Below, piece by piece: positions 1 to 64,000 of a DNA stretch of 64,000 nt. Below the pieces are notes generated by a model, which made no database searches, was not told the DNA's origin, and saw nothing but the letters and a program-made list of their open reading frames with translations. The stretch lies in NCBI RefSeq assembly GCF_030503435.1, contig NZ_JAUKPO010000025.1:1-64000 (forward strand). Direction: 5' to 3'. Position 1 is the first letter of the stretch; the number at the start of each line of letters is the position of its first letter. This DNA comes from Rhodocytophaga aerolata. Its GTDB lineage: Bacteria > Bacteroidota > Bacteroidia > Cytophagales > 172606-1. The position numbers and the translations under genes are program-made.

Positions 1-658
1 CTTCTCAGCACTACTTGCTAAGATGGTGGTTTTTACAAACCTAAAACTATTTTACTCGTAAACTAATCTACTTCGTATAAACTTTTACTTCCCTATCCCC
101 CCGCTTGCTAGACTCTCTTTCTCAAAAGGATTGCAAATCTAGCTGCTTTGTTTTAGGTTTCCAAATTTGTAAAGAAAAATATTTTATTCCTTTCCTTCCC
201 CTCTTTCCTTCGCTTCTCTTTCTCTTCAAACGGGCTGCAAACATACCCTACTTTTTGTTTTCCCCCAAATCCAATAAGCAATTTTTTTACACTTTTTTTG
301 CCTTGGCTCTCTTACCCTGGCCCCCCTGCCCCTCAGATGCCCGCTCGCTTCTCAAACGGGTTGCAATCCTACCCTACTCCTCTTACCTTTCCAAATCCTT
401 TAGCAATTATTTTTTCCTTCTCTTACATAATATGAAATTAATATAGAAAAGGGTTTCAAAAATAATACACTGTGTTTGTTAATGCAACAATTATGTCAAT
501 TTTTTCTTTTCTAGTATCTAGAATAAATAGCTCTTATTTGATTGTACATTACTTAAATGTTATCTCTGTCTAGCATAAGTTTTTATTAACTACATACTAT
601 AATAGAAAGTTTAGTACATAATTAAAACCTTGATAATGTTTTGTTTATACGTAGCAAT
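1..658. other. Non-coding left edge
   Basis: Apart from the tandem promoter array at 121-415 no gene is visible here. The sequence is pyrimidine-rich on the plus strand (many CT and T runs), and the only long open frame (105-446) runs through all three promoter modules, with a Phe/Leu/Pro/Ser composition that reflects those pyrimidine runs. The part from about 420 to 658 is AT-rich and has no recognised site. Confidence 0.6.
121..415 (-). promoter_or_regulatory. Array of three tandem leftward promoters
   Basis: Three diverged copies of one roughly 65-bp module each contain a full Bacteroidota vegetative promoter on the minus strand. In minus-strand terms the -33 TTTG and -7 boxes are: TTTG (162-165) with TAGATTTG (134-141); TTTG (266-269) with TATGTTTG (238-245); TTTG (392-395) with TAGGATTG (364-371). 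The spacer is exactly 20 nt in all three. The start of the predicted transcripts is also conserved (GCA, then two to three C, then TTTGA). All three point off the left edge of the window, so the driven gene is not visible. Repeated strong promoters with a shared leader suggest a stable-RNA (rRNA) operon or another highly expressed unit, but that is inference. Confidence 0.75.
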
Positions 659-666
659 TAGCTTTG
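659..666 (+). promoter_or_regulatory. Possible -7 element for the LpxH-like gene
   Basis: TAGCTTTG matches the Bacteroidota -7 consensus TAnnTTTG. The -33 match is poor: the nearest TTTG (640-643) is only 15 nt upstream. If used, transcription would start only about ten bases before the TTG start codon at 683. Confidence 0.35.
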
Positions 667-682
667 TATCAAAACCAAGCTA

Positions 683-1531
683 TTGAAAACTCACTTTAAG
701 ACTATTGTTATTTCGGATGTACATTTAGGCACTTCCGGATCTAAAGCCAAAGAATTAACGAACTTTTTAAAGCAGCATACCTGCGAAAAGTTAATTCTGA
801 ACGGAGACATCATTGATGGATGGCAACTAAAGAAATATGGGACCTGGAAAAAGAAGCATACCCGTTTTTTTAAACGTGTCCTTAAAATGATTGAAGAACA
901 TAATACTAAAGTGATCTATATACGTGGAAACCACGATGATTTCTTAGACCAAATTCTTCCGTTAAAAGTGGGTAACTTTTCTATTCAACGGGATTATGTG
1001 CTTAAAAGTGGTAATAAAAAATACTATGTAACGCATGGCGATATATTTGATTCTATTACTACAAAACTCAAGTGGATTGCTAAACTTGGCGATATAGGGT
1101 ATACTTTTTTATTGTGGGTAAATAAATTATATAATAATTACCGCACCACCCGTGGACTTCCTTACTATTCTTTATCGCAAATGATAAAGTTAAAAGTTAA
1201 GTCGGCTGTATCTTATATTTCCGATTATGAAACTCAACTTGCAGAAGTTGCCCGCGTCAAAAATTGTGAGGGTATTATTTGTGGCCATATTCACCAGCCG
1301 GCTATTAAACAACTGGATGATGTACTCTATTTAAACTCTGGTGACTGGGTAGAATCCCTCAGTGCATTAGTACAGGATGAAGATGGGGAATGGGACTTGA
1401 TTTATTATAATGAAACGCATACCTCAGCAGCATACAGTGAAGAAGAATTGGATGAGCTTACAGAAGAGGAAGAACCCATTGACTTTATAAATCAGCTCAA
1501 TTTTCTCAATCGTTCCAAAAAAGTATCTTAG
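683..1531 (+). CDS. UDP-2,3-diacylglucosamine diphosphatase-like metallophosphoesterase
   Basis: A 282-residue calcineurin-like phosphoesterase of the LpxH/YbbF type, expected to cleave UDP-2,3-diacylglucosamine to lipid X in lipid A synthesis at the inner face of the membrane. The metal-binding motifs are all present and in order: SDVHLG (D12, H14), GD (41-42), GNHDD (82-86), HGD (118-120) and GHIH (201-204). The C-terminal 30 residues are strongly acidic. The start codon is TTG: an in-frame stop lies at 659-661, no ATG or GTG sits between, and the first catalytic motif begins only ten residues in. It stands alone, convergent with the next gene. Other phosphoesterases share these motifs, so the exact substrate is inferred from family resemblance. 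Confidence 0.75.
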   Translation: MKTHFKTIVISDVHLGTSGSKAKELTNFLKQHTCEKLILNGDIIDGWQLKKYGTWKKKHTRFFKRVLKMIEEHNTKVIYIRGNHDDFLDQILPLKVGNFSIQRDYVLKSGNKKYYVTHGDIFDSITTKLKWIAKLGDIGYTFLLWVNKLYNNYRTTRGLPYYSLSQMIKLKVKSAVSYISDYETQLAEVARVKNCEGIICGHIHQPAIKQLDDVLYLNSGDWVESLSALVQDEDGEWDLIYYNETHTSAAYSEEELDELTEEEEPIDFINQLNFLNRSKKVS

Positions 1532-1542
1532 CCTCTCACAAA

Positions 1543-2781
1543 TTATGCGAGTTCACGGTTCTGAACCATGGAAGGTTGAAAGAATAAATTCCGGAGTTTG
1601 ATCAACCAAATACTGGAAACCAGAAATAAACCTATGGCTACTACTAATACAGCAGGATAATTATTGGTTACAATCCAGATGAAAGCTACAGTGCAACTAA
1701 TTCTGGCAAACTCGGCTACATACACCCATTTTCTCAATTCAAACAAAGCTCCACAGTTTACAATGGCTGCTACAATAAGTATAGCGGATATAGCTTTCAT
1801 GGCCATAGGCATTTGTTCTGCTTTAAAAAGAAACACAGCTGCACCTGCTACAGTAAACAGATATTGAAAGAATACATAATAATTTAACTTATGCGGTACC
1901 GGCGTATCGTATTTTTTATATAATGTTCTGTCAACTTCTGATACTGCCATCCTGCCGCCTAAGTAGTCGGGGCGCCAACCTGGCGGCATAAATAAGACTT
2001 TTAGTTTATCTTTCCAGTTGGGGACTTGCTTTAATAAGGTGAGCATATCAACAAAATGCTGCAAGTTTGCCCATACTGGGTTCCAGCTATTAAGCGGTTT
2101 GGTAATTCCATAGATTGGTTCTTCTTCCTCCTCCTGAAACGTACCAAACATTCTATCCCAGATAATAAAGGTACCTCCATGGTTTTTGTCAATGTATTTG
2201 GGATTAACGCCGTGATGCACCCGGTGATGGGAAGGCGTATTTAAAATGTATTCCAGCCAGCCTAGTTTATGGATAGCTTTGGTATGAATCCAGAACTGGT
2301 ACAACGTAACAAAGGAAGAAACAGTAACAAAGAGTAACGTATCAAATCCAATAAAAGCCAGCGGAAGATAAAAGGCAAACGAAAATACTTTTTGTAACCA
2401 GCCTTGCCGTAAAGCTACCGACAAGTTGTATTCTTCACTTTGATGATGTACGACATGACCACCCCAGAATAAATTAATTTCGTGGCTGTACCGGTGAAAC
2501 CAATAATAGAAAAAATCCACAGCAACAAATAAAATAATACCTGTTAGCCAGTTGGTCGGAATTTGAAAGAATGCATAGTTCTCATAGCAGAACTGATAGA
2601 TAGCTACAACGAATAACTTCATAAACACCCCTGTTACCTGCTCGCCAATACCGCAGCTGATATTGGTTATGGCATCGTTCAGCCGGTATAGCTTCTGGTG
2701 GCGGAACCGTTCAACCAGTAACTCTACACCTATCAGAATAAAAAATATAGGAATAGATAAAACAATAGGATTCGGGTTCAT
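1543..2781 (-). CDS. Sterol desaturase / fatty acid hydroxylase superfamily membrane protein
   Basis: A 412-residue polytopic membrane protein of the di-iron fatty acid hydroxylase superfamily. The histidine clusters are HRYSH (96-100), HVVHH (109-113) and HRVHH (186-190), embedded between hydrophobic segments, as in integral membrane hydroxylases and alkylglycerol monooxygenase-like proteins. The C-terminal third (about 300-395) adds four more hydrophobic stretches. Members act on lipid substrates with O2, but the substrate here cannot be read. The gene follows the hypothetical gene at 2808-3929 by only 26 nt on the same strand, so the two are probably cotranscribed. Confidence 0.8.
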   Translation of the reverse strand: MNPNPIVLSIPIFFILIGVELLVERFRHQKLYRLNDAITNISCGIGEQVTGVFMKLFVVAIYQFCYENYAFFQIPTNWLTGIILFVAVDFFYYWFHRYSHEINLFWGGHVVHHQSEEYNLSVALRQGWLQKVFSFAFYLPLAFIGFDTLLFVTVSSFVTLYQFWIHTKAIHKLGWLEYILNTPSHHRVHHGVNPKYIDKNHGGTFIIWDRMFGTFQEEEEEPIYGITKPLNSWNPVWANLQHFVDMLTLLKQVPNWKDKLKVLFMPPGWRPDYLGGRMAVSEVDRTLYKKYDTPVPHKLNYYVFFQYLFTVAGAAVFLFKAEQMPMAMKAISAILIVAAIVNCGALFELRKWVYVAEFARISCTVAFIWIVTNNYPAVLVVAIGLFLVSSIWLIKLRNLFFQPSMVQNRELA

Positions 2782-2807
2782 CGTACATAGTATTTTACTC
2801 TAGTAAG

Positions 2808-3929
2808 TTAGTAAAATTTCCGTTCTACTACTTCAATAAAACTATCTACTTCTTCACTTTTCATGTCCCAGCCATACTTAGCGGCATATTTTTCCTTCAA
2901 CAGGCTACTGGCTGTTTGATAATCCTGGCACTGATCTATTTCTTGTAAAGCCTGGTTAAATGCGGTACCATCTCCTTTAAATAATGCATTTATAAATAAA
3001 AACCGTTGATTCAATGAAATGGCACTTTTAATATCTTGTATACGGGTTTTTTGAACCTTGTCTAGTAGCGTGGGTTTAGGTTCTTGCTTCAGGCGGTCAT
3101 TTAAGGTTACTTGCTCGCGCATAAATTTCTCATGCAGGCTGGCTGCTTTCACCTGGTCACTCACTGGTTTTACTGGCTCAGCTGGTATGGGTGGCGTAGG
3201 TGTAGTTACAGGAGAATTATTTACGGCTTTTACAAACTGCTCAATATCTACTCCGAAATTATTTACGACTGGTGCCACTGGTTTTTGTTCTACTGGTGCC
3301 GGCGTTTCAAGTAAATCTTCTTTGTAGACAGGTATCTTTCTGGAAAAAACATCCAGGTACTGATCTGGTGATTCTAGTTCATCCCTTCTTTCCTGGCATA
3401 CTTCTTCCAGTACACGCAAGGCTTGATTAACAGGCAACTCTTGATCAGCTACACTAGTTAGTCTATTAAGAAAAGAAGTTAAGAGGCTCTTATTAATCTG
3501 AATATATTTAGCTACCTCCTGCAATTGAGAAATATTGATGGTAAACCCTTCTTTCCGGATCAGTTGTGCAAAAAATTCCTGAGGGGCCAACAACAAAACC
3601 AGGGTAGATTTTACAGCATAGTTCACCAGCGGCTCCAGATGCTCACGCCGGATGGCTATATGCTTAGACACGGTGTTCATAAATTGTTGCAAGGCCTCTT
3701 TTACTTCATACGCCTGATAATCGAAGTAGGGGCTTTGCAGCTTGGCTGTTTCTTCCTGCCAGCTGGTGAACAGATGTTGTAGCACAAACATATTTACCTG
3801 GCTTATTTCGGTAAATGTAAGTATCTGCTTACCCTGCATGAGTTCATGAGCAGAAAAAAAATCTGCAACCACTTTTCTGGCATACGCCTTACTATAATTT
3901 TCTAAAGCTAACTCCTTTAGTTTACTCAT
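2808..3929 (-). CDS. Conserved hypothetical protein, proline-rich linker
   Basis: A 373-residue soluble protein that I cannot assign. It has a mainly helical N-terminal part (about 1-205), a low-complexity Pro/Val/Thr-rich linker (about 208-265) and a compact C-terminal domain (about 290-373) that begins with RIQDIKSAI and includes NQRFLFINALFKG. The C-terminal segment resembles a short domain I associate with uncharacterised Bacteroidota proteins. There is no signal peptide or membrane segment. It lies directly upstream of the fatty-acid-hydroxylase-like gene on the same strand. No function is proposed. Confidence 0.6.
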   Translation of the reverse strand: MSKLKELALENYSKAYARKVVADFFSAHELMQGKQILTFTEISQVNMFVLQHLFTSWQEETAKLQSPYFDYQAYEVKEALQQFMNTVSKHIAIRREHLEPLVNYAVKSTLVLLLAPQEFFAQLIRKEGFTINISQLQEVAKYIQINKSLLTSFLNRLTSVADQELPVNQALRVLEEVCQERRDELESPDQYLDVFSRKIPVYKEDLLETPAPVEQKPVAPVVNNFGVDIEQFVKAVNNSPVTTPTPPIPAEPVKPVSDQVKAASLHEKFMREQVTLNDRLKQEPKPTLLDKVQKTRIQDIKSAISLNQRFLFINALFKGDGTAFNQALQEIDQCQDYQTASSLLKEKYAAKYGWDMKSEEVDSFIEVVERKFY

Positions 3930-4076
3930 TCGCTGAATTTTGATCTGTTACAGTTGATTATGAAAATCTCAATAGGTATTGCACGAAGGCAAAGAATACA
4001 CCCTGCTTGCTCTCCTTTGCAAAGAAGAATTTTTAAATGCAGATGTATTTCATTTGTTTTGTAAAGTTATCAATTT

Positions 4077-4397
4077 ATGTCAAAACTTATTATACGCAAT
4101 CTGGCCAATAAAAGCATTCCATTAACATCCAATAAAAGTTTATTAAAGCATATACAGGATGACTATATTGACTGGATGCATGCGTGTGGGGGCAAAGGAA
4201 GATGCACCACCTGCCGAATTCGAATATTAGCAGGAATGGAAAACATAAGCCCGTTTTCGGCTGCCGAACTAAAATTCAAAAATCAGGGAAGATTAGTAGA
4301 GAATGAACGGTTAACCTGCCAGAGCTATGCCTATGGCGATATACTCGCAGAAGTTCCACCCGAATGCCAGCTCCCACATATGCACTATATTAAATAA
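4077..4397 (+). CDS. 2Fe-2S ferredoxin
   Basis: A 106-residue ferredoxin. The cluster ligands are C37, C43, C46 and C81 (C-x5-C-x2-C ... C), which is the adrenodoxin-like spacing rather than the C-x4-C of plant ferredoxins. The pattern CGGKGRCTTC is clear. It is a small electron carrier in the cytoplasm; its redox partner cannot be read. It is followed 68 nt later by thymidine kinase on the same strand. It lacks the FAD/NADH-binding region that the Na+-pumping NqrF subunit carries, so it is not the missing nqrF. Confidence 0.85.
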   Translation: MSKLIIRNLANKSIPLTSNKSLLKHIQDDYIDWMHACGGKGRCTTCRIRILAGMENISPFSAAELKFKNQGRLVENERLTCQSYAYGDILAEVPPECQLPHMHYIK

Positions 4398-4446
4398 GCT
4401 GACTAGTTAATAATGTATACCAAAGATTTTCAAAATTTTTTACGCG

Positions 4447-4454
4447 TAAATTTG
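4447..4454 (+). promoter_or_regulatory. Possible -7 promoter element for tdk
   Basis: TAAATTTG followed by CA is a perfect TAnnTTTG box, but no TTTG lies at the right distance upstream. Transcription from here would begin within about ten bases of the tdk start codon at 4466, giving a nearly leaderless mRNA. Confidence 0.4.
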
Positions 4455-4465
4455 CAAATTCCTTT

Positions 4466-5074
4466 ATGTTTATAGAACCTCATCTGGGAAGGTATCAGCA
4501 AGGAAGAATCAGCCGGACTGGCTGGATTGAAGTAATTTGTGGGTCTATGTTTTCTGGAAAAACAGAAGAATTGATCAGGCGGCTGAAGCGGGCACAAATT
4601 GCTAAACAAAATGTAGAAATTTTTAAACCTGCTATAGACACCCGGTATCATGATATAGATGTGGTTTCACATGATGCCAACTCTATCCGGTCTACGCCTA
4701 TTTATGCTCCCCACGAAATGATTTTACTGGCTGGCAACAGTGATGTGGTAGGGATTGATGAAACACAGTTTTTTGATGAAGGAATTGTAGAAGTATGCAT
4801 ATCATTAGCTAATTCCGGAAAGCGCGTAATTGTAGCAGGCCTGGATATGGATTTTCAGGGTAAACCTTTTGCCTGTGTGCCTGCCTTAATGGCTGTAGCA
4901 GAATTTGTAACCAAAGTGCATGCTATTTGTGCCGTTTGTGGAAGTGTGGCTTCTTTCTCTTATAGACTGGTTCCTTCTAAAGAAAAAGTATTGCTAGGCG
5001 AAACTGAAAGTTATGAAGCCAGATGCCGTCGATGTTTTAACGAAGGCATGGCAAAAAGCAATCTAAAATATTGA
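4466..5074 (+). CDS. tdk: Thymidine kinase
   Basis: A 202-residue type II thymidine kinase that phosphorylates thymidine to dTMP in the salvage pathway. Walker A is GSMFSGKT (26-33). The catalytic glutamate lies in DETQFFDE (E99). Four structural zinc cysteines are visible (C155, C158, C187, C190). The C-terminal lasso-type thymidine-binding region with its conserved tyrosine is present just before the last cysteine pair. Length fits the family. PorZ follows after 17 nt on the same strand. Confidence 0.95.
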
Positions 5075-5091
5075 ATAAGCCGTGACAGCTC

Positions 5092-7401
5092 ATGCGTAGC
5101 ATATTTCATCGTAAACTGGTAAAAAGTACTCTTATACAATTTATAGGATTGTTAAGCCTAGTACTTCTTGCTTTTACTAGTCTGGCACAGGATATTCCGA
5201 TAGGCTCCTGGCGTACACATCTATCGTACCGTAGTGTTTCTACCCTGGCTCTTACACCTGGAGAGATTTATGCCGCCTCCGCTACTGGTTTTTTCTCTTT
5301 TGACAGAAATACCTCCAGCAGCACAATTCTTTCCCGATCAGATGGTTTCAGTGATACAGAAGTTTCGCAAGTAGCATATAATGAGACCACTCAAACCTTA
5401 CTTGTTGCTTACCGCAATGGCAATATAGATTTACTACAAAACAACACCATTACTAACATAGATGATATTGCTACGTCGGCAGATATAGCCAATAAACAAA
5501 TCAACCATATTTATTTTGCCGGTAATCTGGCTTATTTATCTGCCAACTTTGGCGTAGTTGTGCTAGATATACAGCGGCAGGAAATCCGTGAAACTTATAG
5601 AAACATAGGGGCTAATGGAAGTAACCTAGCGGTAAATGCCAGTACTATTACCAGTAACACTCTGTTTCTGGCTACAGCTCGGGGAATACTAGCGGCTCCT
5701 GTTACTGGCGTGAACTTATTGGATTTCAGTAACTGGCGAAGATATGGGCTCGCTGAAGGCATTCCATCTGTATTAAGTAATTCCATTGCCAGCAGGGGTG
5801 AGCAGGTATATGCCAGTTTAGTAAACGAGGGGGTCTATTTTTTTGAAAATGGAAACTGGCAAAAAGTAAATATGCCCAGTATTACTCAGGTAAATTCTAT
5901 ACAGGCTTCCAATAATACGATACTCATTTCTGCGCAAGGTAAAATAGTTAGTATAGCTGAGAACAACCTTATACAGGAAATTGTACATCCATTAATACTT
6001 AATCCGCAGAAAGCAATTTATGATGAAACAGGTAAGTTGTGGATAGCCGATGCCACCAATGGACTTATAAGTAATTATGCGGGAGAATTTCAATCGTTTA
6101 TTCCCAACGGGCCTGCTAGCAGTAGCACCTGGAGCTTAGCAAGCTACAATAAAAGTATAGTGGCTTTATCTGGCGGATTCACTTCCGGTTCTTTTTTACC
6201 ACTCAACCAGACTTCTGGCTTTTCTGTGTTCACCTCAACTGGCTGGGTAAATTATACCAGTACAAGTAATGAGCCTGCTTACCGCATTCCGCCGGTTAAA
6301 GATCTGGTTTCAGCGGCCTATAATTCAACAGATAATAAATTGTATATAGGTTCATTTGGCGAGGGGTTACTGGTAGCCAATGCGGATGGAACTTTTGAAA
6401 CGATAAATGCTAGCAATTCACCTCTGCAACCAAACACCGATGGAAGCTTAGCCATTACCGGTTTAGCGGTAGATGCCGCAGGAAATACCTGGATAACTAG
6501 TTTTGGAGCGGCTGCAGATCAACCTTCTTTATACGTAAAAAAAACAGATAACACCTGGCAATCCTATATCTTCAATAATACAGCTGCCCGTCGGCCCTTG
6601 TCAGTACTTGTAGATGATAGTAATTATAAATGGATACGTCTGGCACCTCCTGGGGGGGGCATTTGGGTATTTGATGAAAAAGAAACAAGAAGCCGCTATT
6701 TATCTACTGTGCTTGGGCAAGGAGGCCTGCCAAGTAACACAGTGAATGCCCTGGTCAAAGATAAGGAAGGTCAGGTATGGGTGGGTACAGACCGGGGAGT
6801 AGCCTTATATTTTAATCCATTTTCCGTTTTTAATAGTATGGCTTTTGATGCGTTAACACCTATTTTTGAACGGCGGCCTTTGTTAAGTAATGAAGTAGTC
6901 AGTGCCATTGCCATAGATGGGGGAAACCGCAAATGGATTGGTACACGAAATGGAGTATGGCTTTTCAATGCAGATGCCACTGAACTGATCCATCATTTTA
7001 CCACGCAAAACAGCCCTTTGCTATCTGACAACATTCTGGATATTGCTATTCAACCGGCTACTGGAGAAGTATTTATAGCTACTGATAAAGGGCTTATTTC
7101 TTACCGGGGCAGTGCTACAGAAGGAGAAGCCACCCATACCCATGTAAAAGTTTTTCCAAATCCCGTCAGACCCGATTTTACCGGATTAGTGGGTATCTCT
7201 GGGCTTGTGAACAATGCCCTTGTTAAAATTACAGATATAAGTGGGCGGCTAGTATACCAAACGCGGGCACAAGGAAGCACCGCCGTATGGAATGTACAGG
7301 ATTATACTGGCCGCAGGGCCGCCACCGGGATTTACCTAATCTACAGTTCCGATGCTGAAGGGAATGAGACCCTGGTGACGAAAATGGCCGTTATTGAATA
7401 A
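5092..7401 (+). CDS. porZ: PorZ-like type IX secretion system protein
   Basis: A 769-residue exported protein with an N-terminal signal peptide ending near residue 33 (LAFTSLAQ then DIP). The bulk is two beta-propeller regions with repeated 'two-component regulator propeller' blades (for example VWVGTDRGVALY and KWIGTRNGVWLF). The last 85 residues form a type A type IX secretion tail (VKVFPNP, then GRLVYQ and ATGIYLI). This architecture matches PorZ, the surface component that takes part in cargo attachment in the T9SS of Porphyromonas. The GSWRTHLSY opening after the signal peptide is typical as I recall it. It lies just upstream of recO, an arrangement I recall from other Bacteroidota. Plain propeller proteins with T9SS tails are the main alternative. 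Confidence 0.75.
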   Translation: MRSIFHRKLVKSTLIQFIGLLSLVLLAFTSLAQDIPIGSWRTHLSYRSVSTLALTPGEIYAASATGFFSFDRNTSSSTILSRSDGFSDTEVSQVAYNETTQTLLVAYRNGNIDLLQNNTITNIDDIATSADIANKQINHIYFAGNLAYLSANFGVVVLDIQRQEIRETYRNIGANGSNLAVNASTITSNTLFLATARGILAAPVTGVNLLDFSNWRRYGLAEGIPSVLSNSIASRGEQVYASLVNEGVYFFENGNWQKVNMPSITQVNSIQASNNTILISAQGKIVSIAENNLIQEIVHPLILNPQKAIYDETGKLWIADATNGLISNYAGEFQSFIPNGPASSSTWSLASYNKSIVALSGGFTSGSFLPLNQTSGFSVFTSTGWVNYTSTSNEPAYRIPPVKDLVSAAYNSTDNKLYIGSFGEGLLVANADGTFETINASNSPLQPNTDGSLAITGLAVDAAGNTWITSFGAAADQPSLYVKKTDNTWQSYIFNNTAARRPLSVLVDDSNYKWIRLAPPGGGIWVFDEKETRSRYLSTVLGQGGLPSNTVNALVKDKEGQVWVGTDRGVALYFNPFSVFNSMAFDALTPIFERRPLLSNEVVSAIAIDGGNRKWIGTRNGVWLFNADATELIHHFTTQNSPLLSDNILDIAIQPATGEVFIATDKGLISYRGSATEGEATHTHVKVFPNPVRPDFTGLVGISGLVNNALVKITDISGRLVYQTRAQGSTAVWNVQDYTGRRAATGIYLIYSSDAEGNETLVTKMAVIE

Positions 7402-7504
7402 TTCTATCCATCTTGCAGCAGAACCTCAGCCGGCAATTATATGTTTTACCTTAGCAGTAAGCCACGTATTAGCTTATTTGCCATTTTAATCAGCACTTTA
7501 TACC

Positions 7505-8191
7505 ATGCTTCATAAAACCAGAGGGATTGTTATTAACTATATTAAATACCGGGAAACTTCTATCATAGTAAAAATATATACAGAAGAATTTGGCATACAA
7601 ACCTATATTGAAAATGGGGTACGAAGTGCAAAATCTAAAAATAAAATCGCCCTGTTCCAGCCTCTTACCCTACTGGACCTAGTGGTGTACCACAGAGATA
7701 CCGGAGATATTTTCCGTATTTCTGAGATCAAATGCCATACCGCCTTTCAGACACTTCCCTACCATTTTATTAAGTCAGGCATTGCAATTTTTATGACAGA
7801 AGTTCTGAATAAAACCCTGAAAGAGGAAACACCTAACCACGATATGTTCCAGTTTTTGCTTACCTCCATCTTATACTTGGATCATCATGAGAAAGGGTAT
7901 GAAAACTTCCCTATTCAATTTCTGCTAAAACTAAGCAGGTACCTGGGTTTTGCGCCACAAGAATCGGATGAAATACTGGATCAGGTCGGAGCCATACGAA
8001 TATATGCAGCTACAGATGAGGAAAAACAGGCCTTGAATAGTTTAATTATAAACCGCTACAATGAATATGTAGCTGTATCCAATACTATCCGCCGGCAGAT
8101 ACTGGAATATGTCCTTCGTTTTTATAGCCTGCACGTAGAAAATTTTGGTGAAGTACGTTCATTGCAAATATTGAAAGAAATTATGATCTAA
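7505..8191 (+). CDS. recO: DNA repair protein RecO
   Basis: A 228-residue RecO, the mediator that helps load RecA onto SSB-coated single-stranded DNA in the RecFOR pathway. The N-terminal OB fold is recognisable (RGIVINYIKYRETSIIVKIY, residues about 6-25), followed by a helical C-terminal domain. The start is the ATG at 7505. It lies 103 nt after porZ with no terminator visible between them, so it may share the upstream transcript. Confidence 0.9.
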   Translation: MLHKTRGIVINYIKYRETSIIVKIYTEEFGIQTYIENGVRSAKSKNKIALFQPLTLLDLVVYHRDTGDIFRISEIKCHTAFQTLPYHFIKSGIAIFMTEVLNKTLKEETPNHDMFQFLLTSILYLDHHEKGYENFPIQFLLKLSRYLGFAPQESDEILDQVGAIRIYAATDEEKQALNSLIINRYNEYVAVSNTIRRQILEYVLRFYSLHVENFGEVRSLQILKEIMI

Positions 8192-8248
8192 TCTCTTCCA
8201 ATATTTACCGTTGAGAGGAATAGTTTCTCTAAACTGAGAAAGATTATT

Positions 8249-8788
8249 TTACTTTACTTTGTCTATTGCTTTTTTTAGCTGCTCTTTGGTCATTTTGCTG
8301 CGGCCTTCAATATTCAATTTCTGAGCTTGTTTGTATAGCTCTTCTTTTGTTTGTTTGGTTGAAGCTTCAGTTTTTACTTCTTCTATAGCTTTTATTACTG
8401 CTTTAGAGTAGGCAATATGTTGTTCGCCTGTTTTAGAACCTTTTACTTTAGCTGTTTCTGCCTCTTTCCTTTCTTCATCGGATAGCTTATCCCAAACCTT
8501 TTTTGGTAAGTATCTTTTGGTTTTACCATTTTGCCTGGCCTGTGTTTTACCATCTTTTGTTTGCCACTCTTGTTTTGTCCATTCCTCCAAAGAGTGCGCT
8601 GCCTTATCTTTTTTCTCTAGATAGCTGCCTCCTTGTTTTTCATATTCTTTTACCAGCAGCTGACTTTTACGGGCCGACCATTGTCCAGGCTTTCCGCCTT
8701 TATCAGATTTCAGCAGCTCTTCTTTAATTTTCTCCCGGAGTTCAGGTTTATCATACTTTGCTTCTGTAGCATTGTTTGTTGTAGCCAT
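8249..8788 (-). CDS. DUF5872-like protein with SAP/Rho-N-like C-terminus
   Basis: A 179-residue, highly charged (Lys/Glu-rich) soluble protein. The first part (about 10-105) carries GGKPGQWSARKSQLL and TKRYLPKKVWDKLS, which resemble DUF5872. That fold has no established function that I know of. The last 35 residues (KEELYKQAQKLNIEGRSKMT...) look like a short helix-extension-helix of the Rho N-terminal/SAP kind that often binds nucleic acid. It is convergent with recO. A nucleic-acid-associated stress protein is a guess only. Confidence 0.6.
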   Translation of the reverse strand: MATTNNATEAKYDKPELREKIKEELLKSDKGGKPGQWSARKSQLLVKEYEKQGGSYLEKKDKAAHSLEEWTKQEWQTKDGKTQARQNGKTKRYLPKKVWDKLSDEERKEAETAKVKGSKTGEQHIAYSKAVIKAIEEVKTEASTKQTKEELYKQAQKLNIEGRSKMTKEQLKKAIDKVK

Positions 8789-9148
8789 AGCTTCTGCAGT
8801 TGTTTCTAATACAAGAACTAAAAAAGGCTACAGAGGTTTAGAATTTTGCTTTCTGTTCATCTTGATATATATAGTTTTTGTTGTCAAACATATCTCCAAG
8901 ACGCTGAGCCTACTTTTTCCTAGTAATTTATAGTTCATAGGTGATTTTTATATGTTAATTTTGGCTAAATTTTTCAATTGCTGCTCTATAGGCCAAGCTA
9001 TAAAATACAGGCAATATGCTTAAACAAAACTTTTAACTAATTGTTAATCAATGAACTGTATAAGTAAATATCTTTTTAGCTTTAATTATAGCTGTTCCTC
9101 TATGCCTACTATCTATTTGCAGTTCAGAAAATTGTAGACGACGTGAAA
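8789..9148. other. Divergent intergenic region
   Basis: About 360 bases between the leftward DUF5872-like gene and the rightward PAS kinase. It is AT-rich. It holds a minus-strand -7 box TATGTTTG (plus coordinates 8885-8892) that could serve the leftward gene and a plus-strand TAATTTTG (8956-8963) that could serve the kinase. Neither has a good -33 TTTG at the right spacing. No other structure is seen. Confidence 0.4.
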
Positions 9149-10426
9149 ATGGAATATTCATTATTACCCAAACGTACGGCCTTTTTATTTTTTGCCTTTG
9201 GCCTCTGCTGGATTGTTTTGTCTGATGCATTAATTAATTACTTATTCAGGAATACAGAAGCATTCTTATATATCTCGATTATCAAAGGAATATTATTCGC
9301 AGCTTTCTCGGCATTTTTTATCTTTATTATCTTACAGTCTCACAACCGTCAATTGCGCGCCGGGGAAAAGCTGGTAACAGCGGCAGAAGCAAAATTCAAG
9401 CTGATGTTCGATAATAATCCTATCCCGATGTGGGTATATGATATGAAAACGCTGCAATTTCTGATGGTGAACAATGCTGCTGTAGCTACCTACGGATACT
9501 CCCGCGAGCAGTTTCTTTCTATGAATCTACTTGATATCCGGCCAAAAGAAGATTATTCCCTCCTAACAGAAAATATACATAAAGATCACAATGACCGTTT
9601 CACCTTCTCAGGTGTATGGCGGCACTTAAAAAAGAATGGGAATATCTTATATGTAGAAATCAACTCGCATCCGATTGAACTCAATGGTGTAGCAGCAAAA
9701 CTGGTATTATCTTTTGATGTAACGCAACGCGTAAAAACACAAGAGGAAATTAAACTTGCTGTAAATGAACTTAACAATTTTGTGTACCGTGCCTCACACG
9801 ATTTACGGGGTCCTTTGGCCCGCTTGATTGGTCTTTCTAACCTGGTGTTGCTTGACAGAATATCTATTCACCGGGAGGAATACGACCATTTAATTCATGA
9901 TACGGCTATTCTTCTGGATAATATGCTGAAAAGATTATTAAGTGTGAATAACCTGAAAGAATATTCCCCCGAAAGTGAAGAAATTAATTTATATAGTTTA
10001 ACAGAAGAAATTATCCGGCTTACCAAAGAAAATAATGTTAACCAACACATAGCCATTGAAAACCTGATACCCCCACAGACGATTATCAGAAGTGACAAAA
10101 ATATAGTTGAACTTGCGCTGGAAAACATTATTGAGAACAGCATAAAATATGCAGATGTTACAAGGAATAAATGCCCTTATGTAAAAATAATGGCTACTTC
10201 TGTAAAAAATCAGCTGATTATTTATGTACGCGACAATGGCATTGGCATTCCCCAGTCACTCAAAGATAAGATTTTTAACCTGTTCTTCCGGGGCACGGAG
10301 CTTTCCAAAGGATCAGGGCTTGGTTTATATATTGCACAAACTGCCGTAAAAAAATTGGATGGAGAAGTAGTATTTCTGGCCGATAACCCCGATGAAACAG
10401 TGTTTGAAATCCGGATTCCCTGCTAA
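9149..10426 (+). CDS. Membrane-bound PAS sensor histidine kinase
   Basis: A 425-residue histidine kinase. Two membrane segments at about 10-33 and 40-62 flank a very short external loop. A PAS domain follows at about 82-195 (NNPIPMWVYD...GYSREQF). The dimerisation/phosphoacceptor motif is SHDLRGP with H217. The ATPase domain has ENSIKYA (N box), DNGIGIP (G1) and GSGLGLYI (G2). The short periplasmic loop suggests the signal is sensed by the PAS domain or in the membrane. No response regulator is adjacent on the same strand. A GTG two codons upstream (9143) is an alternative start; the ATG is preferred. Confidence 0.9.
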   Translation: MEYSLLPKRTAFLFFAFGLCWIVLSDALINYLFRNTEAFLYISIIKGILFAAFSAFFIFIILQSHNRQLRAGEKLVTAAEAKFKLMFDNNPIPMWVYDMKTLQFLMVNNAAVATYGYSREQFLSMNLLDIRPKEDYSLLTENIHKDHNDRFTFSGVWRHLKKNGNILYVEINSHPIELNGVAAKLVLSFDVTQRVKTQEEIKLAVNELNNFVYRASHDLRGPLARLIGLSNLVLLDRISIHREEYDHLIHDTAILLDNMLKRLLSVNNLKEYSPESEEINLYSLTEEIIRLTKENNVNQHIAIENLIPPQTIIRSDKNIVELALENIIENSIKYADVTRNKCPYVKIMATSVKNQLIIYVRDNGIGIPQSLKDKIFNLFFRGTELSKGSGLGLYIAQTAVKKLDGEVVFLADNPDETVFEIRIPC

Positions 10427-10468
10427 GCTACACCTATATAAATTTTAAACATTTGTAAACCGGATTCT

Positions 10469-12814
10469 TTATTCTTCTCTTACTGTAATCTGCACGTCTG
10501 AATTCCGGCCTTTATCGTCGCTACATGATATTTTTACTGTACCGGCTATTGGTTTGAAAAACACTTTCTCTGCGGCACCCGCTGATGTATATAAGTGGTC
10601 GTTGATATACCAGTATACTTTTTTTATTTCATTGTCTGCCTGACAGCTTAGCATAAGTTCGGCAGATTTGCTGTCTAAGATATACTCGCGTCCATTGGCT
10701 GGTGACACTATTTGTGGTGCCTGATCGTCAAAAATACGTGTGCAAGCCGGATTATGGGGAGGAATTTTCTGGTAAGCCAGTCCTGTATGTTCATAATAGG
10801 CCACTACTTCCGGCGAATAATTCGGATAAATTTTCTGTTTATATCCATTTTGCGGCAAGCACGATGTGCAATACGAATAGGCTTCATTTGCCTGTACAGC
10901 TACTTGTTTAATATGCATGCATTTTTTTGTATCCGATATTAGCGGAATGAAATAATCGGCAACTTGATGCTGGCAAAAATCGCCGGGTGCTAATCCACTC
11001 TCGGCACATACCAAACGGACTTTTAAATCTTTGGGAGCCGTAAACCAGCGGTTAGCAGAATTATAATCTATAGAGTTGAATATATTGAACAACAGGGGGG
11101 TAGCTATATCGGCTCCTGTTAACTCTCTGATGCCCTCTCCACTGGCATTGCCCACCCATACGCCTACCGTATAGCGAGCATTGTAGCCAATGCTCCAGGC
11201 ATCCCTCCGCCCATAGGAAGTACCAGTTTTCCAGGCAACTTTCGGTATATGGTAACTGCTTTGGTAGTTGTTAGGTAAGTCTGGCCGGGTAGCCTGAGTC
11301 AGTATTTCATTAATCATAAAAGCGGCTTCCGGCGATACAATGCGGATGCTATGCAGAGAATCAAGAGAAGCAGGCTTGGCTGGAAGCGTATATACAATGG
11401 GTTTATACATTCCTCCATTAGCAAAGGCCGCATACAAACCAGTAAGTTCTTCCAGAGTAACACCACATCCACCTAAAATGACAGATAAACCTAATTTATT
11501 CTGGTCTTTTTTTATTTGCTCAAAATGGGCCTGGTTTAATTTTTCTATAAACAGCGGTAAACCTGTTTCGTGAAGCACCTTTACAGCAGGTATATTCAAA
11601 GAAAAAGACAATGCTTTTTCTACACTTATCATTCCATTGAATTTCTTATCAAAGTTATCTGGGTTGTAGCCGGCAAAATTACTGGGCACATCCGCTATCA
11701 TGGTTTTTGGAGTAATATTTCCCTGATCTATCCCCAGTGCATATACTAACGGTTTCAATGTACTACCCGGTGACCGGATAGCTCTTACTCCATCTACCTG
11801 CCCGGCATGCGTATTATTTGCATAATCAGGAGAACCTATATAGGCTTCTACTTCCATGGTCCGGTTATTTAGCACGAGCACAGCTATGTTATTAATATTG
11901 TACCGTTGCAAGCGCTTGTGGTAATTATAGGCAAGGCTCTGTACTTTGTCTTGTATAGGTAGATTAAGGCTTGTATGTATGTTAGTTACTTCTGGCTGCT
12001 CATATTTCATCCGGTTAGCCAAGTGAGGAGCTATTTTAGGAAAGGGCCGACGTTTGGCAGCTAAAGGTTCGGCCAAGGCATCGACTATTTCTTTCGGGGA
12101 GAACAATTGATTAGCGGCAAAACGCTTCAGCCATTTGTTTCGCTCCTGCACCAACATAAGTTCATTCTTACCTAAACCAAGCGATGTAGGCCGGTTTGGC
12201 ACTATAGCTAAAGTAGCTATCTGGGCCAGACTTAACTTATCTGGTAACTGGCCAAAATATAATAAGGAAGCCGATTTTACGCCTTCTATGTTGCCTCCAT
12301 ACGGTACCAGATTCAGGTACAATTGCAGAATTTCTTCTTTACTATATAGCCATTCCAGTTGCAATGCCCTGAAGAGTTCTATGAATTTGTTAGCATATGT
12401 CCGTTCTTTAGGAGCCATTAGCCTGGCTACCTGCATGGTTATGGTAGAAGCTCCGGAAGTAGTTTTACCGGTTAATAAGTTGTTGAAAGCAGCACGAACT
12501 ACAGCTACTGGATTTATACCCGGATGATAATAGAAATACTTATCTTCCTTATAAATAATTGTTTTACGCAGTTGCGGAATAATTTCTGAGAGTTCTGTTT
12601 TTAGCCGCCATTTATCATCCGGACTCAAAAAAGCATGCATGACCGTACCATTCCGGGCAGTAATGATCTGCGAATAAGAAATGGTTTTTTTCAGAGGAAA
12701 CAACAAGTGCAGAAACAGGAATATCACAAAAACAACTCCTGCTAAGGCTAGAATACCTTTTAACAATTGCTTTAGTAGCAAGACTTTAGCCCGCGGAAAC
12801 ATAGTAGCTAACAC
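10469..12814 (-). CDS. pbpC: Penicillin-binding protein 1C
   Basis: A 781-residue bifunctional peptidoglycan synthase anchored by one membrane segment (about 17-40). The GT51 transglycosylase domain has KEDKYFYYHPG with catalytic E89 and TSGASTITMQVARL. The transpeptidase domain has S350-TLK353 (SxxK), S404-LN (SxN) and KTGTS (528-532). A C-terminal penicillin-binding protein 1C extension follows (about 690-781), with a Cys-rich region before it (residues about 600-680). The alpha-2-macroglobulin gene that often accompanies pbpC is not next to it. Length is as expected for the family. Confidence 0.95.
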   Translation of the reverse strand: MLATMFPRAKVLLLKQLLKGILALAGVVFVIFLFLHLLFPLKKTISYSQIITARNGTVMHAFLSPDDKWRLKTELSEIIPQLRKTIIYKEDKYFYYHPGINPVAVVRAAFNNLLTGKTTSGASTITMQVARLMAPKERTYANKFIELFRALQLEWLYSKEEILQLYLNLVPYGGNIEGVKSASLLYFGQLPDKLSLAQIATLAIVPNRPTSLGLGKNELMLVQERNKWLKRFAANQLFSPKEIVDALAEPLAAKRRPFPKIAPHLANRMKYEQPEVTNIHTSLNLPIQDKVQSLAYNYHKRLQRYNINNIAVLVLNNRTMEVEAYIGSPDYANNTHAGQVDGVRAIRSPGSTLKPLVYALGIDQGNITPKTMIADVPSNFAGYNPDNFDKKFNGMISVEKALSFSLNIPAVKVLHETGLPLFIEKLNQAHFEQIKKDQNKLGLSVILGGCGVTLEELTGLYAAFANGGMYKPIVYTLPAKPASLDSLHSIRIVSPEAAFMINEILTQATRPDLPNNYQSSYHIPKVAWKTGTSYGRRDAWSIGYNARYTVGVWVGNASGEGIRELTGADIATPLLFNIFNSIDYNSANRWFTAPKDLKVRLVCAESGLAPGDFCQHQVADYFIPLISDTKKCMHIKQVAVQANEAYSYCTSCLPQNGYKQKIYPNYSPEVVAYYEHTGLAYQKIPPHNPACTRIFDDQAPQIVSPANGREYILDSKSAELMLSCQADNEIKKVYWYINDHLYTSAGAAEKVFFKPIAGTVKISCSDDKGRNSDVQITVREE

Positions 12815-12986
12815 ACCCCTAAGGTACAGAATATCTGTCAGAAGTTCCTGTGCAATTGCTGCAAAAACAATGCATCCCTTCGCCTAAAAATTCTGATACT
12901 ACTATGTAACAGCCAAAATTCAGGCAATGAACATCATTAAAGAAACACTGATTTTCAGAAGATACTAGAAGCTGTAGAATCGGCTG

Positions 12987-13415
12987 CTACTTTTTCAAGT
13001 TCATCAAGTCAATAAACAGATTGAAACTATCTTTGGAAGAAGATGAATTATTCAGATTGAATGGTTTCACAATATAACCGGAAACTCCCATTTTTTCAGA
13101 AGCGGTACGGTCCTCTTCCTGATCGGAAGTGGTCATAATAAATACTTTAATATCTTTAAATGCTGAATCTGAACGCAGTTCACTTAAGAATTCTAGTCCA
13201 TTCATCCGGGGCATGTTTATATCAAGCATAATAATGCTGGGAAGCGGACTGATTTTCTCATATCCGTTTCCGCGCAGCATATCTAATGCTTCCTGCCCGT
13301 TACGCGCAATAAATAATTTATGGAGTACATTCATTTTGCGCAGATTACGCTCCACAATCATGCTGTCCAGGTAATCGTCTTCTACTAAAAGAATGTTGGC
13401 AATTTTATCAATCAT
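12987..13415 (-). CDS. Single-domain response regulator (Rcp1/CheY-like)
   Basis: A 142-residue receiver domain with no output domain. The acidic pocket is ED-D near 12-14, the phosphoacceptor is D65 in MLDINMPRMNG, the switch threonine pair is TTS (95-97), and K117 lies in VKPF. Sequence style resembles the Rcp1 class that pairs with phytochrome-like and CHASE3 kinases. It starts 44 nt downstream of the CHASE3 kinase gene on the same strand, so that kinase is the likely partner. Output must come through another protein or a phosphorelay. Confidence 0.92.
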   Translation of the reverse strand: MIDKIANILLVEDDYLDSMIVERNLRKMNVLHKLFIARNGQEALDMLRGNGYEKISPLPSIIMLDINMPRMNGLEFLSELRSDSAFKDIKVFIMTTSDQEEDRTASEKMGVSGYIVKPFNLNNSSSSKDSFNLFIDLMNLKK

Positions 13416-13459
13416 AGTATAAGGCTTTTAAAATACAGCTAGCAAATACACTACCTGCA

Positions 13460-14956
13460 CTATGAAGAAATATGATCTACTACATGTTTGGGCCATGTAA
13501 ATACAAACGTAGCACCATTCCCGATTTCAGACAAGACTTTTATCGTACACTTTTTATCATCCAGTATTTTTTTAACAATGGCCAGACCTACCCCTGTACT
13601 CTCAAACGCATCGCGTTCTTTCAATGTTTGAAAAATAATAAATATTTTCTCGTGATATTTAGGCTCAATCCCTGGCCCGTCGTCGGTTACGAAAAACTCA
13701 TAGCAATCTTCTTTTTCTTCACAGCCAACAATAACTTTTCCATTTTTCTGGTGGTGGTATTTTACAGAATTGCTGATGAGGTTGATAAAAACCTGTTGAA
13801 GAGGAATTTTTTCCGTTTCTATAACAGGCATATCTGGCTGAACAAAAACCTGCAAACCAGTTTGAGGGGAGAGCATTTCTACAATTTCCTGCAACATTAA
13901 CTTGGTGTTCACTACTTCTACCGGATTTTTTTGGCGCCCAATTCTGGAAAGTTCCAGGATACCTTTAATCATATTTTCCATCCGGTGAATACGGCCTCTC
14001 ATCAGGGAAAGATAATCTTTTACTTGCACGGGCATTTCGTCTCCATAATCTTCTTCCAGACAATAGGAAATATTCTCGATTCCCCGTAAAGGAGCTTTTA
14101 AATCATGAGAAACTACATAAGCAAACCTGTCCAACTCTTCGTTTTTCCGTTCTAATTGTGATATGTTTTCACTCAGTGTTTTGGTCATGCTATTTAATGA
14201 TTTTGCCAGGTGGCCTAGTTCGTCTCTGGAGGAATCCTGTATAAAAATGCCAAAATTACCACTGGCAATTCTATCGGCCAGTTGCACCATTGTGTTGATG
14301 CGCCGCGAAATGGTAAGGCTGATATAAAAGGCAATAGCCAGACCAAGAATAATAGATAAGGTAGTTAACACGAAAGAAATAGCTTCGGTATCTTCTACAG
14401 AATCGCCTAACGTAGCCCGCCTGACTTCCCGCAAATCGTATTCATAATTATTGAATTCTTTAAATTTCTGCCTGATCTGATTGTTAATTATCCTTTCCGA
14501 TCCTTTCTTTATTTTATCAGAATACATATTAGAAAAAACCTGCCGGGCACTGTCAGACATAAAAGCATTCTTCTTTGCCTGAATTAGGGGTTTGGCAACC
14601 TCCATTTGCCAGCGTGTTTCCAGCTGCTCAATATCGGCTAATCTTTTCTCCTGAAACAGGTTATGTTCTACCTGGGTTTTTAGCTCGGTGTACAATTGCT
14701 TATTCTCTGAAGCGGCTGAGTCGAAAGGTTCCAGAAAAGTGGGTTCGTCGGTTAACAGATACCCTCTCAGGCTACTTTCCATCTCTGTGATATTCCGGTG
14801 TAGCCGGGCTGCCTGCCTGATCACCAGCTGCGAACGTTGCACCCACTCGGTGTTTTCTTGCACTTTCACTGATTGGCGGTAATTTACATAGGTAGTAATA
14901 GAGAAAAGCAGCAGGATTACCGTAAATCCAACGAATATAAGGCTAGCAATTTTCAT
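13460..14956 (-). CDS. CHASE3-HAMP sensor histidine kinase
   Basis: A 498-residue transmembrane kinase. An N-terminal membrane segment (about 5-22) and a second (about 193-215) enclose an all-helical CHASE3 sensor (about 25-185). A HAMP linker (about 215-268) follows. The phosphoacceptor motif is SHDLKAPL with H284, and the ATPase domain has SNSVKYH and DDGPGI. The reading frame ends in a normal stop. It is followed by a single-domain response regulator and preceded by the giant hybrid kinase, all on the minus strand, which suggests a local phosphorelay. Confidence 0.9.
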   Translation of the reverse strand: MKIASLIFVGFTVILLLFSITTYVNYRQSVKVQENTEWVQRSQLVIRQAARLHRNITEMESSLRGYLLTDEPTFLEPFDSAASENKQLYTELKTQVEHNLFQEKRLADIEQLETRWQMEVAKPLIQAKKNAFMSDSARQVFSNMYSDKIKKGSERIINNQIRQKFKEFNNYEYDLREVRRATLGDSVEDTEAISFVLTTLSIILGLAIAFYISLTISRRINTMVQLADRIASGNFGIFIQDSSRDELGHLAKSLNSMTKTLSENISQLERKNEELDRFAYVVSHDLKAPLRGIENISYCLEEDYGDEMPVQVKDYLSLMRGRIHRMENMIKGILELSRIGRQKNPVEVVNTKLMLQEIVEMLSPQTGLQVFVQPDMPVIETEKIPLQQVFINLISNSVKYHHQKNGKVIVGCEEKEDCYEFFVTDDGPGIEPKYHEKIFIIFQTLKERDAFESTGVGLAIVKKILDDKKCTIKVLSEIGNGATFVFTWPKHVVDHISS

Positions 14957-14991
14957 AACGGGGCTTTAGCTGTTTACAACCCACAGACGAT

Positions 14992-15032
14992 AGTCCAATG
15001 GAAGAAGTGTAACCTACTTCTTCCATTGGACT
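14992..15032 (-). terminator. 17-bp perfect hairpin after the giant hybrid kinase
   Basis: A perfect 17-bp inverted repeat (14992-15008 with 15016-15032) around a 7-nt loop lies 24 nt past the stop of the 2100-residue kinase. It lacks a U-tract on the minus strand, so it may be an mRNA 3'-end stabiliser rather than a classical intrinsic terminator. Confidence 0.65.
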
Positions 15033-15056
15033 GCCGACAGTGAACTAAAAACAAAT

Positions 15057-18000
15057 TTATTTATATAACCAGATGCGCATCAGCGACAATAACTGATCTA
15101 TTTTTACCGGTTTGGTAATATAATCGGAAGCGCCTGCCTCTATACATTTCTGGCGGTCGCCTTTCATGGCTTTGGCAGTAACGGCAATAATAGGCAAGGT
15201 ACTGTTTTTATTTTCCCGCCGTATCTTCTGGGTGGTTTCGTAGCCATCCATCTCCGGCATCATAATATCCATCAGAACAATATCTATATTGCTGTTTTCA
15301 TTCAGAATCTGAATGGCTTCTTTTCCACTTTCTGCGGTAATAGCATTGATGTTATAGCGTTCAAAAGCGGTAGTGAGTGCAAACAGGTTACGTACATCAT
15401 CATCTACTACCAGAATATTTTTGCCTACCAGCACATCTTCTTTCAAGCGGATGCCCTCTATTAATTTCCGCTGTTGTGTAGGTAATGCTTTGTGATCCAG
15501 GTGCAGATGTTTTATGGTTTCCTCTAGTAATAAATCCAGCGACTTAACATCTTTTAAGATTATATTTTTGGCCAGCTGCCGTAATTGAGCTGTTTCTTTG
15601 TCCGAGAACTCTTTGGCTGAGTAAACAATTAATGGAATTTGCTGCTCCCGCTTTTCTACATTAATCTTCTTTATTAATTCAATACCAGACATATCGGGCA
15701 ACATATAATCAAGAATAATACAGTCGTAGCTCTTTTTCTGTAGCAATTGTATGGCTTTCTTGGCTGTTTCGGCAATGGTGATCTTGGTATTTACCCCTTG
15801 CAACATTTTTACAATGCCTGAAGAATCCATTTCATTATCTTCTATCACCAGTAGGTTTTTCACCTTCTTACTGGAAGCTTCTTCAATATCTTTGAAAAGA
15901 ATTTTCAGATCATCATTTTTCAACGGTTTTAAGAAGAAACCTTTTGCCCCACGTTTGTATGCCAGGCTTCTGTTTTCTTCACCTGAAATCAGGTAAACTG
16001 GGATATGCCGGTAGTTAAGATCACTTTTGAACAGATCCAGTACCTTCCAGCCACTTGTATCCGGCAGTTTGATATCCAGGGTAATGGCAACTGGGTTGTA
16101 TAAATTAACAAAGCCAAATACTTCACTGTGGTTTGTGGCAATTACGGCTTTCATTCCCCATTCATGCGCTTGTTCAATCATTATTCTGGCAAAACGGGTA
16201 TCATCTTCTACCACCAATAATACTTTGTCCTGTGCTTGAATATTTGTCCGGTCATCACCTAAATCGTTAATCATTTCATTCACCGCTTCCAGATGCTTAT
16301 TCTCTATGGAAGAGGCACCAGCACCGGGAACAGAAGTAAGTGATTTTACCAGAGACTTATCCATATCAGATGCTTTGTTGCCTGCTAGCAACTTATTAAT
16401 CATTTCCTTCTCGCCTATTGGAGCCCCTTCTAAAGGCAGGAATAAGGTAAAGGTGCTACCCTGGTTTACATGGCTTTCCAGTTCAATTGTTCCGCCCAGC
16501 AATTCTGCCAGACCCCGGCTAATAGATAACCCTAAACCGGTACCGCCATACTTACGGCTGGTAGAGCCTTCTGCTTGTTGGAAGGCCTCAAATATAATGT
16601 TCTGCTTATCTCTGGGAATACCAATACCTGTATCGGAAATGGCAAAGGCCACCACGTTTTTGGCATTCTCCAGACTGCTGTTCCGCATTTTCCAGTTCCG
16701 CTCGGCTTTATAAATTCTAAGCTTAACTTCCCCTTTTTCTGTGAATTTAAAGGCGTTAGAAAGCAGGTTTTTAAGAATCTGATTTAGCCGCTGCACGTCT
16801 GTCTGCAATACTTCGGGTACGTTATTGTCTATTACTACATTAAACCGTAAGTGCTTAGCTTCAGAAATTGGCTTAAAGGTAGTTTCTACAAATGAGCTAA
16901 CCTCTCTGAAACGAACCGGTAAAAATTCAGCGGTAATAAATCCGGATTCGATCTTAGAAAGATCCAGAATGTCATTAATCAATTGTATTAAGTCGTCGCC
17001 GCAGGAGTGAATGGTTTTAGCGAAGCGGACTTGTTTTTCAGAAAGGTTTCCTTCCGGATTTTCATATAACTGTTGTGCCAGAATGAGCAAACTATTCAGT
17101 GGTGTCCGCAATTCGTGCGACATATTGGCCAAGAACTCCGATTTGTACTTAGAAGTTATGGTCAGCTGTTCCGCTTTTTCTTCCAGTGAGCGGCGGGCTT
17201 CTTCTACCTCTTTGTTTTTGGCTTCTACTTCTTCTTTCTGTTTTACCAGCAGCAATGCTTTGTCTTGCAATTCTTCGTTTGTTCTCCGTAACTCATCGGC
17301 CAAGGACTGCGATTGTGTAAGCAGCTCTTCAGTACGGCTATTTGTCTGAATGGTATTCAGTACAATACCAATACTTTCTGTCAACTGGCTCAGGAAGTCA
17401 AGGTGAGTCTGGCTAAAGGATTCAAAAGAAGCAAGTTCTATTACGGCTTTTACTTCTGTTTCGAACAATACCGGCAATACAATTAAACTTAGTGGTTTGG
17501 CTTCACCCAATGCCGAACTGATTTTAATATATTCGCTTGGTACATTGGTTAGCAGAATTCTTTCTTTTTCAACGGCGCATTGCCCAACCAGACCTTCGCC
17601 AATAGCAAATTCTTTCGGCACATTTTTATCTTCTTTATAGGCATAGGCAGCAAATAATTTGAGTTTATTCTGCATATCCTCATTCTGCTGGAGAATATAG
17701 AAGGCACCATAGGGGGCAAATACTACCTGCGCCAATTCGGAAAGAATCCGGTTGGTTACCGTATTCAGGTCTTTCTGGCCCTGAAGCATCTGGGTGAATT
17801 TAGCCAGGTTAGATTTCAGCCAGTCTTGCTCCTGGTTCCGTAAGGTAGTTTCCTTCAGGTTGGCAATCATCTGGTTAATGGTATCTTTTAGGGCTTCCAA
17901 CTCTCCTTTGGCATCTACCCGGATAGTTCTGGTTAAGTCCCCTTTTGTTACCGCAGAAGCTACTTCAGAAATAGAACGTACCTGAGTAGTTAAGTTAGCT

Positions 18001-21000
18001 GCCAGCTGGTTTACGTTCTCTGTTAAGTCTTTCCAGGTTCCGGAAGCTCCGGGTACGCTGGCCTGACCACCTAACCGGCCTTCTACCCCTACTTCCCTGG
18101 CAACGGTAGTTACCTGATCCGCAAATACCGCTAGGGTATCAATCATCTCATTAATAGTATCTGTCAGCTGGGCTAACTCCCCTAAAGCGTTAATTGACAG
18201 CTTTTGCTTTAAATTACCTTTTGCTACAGACGTTACAACTTTGGATATACCCCGCACCTGGCCTGTTAAGTTAGAAGCCATCTGGTTTACTGAGTCGGTC
18301 AAGTCTTTCCACACACCTCCTACGCCTTTTACTGTCGCCTGCCCACCCAACTTTCCTTCCGTTCCTACCTCCCTAGCTACTCTGGTTACCTCCGAAGCAA
18401 AGGAGTTTAACTGATCCACCATCGTATTAATGGTGTTCTTCAAGTCCATCATTTCTCCCTTCACGTCGATAACCACCGTTTTGGACAAGTCACCGCTGGC
18501 TACCGCTTTGGTTACCTCAGCAATATTCCGTACTTGTGAGGTTAAGTTACCAGACATCTGGTTTACCGAGTCCGTTAAATCTTTCCAGGTACCAGCCACC
18601 CCAGGAACGAATGCCTGTCCACCCAGTTTTCCATCGGTTCCCACCTCTCTGGCCACACGCGTTACTTCAGAAGCAAAACCTCTCAACTGATCCACCATCG
18701 TGTTGATAGTTTCTTTCAACTGAAGAATTTCGCCCCGTACGTCTACGGTAATTTTTTTAGACAAGTCACCGTTAGCCACGGCAATAGAAACGTCAGCTAT
18801 ATTTCTGAGCTGGGAAGTTAAGTTACCAGCCATTTTATTTACCGAGTCGGTCAAGTCTTTCCATACACCCCCTACGCCTTTTACTGTCGCCTGCCCGCCT
18901 AATCTACCTTCGGAGCCTACCTCACTTGCCACCCTGGTTACCTCCGAAGCAAAGGAGTTTAATTGATCCACCATCGTGTTGATCGTGTTTTTCAATTCCA
19001 GCATCTCCCCTTTTACGTCCACGGTAATCTTCTTTGACAAATCACCCTTGGCTACGGCAGTCGTTACTTCTGCAATATTCCGCACCTGGTTTGTCAGGTT
19101 ATCGGCCATTTTGTTTACAGAGTCCGTTAAATCTTTCCAGGTACCGCCTACGCCAGGTACGTTAGCCTGTCCACCCAACTGCCCTTCTGAACCTACCTCT
19201 CTAGCTACCCGGGTTACCTCCGAACCGAAAGAGTTGAGCTGATCCACCATCGTGTTGATCGTGTTTTTCAACTCCAGCATCTCCCCTTTTACGTCTACCG
19301 CAATTTTCTTAGATAAGTCACCTTTGGCTACGGCAGTCGTTACATCCGCAATATTCCGCACCTGGTTCGTTAGGTTGGAAGCCATCTGGTTTACAGAATC
19401 CGTTAAGTCTTTCCAGGTACCGCCTACGCCAGGCACGTTGGCTTGCCCACCTAATTGCCCCTCTGAACCTACCTCTCTAGCCACCCTGGTTACCTCTGAA
19501 GAGAAAGAGTTCAACTGATCCACCATCGTGTTGATCGTGTTTTTCAACTCCAACAACTCTCCCTTGGCATCTACCGTGATTTTCTTAGACAAGTCTCCAG
19601 TTGCTACGGCCGTTGTTACCCCGGCAATATTCCGCACCTGGGCTGTTAAGTTTCCAGCCATCTGGTTTACAGAATCCGTTAGGTCTTTCCACACGCCACC
19701 CACGCCTTTTACGGTCGCCTGCCCACCTAATTTTCCTTCCGTACCTACTTCCAAGGCTACCCGGGTTACCTCGGAACCAAAAGAGTTGAGCTGATCCACC
19801 ATCGTGTTAATGGTGTTTTTCAACTCCAGCATCTCCCCTTTTACATCCACCGTAATTTTACGAGACAAGTCACCATTGGCTACGGCTGTGGTTACCCCGG
19901 CAATATTCCGCACCTGGTTAGTCAGGTTTCCGGCCATCTGGTTTACTGAATCCGTTAAGTCTTTCCACACGCCACCTACCCCTTTTACTTGTGCTTGCCC
20001 TCCTAGTTTTCCTTCCGTACCTACCTCTAATGCTACCCGGGTTACCTCTGAGGAGAAGGAGTTGAGCTGATCCACCATCGTGTTAATTACGTTCTTGATC
20101 TCCAGGATTTCCCCTTTTACATCCACCGTAATTTTTTGTGTTAAGTCACCACTGGCAATTGCGGTTGCCACCTTAGATACGTCACGCAGCTGTACGGTTA
20201 AGTTACCAGCCAGCTGGTTTACGTTATCTGTTAAATCTTTCCATACACCAGCCACCCCTTTTACTTCTGCTTGTCCACCTAGCTTTCCTTCCGAACCTAC
20301 CTCCCTGGCCACACGCGTTACTTCTGAAGAGAAAGAGTTGAGCTGATCCACCATTGTATTAATTGTGTTCTTCAACTCCAACAACTCACCCTTGGCATCT
20401 ACCGTTATTTTCTTAGACAAATCCCCTCTTGCCACGGCCGTTGTTACCCCGGCAATATTCCGCACCTGGGCTGTTAAGTTTCCAGCCATCTGGTTTACTG
20501 AATCCGTTAGGTCTTTCCACACGCCACCCACGCCCCTTACTGTTGCTTGTCCACCTAGTTTTCCTTCGGTTCCTACCTCTAGCGCCACCCGGGTTACCTC
20601 TGAGGAGAAGGAGTTGAGCTGATCCACCATCGTGTTGATCGTGTTCTTTACTTCCTGTAATTCACCCCGGGCTTCTACGGTAATCTTTTTGGAAAGGTCT
20701 CCCTTAGCAATAGCAGTCGTTACATCCGCAATATTCCGTACCTGGTTGGTCAGGTTTCCGGCCATCTGGTTTACGGAGTCCGTTAAGTCTTTCCACACGC
20801 CACCTACCCCTTTTACGGTTGCCTGCCCACCTAATTTTCCTTCGGAACCTACTTCTCTGGCTACCCTGGTTACTTCCATGGAAAATAGGTTCAACTGCTT
20901 TACCATGTCGTTTACCTCCTGGCCAATGCGGCGGAACTCTCCTTGCAGTACATTTCCCTCTATCTCCATAGGCATTTCCTGCGAAAGATTACCTTTTGCC

Positions 21001-21359
21001 ACCGAACTGATTACATGGGCTATTTCTATTGTTGGATGTACCAGATCAGACACCAAGGTATTAATAGTATCTATGCCTGTGCTCCAGGAGCCGCGGGCAT
21101 CGCTAAGCTCCAGCCGTTGGGTAAGTTTCCCTTGTTTACCAATGGTATTGCCTGCTTTAGTGAACTCATTCATCATGCGTTCATTCAGCTCTATAATATC
21201 ATTAAGCGTATCACAGATTTTACCACTAATCCCATATTGGTCTATAGGCATGCGAACGGAAAAATTTCCATTCTTCACTTCCATTAAGACTCTTAATAGT
21301 TCTTTATTGTCCAGAAAGTTAGAATCTTCCTGCACTCCATTACTTATATGTGTTTCCAT
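15057..21359 (-). CDS. Giant soluble hybrid histidine kinase with eleven HAMP-type repeats
   Basis: A 2100-residue protein without signal peptide or membrane segment. Order: a diverged HAMP region (about 15-162); eleven consecutive 92-residue HAMP-type repeats (163-1174); a GAF domain (about 1198-1336); a coiled coil (about 1340-1405); a histidine kinase core ([11 protein letters not shown] with H1415, [25 protein letters not shown]); and three receiver domains with phosphoacceptors near D1762, D1884 and D2031. The first receiver has LDIK in place of the usual D-x-x-M/L-P start but keeps the aspartate. The 92-residue poly-HAMP plan is the one known from fungal group III (Nik1-type) osmosensing kinases. 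It heads a minus-strand signalling cluster. Stimulus unknown; cytoplasmic sensing is inferred. Confidence 0.95.
17838..20873 (-). repeat. Eleven in-frame 276-bp tandem repeats encoding HAMP units
   Basis: The array is exactly 11 x 276 bp (3036 bp) with no indels, coding residues 163-1174 of the hybrid kinase. Each unit starts VTRVA.EVG (VTTVA in the last), contains LGGQA, WKDLT, N.NQ/KMA.NLT, GDL and INTMVDQL, and ends before the next VTR. Units differ by scattered substitutions; the first nine are closest, and the last two are more diverged. The near-identity makes the array a candidate for copy-number change by recombination. Confidence 0.95.
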
Positions 21360-21874
21360 TCACAGATGATTTAGGCTGGATTAAGAATGCTCAAAGTAGC
21401 AAAATTTTTATAAATGTTAGTAGTATTTTGGTTTTTATAGATTTACTGTTAGAAGCCATCCAGTGTAGGTATCAATCACTGGAGTACGTATTTTTTCTAC
21501 CTATAAAAACATAGCAATTTACAGATATTATCTGTTATGCTGAGAGGCATATAGCTTGGAAGTAAGTTTTTGAGTAAAAAGAGAGAAACTGTTCATTACA
21601 ATTATGAATAACAAATAAGACTTTTCTTTATATCAATACTTATTTCCCTAAGTTAGCTAGTTGAAAAAGAATATGCTTGATTTATTTAACTCTACTGATT
21701 CTATAGATTTCTTTTGAATTCTATATCTTTGCCAGGATATTGTATGGCGAGGCTTGATTAGGGCAGGCATCCGGTTATTTCCTGCCAGACTTCCTGTATT
21801 GTATAAGTCGTTTTGATATATTTCATCAGAGTACCTATTTGCTTCTGATAAGCTAACTATTCTATTTTGCAACT
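21360..21874. other. Intergenic region upstream of cysN, no cysD
   Basis: About 515 bases between the leftward giant kinase and rightward cysN. It is AT-rich with no believable gene; a 71-codon minus-strand frame (21657-21872) has no supporting feature. A near-match to the -7 box (TATTTTG) lies just before the cysN start. No remnant of cysD is visible. Confidence 0.5.
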
Positions 21875-23140
21875 ATGACACAAACAAACTATCTGGATAT
21901 GGACCTGCTGCGGTTTACTACTGCAGGCAGCGTGGACGACGGTAAGAGTACTCTTATTGGCCGGTTATTGTACGATTCTAAATCTATTTTTGAAGATCAG
22001 CTGGAAGCTATTGAACGAAGCAGCAAGCAACGCGGTGATGGATATGTGAATCTGGCTTTGCTGACAGATGGCCTCCGGGCAGAACGTGAACAGGGAATTA
22101 CTATTGATGTAGCTTACCGGTACTTTGCTACGCCAAAGCGTAAATTTATTATTGCCGATACTCCGGGCCATATCCAATATACCCGCAACATGGTTACGGG
22201 AGCTTCTACGGCTAACTTAGCCATTGTATTGGTAGATGCCCGCCATGGGGTAGTAGAACAAACCTGCCGCCATGCATTTATTGCATCTTTGCTACAAATA
22301 AAGCATTTAGTGCTGTGCGTGAATAAAATGGACCTGGTAGAGTACAAGCAGGAAATATTTGAGAAAATAAAAGCCGATTTTCAGGCATTTGCTTCTAAGC
22401 TTTCTGTTCCGGATATTCACTACATCCCTATAAGTGCCTTAAATGGCGATAATGTGGTGGATAAATCTACCCGGATGGATTGGTATGGTGGATCTACGTT
22501 AATGTATACGTTAGAAAATGTACATATTGCCAGTGACCTCAATCATGTGGATAGCCGTTTTCCGGTACAATGGGTGATCCGGCCACAATCCGAACAATAT
22601 CATGATTTCCGGGGATATGCTGGACGTGTTGAAGGAGGTATATTCAAAGCAGGAGACGAAGTAATGGCTTTACCTTCCGGTTTTACTACTACTATTAAAA
22701 GCATTGAAACATTTGATGGCCCGGTGACAGAGGCTTTTCCTCCGATGTCAGTCGTAATGACCTTGAATGATGAAATTGATATAAGCCGGGGAGACATGCT
22801 TGTAAAACCCAATAACCAGCCGGAGGTAAGCCAGGATATTGAAATAATGCTTTGCTGGCTGAATGAGAAAAAACTACAACCGGGAGGTAAGTATGGCATC
22901 AGGCATACTACCAAAGAAGCCCGCTGTGTGGTAAAAGATGTACGCTATAAAATAAACATTAACACCTTGCACCGGGTAGAAGACGACCGTACGATTGGGC
23001 TGAATGATATTGGCCGTGTATTGATTCGTACTACTCAACCACTCTTGTACGATAGTTATAGCCGGAACCGTTTTACAGGTAGCCTCATTCTGGTAGATGA
23101 ATTTACTAATGAAACCGTAGCTGCCGGAATGATCATTTAA
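21875..23140 (+). CDS. cysN: Sulfate adenylyltransferase subunit 1 (GTPase)
   Basis: A 421-residue translational-GTPase-family protein that forms the regulatory subunit of ATP sulfurylase and drives APS synthesis by GTP hydrolysis. G motifs: GSVDDGKST (G1), DTPGH (G3), NKMD (G4) and SAL (G5). The EF-Tu-like beta-barrel domains follow, including the VEGGIFKAGDEVMALPSG segment. There is no fused APS kinase (CysC). The usual partner gene cysD normally sits immediately upstream but is absent here, as are cysH and cysC; the region before it is empty. The call is secure; the solitary location is the oddity. Confidence 0.92.
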   Translation: MTQTNYLDMDLLRFTTAGSVDDGKSTLIGRLLYDSKSIFEDQLEAIERSSKQRGDGYVNLALLTDGLRAEREQGITIDVAYRYFATPKRKFIIADTPGHIQYTRNMVTGASTANLAIVLVDARHGVVEQTCRHAFIASLLQIKHLVLCVNKMDLVEYKQEIFEKIKADFQAFASKLSVPDIHYIPISALNGDNVVDKSTRMDWYGGSTLMYTLENVHIASDLNHVDSRFPVQWVIRPQSEQYHDFRGYAGRVEGGIFKAGDEVMALPSGFTTTIKSIETFDGPVTEAFPPMSVVMTLNDEIDISRGDMLVKPNNQPEVSQDIEIMLCWLNEKKLQPGGKYGIRHTTKEARCVVKDVRYKININTLHRVEDDRTIGLNDIGRVLIRTTQPLLYDSYSRNRFTGSLILVDEFTNETVAAGMII

Positions 23141-23200
23141 ACAGGAATTTGGCTATTTTGTTACTTTGTTTAAATTTTTACAAAAATCTTACATAACATA

Positions 23201-23235
23201 AAAAGGGAGCAGTAATTTTTCTGCTCCCTTTTTAT
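23201..23235. terminator. Bidirectional terminator between cysN and the metallopeptidase gene
   Basis: AAAAGGGAGCAG (23201-23212) pairs with CTGCTCCCTTTT (23221-23232) around an 8-nt loop. T-runs follow the stem on both strands, so it can end both convergent genes. Confidence 0.9.
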
Positions 23236-23252
23236 TTAATATGGATGATAGT

Positions 23253-24263
23253 TTAGTTGACAATACTTAACACCTTTTTCATCAATTTTGATGTCTTAGA
23301 TTCCTTTATTTCCGGCTTGGGACGTTCGATAACCAATACCTGATTTTGTTTCTCAGTTGGAATCCAGTTTTTCCAGTCTTTCTCAAACTTACTGTGCTGA
23401 CCCGGATAATAAATATCAATTGCCCGTACGGAAGCTAGTTTATCCGATTGTTTCTTATAAAAATAGTGAAGACAATCTTTAATAAAGGCTTGTCCTTCGT
23501 TGTTGGACATTAAGAAGTAAACCATAGACCAGGCCAGGGCACGTGGTTGGTCAGATAAATTATTTTCTTTATCCCACTCTTCATTGTATTTACCTAAATA
23601 GGCTTGTAACTCAGGCATTTTGCCAGTCTCCAGCCATTTTTTTGTTTTCTCGTCTTTAATGATCTGCGGCTTAATCTGTACTTCTTTACCAGATACATCC
23701 ATGTTCTCGAAATACTCAGATAATCCTTCGTTAATCCATTTCGGACAATTTTCAGCATTGCTTCTCAGCAGCAGATGGCTGGTTTCATGAAACAAGGTAC
23801 TCAGAAACTGATCTTCATTTTTGTTCTTCCATACTACAGCTTCTTTTAAGCTATGAATATATAAACCAATATTAGAACCAGTAGTACTTGGGGATGCTTT
23901 GCGGATATATTTTTTATAAGCATTTATGTCTTCAAACACCCTGATTTTCACAACCAAACTTGGCGGAAACTGGTAGGCAAATTTTGTTTCATAAAAGTTG
24001 TACAAAAAGTTAACCCCTCTTCTTATTTTAACGTTAGACTCTGCATCCAGCTGAAAATCTTCTGCAATTACCTCGATAGGTGGCTCAGCAACTTTATAGC
24101 TGGCATATTTTGCAGTAGCAGCTGTTTCATAATGTCTGGCGTCTTTTGATGCAGATTGAGAAGCAGTTGTACAACTATTTGTTACAAAACACGAAGAAAC
24201 AATTAGACTTAAACCGAGAAAAACTCTTTTAGGCAGCAATGGGGCGATAAACATGGCAAACAA
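23253..24263 (-). CDS. Lipoprotein gluzincin-like metallopeptidase (DUF1570-like)
   Basis: A 336-residue exported protein. The N-terminus has a hydrophobic stretch and a lipobox VSSC (C25; C31 is an alternative), so it is probably a lipoprotein. The zinc site reads HETSH (159-163) with a downstream NEGLSEYFE (E179, E183), the gluzincin arrangement seen in DUF1570-type peptidases. The rest is mostly helical and Lys-rich. Expected to act in the periplasm or on the outer membrane; the substrate is unknown. Convergent with cysN across a shared terminator. Confidence 0.75.
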   Translation of the reverse strand: MFAMFIAPLLPKRVFLGLSLIVSSCFVTNSCTTASQSASKDARHYETAATAKYASYKVAEPPIEVIAEDFQLDAESNVKIRRGVNFLYNFYETKFAYQFPPSLVVKIRVFEDINAYKKYIRKASPSTTGSNIGLYIHSLKEAVVWKNKNEDQFLSTLFHETSHLLLRSNAENCPKWINEGLSEYFENMDVSGKEVQIKPQIIKDEKTKKWLETGKMPELQAYLGKYNEEWDKENNLSDQPRALAWSMVYFLMSNNEGQAFIKDCLHYFYKKQSDKLASVRAIDIYYPGQHSKFEKDWKNWIPTEKQNQVLVIERPKPEIKESKTSKLMKKVLSIVN

Positions 24264-24386
24264 TCAAGAAATAATATATTGAACTCTGAAAATTAGTATT
24301 ACATAGTTAGTACATATTTCTTTTTTTTGCAGGCTAAAATTTGGCTATATCATACACCAGCAATATTCTGCTGAAACAGAAAAGTT

Positions 24387-24435
24387 ACGCCCTGTGATAC
24401 TAATAAATGGGTAATTTACTAGTATCACAGGGCGT
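24387..24435 (-). terminator. 16-bp perfect hairpin after the Nfu-type gene
   Basis: A perfect 16-bp inverted repeat (24387-24402 with 24420-24435) around a 17-nt loop lies 44 nt past the stop of the Nfu gene. On the minus strand the tail is only AACTTTTC, a weak U-tract. It could equally be an operator-like palindrome upstream of the metallopeptidase gene. Confidence 0.6.
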
Positions 24436-24479
24436 GCCAGAAACGTGTGTTTCCAGTATTTTTCTAATAATTATTTGGA

Positions 24480-25070
24480 TTAAACTCCTTCGGCTACTAC
24501 TTCTTTCACTTCATCCGGTAACATTCGCTTAAGTAAATTCTCAATTCCTGCCTTTAATGTAAGAGTAGACGATGGGCAACCGCTGCAAGATCCCTGTAAC
24601 AACACTTTTACGGTACCTTCATGGTAAGAATGAAAATTAATGGCTCCTCCATCCGATTCAACTGCCGGACGGACGTATTCATCTAACAAATGCTTGATTT
24701 TCTGTACTACTTCCGGGTCTTGGTCTGTACCTGCCGCTTCAGAAGACTTATACTCCTCTACCCTCTTTGCCGTTAGAATAGGCCGGTTATCTTCCATATA
24801 TTCTTTTATAAACTTTTTCAGGGGTAGTAGTACATCGTCCCATGAAGTGCTCTCATCCTTTGTAACCGTTACAAAATTGTTCATTAAGAATACTCTTCTT
24901 ACATAAGGAAGCTCAAAAAGAGCTATAGCCAGCGGAGAATCTGTGGCACTTTGTGCATCCGGAAAGTCAATGGAAGTATTGTCAGGAACCAGCATGTAGT
25001 TCAACACAAACTTCATAGAGTTGGGGTTGGGATTGGATTCCGTATAAACATTTACATATTTTTTTAACAT
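24480..25070 (-). CDS. Nfu-type iron-sulfur cluster carrier
   Basis: A 196-residue protein with an N-terminal Nfu/NifU scaffold domain (about 5-95, TESNPNPNSMKF) and a C-terminal NifU-like domain (about 120-190) that carries the cluster-binding pair in GSCSGCPSS (C162 and C165). Such proteins bind a 4Fe-4S cluster and pass it to apoproteins in the cytoplasm. The two-domain layout matches the Nfu class that many Bacteroidota encode. It stands alone between two strong hairpins. Confidence 0.9.
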   Translation of the reverse strand: MLKKYVNVYTESNPNPNSMKFVLNYMLVPDNTSIDFPDAQSATDSPLAIALFELPYVRRVFLMNNFVTVTKDESTSWDDVLLPLKKFIKEYMEDNRPILTAKRVEEYKSSEAAGTDQDPEVVQKIKHLLDEYVRPAVESDGGAINFHSYHEGTVKVLLQGSCSGCPSSTLTLKAGIENLLKRMLPDEVKEVVAEGV

Positions 25071-25211
25071 ATACGTAATAATTAAAGTGTGTGCAAAGCA
25101 GTTCTATGTATCTATGCAAGGACTGATTTTCAAATTTAGTTCTTTTCCTCTGCAATTTCTGTCTAAAAAATAAGATTGCTTGCCTGGCGGATTTCCTATA
25201 GAGCTATAAAT

Positions 25212-25245
25212 AAAAAGAGGCTGCCGGATGGGGCAGCCTCTTTTT
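25212..25245 (-). terminator. Terminator after rpmA
   Basis: AAAAAGAGGCTGCC (25212-25225) pairs perfectly with GGCAGCCTCTTTTT (25232-25245) around a 6-nt loop. The T-run on the minus strand makes it a classical intrinsic terminator 16 nt past rpmA. Confidence 0.92.
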
Positions 25246-25261
25246 ATATGTGTATGCAAAG

Positions 25262-25540
25262 TTATTCAGCGGCTACGGCTACTTCTTCTGCCGCTATGAT
25301 ATGAACAACTGATCTGTCTTTTATACCTTTCTTGAACAAAACAGTACCGTCTACCAATGCAAACAAGGTATGGTCTTTACCAATGCCTACATTAATTCCA
25401 GGGTGATGTTTTGTACCTCTCTGGCGTATAATAATATTGCCGGCTTTGGCAACTTGTCCGCCATATATCTTTACGCCCAGACGTTTACTGTGCGATTCTC
25501 TACCGTTACGGGAACTACCCGCGCCTTTTTTGTGTGCCAT
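25262..25540 (-). CDS. rpmA: 50S ribosomal protein L27
   Basis: A 92-residue L27. The N-terminus reads [16 protein letters not shown], which shows it lacks the cleavable extension found in Firmicutes L27. The conserved [12 protein letters not shown] core follows. It lies 32 nt after rplU, the normal order, and is closed by an intrinsic terminator. L27 reaches the peptidyl transferase centre with its N-terminal tail. Confidence 0.97.
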
Positions 25541-25572
25541 GGTATTATAAAGTTTTTAGCTTTTGCGATTTA

Positions 25573-25884
25573 CTACAAGGTAATGTCTTCGATCAGAACT
25601 TTGGTGAACTGCTGACGATGACCTATCTTTTTACGGTAACCTTTTCTTCTTCTTTTTTTGAAGACGATTACTTTTTCACCTTTTACGTGTTCCAGAATTT
25701 TTCCGGAAATTGAGGCTCCCGAGACAGTAGGCGCACCTACGGATATCTCCCCGCCATTATCGACAAGTAATACTTTGTCGAACACAATGCCAGCGCCTGC
25801 TTCTCCTGCCAACCTGTGGACATAAAGAAACCGATCTTTTTCTACTTTAAATTGCTGACCTGCGATATCTACAATTGCGTACAT
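25573..25884 (-). CDS. rplU: 50S ribosomal protein L21
   Basis: A 103-residue L21 starting MYAIVDIAGQQFKVEKD and containing the basic KKRRRKGYRKKIGHRQQFT segment near the C-terminus. A longer frame opens at 25920, but the promoter -7 box covers 25918-25925, so that codon lies at the very edge of the transcript. The ATG at 25884 gives the normal L21 N-terminus. First gene of the rplU-rpmA operon. Confidence 0.96.
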   Translation of the reverse strand: MYAIVDIAGQQFKVEKDRFLYVHRLAGEAGAGIVFDKVLLVDNGGEISVGAPTVSGASISGKILEHVKGEKVIVFKKRRRKGYRKKIGHRQQFTKVLIEDITL

Positions 25885-25917
25885 GTAATTGTTTGTTAAC
25901 TTTTTGAAAATGGACTG

Positions 25918-25948
25918 CAAATCTAGAAATAAGATCCCTAATTACAAA
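25918..25948 (-). promoter_or_regulatory. rplU-rpmA promoter
   Basis: On the minus strand, TTTG (25945-25948), a 19-nt spacer and TAGATTTG (25918-25925) match the Bacteroidota primary sigma consensus exactly. Transcription should start near 25914, leaving a leader of about 30 nt. The -7 box and the following GCA are the same as in the array at 121-415. Confidence 0.85.
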
Positions 25949-26023
25949 GTGATTCAGCTACAATTAAATATTTTTTAATATACACCTGGATATCAATGTA
26001 TTGAAATACAAAAAATTAACTGG

Positions 26024-26064
26024 TTGTGCACACTTATCCACATCTTATCCAGCAGTTATCCACA
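26024..26064 (+). promoter_or_regulatory. Cluster of DnaA boxes upstream of nrdB
   Basis: Three direct repeats spaced exactly 11 bp apart: TTATCCACA (26034-26042), TTATCCAGC (26045-26053) and TTATCCACA (26056-26064). A related TTGTGCACA lies at 26024-26032. The first and third match the DnaA box consensus TTATNCACA. One helical turn of spacing places the boxes on one face, just upstream of the nrdB promoter. DnaA is known to regulate nrdAB in E. coli through promoter-proximal boxes. A replication origin is the main alternative. Confidence 0.75.
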
Positions 26065-26097
26065 TTAATTTGTTGAAAACAATTCTAATGTGTATCC

Positions 26098-26105
26098 TAT
26101 TTTTG
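26098..26105 (+). promoter_or_regulatory. nrdB promoter -7 element
   Basis: TATTTTTG is a perfect TAnnTTTG box. Upstream, TTTG (26069-26072) is 25 nt away and GTTG (26072-26075) 22 nt away, a little longer than ideal. The DnaA boxes end five bases before this -33 region. The leader to the nrdB ATG would be about 90 nt. Confidence 0.6.
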
Positions 26106-26200
26106 TAGTAGAACTTTTTGGGGTTTTGTTTGTCTGGTATATAAATGTAGCGTAGAATTACCCCAATCAATATTTCCAATACCATTAAACCTATACTTCT

Positions 26201-27181
26201 ATGAGCCAACCTCTCAATAACGAGCCACTATTGCAGGAAAACAAAAACCGCTTTGTACTTTTTCCGATTCAGCACGACGATATTTGGAAAATGTATAAGC
26301 AGGCCGAAGCCAGTTTCTGGACAGCCGAAGAAATAGACCTCTCCCCTGACCTCAAAGACTGGGAAAAGCTGAATGATGGCGAAAGGCATTTTATTTCACA
26401 TGTATTGGCCTTCTTTGCAGCTAGCGACGGAATTGTAAATGAAAACCTGGCAACTAACTTTATGAATGAAGTGCAGTTTCCGGAAGCTAAGTGTTTTTAT
26501 GGGTTCCAGATTATGATGGAAAATATCCACTCAGAAACCTACTCCTTATTAATAGATACCTATATTAAAGATTCCAGAGAGAAAGATAAATTATTTAATG
26601 CCCTGGAAACTGTGCCATGTGTAGGTAAAAAAGGTGAATGGGCATTGAAGTGGATTGAGAGTGGGAGCTTTATCGAACGCTTAATTGCATTTGCAGCGGT
26701 AGAAGGGATATTTTTCTCTGGTAGTTTCTGTTCCATCTTCTGGCTGAAGAAAAGAGGGTTGATGCCTGGGCTAAGCTTCTCTAACCAGCTGATCTCCCGC
26801 GACGAAGGATTGCACTGCGAATTTGCTTGCCTGCTATATAATAATTATATAGTAAACAAAGTATCACAGGAACGTGTATATGAAATTATAACAGACGCAG
26901 TAGCAATTGAAAAGGAATTTATAACAGAAGCATTACCAGTTGGTTTGATCGGTATGAATGCCAACTTAATGTCACAATATATAGAGTATGTAGCCGATTT
27001 CTGGCTTACCCGCTTAGGATATGCCAAGTATTACAATACTGCCAATCCGTTCGATTTTATGGATGCTATCTCTCTCCAGGGCAAAACTAACTTCTTTGAA
27101 AACCGCGTAGCCGAATACCAGAAGGCTGGCGTAATGAATGAAAAAGAATCAGTAAAATTCAGTTTAGATGAAGACTTCTAG
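26201..27181 (+). CDS. nrdB: Class Ia ribonucleotide reductase small subunit
   Basis: A 326-residue R2 subunit that holds the di-iron centre and tyrosyl radical. The motif [15 protein letters not shown] resembles the eukaryotic-type R2 sequence; Y100 is the probable radical tyrosine, and D46, E107 and H110 are among the likely iron ligands. FWTAEEIDL and DGIVNENL are also conserved in this group. The C-terminal tail that docks to the large subunit is present (KFSLDEDF). nrdA follows 244 nt later behind a hairpin. DnaA boxes upstream suggest cell-cycle control. Confidence 0.95.
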
Positions 27182-27203
27182 AAGCTTTTTGTAAACTGGT
27201 TGT

Positions 27204-27238
27204 AAAAGCCCTGCTTTACTTTCTATAGTAGGGCTTTT
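27204..27238 (+). terminator. Hairpin after nrdB
   Basis: AAAAGCCCTGCT (27204-27215) pairs with AGTAGGGCTTTT (27227-27238) with one G-U pair and an 11-nt loop. Only a short T-run follows. It would separate or attenuate nrdB and nrdA. Confidence 0.75.
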
Positions 27239-27425
27239 AATTTTCCCTTATCATTCCCTAATCACTTTCCTTATAAAAGTATATTTCTTTTTTTTGTATC
27301 CATATATTAAAATTTAACAAAAAAATTTAGTTACTTTCATGACACATTCGTTTTAAGTTACGTAATACACTTAAAATGCATGGATCAATAGATTTTATTA
27401 TTCATTCACCCATAACCTTAAATCT

Positions 27426-29819
27426 ATGTTTGTAATCAAAAGAGACGGAAGACGCGAGTCTGTCAAGTTCGACAAGATCACAGCCAGAATTGAAAGGCTT
27501 AGTTATGGTTTAGATACTAACTATGTACAGCCAGTAGAAATTGCTAAAAAAGTAATTGCCGGCTTATATGATGGCGTAACCACAGCTGAACTTGATAATT
27601 TGGCAGCCGAAACAGCGGCTTCCATGACTACCACGCACCCGGATTATGCCATATTAGCCGCGCGTATTGCTGTGTCTAACTTGCATAAAACCACCAGCAA
27701 GTCTTTTTCCAACACCATGAAAAGGCTTTACACCTATATAGATCCAAAAACTGGTGAGAATGCTTCGATGATCTCTAAGGAGGTATATGAAGTGGTGCGG
27801 AAGAATGCAGCTCTTTTGGATTCAAGTATTATCTACGACCGTGATTTTAGCTACGATTATTTTGGTTTCAAAACCTTAGAAAAGTCGTATTTGTTGAGAA
27901 TTGATGGCAAAGTAGCCGAACGTCCGCAGCAAATGCTGATGCGTGTGGCCGTAGGCATTCATATGGATGATATGGAAGCAGCTATTGAAACCTACAATCT
28001 GCTGTCAGAGAAATGGTTTACCCATGCTACGCCTACCCTGTTCAACGCAGGTACACCGAAACCGCAACTTTCCAGCTGTTTCCTGCTTACCATGCAGAAC
28101 GACAGTATTGATGGAATTTATGATACATTAAAGCAATGCGCTAAAATTTCCCAGTCTGCTGGCGGTATTGGTTTAAGCATCCATAATGTACGGGCTACTG
28201 GTTCTTATATCAAAGGTACCAATGGCACGTCTAATGGTATCATTCCCATGCTGAAAGTGTTTAATGACACAGCCCGTTATGTAGACCAGGGGGGCGGTAA
28301 ACGCAAAGGCGCTTTTGCTATCTATTTAGAGCCTTGGCATGCAGATATTTTTGAATTCCTGGATCTGAAAAAGAACCACGGCAAAGAAGAATTACGTGCC
28401 CGTGACCTGTTCTATGCTCTTTGGATTCCTGACCTGTTCATGAAGCGGGTAGAAGAGAACAGCACCTGGTCGCTGATGTGCCCCAACGAATGCCCTGGCT
28501 TGGCCGATTGCTATGGCGATGACTTCGAAAAATTGTATGAAAAATACGAACGCGAAGGCAGAGCCCGTAAAACTATAAAAGCACAGGAATTGTGGTTTGA
28601 AATTCTGGAATCGCAGACAGAAACAGGTACACCGTATGTTTTGTTTAAAGACCACGCCAACCGCAAGTCTAACCAAAAGAACCTGGGTACCATTAAATCT
28701 TCCAACCTGTGTACCGAAATCATGGAGTATACCTCCAATGACGAAGTAGCTGTTTGTAACCTGGCTTCTATTGCCTTGCCAAAATTTGTAGTAGATGGCA
28801 AATTCGACCACCAGCAGTTATTAGAAGTTACCAAAGTAGCTACTAAAAACCTGAACAAGATCATAGATATTAATTACTATCCGGTTCCGCAAGCCAGAAA
28901 CTCCAACATGCGCCACCGCCCTATTGGCTTAGGTGTACAAGGATTGGCAGATGCCTTTATTATGCTGCGTATGCCTTTCGAGTCAGATGAAGCGCAAGGG
29001 CTAAACCGTGATATTTTTGAAACTATTTATTTTGGCGCACTAACCGCTTCTATGGAACTAGCCAAGAAACATGGTCCATACGAAACGTTTAAAGGCTCGC
29101 CTATTTCTAAAGGCATCTTCCAGTTTGATATGTGGGGTGTAGAACCCAAATCTGGCCGTTGGGACTGGAATGGCTTACGTAAAGAAATTAAGCAGTATGG
29201 TGTACGCAACTCTTTATTGCTGGCTCCTATGCCTACTGCTTCTACCTCTCAGATATTAGGTAACAATGAATGTTTTGAACCCTATACTTCCAACATTTAC
29301 ACCCGCCGTGTACTGTCAGGTGAGTTTACTGTGGTGAACAAACATCTATTAAAAGACCTGGTACGGCTGAACCTGTGGAATGAGCAGATGAAGAACAAAG
29401 TAATTAAGTCTAACGGTTCTATTCAAAATATCCCTGAAATACCACAGCATATTAAAGACCTGTACAAAACTGTATGGGAAATTAAGCAGAAAACCATTAT
29501 AGATATGGCTGCTGACCGGGGTGCCTTCATCTGCCAGAGCCAAAGCCTGAACATCCACATTCAGGACCCGAACTTCGGAAAGCTGACTTCTATGCACTTC
29601 TACGCCTGGAAAAAAGGCCTGAAGACTGGTATGTATTACCTGCGTACCAAAGCAGCTGCCGATGCGGTGAAGTTTACTGTAGTAGAAAAACAAGCCGAAG
29701 TAGCCTTGCAACCCGTACTCCTAAGCCAGGACGAAATGGTTCGCGCGAAAGAGCAAAATGCCAATGACATGACCTGCTCCCTGGACGATCCGGAAGGATG
29801 CGAGGCCTGCGGAAGCTAG
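27426..29819 (+). CDS. nrdA: Class Ia ribonucleotide reductase large subunit
   Basis: A 797-residue R1 subunit that reduces ribonucleoside diphosphates. An N-terminal ATP-cone (about 1-95, beginning [16 protein letters not shown]) indicates allosteric activity control by ATP/dATP. Core motifs include LSSCFLL (first active-site cysteine), [15 protein letters not shown] and the [13 protein letters not shown] loop. The extreme C-terminus, GCEACGS, provides the redox-relay cysteine pair (C792, C795). Length is normal. It follows nrdB and ends in a strong terminator. Confidence 0.96.
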
Positions 29820-29850
29820 TAAAGATAAATGTTCTGTACTCTATTGCACA

Positions 29851-29886
29851 CAAAAAGCGCAGCCCCTGGCTGCGCTTTTTGTTTTT
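29851..29886 (+). terminator. Intrinsic terminator after nrdA
   Basis: A 14-bp perfect stem (29851-29864 with 29868-29881) closes a 3-nt loop and is followed by a T-run. Its position 32 nt past nrdA and its U-tract make it a strong terminator. Confidence 0.92.
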
Positions 29887-30048
29887 ATACTGTTTGTCTA
29901 TAGGTAGAAATTTTTCTTATTATCTCCTTTTACCCACATTAAGATTCCAAAAAACGTTCAAAATTTCTAAAGCCTGCAATAGGTAGTATAAAAACGACTT
30001 GGTAAAATCTCAAAATTTCCACACTTTCCGATTTCGTCAATCTAAATT

Positions 30049-31449
30049 ATGCTTTTAACTATTTCCACTACACACCAGCCAGCTACTGATTTAGGCTATT
30101 TGTTATATAAACATCCTGATAAGGTACAATCAGTAGAGCTTTCGCAGGGCAAAGCCCACATTTTTTATCCCGAAGCTACTGAAGAGAAATGTACTATAGC
30201 TTTATTGTTGGATATCGATCCTGTTGGCCTGGTGCGGAATGCCAAAGGGCCGTCCGGCGAAGGATTTGCTCTGGAACAGTATGTAAACGACCGCCCCTAT
30301 GTGGCTTCTTCTTTTATGAGTGTGGCCATTGCCAGAGCTTTTGCTACAGCAATGAATGGTACCTGCAAAGACAGGCCTGAACTGGTCAACACATCCCTAC
30401 CGGTGGAAGTAACTATTTCTGTACTTCCCTGCAAAGGCGGCGAATACTTTTTGCGGAAGCTATTTGAACCTTTAGGCTACCAAGTGCAAGCTACACATCA
30501 CCCCCTAGATTCTAACTTCCCGGAGTGGGGAGAAAGCCGGTATTTCACAGTTAAACTGACACATACTATCCGGTTAAAAAATGTATTATCCCATCTGTAT
30601 GTACTCATTCCGGTACTGGACAATGATAAACATTATTGGGTAGGCGAGCATGAAATTGAAAAACTTCTTGATAAAGGCGAAGGATGGCTGCAAACTCATC
30701 CGGAACGGGAGCAAATTACCAGGAGGTATTTAAAGAATCTGGCTCCCCTTACCAAATATGCCTTAGCCATACTTAGCGCAGAAGAACAAGCAGAAGTTGG
30801 CCTTGAGGAAGAGTTACCTGCTGAAATCATAGAAAAAAAGAAAACCCTACACGAACAACGTCTGGCTTTAACAGTAGAGCAGTTGGTAAAAAGTGGAGCC
30901 AAACGGGTTCTGGATCTGGGTTGTGGCGAAGGAAAACTACTAAGATTACTCCTGCTGGAGAAGCAATTTGAAGAAATCCTGGGAATGGATGTTTCATTCC
31001 AATCACTGGAAAATGCCAGAGACCGCTTAAAACTGGACCGCTTGCCAGAAAAGCAAAAGGAACGTATTAAACTGATTCAAGGCTCATTGTTGTACAGAGA
31101 TAAACGTCTGGCAGGATACGATGCAGCGGCTATTGTTGAAGTAATTGAACACTTAAATAAATCCCGCCTAGCTACTTTTGAACGGGTAGTGTTCGGATTT
31201 GCCAAACCAGGTACCATTGTACTTACCACACCTAATGCGGAATATAATCAGAAATATGAAACGCTTACAGCGGGCACATTTCGCCATGCTGACCACCGTT
31301 TTGAATGGACAAGGGCTGAGTTTGAAGTATGGGCAAAAAATGTAGCTTCTGTGTATCATTACCAGGTACACTTTCTGCCTGTTGGCCCAGAAGATGTTAT
31401 GGTAGGCGCCTCTTCGCAAATGGCCATCTTTGAGACTATACCTAGGTAA
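30049..31449 (+). CDS. hen1: 3'-terminal RNA ribose 2'-O-methyltransferase Hen1
   Basis: A 466-residue bacterial Hen1. The N-terminal domain (about 1-245) is the bacterial Hen1_N region known to stimulate Pnkp ligation. The C-terminal methyltransferase has motif I DLGCGEG (289-295) for S-adenosylmethionine, and the metal-binding pattern EVIEH (E364, E367, H368) with HADH (H413, H416), the Hen1 hallmark. It methylates the 2'-OH at the 3' end of a broken RNA so that the repaired junction resists re-cleavage by ribotoxins. Pnkp follows 149 nt downstream on the same strand, the standard pairing. Confidence 0.95.
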   Translation: MLLTISTTHQPATDLGYLLYKHPDKVQSVELSQGKAHIFYPEATEEKCTIALLLDIDPVGLVRNAKGPSGEGFALEQYVNDRPYVASSFMSVAIARAFATAMNGTCKDRPELVNTSLPVEVTISVLPCKGGEYFLRKLFEPLGYQVQATHHPLDSNFPEWGESRYFTVKLTHTIRLKNVLSHLYVLIPVLDNDKHYWVGEHEIEKLLDKGEGWLQTHPEREQITRRYLKNLAPLTKYALAILSAEEQAEVGLEEELPAEIIEKKKTLHEQRLALTVEQLVKSGAKRVLDLGCGEGKLLRLLLLEKQFEEILGMDVSFQSLENARDRLKLDRLPEKQKERIKLIQGSLLYRDKRLAGYDAAAIVEVIEHLNKSRLATFERVVFGFAKPGTIVLTTPNAEYNQKYETLTAGTFRHADHRFEWTRAEFEVWAKNVASVYHYQVHFLPVGPEDVMVGASSQMAIFETIPR

Positions 31450-31598
31450 GTTCTTGCTAACCAGCTATTCTACTTAGGAAGGAGCAAAATAAAAAGCTCT
31501 GTCCAATTAAGATCATTTATACTTTTTGCGATCTGCCTAACCTATATACTCAGTAAACTAACAAAATAGCTTTTACTTTATTTAAGCATCCATTCCTC

Positions 31599-34175
31599 AT
31601 GTATATACAAATTCCAGAACTTTCCTTAGTCGTATTAATTGGTGCTTCTGGCTCCGGAAAATCCTCTTTTGCCCGCAAACATTTTAAATCTACAGAAGTA
31701 GTTTCGTCCGATGCCTGCCGCGGTATCGTTTCCGATGATGAAAACAATCAGGCGGCTACTGCAGATGCGTTTGAACTACTCCATTATATAGTAGCTAAAC
31801 GATTAAAACGAGGTTTGCTTACCGTAGTAGATGCCACCAATGTTCAGCCGGAGAGTAGAAAACACCTTATCCAATTGGCTAGAGAATATCATGTGCTGCC
31901 TGTAGCTATTGTATTAGACATGCCCGAAAAAGTTTGTTATGAACGTAACAATCTACGTCCTGACAGAAATTTTGGAAAACATGTAATAGCACAGCATAGG
32001 CAGCAGTTAAGAAAATCGTTAAGAAACCTAAAAGGGGAAGGATTCAGGCATGTACATATATTAAGTTCTGAAGAAGAAACAAATGCGGTAGAACAAATTG
32101 TACGGGACCCATTGCATAATAATAAAAAAGCAGAAACAGGACCGTTTGATATCATCGGAGATATTCATGGTTGTTTCGATGAACTAATGCTTCTATTAGA
32201 GAGATTGGAATATAAAGTAGAACAGGTAGAAGCTACTAGACAAAACTTTGGGTTTGTTGTAACACCACCTGCCGGAAGGAAAGCCATCTTCCTGGGTGAC
32301 CTGGTAGACCGCGGCCCTGCCTCTCCACAAGTACTAAAGGTAGTCATGAGTATGGTAAATGCGAATACTGCCTTGTGTGTACCTGGCAACCATGATATGA
32401 AACTGCACCAAAAGCTATCGGGCAGAAATGTACAACTAAAGCATGGCCTGGCACTTACCATGGAGCAACTGGCACACGAGCCGGAAGAATTTATCCGGAT
32501 AGTAGATGTATTTTTGGATAAACTAGTCAGCCACTATGTACTAGACCATGGAAACCTGGTAGTGGCACATGCTGGCTTACGGGCAGAAATGCAAGGCAGA
32601 GGTTCCGGAGCTGTTCGGGCTTTTTGTTTATATGGAGAGACTACCGGAGAAACCGATGAATTTGGCTTACCTGTACGCTATAACTGGGCGGCCGACTACC
32701 GGGGAAAAGCTATGGTAGTATATGGCCATACACCCGTACCGGAGCCGGAATGGCTGAATAATACCATTGACATTGACACTGGCTGTGTATTTGGCGGCGC
32801 TTTAACTGCCCTGCGTTATCCGGAAAAAGAACTGGTAAGCATACCTGCCAAGCAAGTATATTATGAATCGGCCAAGCCACTGGATTATGAAAAACGTAAA
32901 GCCCAGGCTTTACGTGCGCAACAGCAAGAAGATGATGTACTGGATATTGAAGAAGTAACAGGGAAGCGGATAATTTCTACCAGCTTAGCCCATACGGTAA
33001 CCATCCGGGAAGAGAATACTATTGCTGCCCTGGAGGTAATGAGCCGTTTTGCTGTAAATCCCAAATGGCTTATCTACCTTCCTCCTACTATGTCGCCTTG
33101 TGAAACAAGTAAGTTGCCCGAGTATCTGGAGCATCCGAAAGAAGCATTAGAGTATTACGCCAGACAAGGTATTACACAAGTAGTGTGTCAGGAAAAACAT
33201 ATGGGTTCTCGGGCAGTGGTGGTTATTTGCCGGGATGAAGCAGCGGCACTAAGCCGGTTTGGTGTACATAACGAAGGCATTGGCACTTGTTATACCCGTA
33301 CCGGCCGGAACTTCTTTAATGACTCTGCTTTGGAACAAGCGTTTATGCAACGGCTAAAAAATGCGTTGGATAAGAGCCATTTCTGGGAGAGGTTTCAAAC
33401 AACCTGGGTATGCCTGGATTGTGAGCTAATGCCCTGGTCAGCTAAAGCACTGGCTTTGTTACAAAACCAGTATGCCTCTGTGGGAACTGCTGCCGGTGCC
33501 GCTTTGCCTGATGTGGTGGATGTACTATATCAAACCAGTGAACGAGGTATAGATGTTTCGCAATTGCTCAATGAATATTCACAGCGAAGAGAACTGACAC
33601 AGAAATACTCCGAAGCTTACAGACGTTACTGCTGGAGCGTAACTTCTATAGAAGATTACAAGCTAGCTCCTTTTCACATTCTGGCTACAGAAGATGCTGT
33701 GCATACAGATAAAGATCATGTGTGGCATATGTCAACCATAAAAGCTATCTGTGAAGCTGATCCGGATTTTTTAATGGCCACTCCCTATCAGGTACTAGAT
33801 TTGACAGATGAACAGCAATACCAGCAAGGCATTACTTGGTGGGAGAAGCTTACTGCTACAGGTGGTGAAGGAATGGTGGTAAAACCGCTGAATTTCATTA
33901 GCAAAGGCAGCAAAGGACTTGTGCAGCCTGCCGTTAAATGCCGGGGAAAAGAATATTTACGGATAATTTATGGCCCGGAATATACAGCTCCTCAACATTT
34001 GCAACGTTTACGGTCCAGAGGTTTATCGGGAAAGCGGTCTTTAGCCTTACGGGAATTTGCTTTAGGGATGGAGGGGTTAGAAAGATTTGCCAGGAAAGAG
34101 CCTTTACGCAATGTGCATGAATGTGTATTTGGTGTATTAGCTTTGGAGAGCGAACCTATTGATCCCAGATTATAA
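31599..34175 (+). CDS. pnkp: Polynucleotide kinase-phosphatase-ligase Pnkp
   Basis: An 858-residue trifunctional RNA end-healing and sealing enzyme. Kinase (1-170): P-loop GASGSGKS (15-22) with D38 and R41 in SSDACR, the same positions as in Clostridium thermocellum Pnkp. Phosphatase (about 180-430): GDIHG (187-191), GDLVDRGP (233-240), GNHD (263-266), HAGLR (324-328) and YGHTPVPEP (375-383). Ligase (about 470-858): nucleotidyl lysine in EKHMGS (K533), EGMVVKPL and a C-terminal CRGKEYLRIIYGPEY. All three active sites look intact. It works with Hen1 to repair RNA, classically ribotoxin-cut tRNA. Confidence 0.95.
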   Translation: MYIQIPELSLVVLIGASGSGKSSFARKHFKSTEVVSSDACRGIVSDDENNQAATADAFELLHYIVAKRLKRGLLTVVDATNVQPESRKHLIQLAREYHVLPVAIVLDMPEKVCYERNNLRPDRNFGKHVIAQHRQQLRKSLRNLKGEGFRHVHILSSEEETNAVEQIVRDPLHNNKKAETGPFDIIGDIHGCFDELMLLLERLEYKVEQVEATRQNFGFVVTPPAGRKAIFLGDLVDRGPASPQVLKVVMSMVNANTALCVPGNHDMKLHQKLSGRNVQLKHGLALTMEQLAHEPEEFIRIVDVFLDKLVSHYVLDHGNLVVAHAGLRAEMQGRGSGAVRAFCLYGETTGETDEFGLPVRYNWAADYRGKAMVVYGHTPVPEPEWLNNTIDIDTGCVFGGALTALRYPEKELVSIPAKQVYYESAKPLDYEKRKAQALRAQQQEDDVLDIEEVTGKRIISTSLAHTVTIREENTIAALEVMSRFAVNPKWLIYLPPTMSPCETSKLPEYLEHPKEALEYYARQGITQVVCQEKHMGSRAVVVICRDEAAALSRFGVHNEGIGTCYTRTGRNFFNDSALEQAFMQRLKNALDKSHFWERFQTTWVCLDCELMPWSAKALALLQNQYASVGTAAGAALPDVVDVLYQTSERGIDVSQLLNEYSQRRELTQKYSEAYRRYCWSVTSIEDYKLAPFHILATEDAVHTDKDHVWHMSTIKAICEADPDFLMATPYQVLDLTDEQQYQQGITWWEKLTATGGEGMVVKPLNFISKGSKGLVQPAVKCRGKEYLRIIYGPEYTAPQHLQRLRSRGLSGKRSLALREFALGMEGLERFARKEPLRNVHECVFGVLALESEPIDPRL

Positions 34176-34339
34176 AAGCACAACCTTACAATATATATTC
34201 CTAGCAGGTTTATTCTTAAATCTTTTTATTGCCAGCCATCTGCCTACAAAGGAAATAAGTTTTCAACTTAAAATTGTAAAGGAAGCTCTTTATCAAAAGA
34301 TGCGCCAAATGACGAATATTTTGATGCAGTACAGTAGCA

Positions 34340-34375
34340 AAGAGGCCATACCATTTAGACAGGGTATGGCCTCTT
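34340..34375. terminator. Bidirectional hairpin between pnkp and the GT61 gene
   Basis: A perfect 13-bp stem (34340-34352 with 34363-34375) and a 10-nt loop lie between convergent genes. U-tracts are short on both sides. An 86-codon frame across it (34159-34419) is therefore unlikely to be a gene. Confidence 0.8.
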
Positions 34376-34395
34376 GTAAATTTGTGAAGGGTATG

Positions 34396-35667
34396 TTACA
34401 AATACATCCGGAACGTTAATCCCGGAATAATGTCACTTGCATTAGGGCCAGTACTCAACATCTCCTGTACTTTTTGCTTCAATTTATCTATATCCACTGT
34501 TATATCTTCCCGTTCACCCTCTTTACTAGTCGTAGCTGGCGAAGGATGTTTGCAGATAAGATAATAATAGTTCATCCCTACCGATTTGGCCATATTGTAA
34601 TAGTGCGTATGAACAAATCCCTGCGAAAATATTTCCAGTACCTTGGCTTGCGGATTTGCATAGAATAAACTGCCCAGCCCAGCACTGCTGGCAGACACAA
34701 TAACTTTTGCTTTATAAAAAAGGTTAATTTTTTCTTTGAAAGATAACTTACTAGATAAAATGGTTTCGAAGCCATCCGCCTTAAGTACGTTAATTACACT
34801 ATCTTCATTAGTTACTATGCGTAAGTTGGAATCTTTGCGGCTAATGTATATCATAGCCGGAGATGGCTTATCATCCAGTATTTCTTCGGTCAGAAAGTAT
34901 TTGCGATGAAGGGTTGTAACCCAATCCGGAATAAGAAAACTCCGCTTTCCACGTGGAGCCGTAGAAGCTATAATTGTATCTGCCTGCAGATGATGCACCA
35001 GCTGCCCATTGATGATTTTGTGCTCATCTATACCAAGCATTTTCAACGAGTCTTTATGATAGTCATGGGCATAATTAGGTAATACAAACCAGTCCACTGT
35101 ATTAAACAATCCACTTTCTTTTAACAGAAAAATACGTGGCAGTACGTCAATTAGCCAGTGTCCATAATTATTTACGGCTCCTCCGCCAGTTAACGCCGTA
35201 AATACAGTGCCTTTGTAATATACAGGTTCTTTAAAATACTTTTGTTTAAAAACTGCATTAACCGGGTCCGGACCTTTGCTAGGATTGTATTGGAAAGACA
35301 CATCGTTAATCAGCTTATTATCTGCACTTATAACAGCTATTGTCCCTACATTATCTGTAAATATACGTCCATTGGGCACTTTTACCACCTGGTAATGGGT
35401 GGTTACAGCTAATGTACACGGATCATCCGCTGCGTCTCCATCGTACACTTTATATGCCGATAAAGCTTGATATAAAGACTCAGGTACTTTTAACTTAGTT
35501 GTAAGCTCAGGGTACAGGCTTATACAACGTGCATCTGTACTGTTGGCTTTACAAAACTCTTCGCTGGTACAATAAGTGCCTGTAGGCCGGTAGCGAAGGT
35601 TGTAGGGAATGGTTTGTTCCATGAGGCGTGTCAGCCTGTTGGTGATTTTTGGTAGTAGTTTGGTCAT
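34396..35667 (-). CDS. GT61-family glycosyltransferase
   Basis: A 423-residue protein with the GT61 (DUF563) core: a GGGAVNNYGHWLIDVLPR segment, a central LPNYAHDYHKDSLK region, YISRKDS, and a C-terminal VIVSASSAGLGSLFYANP stretch. Family members transfer sugars such as xylose or GlcNAc; donor and acceptor here are unknown. No signal peptide is seen, so it probably acts in the cytoplasm, for instance on a surface polysaccharide precursor. It stands alone, convergent with pnkp and followed upstream by a long empty spacer. Confidence 0.8.
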   Translation of the reverse strand: MTKLLPKITNRLTRLMEQTIPYNLRYRPTGTYCTSEEFCKANSTDARCISLYPELTTKLKVPESLYQALSAYKVYDGDAADDPCTLAVTTHYQVVKVPNGRIFTDNVGTIAVISADNKLINDVSFQYNPSKGPDPVNAVFKQKYFKEPVYYKGTVFTALTGGGAVNNYGHWLIDVLPRIFLLKESGLFNTVDWFVLPNYAHDYHKDSLKMLGIDEHKIINGQLVHHLQADTIIASTAPRGKRSFLIPDWVTTLHRKYFLTEEILDDKPSPAMIYISRKDSNLRIVTNEDSVINVLKADGFETILSSKLSFKEKINLFYKAKVIVSASSAGLGSLFYANPQAKVLEIFSQGFVHTHYYNMAKSVGMNYYYLICKHPSPATTSKEGEREDITVDIDKLKQKVQEMLSTGPNASDIIPGLTFRMYL

Positions 35668-36396
35668 AAATAGTAAAATGACAACTGAAACATATGCGCT
35701 ACAAGATTAAAGCTTTAAAAACCTATACTTATTTATATATAATATAGGCTACATTAGTTTTAATGGCTGCAAACCCTAAATGTAAACATCATGGCACAGC
35801 ACATTTACACAAAACAATCCTGCTTTCCTGTAATTTAACCGTTGACTAATAGTACTTGAATTTAATTAGGCTTGTAGTATCATGTTAAGTTGTTAGCATA
35901 GCTAAATAATAGCCGATCTGAATTCTCGCCTCTGAGTTATCGAATAAAAAGTAGTTTCAGCTAACGGTAGTATGACAAATGATGTTTATTTATCTTAAAA
36001 AATAGTTTAATCAAAATAAGCCATCTGTATACGCTAGTGAAGTTGCCACAATAAAGGTACCAGATTGGCAAAACATGCTGGTTTCGTTTGTATATTTAGG
36101 TAAATATCTTCACATTATAAAGGAATACGATCATAAATTTTTCAACACAATTGTACTTACTTATTACTAGCCTCAAGACTACAATCAACTCGAATACTTT
36201 TACTGCAAACTAATATTTATTTGCCTACCTAGGTTGCCAGCTATCTACTTATACTTGACTTTATATAATTTAGTTACTGTACATTTAGCAGCTAAAGCAG
36301 GCATAAATGGCCAACCATAAGGCGATAAAAAAGCCAAGCTTGTTAGAATGAACCAGTTAATTATTCCCTATTCCTTCGGGTAATCGCATATAAATT
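35668..36396. other. Long AT-rich spacer without a gene
   Basis: About 730 bases upstream of the GT61 gene and beyond the 3' end of the PKD lipoprotein gene. No open frame with coding character, promoter box of good quality or repeat was found. It is one of the emptiest stretches of the window and may be a decayed region or a long 5' regulatory region. Confidence 0.5.
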
Positions 36397-36445
36397 CTAT
36401 CGTGTATACCTGATTACTCTTATGGCTACCAGGTATACACGATAG
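36397..36445 (-). terminator. 16-bp perfect hairpin after the PKD lipoprotein gene
   Basis: CTATCGTGTATACCTG (36397-36412) pairs perfectly with CAGGTATACACGATAG (36430-36445) around a 17-nt loop, four bases past the stop of the minus-strand gene. No clear U-tract follows on the minus strand. Confidence 0.65.
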
Positions 36446-36449
36446 CCCA

Positions 36450-38516
36450 TCAGTGTCTATAATAGTTGAATGAAGTATTGTCAGGATTGAAAATTTTCAG
36501 TTGCCAGAAAGGTTGTCCGGTAACAGCGTCATGTAGCTGGGTGATTTCGTAACGGAGAGTCATACCGCCTGGCTGCACTTCCAGGTCTACGCTCTGGCTG
36601 GTATCGCAGGGGTTGTAAAATTTGCTGCGCCAGTAGCTTTCCTGAAAAGTAAGCATGTTTGCAGCCTGCGTTACTGTTCCGGTAATGTATTCGGCTGAAT
36701 AAGGGTTACCACAGCCAGCCTGCGGGCCATATTCAGCAATTGTCCATATATAGCTGCCATCCTCCTTAATTTTTAAGCCAAACCCGGCATGTGGATTCAT
36801 CGTCCAGGGATCGGCTGCTCCACGGAACCATTTATTAGCCTGCCGGTCATAGAACTTTTCATCCAGTGCATACTCCCGTTTAAAACTCCAATCATCCAGC
36901 CATTCTCCGGCAAGAGTTACAGCAGGTACTTCAACAGATGTTAATTTTATGTTTCCCTGTACCATATTACTAAATGTGTTTGAGGTTCCGGCATCGGTAT
37001 TAAGGAGAGCCCCCTGATGTGTAAAAGCAACAATACCCCAGCCTAAACTATTTGTAAGGACTGATTGCTGAATAGACACGTTACCACCGGCACCTACCAC
37101 AACATTAGCTTTATAGGTATCTACCTCTTTATTACCAGCATAGGAAACCTCTGCAAATACCAGTTTATTCTGTTCGTGTGCTGTGTTAAATACAATACCT
37201 CCCCAATGAAGATTGGCTGTTTTAGTACGGGCAGTAAAGGTAATTTTGTTAGTCAGCTCACCAGCTGCATATAAATAGCCATTGTTCTCTACCCGCATCA
37301 CCAGTCCCTGCATGAACTCCAGGCTTACACCTTGTGCTAGTTGCAACCCAGATTGCACAGAAATGTCGCCAGTAACATAATAACTGCCGTTATCAGTCAG
37401 ATCGGGCCAGGTTACTTCCGTAAAATGGTTTATTATACCACTTGTTTCTACGCCATTATAGCCATTATTTCCTGTAAAAACAGACGCAGCATCCAGCTTA
37501 TGAACTTGCCGGGCGGGCACATATAGGGCACTACCAGTATTTTTGCTGAACACATTGGTAGAGAAGCCATTCAGCTCCGACATTCCTTGTACATACATCC
37601 CATAGCCGCCACTGAAAGCAAAAAGTGTATTGGCTACTTTAATAGAAGATGCTGCATTTGTACTACTTACTAAAGTTAGATTAGCTCGAATATCTGCCTG
37701 TAGTTGCATAAAACTGCTGCTGCCAGCAAATTCTATGGCAGCAAAATCTAACTCATTCAACTCGTTGTTACTTTCTAATAATATACCTTTCCAGAAACCG
37801 GCTGTTTTAGTTTTTCCGGTAAAAACAATTCTTTCAGCTTGGGTGCCTTTTGCAACTAACGTACCCTGCGGGAAAACATGTAACCCTTTGTCATTTTCAA
37901 ATTCAATAATTACTCCTGGTTTCACTGTGAGTTTGGCTTTCAGCAGAAGATGATCTGTAACCAGGTAGTCGGGTTTTGTAGGATCTGGATTGATGTTTTC
38001 CAGTATACGGTCTGTAGTTATTTCTCCACTTAAGGCAACTAAATCTGGTGGGGTTACAGTAATTAGCACGTTATCTTTCGCTTGCCCATGGATGTTAGCT
38101 ACGGTGAGTTCCAGCTCATATTCCCCGGCTACGTCTGCTGTAAAACTAGCTTTTGCAGCTGTTCCATTAACAAGCAAAGTAGTGCTGCCAGCTGGTTTCT
38201 TCGTAAAAATCCAGGCATAGCTTAGAGCTGTACCTTTGCTGTCTTTGGATGCACTGCCATCTAATGCTACTACCTGTCCAGATTTTATAGTCTGGTCTGC
38301 ACCGGCACTGGCCGTAACTTTGGCTTGCGGCTCTGGAGCAGGTTTTAGTTCATCATCTTTTTTGCAAGCAGCTAAAGTAATAATAGCTGTTAGTAAAAGT
38401 ACTGAGGCTTTGTTAAGTATTGTATGTAAAGAAGCATTGGAAGGCCACCATACATGTACTGTAAAGGGTTTGTGTGAAAATAGTTTTGTAACAAACTGTT
38501 TAATAAAGGGTGTCAT
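36450..38516 (-). CDS. PKD-domain lipoprotein with beta-helix-like region
   Basis: A 688-residue exported protein. A long basic/aromatic leader precedes a hydrophobic segment and a lipobox LAAC (near residue 51), followed by KKDDE, so it is a lipoprotein. A PKD domain spans about 65-155 (ALDGSASKDSKG...LSYAWIF). Residues about 165-540 consist of repeated short units with I.GKTKTAGFWKGI and the like, typical of a right-handed beta-helix or autotransporter-like passenger. The C-terminal 130 residues form a distinct Trp/Tyr-rich domain (LDDWSFKREY... CGNPYSAEY), possibly lipocalin-like. A surface or adhesin role is plausible but unproven. Confidence 0.7.
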   Translation of the reverse strand: MTPFIKQFVTKLFSHKPFTVHVWWPSNASLHTILNKASVLLLTAIITLAACKKDDELKPAPEPQAKVTASAGADQTIKSGQVVALDGSASKDSKGTALSYAWIFTKKPAGSTTLLVNGTAAKASFTADVAGEYELELTVANIHGQAKDNVLITVTPPDLVALSGEITTDRILENINPDPTKPDYLVTDHLLLKAKLTVKPGVIIEFENDKGLHVFPQGTLVAKGTQAERIVFTGKTKTAGFWKGILLESNNELNELDFAAIEFAGSSSFMQLQADIRANLTLVSSTNAASSIKVANTLFAFSGGYGMYVQGMSELNGFSTNVFSKNTGSALYVPARQVHKLDAASVFTGNNGYNGVETSGIINHFTEVTWPDLTDNGSYYVTGDISVQSGLQLAQGVSLEFMQGLVMRVENNGYLYAAGELTNKITFTARTKTANLHWGGIVFNTAHEQNKLVFAEVSYAGNKEVDTYKANVVVGAGGNVSIQQSVLTNSLGWGIVAFTHQGALLNTDAGTSNTFSNMVQGNIKLTSVEVPAVTLAGEWLDDWSFKREYALDEKFYDRQANKWFRGAADPWTMNPHAGFGLKIKEDGSYIWTIAEYGPQAGCGNPYSAEYITGTVTQAANMLTFQESYWRSKFYNPCDTSQSVDLEVQPGGMTLRYEITQLHDAVTGQPFWQLKIFNPDNTSFNYYRH

Positions 38517-39020
38517 TGTATAAATTGTTTAAGAACATAGGGTGTTTATTAGTAAAAGCAAGCAACTAGCCGGCATAGCTATATCAAGCAATAGCTAAGG
38601 CTAAAGCCATAAATCAGAAATTAGTTAATGGGTTAAGGTTTATACAAGACTGACCAGTAATAGGTCTTTTAAACTTAAGGAGGCCCCTGCGCAGGATTTA
38701 CCAGAAAAAGTAAGTATTTCTTTGTGTATTAAGCTTTGTCTACTGATAAGACAAGGCCTTATTTTGAAGGGTTGCCTGAAAGAAAAAAATAATTTCATTT
38801 TTTTTACTGATCATTTCCGGCTATACTGCACGGCCATCAAGCTCAATTCTGAATTACTAAAAAGCATTCGCTTTACTCGATTCATAGTAGAAACACTGTT
38901 GGGTAGTTGTACATTTTATTAGAAAAAGGCTTCAGTAAAATTTAGGAAAAGATAAAGGCCAGGCAACCCTTGAGATACCTTGCTTGTCTTACCATCAGAA
39001 CGCACTATTTACCACTCATA
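38517..39020. other. Divergent intergenic region of the lipoprotein pair
   Basis: About 500 bases between the leftward PKD lipoprotein and the rightward Ig-like lipoprotein. A 66-codon frame (38722-38922) lacks any recognisable domain or start context. No clear promoter match. Nothing else is seen. Confidence 0.4.
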
Positions 39021-39710
39021 ATGAAAGGCTACTTCTCAAAACTTCAAAAGCTATTTTTGCTGACAGGAAGTATTTTGTTAGCTATAAGCTGCGATAAGGT
39101 GATGGATGATGTATTGCCAATTGCATTCCAGGATTTCCAATTATACCCAGACGATATTTACTTTTACAATTCCGGCGCTTGGATAAACAGACTTGACCCT
39201 TTAATTAATGATAGTATAAAAGGAAGTGCCAATGTAATGTTCGATAAGCCTATGCATGGGCAATTATCCGTAGAAGCTGATGGAGACACGTATTATAAAC
39301 CTGATACTAACTTTTTCGGAACGGATAGCTTGATGTATACGGTATGTAGCCCGGAGATATGTAAATCAGAGAAAATCCGCTTGTTTGTAGAACGGCCATT
39401 AGACCCTAACAATTGTACTACTGTATTAGGAGCTGACTCCATAGAAACCACTAAAAATACACCAAAGTCTATTAGAATATTTATGAACGATATGATATGC
39501 CCGGGGGTAGGCGGTTGGAGTGTCTTTAAGCCAGAAAAGGGCACCTATGAAAGTGTAGCATACGCAGGTGGCTTTAAGAATTTAATATATATCTACACTC
39601 CACCTAAAAATTTTACCGGAGAAGATTCTTTTACATATAGAATACATCCTGATCCTGATAATTACTATGGCAACTATTTAGAGATGGTAGTAAAAGTGAC
39701 AGTAAAATAA
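39021..39710 (+). CDS. Ig-like domain lipoprotein
   Basis: A 229-residue lipoprotein. The ATG at 39021 begins MKGYFSKLQKLFLLTG, a good signal sequence, with lipobox LAISC and the mature Cys at about 24; a TTG 17 codons upstream (38970) is less likely. Two tandem Ig-like repeats of the bacterial Big_9/VCBS style follow: each ends in a Y.P...F.G.DS..Y motif (YYKPDTNFFGTDSLMYTV and IYTPPKNFTGEDSFTYRI). Likely displayed on the cell surface or in the periplasm, role unknown. It precedes the sigma-factor pair by 82 nt on the same strand. Confidence 0.7.
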   Translation: MKGYFSKLQKLFLLTGSILLAISCDKVMDDVLPIAFQDFQLYPDDIYFYNSGAWINRLDPLINDSIKGSANVMFDKPMHGQLSVEADGDTYYKPDTNFFGTDSLMYTVCSPEICKSEKIRLFVERPLDPNNCTTVLGADSIETTKNTPKSIRIFMNDMICPGVGGWSVFKPEKGTYESVAYAGGFKNLIYIYTPPKNFTGEDSFTYRIHPDPDNYYGNYLEMVVKVTVK

Positions 39711-39792
39711 CTACTACCGGGTTATTTACCTATAGTATAATTGCAGCCACCTAGTTACTGAAAACAAAACCCTTATATATTCTATAACACAC

Positions 39793-40335
39793 GTGTACTC
39801 CGAGCAGGAAATTGTAGCAGGTTGCAAGCAGGGAAAAGCATTGTTCCAGGAAAAACTGTATCAACTTTATTCCCGGCGCATGATGGCCGTCTGTATCCGG
39901 TATACGAAATCCCGCTTTGAGGCAGAGGATATTTTTCAGGAGGCATTTGTAAAAGTATTCAAACACATCCATAGCTACAGTGGCGGATCATTTGAAGGCT
40001 GGATGAGACGCATTTTTGTAAACACAGCTATTAATCAGTATCATAAAAGCCGGAAATACCAGGAGCAAGTCGATTATAGTACTATTGAAGAAAGCTCCCC
40101 TTCTGAAGAAGATATTGTTAGTGATATTTCTGGCAAAGAATTGCTCTTGTTAATTGATCAACTTCCGGAAGGATACAAGCTGGTATTTAACTTATATGAA
40201 GTAGAAGGATATACCCACCGGGAGATCAGTGAAATGCTTGGTATTGCAGAAGGCACCTCTAAATCGCAACTGGCCAAGGCTAAAAGTTACCTGAAGAAAA
40301 TTCTGCTTACTTATTCAATGAAGGAAAAATGCTGA
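39793..40335 (+). CDS. ECF-family RNA polymerase sigma factor
   Basis: A 180-residue group IV sigma factor. Region 2 (about 22-90) includes AEDIFQEAFVKVFKHI, and region 4 (about 120-172) contains GYTHREISEMLGIAEGTSKSQLAKAK, split here as a helix-turn-helix. The start is GTG; no ATG fits ahead of region 2. The stop codon overlaps the start of the next gene by 7 nt, so the two are translationally coupled. Its regulon and trigger are unknown. Confidence 0.92.
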   Translation: MYSEQEIVAGCKQGKALFQEKLYQLYSRRMMAVCIRYTKSRFEAEDIFQEAFVKVFKHIHSYSGGSFEGWMRRIFVNTAINQYHKSRKYQEQVDYSTIEESSPSEEDIVSDISGKELLLLIDQLPEGYKLVFNLYEVEGYTHREISEMLGIAEGTSKSQLAKAKSYLKKILLTYSMKEKC

Positions 40336-41987
40336 ACGATAAAGAACTGGAAAATATCCGGCGTAAAATGCTGGAGTTGGATGAAGAGCCCCCTGTTAAA
40401 GCCTGGGCAGCTATTCAGGCAGAAATTAAGCCACGCCACCGCTGGCGATTTTTCTGGTGGTTGAGTTCTGCTTTATTGATACTATCAGCCATAAGCGTGT
40501 ATTTCTTTTGGGACAAGCTACCGATACATACAGCTGCACCATCAGCTAGTGCTCATGTACCTTCACTTGCACAAACACCGAAACCCATCGAAAAACAAGA
40601 TCACTCAACCCATTCCACACAGAAGGATCAACCTGCATTGTCTATTAGTGAACCAGAACATTTGCTTCCTTCGGCGGAAACAAAGCCAAACGCTGAAGGA
40701 ATTAAACCTGATCTGGAAAAGGCAGCTTCACCAATAAATCGTATTTCTAAAAATAACCTGCTTTCACAACCAAATATTAAAGCTCCTATAACAAAAGGAA
40801 TAACACTCAAAGAAGACTCCATTCTACTTATAGAGGCTAATACAGGCAAAATAGCCAGTATGCCCGGTAATCCGGACAAGAAAACCAAGCCGGAATTTCA
40901 GCCTAAACATAAAGAAAAGCTGGAAAACAACTCCTTGCCTGGCCACAACTTGATGCAAGGCAAATCTACTAAACCAGACATTGAGATAGCAAATACTGAG
41001 GTAACGACTAAAAAGCAGCAGACAAATTCGGATAAAACGGGCCCTAGCTCATTCAGCGAAAACACCTTATCCATAAAGCCACCCAGCCAGGAAAAACTAA
41101 ATACTCCTGCTGACCTGGAACAAGATAGGTCTGCTGAATTCACCAATACTGATCCTACAACTTCGCCCTTAGTCGAAACACCTGTTGGCATACCTGCTCC
41201 GGATACGGCAAGTGTAGTACTTGAACCAGATACCGCTTCTCAGGCTAAAGAAACAATTATTGTTACTCCGCCCGGCAGCAAGGGTTCAAAAGAATGGACT
41301 GTCGGTTTGTTTTTCTCTCCCAGATATTCCTTCCGGATTGTTACGCCTAGCAGTTCGGATGATATTTATATTGAGAATCTTACCACCCGGCCTAAATCTG
41401 GCTCGGAAAGAATGGGATATGAACTGGGCATAAGTGTAAGTAAAGCTATTACTAACCGTTTGTATCTGGAAAGCAGTCTGGCTTTTATGCAGTTGAAAGA
41501 GAATGTAGCCTATTCGTATACTACAGGCAAAGTAGATACTTTACTCCGGAAAGGTTCCAGTGACGGGCAACAGATTCAACTAACAGCCGTGTATGCCTCA
41601 GGAAACCGCCAACTGGTTAGTTCGTATGCCTATGGAGGCTGGCGGTTAGGCGCAACTTACTACTTCTGGCAAAATCACCGCCGCCGGTTCAATATTACCA
41701 TGAACGGCGGTATAAACCTGCTGGTAAAAGGCCAGACCACAGAAGTGATAAATGGACAGGAATCTAAAACAATTAATTTCCCTTCCAAAGAAAACATACT
41801 GGAACAGACGAACTATAACTTACTCATAGGGGCTGGCTATTCCCTGCAAGTGATGGAAAAATATGAATTGATGTTCATGCCAACCCTCAACTATTTTCTG
41901 GGCTCTACTTTCAAAGCCAGAGAGCCTTTTGGTTTGCAACCTTATTCACTAGGTATTCATGTACAAGTAAAAAGGCGGCTGAAATAA
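40329..41987 (+). CDS. Anti-sigma-like membrane protein with beta-barrel-like C-terminus
   Basis: A 552-residue protein translationally coupled to the ECF sigma factor. The cytoplasmic N-terminus (1-37) has the EEPPVKAWAAIQ motif typical of Bacteroidota anti-sigma-like and barrel proteins. One membrane segment at about 38-62 follows (FFWWLSSALLILSAISVYFFW). A disordered Lys/Pro/Thr/Ser-rich spacer (about 65-320) leads to a C-terminal domain (about 325-552) with alternating aromatic strands resembling an outer-membrane beta-barrel (TVGLFFSPRYSF ... YSLGIHVQVKRRLK). The join of anti-sigma and barrel-like parts suggests signalling from the outer membrane to the sigma factor. Function inferred, not shown. 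Confidence 0.65.
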   Translation: MLNDKELENIRRKMLELDEEPPVKAWAAIQAEIKPRHRWRFFWWLSSALLILSAISVYFFWDKLPIHTAAPSASAHVPSLAQTPKPIEKQDHSTHSTQKDQPALSISEPEHLLPSAETKPNAEGIKPDLEKAASPINRISKNNLLSQPNIKAPITKGITLKEDSILLIEANTGKIASMPGNPDKKTKPEFQPKHKEKLENNSLPGHNLMQGKSTKPDIEIANTEVTTKKQQTNSDKTGPSSFSENTLSIKPPSQEKLNTPADLEQDRSAEFTNTDPTTSPLVETPVGIPAPDTASVVLEPDTASQAKETIIVTPPGSKGSKEWTVGLFFSPRYSFRIVTPSSSDDIYIENLTTRPKSGSERMGYELGISVSKAITNRLYLESSLAFMQLKENVAYSYTTGKVDTLLRKGSSDGQQIQLTAVYASGNRQLVSSYAYGGWRLGATYYFWQNHRRRFNITMNGGINLLVKGQTTEVINGQESKTINFPSKENILEQTNYNLLIGAGYSLQVMEKYELMFMPTLNYFLGSTFKAREPFGLQPYSLGIHVQVKRRLK

Positions 41988-42007
41988 TAGAATAGTTCGA
42001 TGAATAG

Positions 42008-44797
42008 TTATTGCAGCGGAATCAGTTTTACCGGACCTAACAAGCCTGATTCTACCGGTTGCCATTTTGCTGCATCAAAAGGTTCGTAGCGGATATTGAC
42101 AAAGTTTATTTCATGAAATTTCTTCCATTCAACTTGCTGCTGATCCAGGTACCGGATGCGATTAGCTGATAAATTAGTAACGGCAATTTCCAGCGTGTTT
42201 TTTTGTGGCAGTATACCTGGTTTAACATATAACTGGAAAGGCAATGACCACACATTGCCCAAATTAACCCCATTTAAAGTTACCTTTGCCATTTCCCGTA
42301 CGTCACCTAGATCAAGCAGAAAGCCATTCGTTCTGTCTGCCTGAGCTGGAAGAGAAAAATTTAAAGTATACATGCCGGTACCACTGAAATACTGGGTGGC
42401 CGAATCTCCCAACTCTGTCCAGGAAGTTAGGTTGTCTGTGGTAACCGGAGCAGGTAGTTTAGGTTCGCCTTTTTTGAATTGCAGGCTCCATTTACCAGAT
42501 AATACCATAGGTTCTGCTGCCAGCTTCGGCCGATGATACACCCAAGGATTGCCCTTTTGCTCAGTAGTAAAGGTAGTCAGTATACAAGATTGCCCTGGAG
42601 ACAAGGCCAGATATAGTTTAATTGTATGATCATCTACCTTTTTAAAATCAATTATTCCTTTTTCTTGTGTCAGCGGATTGTACATTTCCACACTTTCTGC
42701 GCCCGTATGTAGCTGTATCGTATCGGCCTTAAAGCTATTTTGCAGATTGGCGATAAAATATACCTTCCCTCCCAAATGATTTTTCCGGATAAAACTTAGT
42801 TGATGATCCGCTAAACTTTCCCGCTGAGTGGCCAGTTGGGGTAGTGCCTTTTCCGGTGACTGGGCTATACTAACTCTCCCCTTACCAGCGGCTGACGATT
42901 GATTTTGAAAAGCAGATAACCTACTTTTCAACTTTTGCAGTTCCTGTTCTTTGGATACATATTGATGAAAACCGGGTACGGTTCGGGGAAAATTCTCCAT
43001 AAATACCACCTTTGCTCCTTTTTCTACCAGCCTCAAAATAGCCTGCATGGTTTCCAGCGGCATATTGGTACAAGCCGGAATAACCAGCGTCTGATAAGGA
43101 ATAGCAGCTTTTGTCAGCAACTGGCCTTGCGTATTGGTTTGTAATTGTTGCAGTTGCCGGTCGGAGATATAATCGAACTGGTAGCCGTTGTCTAACAATT
43201 GCTGTCCTGTTTTGCCTACACTGGCATTCAGCAGCCATTCATTGGATGCATAATGCACATCTAGCAACTGTACCATTGTTTTACCTTTAGGCTTGTTCCA
43301 TAAATCGTAAATCGGAAAATAAAGCAGTACATTGTTATCTGGCTTGGCTTGTTGCATAACAGATTGTATGCGGCTGATATAGCCAGTTATTTCGGGCATG
43401 TATTCCCAGAAATGAGAGCTGGGAGCATAATTGGTAGAGGCATAAAAAAGCCATCCCGGCCAAGGTGCTTCCAGAGGAGAATAGGTAATTCCATGAAAGA
43501 AAATATGATTCACCCCGGCAGTAAATTGTTCATCCAACAGCGGTTTAATTTGTGAAGGAGCCACTTTAAAATGGTCGCCCAGCCAAGTAGATGTTTCGGC
43601 ACTAACCAGCGGCTTTCCAGTTATATGGGCCGCCGAAGAAGCAAATTTCATGGTAAGCCGGTTGGGTTTTCCGTAGCGTTTTTCATCAAAATCCTTATCA
43701 AGCCGGTAAAGCGGAATAGCAAACTGTTTGCTACCAAACGATTCCGTTTCCGGAATATCTACCGCTGCATAATAATCCAGAATGTTTCCCGGAGAACCAT
43801 GCGCCTGGTTACGGGTGATGAGCCCACGTTCTTTACACCAGGCGGCCCAGGGTATAGTAAAATTATCGAGCAACAAATCGGAAATAGTTTCCTGATAATC
43901 GTTTAGTACTCTTCTTTCCTCATCAGAAAAAACTGTATCATTCAATAGGTGTATATACCTATTGAATTCATATCCGCGCCGTTGTTTGAATTCCTGTAGA
44001 AAATCATCAGTCCAGTTGGCTCCGTATACTTCATAAGAATCATTATAAAATGACCTTACCTTGTATTTATCCGTTTTGAATTTGCCAAAAGCTTGTTCGA
44101 AAGGTGCAGTGTAGCTTTGGAGAGCCGTTTTACTAAAGTAATCTAGCACATATCCTTCGCCACCGGGAGCTGCTCTTTTTACTTTTTGTCCGGTAGGTAC
44201 AGAATACAGGGCATATAATTTCCTGTTTTCTGGGCCAGGTTTCAGGTAAATAGTCCCTTTTGCATCGATAGTCTTTGTTACCTCTTGTAGAAATTCTTCT
44301 TTGGCTGTATACAGAGAAAGAATTTGCAAAGAGGCATCTTTATTAGTGGAATCAGTCTGTACCGCCTGAGTAAAAGCTTTTCCGGCAGGAATTGCATATT
44401 CTTTCACCATAAATTTTTTAGCCATGGTTTCTTTGTTTACCACAGGCCCACCGAACGGCCAACCAGTGCCCATTGAAATGTCAATACCCATGTTTAATTT
44501 CTTGGCTTCCTCTATAGTATACTGCAATATATCCATCCATGGCGGACTCAAATAGGGTATATAGTGTGCTTCATATCCTTTCACCCCATAAATGGGAATA
44601 ATGTGCAAACCGCCTAATCCTGCTTTTGCATAGGCTTCCAGGTTCTGTTTTATTCCCTCTTTTGTAACTGCATTGCCCATCCACCACCAATAGGCCCAGG
44701 GTTTGCCTTCTCTGACTGGGGTACCTATCTGAGCTATACTGGTTGAAATGTGCCCGGTCAGCCATAAGAAAAAGCATAGTTGAAAAAGTCTGCGCAT
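42008..44797 (-). CDS. GH106-like glycoside hydrolase (alpha-L-rhamnosidase family)
   Basis: A 929-residue secreted enzyme with a signal peptide ending near residue 22. The N-terminal catalytic part carries PWAYWWWMGNAVTKEG and GIDISMGTGWPFGG, characteristic of GH106-type proteins, whose known members are alpha-L-rhamnosidases. Acidic residues of the TIM-barrel region are present but I cannot assign the catalytic pair. The C-terminal 150 residues (LDLGDVREMAKVTLNG...) form a jelly-roll carbohydrate-binding module. Substrate is inferred from family only. It is divergent from a membrane AraC regulator, its likely controller. Confidence 0.75.
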   Translation of the reverse strand: MRRLFQLCFFLWLTGHISTSIAQIGTPVREGKPWAYWWWMGNAVTKEGIKQNLEAYAKAGLGGLHIIPIYGVKGYEAHYIPYLSPPWMDILQYTIEEAKKLNMGIDISMGTGWPFGGPVVNKETMAKKFMVKEYAIPAGKAFTQAVQTDSTNKDASLQILSLYTAKEEFLQEVTKTIDAKGTIYLKPGPENRKLYALYSVPTGQKVKRAAPGGEGYVLDYFSKTALQSYTAPFEQAFGKFKTDKYKVRSFYNDSYEVYGANWTDDFLQEFKQRRGYEFNRYIHLLNDTVFSDEERRVLNDYQETISDLLLDNFTIPWAAWCKERGLITRNQAHGSPGNILDYYAAVDIPETESFGSKQFAIPLYRLDKDFDEKRYGKPNRLTMKFASSAAHITGKPLVSAETSTWLGDHFKVAPSQIKPLLDEQFTAGVNHIFFHGITYSPLEAPWPGWLFYASTNYAPSSHFWEYMPEITGYISRIQSVMQQAKPDNNVLLYFPIYDLWNKPKGKTMVQLLDVHYASNEWLLNASVGKTGQQLLDNGYQFDYISDRQLQQLQTNTQGQLLTKAAIPYQTLVIPACTNMPLETMQAILRLVEKGAKVVFMENFPRTVPGFHQYVSKEQELQKLKSRLSAFQNQSSAAGKGRVSIAQSPEKALPQLATQRESLADHQLSFIRKNHLGGKVYFIANLQNSFKADTIQLHTGAESVEMYNPLTQEKGIIDFKKVDDHTIKLYLALSPGQSCILTTFTTEQKGNPWVYHRPKLAAEPMVLSGKWSLQFKKGEPKLPAPVTTDNLTSWTELGDSATQYFSGTGMYTLNFSLPAQADRTNGFLLDLGDVREMAKVTLNGVNLGNVWSLPFQLYVKPGILPQKNTLEIAVTNLSANRIRYLDQQQVEWKKFHEINFVNIRYEPFDAAKWQPVESGLLGPVKLIPLQ

Positions 44798-44954
44798 AGA
44801 ACAAGATTATTTCTATAAAAATATATAAATTACTTAGCGAAGCATACGCTAGCTAGGGTTGATTTTGCAAGGATAGTGGTAAAATTATCCGGCAGCCGAT
44901 AATATATGCCCTATTCTTTACAGGTAAGCCATCAAACCTTCAAATTTTTAACCC

Positions 44955-46160
44955 ATGACAGTCATTACAGGAGCAGAAGTATGGAATATGATTATTCTGC
45001 TGGGCATTCTACAAGGCTATATTTTGTGTGCTTTGTTATACTTCAGTAAAAAGGGCAACAAAACATCTAACCGGTTATTGGCTACCCTTATTCTGCTGAT
45101 GACCTTGGCCTGCACAAACTTGTACATGACAGAAGCCTGGTATGCTAAATCTCGAGTTGTACGAATTATAGAACAGGTATTTCCATTTGTAATGGCTATG
45201 CCTATGGGTCCGCTTATTTACTTCTACATACAATCGTTAATCACACCAGACTTCACGCTAACTAAGGAACAAAAATGGCATTTCTCTCCTGTTATACTTG
45301 ACTGGGTGTCTACTATTGCGGTCTGGATATTTCTGGCAGGCTTGCTAATGGGCTTCGTACAGCAAGAAGATGGCCCAAGATGGGGCCATTTTGTTGACTC
45401 CTATAATACATACTCAGACATTCCCCGCTGGCTTTCTATCACCTTGTATCTGGTGTTGGCAAAAAGATACCTCAGGCAGACAATTACACGCAACTCAGAT
45501 GAAGCTATTCAAATTAGTGCTGTTCAACGTAAATGGATACATTTATTTTTAAACAGTTTTCTAGTATTTCAAGGCATCTGGTTTATTTTCCTGATACCCT
45601 ATATTATCCCATCTACCCGTGGCCCTTTATTGGATACAATGAGTTATTATCCGATATATATTCCACTAGCTATACTTATTTACGGGTTAGGACTTAAGGG
45701 GTACCTGTATGTACATGCCATAGCTGTACCATCAATCAACAAAGACTCTGCTTCTCCAAACGGGCCTCATAAACTACCGGTATCTACATTATCGTTTTCA
45801 GATGCAGAGGTAGCAACATATATTTCTATGCTAAAAAAATCCATGGAAGTGGACAAACTTTACCTGGAACCTTCGCTGAATGTAAATGCTGTATCGGCGC
45901 ACACTGGCATGGCTCAGAAAACGGTTTCTTTTATTCTCAATAATCACTTAAATAAAAGTTTTAATGAATTCGTAAATGAATATAGAGTTGAAGAAGTAAA
46001 AAAACGGCTGCTGGAGAAAGGAAACGAACACTTGACTATTTCCGGTATTGCCTTGGAGTGCGGTTTTAACTCCCAGGCTACTTTTCAACGGGTGTTTAAA
46101 AACAGCACTGGTATTACACCTAAAGAATATGTTTCTCTACAACCTCAAAAACTGGCATAA
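44955..46160 (+). CDS. AraC-family regulator with 7TM sensor domain
   Basis: A 401-residue protein. The N-terminal half has about seven hydrophobic helices (about 8-245); the C-terminal third carries the two AraC helix-turn-helices, including ISGIALECGFNSQATFQRVFK and GITPKEY. Such 7TM-AraC proteins are common in Bacteroidota and usually sense a ligand at the membrane and control a neighbouring gene. The divergent GH106-like gene starts only 157 nt away, so the shared intergenic region is the likely target. The stop lies one base before that of the convergent adenine deaminase. Confidence 0.85.
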   Translation: MTVITGAEVWNMIILLGILQGYILCALLYFSKKGNKTSNRLLATLILLMTLACTNLYMTEAWYAKSRVVRIIEQVFPFVMAMPMGPLIYFYIQSLITPDFTLTKEQKWHFSPVILDWVSTIAVWIFLAGLLMGFVQQEDGPRWGHFVDSYNTYSDIPRWLSITLYLVLAKRYLRQTITRNSDEAIQISAVQRKWIHLFLNSFLVFQGIWFIFLIPYIIPSTRGPLLDTMSYYPIYIPLAILIYGLGLKGYLYVHAIAVPSINKDSASPNGPHKLPVSTLSFSDAEVATYISMLKKSMEVDKLYLEPSLNVNAVSAHTGMAQKTVSFILNNHLNKSFNEFVNEYRVEEVKKRLLEKGNEHLTISGIALECGFNSQATFQRVFKNSTGITPKEYVSLQPQKLA

Positions 46161-46161
46161 G

Positions 46162-47793
46162 CTAAGCCCATACAGGCGTAAAAACAAATTTATCTCCATC
46201 AAACAACCCTTTGTCGCTGAGCTTCAAAGAAGGAATTACCAGCAATGCCATAAAAGATAAGGTCATAAAAGGAGATTGCAGCGTGCTTCCCATAGCCTTA
46301 GCTAATTTATCCAGTTGTTCGTATTGCCTGGCTACTGCATATCCGTCTTCTCCGGTCATAAGGCCGGCGATGGGCAAAGGTAGCACCTCATGTATATCCC
46401 CATCTACTACCGCAATACCTCCTTTTACTTCTATCAGTGCATTTACGGCTCTGGCAATAGATTCATTGTCCACACCTACAGCAATAATATTATGAGAATC
46501 ATGGGCTACAGAAGAGGCAATAGCCCCTTTTTTCAATCCAAAATTTTTGATAAAGGCTACGACTGGTGGCGCATCTGTATACCGGTTGACGACTGCTAAT
46601 TTTAAAATATCACTGTTCGTATCTGACTCTACATAGCCGTTTACTATTGTTGGCGGGAAAAACAATGCGTTGGTAATTAACTGCCCATCCAAAGCTTCCA
46701 TCACCCGGAGTTGTCCACCTTTGGTTGGAACAGCAAATGCTTCAGGTGCTTTTTTAGAAGCAGTAAAGTGATTGACAATTTTACTTGGCAACGATGGAAC
46801 ATACGAATCTCCCTTTTCTGCTACCATTTCTCCATCTATATAGGTTTGTAAGATAGCAAAATCAGTGAGGTTGTTTACCAGGATAAAATCAGCCGGATCG
46901 CCTGCCTGCAATAAACCTACTTCCAGTCCATAATGCTTTACCGGATTCACACAAGCGGCTTGTAACACCTTAAAAACATCTATCCCTCTGGCCACAGCCC
47001 TTTTTACAAGCTCATTGATATGTCCGGCTACCAGGCTATCCGGGTGCTTATCATCTGAGCAAAACATCATCTGCTCCCCATGTTCGTGCATCAGTTCTAT
47101 TAATGCCTCAAAGTTTTTAGCCGCACTTCCCTCCCGTATCAATATTTTCATTCCTGCATTCAGTTTATCCAATGCTTCTTCTGCCGTAAAACATTCATGA
47201 TCTGTACTGATGCCAGCCGCTATATAATTCCGGGCTAGTTCTCCTTTCAGGCCAGGAGCATGGCCATCTACAGGTTTGTTATATTGTTGAGCCAGGGCAA
47301 TTTTAGCCATCACATCCGGGTCCTGGTACAATACGCCTGGCCAGTTCATCATTTCTGCCAGGTATTTTATATTTTTCTGCTTAAATAATACTTCAATATC
47401 AGCTGCAGTAATGGTGGCTCCTGCGGTTTCAAAGGTAGTGGCCGGTACACAGGATGGGGCACCAAAATAAAATTTAAAAGGCACCTGGTTGCCATTATCA
47501 ATCATGTATTGTACACCTTCAACACCCAGCACATTGCCAATTTCATGTGGGTCGGAAATCGTGCCTACCGTTCCATGCACTACGGCAAAGCGGGCAAATT
47601 GACTAGGCGTCAGCATTGAACTTTCAATGTGTACATGCGCATCTATAAAACCTGGCAAAATATAAGGTCCATGTTCCTGGGTACTTTCCTCTATTCTTTC
47701 AATGATGCCTTTGTGGACATAGATAACTCCAGAATATATTCTCCTAGCTACTACATCTACTACCTGGCCTTTTATTTCAAAAGTATTTTTCAT
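46162..47793 (-). CDS. ade: Adenine deaminase
   Basis: A 543-residue amidohydrolase-family enzyme that converts adenine to hypoxanthine and ammonia in purine salvage. The metal-binding HxH lies in GFIDAHVHIESS (H53, H55), a signature of the Ade family. Further motifs include GHAPGLKG, DHECFTAEEA and SSVAHDSHNIIAVG. Length fits. The stop codon is separated by one base from that of the convergent AraC gene, with no terminator hairpin between them. Confidence 0.95.
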   Translation of the reverse strand: MKNTFEIKGQVVDVVARRIYSGVIYVHKGIIERIEESTQEHGPYILPGFIDAHVHIESSMLTPSQFARFAVVHGTVGTISDPHEIGNVLGVEGVQYMIDNGNQVPFKFYFGAPSCVPATTFETAGATITAADIEVLFKQKNIKYLAEMMNWPGVLYQDPDVMAKIALAQQYNKPVDGHAPGLKGELARNYIAAGISTDHECFTAEEALDKLNAGMKILIREGSAAKNFEALIELMHEHGEQMMFCSDDKHPDSLVAGHINELVKRAVARGIDVFKVLQAACVNPVKHYGLEVGLLQAGDPADFILVNNLTDFAILQTYIDGEMVAEKGDSYVPSLPSKIVNHFTASKKAPEAFAVPTKGGQLRVMEALDGQLITNALFFPPTIVNGYVESDTNSDILKLAVVNRYTDAPPVVAFIKNFGLKKGAIASSVAHDSHNIIAVGVDNESIARAVNALIEVKGGIAVVDGDIHEVLPLPIAGLMTGEDGYAVARQYEQLDKLAKAMGSTLQSPFMTLSFMALLVIPSLKLSDKGLFDGDKFVFTPVWA

Positions 47794-48018
47794 ACAGGCA
47801 TTGTTTAATTAACCTATTAATTGTTGATCGTAAAAAATTATAGCCCTTCACCTACGCATGAGACGGCAGGCTTTTTCAACTTTTTTCATACACCAGACGG
47901 ATAGCCTACAAATTGGCGGGCAATAATACCATCAAAGTAAATACTTTGCATCCTATACACTTCTAGTTCAATATATTAAATAAGTGTTAAGCAGGTGTAC
48001 AATAATTTTAAATAAGTG

Positions 48019-48156
48019 ATGAAAAAGCTATTAGTTCTCTTGTGTTTGATTTCGTTTTTATCATCCTGCGTTAGATATACGCCTATGCAGCAGTCGTGGC
48101 AGCCGAAATCTTACAAAAAAATGCCTGGTTCTACTCCAAGAGCCTATAAAAAGTAA
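48019..48156 (+). CDS. Small lipoprotein (45 residues)
   Basis: A short gene with clear export features: M-K-K start, hydrophobic core LLVLLCLISF and lipobox LSSC with the Cys at residue 17. The mature part is only 28 residues, Tyr/Lys/Pro-rich and basic (RYTPMQQSWQPKSYKKMPGS). It has no homologue that I recognise. A 14-bp hairpin (48184-48218) follows 27 nt after the stop, consistent with a stand-alone transcript. Function unknown. Confidence 0.7.
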   Translation: MKKLLVLLCLISFLSSCVRYTPMQQSWQPKSYKKMPGSTPRAYKK

Positions 48157-48183
48157 CATTTTCTTTCTGCCATATTTTTATTT

Positions 48184-48218
48184 AAGGCAAGTATACCTAC
48201 GCCGGGTGTGCTTGCCTT
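48184..48218 (+). terminator. Hairpin after the small lipoprotein gene
   Basis: AAGGCAAG (48184-48191) pairs with CTTGCCTT (48211-48218); six further pairs, two of them G-U, extend the stem inward to 14 bp. The downstream T-content is moderate. Confidence 0.7.
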
Positions 48219-48496
48219 CTTACGTTTTAGGTATTTTCCAGACATTGCTGCATATATGATATAATTTTCTATAAATCAGTATATTATATAAAATAATAGG
48301 CAATTGTAAAAATATCTTAGAATGTATACGCAGAGTAAAGCAAGCATACTATATTTGCAACTGTTTTAATTAACCGGGCATTACCTGATCAGGAAGAATA
48401 TATTTATCTTATTGAATTTTTCTTTACAAGTTCAACCTTTTATATAGATAAAACGATACATTGTTTGCAGATGCTTGTGAAGTAAAACCAACTGTA

Positions 48497-49198
48497 ATGA
48501 AGAAAATAATCATAGCTATTGATGGATACTCAGCCTGTGGTAAAAGCACTACAGCTAAAATGGTAGCCAGCCGCTTGGGTTATATATACATAGATTCCGG
48601 AGCCATGTACCGGGCCGTAACATTGTATTTTTGCGATAACCATATCTCTTCTACTAATCCATACCAGGTTTCTCAGGCACTGGCCAATATACATATTCAG
48701 TTCGTTCACAATCCTAAAACCGAGAAAAACGAAACTTATCTCAATGGTTTAAATGTTGAAGAAGAGATACGGAAAATGTACATTTCTCAGAAGGTAAGTG
48801 AAGTAAGCGCTGTTCCGGAAGTAAGAAAAGCAATGGTGTATCTGCAGCAGCAAATGGGTAAAAAGCGCGGATTGGTGATGGATGGCCGGGACATTGGTAC
48901 CTGTGTTTTTCCAGATGCTGAACTTAAGATTTTTATGACAGCCGATATTATGGTTCGCGCACAACGCAGGCAAGAAGAGTTACTGGAGAAGAATGAACTG
49001 GTAGATATAGAAGAGATCATTAAAAACTTACAGATGCGCGACCATCTGGATACGACCAGAAAACAAAATCCGTTGCGTATGGCTGACGATGCGTATTTAT
49101 TAGATAATACAGCTATTACTATTGACGAGCAAATAGAATTTGTTATTAACCTGGCTAACAGCCGCATGATTCAATCATACAACGGGACTCACAAATAA
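48497..49198 (+). CDS. cmk: Cytidylate kinase
   Basis: A 233-residue (d)CMP kinase. The P-loop is GYSACGKST (10-18); SGAMYRA and MDGRDIGTCVFPDA follow, both typical of the family. The ATG at 48497 is preferred over a TTG twelve codons upstream because it places the P-loop normally. ispH follows after about 100 nt, the arrangement I recall from other Bacteroidota. Confidence 0.95.
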   Translation: MKKIIIAIDGYSACGKSTTAKMVASRLGYIYIDSGAMYRAVTLYFCDNHISSTNPYQVSQALANIHIQFVHNPKTEKNETYLNGLNVEEEIRKMYISQKVSEVSAVPEVRKAMVYLQQQMGKKRGLVMDGRDIGTCVFPDAELKIFMTADIMVRAQRRQEELLEKNELVDIEEIIKNLQMRDHLDTTRKQNPLRMADDAYLLDNTAITIDEQIEFVINLANSRMIQSYNGTHK

Positions 49199-49294
49199 TG
49201 ATTTTTCGATACCGGTGGCAGATAGTAAGACACCTTGCAGTTAATCAACACATAGCTCTTACTGGCTGCTGATCTTTAAATTTCTATATTCCTA

Positions 49295-50176
49295 ATGAAA
49301 GTAACCATAGATAAGAATTCAGGATATTGTTTTGGAGTAGAGTATGCCATTCAAATGGCAGAAGAGGAAATGGAACACACCGACACCTTGTATTGCCTGG
49401 GAGATATTGTACATAACAGCATGGAGGTAAAAAGGCTGCATGAAAAAGGGCTGCGAATAATTACAAGGGAACAGTTACAGGAATTAAAAGATTGCAAAGT
49501 ATTGATTCGTGCACATGGCGAACCTCCGGAGACTTACCAACTAGCCCTTAAAAATAATATTGAATTAATAGATGCTTCTTGCCCGGTAGTTCTTAAACTA
49601 CAGAACCGTGTAAAACATGCGTACGATAAAATGGCAGAAGTAAAGGGACAGGTTGTAATTTACGGCCAGAAAGGGCATGCCGAAGTAATTGGCCTGACCG
49701 GGCAAACAAGAGATGAAGCTATTGTGGTATCTTCAGAAGAAGACCTGGAAAACATAGATTATGGCCGCCCGGTTACCTTATTTAGCCAGACCACTAAAAG
49801 CACCAAAGGATTTTATAAAATGAAGGATCTGATTGAGTCCAGAATTCAGCAAGAATCCTTACCGGAAAAGGGCGCTTTTTTTGATGCAAATGATAGTATT
49901 TGCCGCCAAGTATCTAACCGTGAGCCACAGTTGCAGAAATTCTCTCATGAACATCAGATCATTATTTTTGTCAGCGGGAAAAAAAGCTCTAATGGAAAAG
50001 CACTTTTTGAAGTTTGCCGCCAGGAAAACCCAAGAAGCTACTTTATAGAAAATGAACTTGAAATAGACTCGGCATGGTTTAAGGCCGGAGATTCGGTAGG
50101 TATTTGTGGAGCTACCTCTACGCCTATGTGGTTAATGGAGAATGTAGCCCGCCACATACGAGACCTGACTGTATAG
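49295..50176 (+). CDS. ispH: 4-hydroxy-3-methylbut-2-enyl diphosphate reductase
   Basis: A 293-residue LytB/IspH, the last enzyme of the MEP isoprenoid pathway, making IPP and DMAPP. The three cluster cysteines are C12 (YCFGVEYAI), C96 (DASCPVV) and C203 (SICRQVSNRE), and H74 and H128 are in the expected active-site contexts. The C-terminal GATSTPMW motif is present. Depends on a reductant such as ferredoxin. Confidence 0.95.
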   Translation: MKVTIDKNSGYCFGVEYAIQMAEEEMEHTDTLYCLGDIVHNSMEVKRLHEKGLRIITREQLQELKDCKVLIRAHGEPPETYQLALKNNIELIDASCPVVLKLQNRVKHAYDKMAEVKGQVVIYGQKGHAEVIGLTGQTRDEAIVVSSEEDLENIDYGRPVTLFSQTTKSTKGFYKMKDLIESRIQQESLPEKGAFFDANDSICRQVSNREPQLQKFSHEHQIIIFVSGKKSSNGKALFEVCRQENPRSYFIENELEIDSAWFKAGDSVGICGATSTPMWLMENVARHIRDLTV

Positions 50177-50288
50177 CGTAAAAATCAAGTATTTTATAGA
50201 TTTCTTCTTTACTGTCTCATCCATTATTATTATCCTATATATTTCTGTAAATGAATGTCTCTTTGGTTTTATTTATAGAAAAATGTAC

Positions 50289-50296
50289 TAATTTTG
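50289..50296 (+). promoter_or_regulatory. nqr operon -7 promoter element
   Basis: TAATTTTG followed by CA is a perfect TAnnTTTG box. A TTTG at 50262-50265 lies 23 nt upstream, slightly longer than the usual spacing. The leader to nqrA at 50341 would be about 40 nt. Confidence 0.6.
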
Positions 50297-50340
50297 CATG
50301 GTTTTATAAAAAACGTTAAGAAGATATAGTATATACACAT

Positions 50341-51705
50341 ATGTCAAAAGTTGTCAAGCTGAACAGGGGTTTGGATATAAAGTTGGCAGGGAAAGCAGAA
50401 AAAAAAATAACGGATGCGCGGCAGCCGGAAACCTTTGCTCTGAAACCCTCCGATTTTATGGGCTTGCAAAGAGCCAAAAACTTGGTAAATGAAGGAGAAA
50501 AGGTAAAAGCTGGTACTCCACTATTTTACGACAAGAAACACGAAAAAGTTAAATTTGTATCTCCTGTAAGCGGGGAAGTAGTAGAGGTAAAGAGAGGCGA
50601 GAAACGCAGGATTCTACAAATTACCATTCTGGCCGATCAGCAGATAGAATATGCATCGTTTCCCAGGTATTCTGCCTCCCAGATTGATGGCTTATCCCGG
50701 GATACTATCCTAGATGCCTTATGCGAAAGCGGCACCTTTGTCAATTTTATTCAGCGTCCGTATGCTATTCTGGCAAATCCGGCAGACACTCCCAAAAATA
50801 TATTCATTTCCGGTTTCGACTCCAGCCCACTGGCTCCCGCTTATGAATTTATCTTTCAAGGGCAAGAGCAATACTTCATGGCAGGATTACAGGCCCTGAC
50901 AAAATTAACACCCGGAAAAGTACACTTAGGTATAAAAGGTGATGCAGAGGTACCACCGGTTTTTGCCCAAGTAAAAGGTATTGAAGTAAACAAATTCTCT
51001 GGTCCGCATCCGGCAGGCAATGTTGGCATTCAGATTCACCATATCAGTCCTATTAATAAAGGCGATACCGTATGGACAATTAATCCGTACGGGGTTATTC
51101 AGATAGGTAAATTATTTCTGGAAGGCCGCTACGATGCCTCCAAGATTATAGCCGTAGCCGGTTCAGAAGTAAAAAATCCTAGCTATTACCGGACATATAT
51201 TGGTGCCAATATTAAGCGCTTTGTCGAGAACAATGTCAAGAGTAATAATGTTAGGTATATATCAGGTAACATCCTTTCAGGTGAGAAGATAGCCGCCGAT
51301 GACTACCTGGGTTTTTACCACAATATGCTTACTGTTATTCCCGAAGGTAATTACTCTGAATTCCTTGGCTGGATCACGCCAGATCCTAAGAAATATAGCT
51401 TTCATAAAGCATTCGGCTTGCTGTCTTTCCTTAGCCCCAACAAAGAATATGTACTGGACACAAATCTTCATGGAGAAGAACGCCCCTTTGTACAAACTGG
51501 AGCCATGGAAAAAGTATTACCAATGGATATATATCCGGTAGTATTACTTAAAGCCATACTTGCCAACGATTACGATGCTATGGAAGCCTTGGGTATTTAT
51601 GAAGTAGCTGAAGAGGACTTTGCGCTGTGTGAATTTATTGATGTGTCTAAGAATGACGTACAGGCCATGATCCGGGAAGGATTAGATATGATAAGAAATA
51701 GTTAA
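50341..51705 (+). CDS. nqrA: Na+-translocating NADH:quinone reductase subunit A
   Basis: A 454-residue peripheral subunit of the Na+-NQR. The N-terminal lipoyl-like barrel (VSPVSGEVVEVKRGEKRR) and the GFDSSPLAPAYEF segment are typical. It begins a five-gene run with nqrB 15 nt downstream. Confidence 0.93.
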   Translation: MSKVVKLNRGLDIKLAGKAEKKITDARQPETFALKPSDFMGLQRAKNLVNEGEKVKAGTPLFYDKKHEKVKFVSPVSGEVVEVKRGEKRRILQITILADQQIEYASFPRYSASQIDGLSRDTILDALCESGTFVNFIQRPYAILANPADTPKNIFISGFDSSPLAPAYEFIFQGQEQYFMAGLQALTKLTPGKVHLGIKGDAEVPPVFAQVKGIEVNKFSGPHPAGNVGIQIHHISPINKGDTVWTINPYGVIQIGKLFLEGRYDASKIIAVAGSEVKNPSYYRTYIGANIKRFVENNVKSNNVRYISGNILSGEKIAADDYLGFYHNMLTVIPEGNYSEFLGWITPDPKKYSFHKAFGLLSFLSPNKEYVLDTNLHGEERPFVQTGAMEKVLPMDIYPVVLLKAILANDYDAMEALGIYEVAEEDFALCEFIDVSKNDVQAMIREGLDMIRNS

Positions 51706-51720
51706 GTTTAATTAGTATAC

Positions 51721-52938
51721 ATGAAAGCGTTACGCAGTTTATTGGATAAACAAAAACCTCACTTCGCTGAAGGAGGCAAGTATGGGAAGTTTCATTACCT
51801 ATTTGAGGCAGCTGAAACTTTTATGTTTGTACCTGATCATACAACTCCTGCCAAAGGGGTGCAGGTACGCGATGCGATTGACCTGAAAAGGTATATGATG
51901 ACCGTAGTAATTGCCATTTTACCAACGCTTTTCTTTGGGATGTGGAATGTAGGGCATCAGCATTACATAGCTACCGGTGAGCAAGCCGATTTTCTAACCA
52001 AATTTTTGTTAGGCGCAAAGTTAGTTTTACCAGTAGTTATTGTAGCTTACACAGCCGGTGGTATTGTAGAGGTAATTTTCTCATTGTGGCGAAAACACCC
52101 CATCAATGAGGGCTTCCTGGTAACAGGTATCCTTATCCCCCTGATTCTGCCTGTTACTATCCCGTTGTGGCAAGTAGCTCTGGGAACGGTGTTTGCCGTA
52201 CTTATTGCGAAAGAAGTATTTGGCGGCACCGGTATGAACATCCTAAACATTGCCATGACCGCCCGTGCATTCTTGTACTTTGCCTATCCAACTGAACTTT
52301 CCGGGAATGTATGGACTTACTTACCTGTAGGTAGTAAAACAGTAGACGGGTACTCCGGGGCTACCGCCTTATCTGTATTAAACGAAGCCTCGGTTGCTGC
52401 CGTAGATGTACAAAATGGAGCCGTAGCTGCCTTAAGCGATTCCTGGTATCCTGACTTATTCTCTTTCGGGAATATGTTCTTTGGAGCCATTCCTGGTTGT
52501 ATTGGCGAAACTTCTACACTAATGTGTTTAATTGGTGCAGCCATTCTGATAATCACAGGTACAGGCAACTGGAAAATTATTTTCAGTGTGTTCGCTGGCG
52601 CTTGGGCCATGGGATTATTATTAAATCTTTTTGCTGCCAATGGTTTAGGAAACGCTTTTTTAGGAGTTCCGGCACACTATCACTTGGTTATGGGTGGCCT
52701 AGCTTTCGGCGCTGTATATATGGCTACGGATCCGGTATCGGCTTCACAAACCGAAACTGGTAAATGGTTTTACGGAGCCCTTATTGGTATTTTTACAGTC
52801 CTGATCAGAGTGTTTAATCCGGCGTATCCGGAAGGAATTATGCTGGCAGTACTGCTAATGAACGTATTTGCCCCGCTTATTGATTATTTTGTAGTAGATG
52901 CTAACAAGAAAAGGAGATTAAAACGTGCGACAGTCTAA
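51721..52938 (+). CDS. nqrB: Na+-translocating NADH:quinone reductase subunit B
   Basis: A 405-residue polytopic subunit that binds riboflavin and a covalent FMN. The attachment motif is SGAT (212-215, flavinylated T215) in DGYSGATALS. About ten membrane segments are visible. The C-terminal end overlaps nqrC by 14 nt. Confidence 0.95.
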   Translation: MKALRSLLDKQKPHFAEGGKYGKFHYLFEAAETFMFVPDHTTPAKGVQVRDAIDLKRYMMTVVIAILPTLFFGMWNVGHQHYIATGEQADFLTKFLLGAKLVLPVVIVAYTAGGIVEVIFSLWRKHPINEGFLVTGILIPLILPVTIPLWQVALGTVFAVLIAKEVFGGTGMNILNIAMTARAFLYFAYPTELSGNVWTYLPVGSKTVDGYSGATALSVLNEASVAAVDVQNGAVAALSDSWYPDLFSFGNMFFGAIPGCIGETSTLMCLIGAAILIITGTGNWKIIFSVFAGAWAMGLLLNLFAANGLGNAFLGVPAHYHLVMGGLAFGAVYMATDPVSASQTETGKWFYGALIGIFTVLIRVFNPAYPEGIMLAVLLMNVFAPLIDYFVVDANKKRRLKRATV

Positions 52939-53662
52939 CGGATATATTATAATGTACGCCACCATACTCACGGTAGTATGTGGTGTATTGCTTGCCGTAG
53001 CTTCAGAAGGCCTGAAGCCTTTACAACAAGCCAATATTGAACTTGAGCAAAAGGAAAGTATTCTCTCATCAGTATTTACCTTAGAAAAAGGTGATGATGT
53101 AGCGGCTATTTATGAGCAACGTGTAAAATCGTATGTAGTAGATGCCAAAGGCAATGTAGTAGACGGAAAAAAGGTAGAAGAGGTAGATGTAGTTGAGGAA
53201 TATAAAAAACCTGTAGAGCAGCGTTTGCTTCCAGTATATGAAATTGTATCTGAAAACGACCCCAACGTAATCGATTCCTATGTATTACCCTTGAGGGGCT
53301 ATGGCTTATGGAATAATATATGGGGTTTTATTGCCTTGGATAAAGATTTAAATACAGTAAAAGGAGTACGATTTGAACATGCTGGAGAAACACCTGGCCT
53401 AGGTGCCCGTATAGCTACGGAGGAAGTACAACAACGCTATGTAGGCAAAAAAATAGCAGATGGTTCTCAAATTGTAGCTGTGCAAATGATGAAAGGCGAA
53501 GGAAATGACTATTCAGATAGCCCGCATAAAGTAGATGGTATGTCCGGCGCTACTATTACTGCTAAAGGACTAAATAATATGCTGACAGAATATTTGAAAG
53601 CGTATGAAAGTTTCTTTAAATCTAAATCTTCTAACAAACAAGCGGTCAACTTAAATAAATAA
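52925..53662 (+). CDS. nqrC: Na+-translocating NADH:quinone reductase subunit C
   Basis: A 245-residue subunit with one N-terminal membrane anchor (about 7-26) and a periplasmic domain that carries the second covalent FMN on T210 of SGAT in [14 protein letters not shown] start, chosen because it lies just inside the end of nqrB and gives a normal anchor. Confidence 0.94.
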
Positions 53663-53664
53663 TT

Positions 53665-54342
53665 ATGGCAGAAGTTGCAGAAAAAAAATCAACAGCCACA
53701 GCTGTTGTAAAAGAAAAATCAGAACCTTTGTTCTCAAAAAAGAACCGGAGACTACTATCTGACCCATTGGACACTAACAATCCTGTAACAGTACAGGTAT
53801 TAGGTATTTGTTCAGCCTTGGCTGTAACAGTAACTATGCAAACTTCGCTAGTAATGGCTTTAGGTCTTACCTTTGTTACGGCTTTTTCTAACTTGTTCAT
53901 TTCCATGCTTAGGAATACCATTCCTTCTCGTATCCGTATTATTGTTCAGCTAGCAATAGTAGCACTATGGGTAATTCTGGTAGACCAGTTTTTAAGAGCT
54001 TATATGTACGATGTTGCCAAAGGTTTATCCGTATATGTAGGGTTGATTATTACTAATTGTATTGTAATGGGACGCCTGGAAGCATATGCGATGGCTAATA
54101 AACCCTGGCCGTCTTTTCTGGATGGATTAGGCAACGGATTAGGGTATGGTGTAATCTTACTTCTGGTAGGTTTTTTCCGGGAGTTGTTTGGTTCAGGTTC
54201 TATATTTGGGTACAAAGTATTTGCTGCTACTGGTTTGCCTTTTCAGGGTAATGGGTTGATGTTATTACCTGCAGGTGCTTGTATTATTGTAGGACTGATT
54301 ATATGGGTACAACGGGCTCGAAACGGGTACTCCGAAGAGTAA
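53665..54342 (+). CDS. nqrD: Na+-translocating NADH:quinone reductase subunit D
   Basis: A 225-residue membrane subunit with six hydrophobic segments and the VFGMS-type [13 protein letters not shown] region shared with NqrE and the RnfA/RnfE family. It starts two bases after nqrC. A 35-residue N-terminal extension is Lys-rich. Confidence 0.94.
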
Positions 54343-54370
54343 GTAATTTTTAAATATTAAAAAAATCCAT

Positions 54371-54988
54371 ATGGAAGGTTTAATAAGTATAGGTATTCGG
54401 TCTATTTTTATAGACAATATGATATTTGCCTACTTTTTAGGCATGTGCTCATATTTGGCTGTATCCAAGAATGTAAAAACAGCTTTTGGCTTAGGTATGG
54501 CTGTTGTGTTTGTATTAGGATTAACCATCCCCTTAAACTGGCTCTTACTACATTATGTACTAAATCCAGGAGCACTATCCTGGACAGGTATTCCTGCATT
54601 AGCTAGTGTTGATTTAAGCTTTTTAAGCTTTATCGTGTTCATTGCCGTTATTGCTGCCTTTGTGCAATTGACTGAAATGGCTGTTGAAAAGTTTACTCCG
54701 GCACTTTATGGGGCTTTAGGTATATTTCTACCTCTGATTGCAGTAAACTGTTCTATTTTAGGAGGCGCTCTGTTTATGCAGGGCCGTCCTTATAATTTAG
54801 CGGAGGCTTCCGTATTTGGCTTTGGCTCGGGTATCGGCTGGTTACTGGCTATTGTCGCTTTAGCGGCTATCCGGGAGAAGCTGAAATATTCAAATGTGCC
54901 CAAACCATTAAGAGGATTAGGGATTACATTTATAATTGTAGGATTGATGTCCTTAGGCTTCCTTAGCTTTATGGGATTTGCCGTATAA
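54371..54988 (+). CDS. nqrE: Na+-translocating NADH:quinone reductase subunit E
   Basis: A 205-residue membrane subunit homologous to NqrD, with [13 protein letters not shown] and [13 protein letters not shown] motifs that carry the conserved cysteines for the intersubunit cluster. Six membrane segments. It ends the nqr run and is followed by a strong terminator; nqrF is not next to it. Confidence 0.94.
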
Positions 54989-55010
54989 TTTAACAGACGT
55001 ATATTGTTAG

Positions 55011-55046
55011 AAAGGCTTTGCTAATGCAGAGCCTTTTTTATTTTTG
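55011..55046 (+). terminator. Intrinsic terminator closing the nqr operon
   Basis: AAAGGCTTTGC (55011-55021) pairs with GCAGAGCCTTT (55026-55036) with one G-U pair and a 4-nt loop, followed by a long T-rich tract. It lies 22 nt after nqrE. Confidence 0.92.
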
Positions 55047-55075
55047 CACTCTTATTCTGATACAGCAAATTATTC

Positions 55076-55657
55076 ATGAATACACTGATTAAATACTTCT
55101 TCAGAGGCTTACTGCTGGTTATTCCCATAGGACTTACTATATATATTTTAGTAGCCGCCGTCAGATGGTTAGATAGCTTATTATCACTAAAATATCCAGG
55201 ATCAGGAATACTGATCATACTCGTTAGCATCACAGCTATCGGATACATTGGTTCTACCCTGATAGCCAAACCTATAGTGGAATTTTTCGAAAAGCTCCTG
55301 AACCGCTTACCGTTGGTACGAATAATTTATTCCTCAGTGAAAGATTTAATTTCTGCTTTTGTAGGTGATAAAAAGAAGTTCAGTCAACCGGTACTTGTTA
55401 CCATCAATAAAGGATCGGACTTGCAAAAATTAGGTTTTATCACACAGGAAGATTTAAGTACTATAGGGATTAAGGAAAAAATAGCCGTATATTTACCTCA
55501 CTCCTACAATTTTTCCGGAGATTTATATATTGTACCCAAAGAGAACGTGGTGCTGATACAAAATTCAGGAGCCGACATCATGAAGTTTATTGTGTCCGGA
55601 GGCGTTACAAGCGTATCAATTGCCCAAGTTGATAACAGTACACATGAGGAAATTTGA
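55076..55657 (+). CDS. DUF502 membrane protein
   Basis: A 193-residue protein with two N-terminal membrane segments (about 8-28 and 45-62) and a soluble C-terminal domain of the DUF502 type (SIYSSVKDLISAF-like, VRIIYSSVKDLISAFVGD). No function is established. The next gene overlaps its 3' end, so the two are probably cotranscribed. Confidence 0.8.
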   Translation: MNTLIKYFFRGLLLVIPIGLTIYILVAAVRWLDSLLSLKYPGSGILIILVSITAIGYIGSTLIAKPIVEFFEKLLNRLPLVRIIYSSVKDLISAFVGDKKKFSQPVLVTINKGSDLQKLGFITQEDLSTIGIKEKIAVYLPHSYNFSGDLYIVPKENVVLIQNSGADIMKFIVSGGVTSVSIAQVDNSTHEEI

Positions 55658-56240
55658 AAGCATCACATTTTGCTGCAAAGTGCCGGATCTGCTTTTCCTG
55701 TTCAAACAAGGAACTTGCTTTAGCAGAAGATATCTTCCAATTTCTACATCACACATATATGGCCTGTTCTGGCTGCTTCTTCTGTTTTGCATTTCTTTTG
55801 AAAGTGTTGGCCAGGACAAATATTTAGTTCTGGACAAACCTGGCCGCATCAAAAGAATCCGCTATTACACCGGAGACGAAATTATCTTCAAACTGAAGGG
55901 AGACAAAACAACCTATAGTACACTTATTCAAGCAGTGAGTGATTCATCTATCCGGGTGAGGGATACAGATATTTCGATAAAAGATATTCGGGCAATTATC
56001 CGGCACAGCGAAAATGGTTTTTTATATCAAGCGTCCCGCATTTTACCCAAAGCCGGCATACTTTATTTTCTGGCCGATACATTTAATCCAATTTTTAGAG
56101 GAGAAAAACCGCACGTATCCCGTTCGGGAGTGGTAGTAGGTAGTACCTTGTTTTTAGGAGGAAATGCTTTAAAGCTATTTAGAAAAAGAACCTTAAAAGT
56201 AAATAATTTCCGGACATTAAAGATTTTACAAACTTTTTAA
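55644..56240 (+). CDS. Secreted hypothetical protein
   Basis: A 198-residue hypothetical that overlaps the DUF502 gene by 14 nt. A hydrophobic segment at about 39-54, ending GQDKY, looks like a late signal sequence or anchor preceded by an unusually long basic N-terminus. The remainder is short beta strands (YYTGDEIIFKLKGDKTTYS) with a Gly-rich hydrophobic patch near the C-terminus. An upstream in-frame start (55590) would overlap more deeply and is less likely. I do not recognise the family. Confidence 0.55.
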   Translation: MRKFESITFCCKVPDLLFLFKQGTCFSRRYLPISTSHIYGLFWLLLLFCISFESVGQDKYLVLDKPGRIKRIRYYTGDEIIFKLKGDKTTYSTLIQAVSDSSIRVRDTDISIKDIRAIIRHSENGFLYQASRILPKAGILYFLADTFNPIFRGEKPHVSRSGVVVGSTLFLGGNALKLFRKRTLKVNNFRTLKILQTF

Positions 56241-56344
56241 AGACTGGGTTATAGGAATCTGAAAGGAACTGCTTGCCCGGTTAGGATATATAATAATTAT
56301 TTTGAAACAACTTATTCCAGTACCAACCCTTATTTATACAAAGT

Positions 56345-57586
56345 ATGTCGGACATCCAAAGCCTACTTTTACATAAGCCTTCCGGAAATATTCAAACCAG
56401 TGTATTATTACCCGCCTCAAAAAGTGAAAGTAACCGAGCCTTAATTATTGATGCGCTTACAAACCATCAGTGCACGTTGCAAAATTTATCTGAAGCGCGG
56501 GACACACAAACGATGCAGCGGTTGTTGCATAGCCAGGAACAAACACTGGATGTAATTGATGCAGGCACCACCATGCGCTTTCTGACTGCATATGTAGCCA
56601 TTACCAATAAAAATAAAATCCTTACCGGCACAGCACGAATGTGCGAAAGGCCGATTTCTATTCTGGTAGATGCGCTGCGAAGCTTAGGAGCCAATATTTC
56701 ATACCTTGCCAAAGAAGGCTTCCCTCCTATTCATATTAAAAGCCTTGTGTATAATGGGGTAAATGAATTAGCTATCCGTGGAGATGTAAGCAGCCAGTAT
56801 ATTTCTGCATTACTCATGATTGCCCCAGCCCTACCCGGTGGGTTAAAGCTGAAACTTACCGGCCATGTTGGCTCCAAGCCATATATCCAGATGACGTTGA
56901 AGCAGATGGAGCATTTCGGTATACACTCTCAATGGAATGACAATATTATTTCTATTTCCAGTCAAACTTATAAACCTGCTACGTTTTGGGTAGAATCCGA
57001 TTGGTCGGCTGCCAGTTATTGGTATAGCATTGTTGCTCTGGCAGAAGATGCAGCAATAGAATTAAGAGGATTAAAACCACACTCGCTGCAAGGCGACAGT
57101 GCCATTGCAGGCATTATGGAACCACTCGGCGTACAATCCACCTTTGTCGAAGGAGGTGTTAGATTGACAAAAACGGCTACTGTAGAAAAGACTTCTGTTG
57201 ATTTTACTCACTGCCCAGACCTTGCCCAGACTGTAGCAGTTATTTGTGCAGCAAAGAATATTCATCTAACCTTAACTGGTATCGAAAGCTTAAAAATAAA
57301 GGAAACCGACCGGGTAAAAGCCCTGCAACAAGAACTAAGTAAGTTCGGAGCTACTTTGCAGGAAACAGGGAAAGAAGTATATGAAGTAACCCGCATAGCT
57401 GATTGGCAACCTACGGCACAACCAGTAACTGTAGAAACATACGACGATCACCGGATGGCAATGGCTTTTGCGCCCCTCGCCCTGCTACAAGACGTTCAGA
57501 TTATGCACCCGCAGGTAGTCGTAAAATCGTATCCCCGCTTCTGGCAGGATCTCAAACAAGCCGGTTTTACCATCACAGAAAACTAA
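56345..57586 (+). CDS. aroA: 3-phosphoshikimate 1-carboxyvinyltransferase
   Basis: A 413-residue EPSP synthase of the shikimate pathway. The first phosphate-binding part reads PASKSESNRALI, followed by DAGTTMRFL and RGDVSSQYISALLM, and the C-terminal ESLKIKETDR and DDHRMAM motifs. All are standard for AroA. aroC lies about 3.5 kb downstream, separated by unrelated genes. Confidence 0.96.
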   Translation: MSDIQSLLLHKPSGNIQTSVLLPASKSESNRALIIDALTNHQCTLQNLSEARDTQTMQRLLHSQEQTLDVIDAGTTMRFLTAYVAITNKNKILTGTARMCERPISILVDALRSLGANISYLAKEGFPPIHIKSLVYNGVNELAIRGDVSSQYISALLMIAPALPGGLKLKLTGHVGSKPYIQMTLKQMEHFGIHSQWNDNIISISSQTYKPATFWVESDWSAASYWYSIVALAEDAAIELRGLKPHSLQGDSAIAGIMEPLGVQSTFVEGGVRLTKTATVEKTSVDFTHCPDLAQTVAVICAAKNIHLTLTGIESLKIKETDRVKALQQELSKFGATLQETGKEVYEVTRIADWQPTAQPVTVETYDDHRMAMAFAPLALLQDVQIMHPQVVVKSYPRFWQDLKQAGFTITEN

Positions 57587-57736
57587 CGTTGTGGGAAACT
57601 GTCTGCATAGCTTAAAAAACAATAAGCAGCTGATACTGATCAAGCGTAGATTAGCCAATTAGTGAGGCGGTTGTTTTTCTTATAAAAAGTTTATAAATAA
57701 CATTAAAAAACCAATAGTACTAAACTGCACAAACCT

Positions 57737-58399
57737 ATGGGAATATTTAGCAGAATTGCCGATATCTTTAAAGCCAATATTAACGACACACTGGACCGCG
57801 CAGAAGATCCGGAGAAAATGATTAAACTGATGGTGGTAGAAATGCAGGAGGCTCTCACAAAATCTACCTCTGCATTAGCTCAGGCAATGGGAAATGAGAA
57901 GCGCCTGGAAAGGCAATACCAGCAACTTCAAAGTTCGTCAGAAGATATGCAAAGCAAGGCTATAACTGCTCTAAAAGCAGGCAATGAATCGCTAGCTAAA
58001 ACGGCTCTGGTAAAAAAATCACAGGTAGACACCCAGCTGGCTCAGTACAAACAGATGTATGAATCGGCTAGTGCTACCACTGCACAAATGCGCGCGCAAG
58101 TAGATAAGTTGAAAGCAAAACTCGACGAAGCCCGCATGAAAGAATCTACCCTGATAGCCCGTAGCCAGCAAGCCAAAGCACAAACACAAATTGCTAAAAG
58201 TCTGGGGGGTTTCGACGACAATGCTTTTGCCAAATTTGATAAATTCGAACAGAAGGTGTTAAAATCAGAAGCAGAGGCACAGGCATTTACTGAACTCTCA
58301 TCGTCTAACACCAGTCTTGACGATCAGTTTGCCGAACTACAGCAGAACAATCAGGTAGATGATGAACTAGCCAAGTTAAAAGCTCTGCTGAATAAATAG
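57737..58399 (+). CDS. PspA/IM30 family membrane-stress protein
   Basis: A 220-residue, almost fully helical coiled-coil protein starting MGIFSRIADIFKANINDTLD and DRAEDPEKMI, the typical PspA/Vipp1 N-terminus. Members form ESCRT-III-like rods that stabilise the inner membrane. It is followed after 83 nt by a YbjN-like gene on the same strand. Confidence 0.92.
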   Translation: MGIFSRIADIFKANINDTLDRAEDPEKMIKLMVVEMQEALTKSTSALAQAMGNEKRLERQYQQLQSSSEDMQSKAITALKAGNESLAKTALVKKSQVDTQLAQYKQMYESASATTAQMRAQVDKLKAKLDEARMKESTLIARSQQAKAQTQIAKSLGGFDDNAFAKFDKFEQKVLKSEAEAQAFTELSSSNTSLDDQFAELQQNNQVDDELAKLKALLNK

Positions 58400-58482
58400 C
58401 CAAAACAGTTGCTTCATTGGTAGACTTTTAAACTACTCTCTTACGTACTTCTAATTTATCTTTCACTCAATATCCCAACCCT

Positions 58483-58920
58483 ATGCCTAAGTTTGCCTTA
58501 CTAAAAGATGGTGTAAACGAAACATTGATTAAAGCCACCCAAACCAAAATAGCTTCTTATCTGTCACGCTTGTTTGATGAGCAAGAACTGGTAATTGTAG
58601 ATGGCTTATATGCATTCACTTTTGGCACTGTACAAATAGAAGTACAGGTAATTTCCTGGCATTCAGAAGACGTACTGGTAAAGGTATTTTCTTATCTGGC
58701 CCAGGATGTAACTCTTACAAAAGAAATGTCGGAAGAATTATTACGATTAAACTCTACGCTGTCTTTTGGAAGTTTTGGCATTACCTTCGATAATTCGGTA
58801 GTCTTCTCTTATTCTCTGGCAGGAGCCAATATAGATTTTAACGAATTTTCAGCGGCCATTCAGACGGTAGCTACCATTGCCGACGAGTATGACGAAAAAA
58901 TTCAATCGCAAAAAGTGTAA
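58483..58920 (+). CDS. YbjN-like / chaperone-fold protein
   Basis: A 145-residue soluble protein with the alternating strands and helices of the YbjN/type III secretion chaperone-like fold (LVIVDGLYAF, IEVQVISWHSEDVLVKVFS, LLRLNSTLSFGSFGI). Function unknown; YbjN relatives are often linked to stress responses. Its place after pspA suggests a shared operon. Confidence 0.65.
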   Translation: MPKFALLKDGVNETLIKATQTKIASYLSRLFDEQELVIVDGLYAFTFGTVQIEVQVISWHSEDVLVKVFSYLAQDVTLTKEMSEELLRLNSTLSFGSFGITFDNSVVFSYSLAGANIDFNEFSAAIQTVATIADEYDEKIQSQKV

Positions 58921-58983
58921 TGGCTGTATGAGTTTATAAGATACCTGTATCAGCTGCTAGGTACTCTGCCTGCTATAAAAAAA

Positions 58984-59018
58984 CAAAAGCCTCCAGACCG
59001 GAGGCTTTTGCATAGGAA
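58984..59018. terminator. Terminator between the YbjN-like gene and a small reverse ORF
   Basis: An 11-bp perfect stem (58984-58994 with 59000-59010) with a 5-nt loop. The long U-tract lies on the minus strand, so it terminates leftward transcription best; it may also serve the rightward gene. Confidence 0.88.
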
Positions 59019-59034
59019 TAAGTTTATTCAATAA

Positions 59035-59229
59035 TTAGTTTATGCTGACTGAAGAAAAACAAGTATGTAGAATGGCTGAATATGTTTGTCCAAACTTTTC
59101 GTAACACCACGCTTTTAATATTTTTATTTCTTCATTAATAAGGGAGGCAATAGCTTTTCTTAATTCCTTTTCAAATAGCCTCTTGTCAAAGCTTACTTTT
59201 TGCAGAATCATTTTCATGTACTCTAACAT
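59035..59229 (-). CDS. Small hypothetical protein
   Basis: A 64-codon ORF, possibly starting internally at MKMILQKVSFDKRLF. It is helical and charged (FEKELRKAIASLINEEIKI) with an aromatic LKAWCYEKFGQ segment. This resembles, as far as I recall, short hypotheticals from Bacteroidota. It is supported by the good minus-strand terminator directly behind it. No function known. Confidence 0.5.
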   Translation of the reverse strand: MLEYMKMILQKVSFDKRLFEKELRKAIASLINEEIKILKAWCYEKFGQTYSAILHTCFSSVSIN

Positions 59230-59569
59230 AAGATCTTATATGGTTTGTTGATTTGTAAACTCACTTCCATTCCTATAAAGCATAAAGGCTGGTTACCCTT
59301 TATTTATACGCGCTCTAAGGTGTAGTAAGTAAGTCTGGAGGTTGAACTGATTAACGTTATTTACATAAGTACCTCATACGCCTACAACTGCTATGAGTAG
59401 AAAGCACACTCTTTATTTATACATACGGTTAATGCTAAAATTTATTTTAATGTTACTAAACTTTAACGTAAGAACCGGGCGCAAATATACAAAATATTAT
59501 TATTTCGATAAAAAATATTTATAATTTAATAATATTTTAATTTTACAGTTTTACTCATAAAATTTGTAC
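59230..59569. other. Intergenic region before the BatD gene
   Basis: About 340 AT-rich bases between the small reverse ORF and the BatD gene. A minus-strand TATATTTG (plus coordinates 59482-59489) could be a distant -7 box for the small ORF, but it has no -33 partner. Just before batD, TAAAATTTG is close to a -7 box with one extra base. No other structure is seen. Confidence 0.4.
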
Positions 59570-61015
59570 ATGGATATAAGGGCTGGAAAAGTATGGGTTT
59601 TATCTATTACTTTTTACTTGATTTTACACGTTTCTGTTGCACAGGAAATAAGTATAGAAACCACCAAACGAACTATTTCTCTGGATGAGCCTTTTACCCT
59701 AAGACTAATTATAAAAGGGCCAACAGCTACTAACAAGTACTCTCCTTTTCCCGACTATCCAAACCTGCACAAACGGGAGGTATCTTCTACTACTTCTACC
59801 AACATGGTAAATGGCAAAAAAGTTGTCACGCAAGTTATTAGTCAGAATTATCTGGTTATAAAAGAAGGCAGCTTTACATTAGCTCCCTCACAAATGACAG
59901 TCAACAACAGGCTTGTGCCTATTAAAGGCATCACCTTACAGGTAGAGCCGCCGGTAGACCCCAATTATACACTTAATAATGAGCTATATGAGGAGTTGGT
60001 AGAAATAGAGCGGCAAAGAACTCAACCGGCAGATGTAAAAGCAGATGCATTTTTTTCGCTGTCTCTGGATAACAATGAAGTATATGTGGGCGAAGGATTT
60101 ATGTTACTCTTGGCCTTATATGTAGCACAAACAAATAAAGCAGACCTGGTCTCGTATAAAGTTGACGAGCAGTTAGTAGAAATATTGCAAAAAATAAGGC
60201 CGAGTAACTGTTGGGAAGAAAACTTTCCTATAGAAGAATTTCAAGAATCGCTGGTAACGGTTAACAACAAACAGTACAGACGATACGCTATTTATCAATC
60301 GGTGTATTATCCGCTTAATACCAATCCTATTTCGTTTCCCAAAGTTGGGCTTACCATGATTAAATACCAGCCACTGCCTAAGGCAACTTCAAACAAAACT
60401 GGTAGAAAAACAACGTATGAAACATTTTACACAACGCCTAAGCAGGTAAATGTAAAACCTTTGCCTCCACATCCGCTACGGGAACAAGTTTCCGTAGGAG
60501 GTTTCAGGGTAAAAGAAGCTATTAGCAGCCGTGAATTGACTACCGGGCAGAGTTTTAATTATCATTTTACCATTTCCGGAGAAGGAAATTTTTCTACCGT
60601 ACATTTTAAACCAACCGTTTCTGATAAATATTTCGATTTTTTTCCACCCAAAGTCCTGGAAAAAATTAGCCGGACAAAAGATAAAATTACTGGTACTAAG
60701 TCGTTTCAATATCAGATAGTGCCCAAGGAGCCGGGGACATATGTGATGCGTAACTATTTTGAATGGATTTATTTCGACACAAAAGCCCAAAAATACGATA
60801 CACTCTCATCTGCAATTGCTGTAGAGGTAACTGGCGAAAGCCGTAAAAATGCGGATATTTCTTTGAACAAATTAGGGCCTCTGTATAAAAATATGATGCA
60901 GGAAAGCAGCCAGGTTGTTGATATGCATACCCGGAAATGGGTACAAATGGGAGCAAATATTCTCATTCTACTGATGCTGATTACTATGGTAAGTTTGTTT
61001 TTCATCAAACGGTAA
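59570..61015 (+). CDS. batD: BatD-family protein
   Basis: A 481-residue exported protein with a signal peptide ending VSVAQ, several Ig-like beta domains and one C-terminal membrane segment (ILILLMLITMVSLFF). Conserved spots such as ISLDEPFTLRLIIKG and FNYHFTISGEGNFS match the BatD ('oxygen tolerance') family of Bacteroides aerotolerance loci. The ATG at 59570 is preferred over the TTG two codons upstream. BatA, BatB and the MoxR ATPase that usually accompany it are not in the window. Confidence 0.75.
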   Translation: MDIRAGKVWVLSITFYLILHVSVAQEISIETTKRTISLDEPFTLRLIIKGPTATNKYSPFPDYPNLHKREVSSTTSTNMVNGKKVVTQVISQNYLVIKEGSFTLAPSQMTVNNRLVPIKGITLQVEPPVDPNYTLNNELYEELVEIERQRTQPADVKADAFFSLSLDNNEVYVGEGFMLLLALYVAQTNKADLVSYKVDEQLVEILQKIRPSNCWEENFPIEEFQESLVTVNNKQYRRYAIYQSVYYPLNTNPISFPKVGLTMIKYQPLPKATSNKTGRKTTYETFYTTPKQVNVKPLPPHPLREQVSVGGFRVKEAISSRELTTGQSFNYHFTISGEGNFSTVHFKPTVSDKYFDFFPPKVLEKISRTKDKITGTKSFQYQIVPKEPGTYVMRNYFEWIYFDTKAQKYDTLSSAIAVEVTGESRKNADISLNKLGPLYKNMMQESSQVVDMHTRKWVQMGANILILLMLITMVSLFFIKR

Positions 61016-61077
61016 AACTTTTTTCAGCATACCGGATTTATTAACCAATAATATATATAACAGAAAAATAGTATAGC

Positions 61078-61085
61078 TACTTTTG
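61078..61085 (+). promoter_or_regulatory. Possible aroC -7 promoter element
   Basis: TACTTTTG followed by CA fits TAnnTTTG. No -33 TTTG is found at the right distance. The leader to aroC would be about 50 nt. Confidence 0.45.
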
Positions 61086-61138
61086 CAGCTATCAGGTGTA
61101 GAGCCAACTAGAAACTCAATATCTCAGCATATTTATTT

Positions 61139-62215
61139 ATGAACACATACGGTAAGCAATTCCGAATAACCACTTTTGGCGAGTCTCATGGTGCAGGTAT
61201 TGGCGTAGTAATTGACGGATGCCCAGCAGGTTTACCTCTGGATACAGCTTTTATTCAACAAGAACTCGATAGACGGAAGCCTGGCCAGTCTAAAATTACT
61301 ACTCAGCGAAAAGAGAAAGACGAGTTTGAAATACTATCAGGTGTATTTGATGGCAAGACTACTGGCACTCCCCTTACGTTGATGATCTGGAATGAAGACG
61401 CAAAAAGTAAAGACTATGCTCATATTGCTGATCAGTTCCGCCCATCACACGCGGACTACACTTATACCGAAAAATATGGTATACGAGACTACCGCGGCGG
61501 GGGCCGCAGTTCAGCCCGGGAAACAGCGGCGAGGGTAGCTTCCGGAGCTGTGGCTAAACTGCTGCTTCACCCTTTAGGGATCCGCATTCAAGCATATGTT
61601 TCGCAAGTAGGAAAAGTCAAACTAGAAAAAGAATATAGTCAACTTGATTTATCTCTGACAGAAAATAACATTGTTCGTTGCCCGGAGCCAGCTATTGCAG
61701 AAGAAATGATTGCACTCATAGATGCTACCCGCAAAAATGGAGATTCTATTGGCGGAGTAGTCACCTGTGTAATAAAGGGGACTCCAGCCGGCTGGGGCGA
61801 ACCTGTTTTTGATAAATTGCACGCAGAACTTGGCAAAGCTATGCTTAGCATTAATGCTGTGAAGGGATTTGAATATGGTAGTGGCTTTGCAGGGGTACAA
61901 ATGCTGGGCTCTGAACATAATGATGCTTTTTATACCGAAGAGGGGAAAGTTAAAACCCGTACAAATTACTCCGGAGGCATACAAGGTGGTATTTCTAATG
62001 GAGCCGATATATATTTTAATGTAGCATTTAAGCCGGTAGCAACCCTTATGCGTGATCAGGAAAGCATCAATGAAAAAGGCGAATCAGTGACTGTTTCAGG
62101 AAAAGGCCGCCATGATCCTTGTGTGGTGCCCCGGGCTGTACCTATTGTTGAAGGCATGGCTGCGTTAGTGCTGGCAGATTTCTACCTGAGAAATGCAACC
62201 AGTAAACTCCGGTAG
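61139..62215 (+). CDS. aroC: Chorismate synthase
   Basis: A 358-residue chorismate synthase, the last shikimate pathway enzyme, which uses reduced FMN. The signature [18 protein letters not shown] opens the protein. The [20 protein letters not shown] and [13 protein letters not shown] motifs are all present. It is convergent with an MscS gene across a shared hairpin. Confidence 0.97.
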
Positions 62216-62220
62216 TATAG

Positions 62221-62248
62221 ATCCGGGTTAGTACTGGCTAATCCGGAT
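62221..62248. terminator. Hairpin between aroC and the MscS gene
   Basis: ATCCGGGTTAG (62221-62231) pairs with CTAATCCGGAT (62238-62248) with one G-U pair and a 6-nt loop, right between the two convergent stops. Confidence 0.75.
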
Positions 62249-63178
62249 TTAGTTATGCTTTCCATTTGCTTTCTCTGATAGCACCGTTTGCAGTTGCTCG
62301 TTCAGTTTTTCGCCACCTTTAATGCCAAAATCCAGCGTGCGTATGGGAAAAGGAATCATAATATTATTTTCATCGTAAGCTTTCTTTATACGCATAATTC
62401 CATCACTTAATGCAGCCAGGTAGTCTGGTTGTTTCTTAAAATCAACCCAGTAACGTATTTCAAAATTAATTGAAGAATCTCCAAACTCCTTGAAAAAGAG
62501 TGTGACCCCTTCGTTAGGTAGAATGTGTTCAATTGTTTGTACGGCCTCAATAGTTACACGTTTTACTTTTTCCAGGTCATCGCCATAAGATACCCCACAC
62601 TTCAGGTCTATCCGCCGTTTGCCTTCCTCTGAATAGTTGACAATCGGTTTATTATAGATGTCTTTATTGGGAATATGCACATGCTGCCCCTGCATGGTAC
62701 GGATGATGGTACTTCGTAAATTAATATTGATCACTGTACCAAAATGGTCGTTGGATTGAATTACATCACCAATCTGAATAGGCTTACTTATAGCCATTAA
62801 CACACCTGATACAAAATTGGAGGCAATATCCTGAAAGGCAAAACCTAAAGCCAACCCTACAATACCTACGCCCGCTAATAAAGATGTTACCGCCTTATCT
62901 AAGCCTATAATACTTAAAGCAACAAATAACCCTAAGGCAACAAATGCAATAGATATAATATTTAACCCTAAATCCACTAAAGCCCGGCTATGCACGAAAC
63001 GGTGCAAAGGCTTAGCTAATCCCTTTCTTATAAGTTTGCCGGCTGTATACAATAGTAGAAACACTACTATGGCAATCAGCAAATTAGGCAGCAGCAGAAT
63101 AAGACTTTCTACCCAGTCGGTAAGTTTGTGATAAAGTTTGCTTACAGCGTCATTTATAGTTTCATTCATGCGATACAA
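62249..63178 (-). CDS. MscS-family mechanosensitive channel
   Basis: A 309-residue small-conductance mechanosensitive channel. Three membrane segments (about 22-45, 70-92 and 97-125) precede the pore helix GVGIVGLALGFAFQDIASNF and the FVSGVLMAISKPIQIGD beta domain. It releases solutes on hypo-osmotic shock. Confidence 0.93.
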   Translation of the reverse strand: MYRMNETINDAVSKLYHKLTDWVESLILLLPNLLIAIVVFLLLYTAGKLIRKGLAKPLHRFVHSRALVDLGLNIISIAFVALGLFVALSIIGLDKAVTSLLAGVGIVGLALGFAFQDIASNFVSGVLMAISKPIQIGDVIQSNDHFGTVININLRSTIIRTMQGQHVHIPNKDIYNKPIVNYSEEGKRRIDLKCGVSYGDDLEKVKRVTIEAVQTIEHILPNEGVTLFFKEFGDSSINFEIRYWVDFKKQPDYLAALSDGIMRIKKAYDENNIMIPFPIRTLDFGIKGGEKLNEQLQTVLSEKANGKHN

Positions 63179-63311
63179 TACAGATATGATCTATCAATTA
63201 TAGGGTAGTACGAAATACAAGACACGGCTACTTGCTGACACACAGGAAACCCCATAAGTATCATACGTATGCTTTGCTATAATTGATATAGGTTTAATAG
63301 ATGTGCATTTT

Positions 63312-63821
63312 TTAACTTAAATACACACCAAACCGCTCTTCGTCCTCCAATACTACTTCTATATGTTCCTGAATAGTGGTTGAAAGAGCATATCCTATAT
63401 AATCGGCTGAGATAGGAAATTGTTTATGATTCCGGTCTACAATTACGGCTGTGCTTAGTTTTTTTATTTCTACATTAAGAAAAGGTTTTAAACTATAAAC
63501 CAGGGTGCGGCCGGTATTTAATACATCATCTAACAGAATAACTACCTTGTTACGCAGCAGACTGGTATCACAATCCAGAAATATATCGCTTTGCAGGGGT
63601 GCTAACTTATCTAAGCTCACTTTAACCAAAGTAACCTTAATAGGAGAAATGGCCTTAAGTTCTTGTTGAAGCAATTTTGCAAACAAATATCCTTTATCAT
63701 AAATACCTGCCAAGATGATTTCGTCTTCCTGAAAATTATTCTCATACACCTCATAAGCTATGCGCTTTATTTTTTGCAAGGTTTGTTTTTGGGTAAGTAT
63801 TAGCGTGGAAGTGGCGGTCAT
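63312..63821 (-). CDS. Phosphoribosyltransferase family protein
   Basis: A 169-residue type I PRTase-fold protein. The PRPP motif is VILLDDVLNTGRTLVYSL. It resembles PyrR-type proteins, which regulate pyrimidine genes or act as uracil phosphoribosyltransferases, but no pyr gene is adjacent, so the substrate is not assigned. A TAATTTTG box on the minus strand (plus 63872-63879) lies about 50 nt upstream. Confidence 0.8.
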   Translation of the reverse strand: MTATSTLILTQKQTLQKIKRIAYEVYENNFQEDEIILAGIYDKGYLFAKLLQQELKAISPIKVTLVKVSLDKLAPLQSDIFLDCDTSLLRNKVVILLDDVLNTGRTLVYSLKPFLNVEIKKLSTAVIVDRNHKQFPISADYIGYALSTTIQEHIEVVLEDEERFGVYLS

Positions 63822-63871
63822 AGAGTTATATGCGTTAATATCAAATTACTTGGTGAGATTGTGTATTATAT

Positions 63872-63879
63872 CAAAATTA
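63872..63879 (-). promoter_or_regulatory. Possible -7 element for the phosphoribosyltransferase gene
   Basis: The minus strand reads TAATTTTG here, a match to TAnnTTTG about 50 nt before the start codon. A -33 TTTG is not seen at the expected position. Confidence 0.4.
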
Positions 63880-64000
63880 GTGAAACTAACTGGCTTTTGA
63901 TGTTAAGAGCGCAAGCTAGAGAAACACATGTGCATCGTACGGATTTTGAATACTGAAGGTATCTATTTTTACCTTGTTATTAAATAGCCTTACGCCTTAC

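Follow-up and report, generated by a model that had tools for sequence, protein, structure and literature searches.

DnaA control of the ribonucleotide reductase (RNR) operon nrdAB has been shown in Escherichia coli and proposed in Caulobacter, and E. coli DnaA is described as an activator or a repressor of nrdAB according to its level and nucleotide (PMC8203912, partial text). DnaA of E. coli prefers pairs of boxes with gaps of 2–3 bp: the nrdA promoter carries TTATCCACA, a 3-bp gap and TTATGCACT, and at purH an extra base between the boxes lowered binding (PMC11317965, partial text). As to Bacteroidota, our literature search, thin on subscription papers, found no report of DnaA control of RNR, and a term search of the available part of PMC12176259 returned no mention of Bacteroid.

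Here we describe an array of DnaA boxes upstream of nrdB in the window, the whole 64-kb stretch of Rhodocytophaga aerolata DNA that was analysed. Like the E. coli nrdAB promoter, as far as the partial texts describe it, the locus has DnaA boxes set close together ahead of an RNR gene. It differs in having three boxes with 2-bp gaps and a TAnnTTTG promoter, in having nrdB ahead of nrdA and a hairpin separating the two, and in the lack of NrdR, which E. coli has. Gaps of 2–3 bp also characterise the double boxes in the DnaA regulon of E. coli (nrdA, polA, purH, DARS and oriC; PMC11317965, partial text), whereas here partners lie at two and three helical turns as well. We consider the array likely to be a DnaA-binding cis-element of the nrdB promoter, which would make this a DnaA-controlled RNR promoter.

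An 11-bp-phased box array precedes nrdB

An earlier note on this DNA had pointed to three boxes spaced by 11 bp, two of them perfect, and these are borne out at 26034, 26045 and 26056 (Table 1). The three follow an exact 11-bp step on one strand, leaving 2-bp gaps across 26034–26064; a perfect box scores 16.3 bits, against 5.1 bits for the middle one. The fourth related box that the note placed at 26024 is present as TTGTGCACA, but it is marginal. The note also had the boxes end just ahead of a −33/−7 region, and here the −7 part stood: TATTTTTG, which we take to be a −7 element of the TAnnTTTG type, is good, and the top-ranked non-box 9-mer of the enrichment described below, CAAATATAG/CTATATTTG, supports it. 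The −33 part fared less well, because the candidate TTTG lies 25 bases from the −7 element against a Bacteroidota consensus of about 19–20. The spacing that the note called unusually regular is not unusual for DnaA, given the 2–3 bp gaps preferred in E. coli (PMC11317965, partial text).

Table 1 Features of the nrdB locus and related loci (window positions unless a contig or locus is named)
Feature	Position	Strand	Details
Box-like site TTGTGCACA, marginal	26024–26032	+	7.3 bits, below the 9.4-bit threshold
DnaA box 1, perfect TTATCCACA	26034–26042	+	Starts 64 bp before −7 element
DnaA box 2, weak TTATCCAGC	26045–26053	+	5.1 bits; starts 53 bp before −7 element
DnaA box 3, perfect TTATCCACA	26056–26064	+	Starts 42 bp before −7 element
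Candidate −33 element TTTG, poor	26069–26072	+	Read by eye; 25 bases to −7 element
Presumed −7 element TATTTTTG, TAnnTTTG type, nrdB promoter	26098–26105	+	
nrdB, class I RNR small subunit, 326 aa	26201–27181	+	PF00268, E 9.7e-118
13-bp hairpin, then AAUUUU	27203–27239	+	−19.4 kcal/mol; z −4.8 versus shuffles
nrdA, large subunit with ATP-cone, 797 aa	27426–29819	+	PF02867, PF00317, PF03477
Box cluster at probable oriC, G000	C136:365487–365835		L216 3988–4336
Same cluster in other family genomes	L215, L217–L220, L180		
Loci with a box overlapping TAnnTTTG	L265, L267, L268, L290 (distal TAnnTTTG), L292, L293, L295–L297, L299–L301		

Scores come from a matrix of 86 boxes taken from oriC clusters; it is centred on TTATCCACA by construction and cannot independently show which sequence DnaA prefers, because its sites were preselected at no more than one mismatch from TTATCCACA. 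Exact TTATCCACA occurs twice in the 64-kb window, both times in the nrdB array, and boxes with at most one mismatch are no commoner across the window as a whole than chance predicts (18 versus 18.5 expected). Throughout the 9.07-Mb genome, TTATCCA-N4-TTATCCA gave two overlapping matches, both at the nrdB array, with one match for the reversed-pattern control. Paired exact boxes on the same strand and no more than 30 bp apart were found at three places in this genome (control 0), namely the nrdB array, a site on contig C22 beside a nucleotidyltransferase gene and a site on C115 inside a small ORF that has no Pfam match.

The gap before nrdA holds no box even when one mismatch is allowed, and the hairpin that follows nrdB is a possible terminator or attenuator. 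Taken together, the hairpin and the box-free gap seem to point to the small subunit as the part of the RNR under control.

Elsewhere in the window, the minus strand at 15057–21359 holds a 2100-aa ORF in which a unit of ~92 aa is repeated many times in near-identical form, followed by sensor-kinase-like and receiver-like parts. This ORF contains the window's strongest negative GC skew.

The boxes keep their register to the promoter within the family

We found nrdB in seven of eight family genomes, with boxes upstream of it in all seven. In each, a plus-strand box starts 52–53 bp before TAnnTTTG, counting from the first base of that element to the box start. Plus-strand starts are 64, 53 and 42 both in the window and in G001, where the boxes read TTATGCACA, TTATCCACA and TTGTCAACA, the third being weak (6.7 bits); they are 74, 63 and 53 in G002, 73 and 52 in G006, and 53 in G004. 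G003 and G005, near-duplicates of each other, both have starts at 53 and 42, measured to whichever of three TAnnTTTG candidates lies nearest the boxes. Same-strand gaps of 2 bp recur in G001, G002, G003 and G005, and six of the seven genomes, all except the window, also have minus-strand boxes, with starts at 39 or 27. The −7 element itself lies anywhere from 86 to 266 bp from the start codon, with the box-to-−7 register fixed.

Gene order around the promoter varies. The upstream neighbours are rplU (by Pfam) and rpmA (by likeness) in the window, and the same pair by likeness in G004; they differ in G001, G002 and G003, where the boxes are kept, which ties the boxes to nrdB rather than to the gene beside it. 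The comparison of nrdB upstream regions proposed in the earlier note found boxes in every family genome with nrdB. Its suggestion that the E. coli logic arose in a Bacteroidota genome gains support from this conservation, from the helical phasing, from the box shared with the probable oriC and from the location of that oriC elsewhere (both described below), but not as an invention of one genome, as boxes precede nrdB in several Bacteroidota genera and families.

Genome-wide pattern searches gave a measure of specificity. TTATSCA-N4-TTATCCA had 12 matches across the eight family genomes, of which five were at nrdB, one at the probable oriC of G007 and six elsewhere, the last confined to two other loci of G003 and G005. 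TTATCCACA followed by TAnnTTTG at 42–65 bp was moderately specific, with 16 matches in the eight genomes against nine for the reversed control: seven at nrdB (five genomes), one in the oriC cluster of G006, two between plasmid-type Rep genes, two ahead of a patatin-like gene (one each in G003 and G005), and four not assigned.

Several other box-bearing loci have features of their own. The C22 locus (L164 1501–1606, G000:C22) and its counterparts L182–L185 hold three strong boxes, two of them 21 bp apart and one inverted about 100 bp on; they precede a nucleotidyltransferase gene in five of five genomes examined, and could possibly be a titration or DARS-like site, or a promoter. Two sister genomes (L321 and L324, about 1480–1560; G005:C20 and G003:C44) carry a near-copy of the nrdB box promoter some 350 bp ahead of a gene for a patatin-like phospholipase, as if the nrdB promoter had been duplicated and captured. 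Boxes also occur between RepA_C-type and Rep3-type plasmid initiator genes (L320, G000:C131, by Pfam; L323, G000:C170, by likeness) and inside the small ORF without a Pfam match (L165, G000:C115); these three loci are probably plasmid origins. An 11-bp-phased TTATCCA triple precedes a glutamine-amidotransferase-like gene in two sister genomes (L171 and L172, 1501–1531; G005:C1 and G003:C4).

DnaA boxes are enriched and helically phased before nrdB in wider relatives

Our first set of 110 nrdB loci (30 + 80) came to 96 after removal of two without a recognised start (L079 and L111) and 12 near-duplicates. Within the last 330 bp before nrdB, 9-mers present in at least four loci were ranked by z against 60 shuffles; shuffles and the flanks of the same nrdB loci served as the background. 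TTATCCACA was the top 9-mer, exact in 20 of the 96 loci versus 0.37 expected. Its 32 exact copies compare with a shuffle mean of 0.27 (maximum 2 in 60), an excess of about 120-fold, and allowing one mismatch gave 97 copies in 49 loci versus 8.6 in shuffles. Exact boxes were concentrated near the gene, with 35 no more than 500 bp upstream of the start codon (48 kb in all) versus eight in the other listed bins between −2500 and +3500 (about 453 kb). For comparison, 400 kb sampled from G001 contained five exact boxes, including one at nrdB. The link between DnaA boxes and nrdB is not universal, because no site reaches the matrix threshold in 40 of the 96 loci; some nrdB loci carry TTTTCCACA or TTATTCACA variants.

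A hold-out set of 68 loci, reduced to 57 by dropping one without a recognised start (L298) and ten that were duplicates or already seen, showed the same tendency; of further matches lacking a locus, 40 were fetched and the others left out. Exact TTATCCACA appeared in seven copies at five loci versus 0.2, and boxes with at most one mismatch in 32 copies at 26 loci versus 4.8, in loci that are related by descent and not independent (family f26 accounts for four of the seven exact copies and for at least 14 of the 26 loci).

Phasing was evident when both sets were pooled. Among the 153 loci, same-strand partners of a strong site peaked at 10–12 bp (6, 4 and 7 loci), at 20–22 bp (4, 10 and 4) and at 31–33 bp (8, 2 and 2; six of the eight loci with a 31-bp partner are from Hymenobacter), with smaller peaks at 44–45 and 56–57 bp. 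Spacings in between were found in zero to two loci, and shuffles averaged 0.07 per spacing. A period of 11–11.5 bp fitted best among seven tried.

In the first set, the site centre fell 36–62 bp upstream of TAnnTTTG, a window chosen post hoc from these same data, in 27 of the 43 loci having both elements (random 6.9, maximum 14 in 2,000 runs). The hold-out showed this register in only 3 of 19 informative loci versus 2.0 at random, so the upstream position is not a general rule. Within the first set, particular groups keep registers of their own: plus-strand 49 or 50 in nine loci (four Chitinophaga), minus-strand 48 in five loci (all Pontibacter) and minus-strand 59 in four loci (three Mucilaginibacter). 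The hold-out instead had a box overlapping TAnnTTTG in 12 of 19 loci versus 1.0 at random, all from family f26 and 11 from one genus (Table 1). In most of these the box has the sequence TGTGRATAA and extends into the −7 element; this may be a repressor-like arrangement for DnaA or simply conserved promoter sequence.

The same box clusters at the probable origin of replication

All seven family genomes examined retain a cluster of 10–14 boxes (no more than one mismatch) in mixed orientation within 0.33–0.54 kb, located 3′ of one conserved gene (Ig-like by look) and not adjoining dnaA. Its distance from the matched stretch is about 0.5 kb or less in G000, G001, G002 and G006, 1.2 kb in G007 and about 4.4 kb in G003 and G005. 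We regard this cluster as the probable oriC of the family. It resembles the nrdB array in its 9-mer and in being kept in place, and is unlike it in box number and orientation and in lying about 415 kb off in G001 (cluster near 3.670 Mb, nrdB at 3.256 Mb).

GC skew was a poorer guide. In 60 stretches sampled from G001 it was weak, turning from mostly negative to mostly positive over about 2.4–3.4 Mb, and too noisy to place an origin alone. The cumulative minimum, near 3.32 Mb in the pieces sampled from 3.08 to 3.77 Mb, lies closer to nrdB (about 60 kb) than to the cluster (about 350 kb). The oriC case therefore rests on the box cluster and not on the skew. The skew check by which the earlier note would have excluded an origin at nrdB gave a divided answer, since the denser cluster lies elsewhere but the noisy minimum is nearer nrdB.

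Two other candidate markers were rejected. The C22 locus with its two tandem boxes has its G001 homologue at 4.25 Mb, and the denser 3.670-Mb cluster fits oriC better. dnaA, at 0.883 Mb in G001, was discarded as an origin marker; 10 of 30 dnaA loci were scanned for boxes, and the 4.4-kb loci of the organism's own genome and of G001 hold one and four boxes (no more than one mismatch) and no cluster. The own genome encodes dnaA, with a GRDHST motif in the last part of the protein that we take to be meaningful for DnaA; a DnaA signature pattern had no match, and the motif was read from the protein ends. In two genomes of genus g2, dnaA is in broken frames (G002:C18 57742–59129 and G004:C130 4666–6042), through assembly error or in reality.

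NrdR appears to be missing

According to one review, nrdR is encoded by every known eubacterium apart from Rickettsia, Helicobacter and Desulfovibrio (PMC4009431, partial text). NrdR (TIGR00244) was found in 0 of 59 genomes of relatives, the own genome included, and in 0 of 296 phylum genomes over the cut-off, drawn from a larger group and partly overlapping the 59. A positive control matched 9 of 14 known genomes in both scans, with E. coli among the matches in the scan of the 59. Seven weak matches of 20–23 bits in the 296 genomes lie in frames longer than 800 aa, and we take them for ATP-cones of RNR large subunits because six of the seven adjoin an NrdB-like match. Only 97 of the 296 genomes had a match to this NrdB, which limits the argument to the part of the phylum with this RNR. 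As sampled, NrdR thus appears to be missing from Bacteroidota, contrary to the exceptions listed in the available part of the review (PMC4009431). NrdR-box control is like the nrdB array in that its sites, too, come in pairs spaced by whole helical turns upstream of nrd genes (PMC4009431, partial text); the consensus is unrelated, and the regulator gave no match over the cut-off in either genome set.

Probable DnaA control and the alternatives

The cis-evidence for DnaA control of nrdB is strong as judged from sequence: consensus boxes lie near an nrd promoter, with same-strand gaps of 2 bp, inside the 2–3 bp range that DnaA can use, and conservation that does not depend on the neighbouring gene. 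A DnaA titration or nucleotide-exchange site of the datA or DARS type, located at nrdB and not regulating it, is an unlikely alternative reading of the array. Such loci look like clusters of strong boxes away from oriC, and the family has another conserved three-box locus; yet the family's boxes hold a fixed register to a −7 element whose distance from the start codon ranges from 86 to 266 bp, and boxes recur before nrdB in other families. That the array is itself a replication origin or secondary origin is still less probable, despite its perfect boxes and the nearby G001 skew minimum. It has three boxes, whereas the denser cluster stands near the same gene in seven of seven family genomes and disfavours an origin at nrdB, and the skew is weak and noisy.

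Sequence alone cannot name the bound protein, and the variant boxes at some loci would suit another transcription factor with a TTATCCACA-like site regulating nrdB. We think this improbable, as the exact consensus DnaA 9-mer ranks first in the enrichment and is clustered at the probable oriC, and a gap of 2 bp agrees with the spacing preferred by E. coli DnaA (PMC11317965, partial text). Chance, or inherited promoter sequence without function, is hardly credible: single boxes with one mismatch are common and the loci are related by descent, but against it stand the large excess of exact boxes over shuffles, their near-absence from flanks and their retention between diverged intergenic sequences.

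We therefore favour, among these readings, DnaA acting at the nrdB promoter. Binding of DnaA to the boxes is very likely, and regulation of nrdB by DnaA likely; net activation is only slightly favoured. DnaA would bind cooperatively, in head-to-tail order along a single helical face; the outer pair of perfect boxes would anchor it and the weak middle box would be bridged. At the promoter downstream of the array, with its good −7 and poor −33 elements, DnaA at low to moderate levels would most likely recruit RNA polymerase. More ATP-DnaA may spread to weaker downstream sites and cause repression, as described for E. coli nrdAB (PMC8203912, partial text). Supply of the RNR small subunit would in this way be coupled to the replication initiator in bacteria without NrdR.

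Significance

A DnaA-controlled RNR promoter is of a kind known from E. coli, and its predicted occurrence in a phylum new to it is convincing. A broader proposal, which we hold with evenly balanced confidence, is that Bacteroidota with this RNR type lack NrdR and tie RNR to the initiator through helically phased DnaA boxes, in a register that is fixed within a lineage and varies from one lineage to another. In Cytophagales and some further groups the boxes would lie upstream, in an activator-like position, and in one family belonging to the same class they would overlap the −7 element, in a repressor-like one. The conserved, lineage-specific registers in natural promoters would make the poorly understood activation of transcription by DnaA testable. 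If DnaA control of RNR operates throughout Bacteroidota, the dNTP supply would be widely coupled to the initiator, which offers one answer to how RNR is controlled in bacteria without NrdR.
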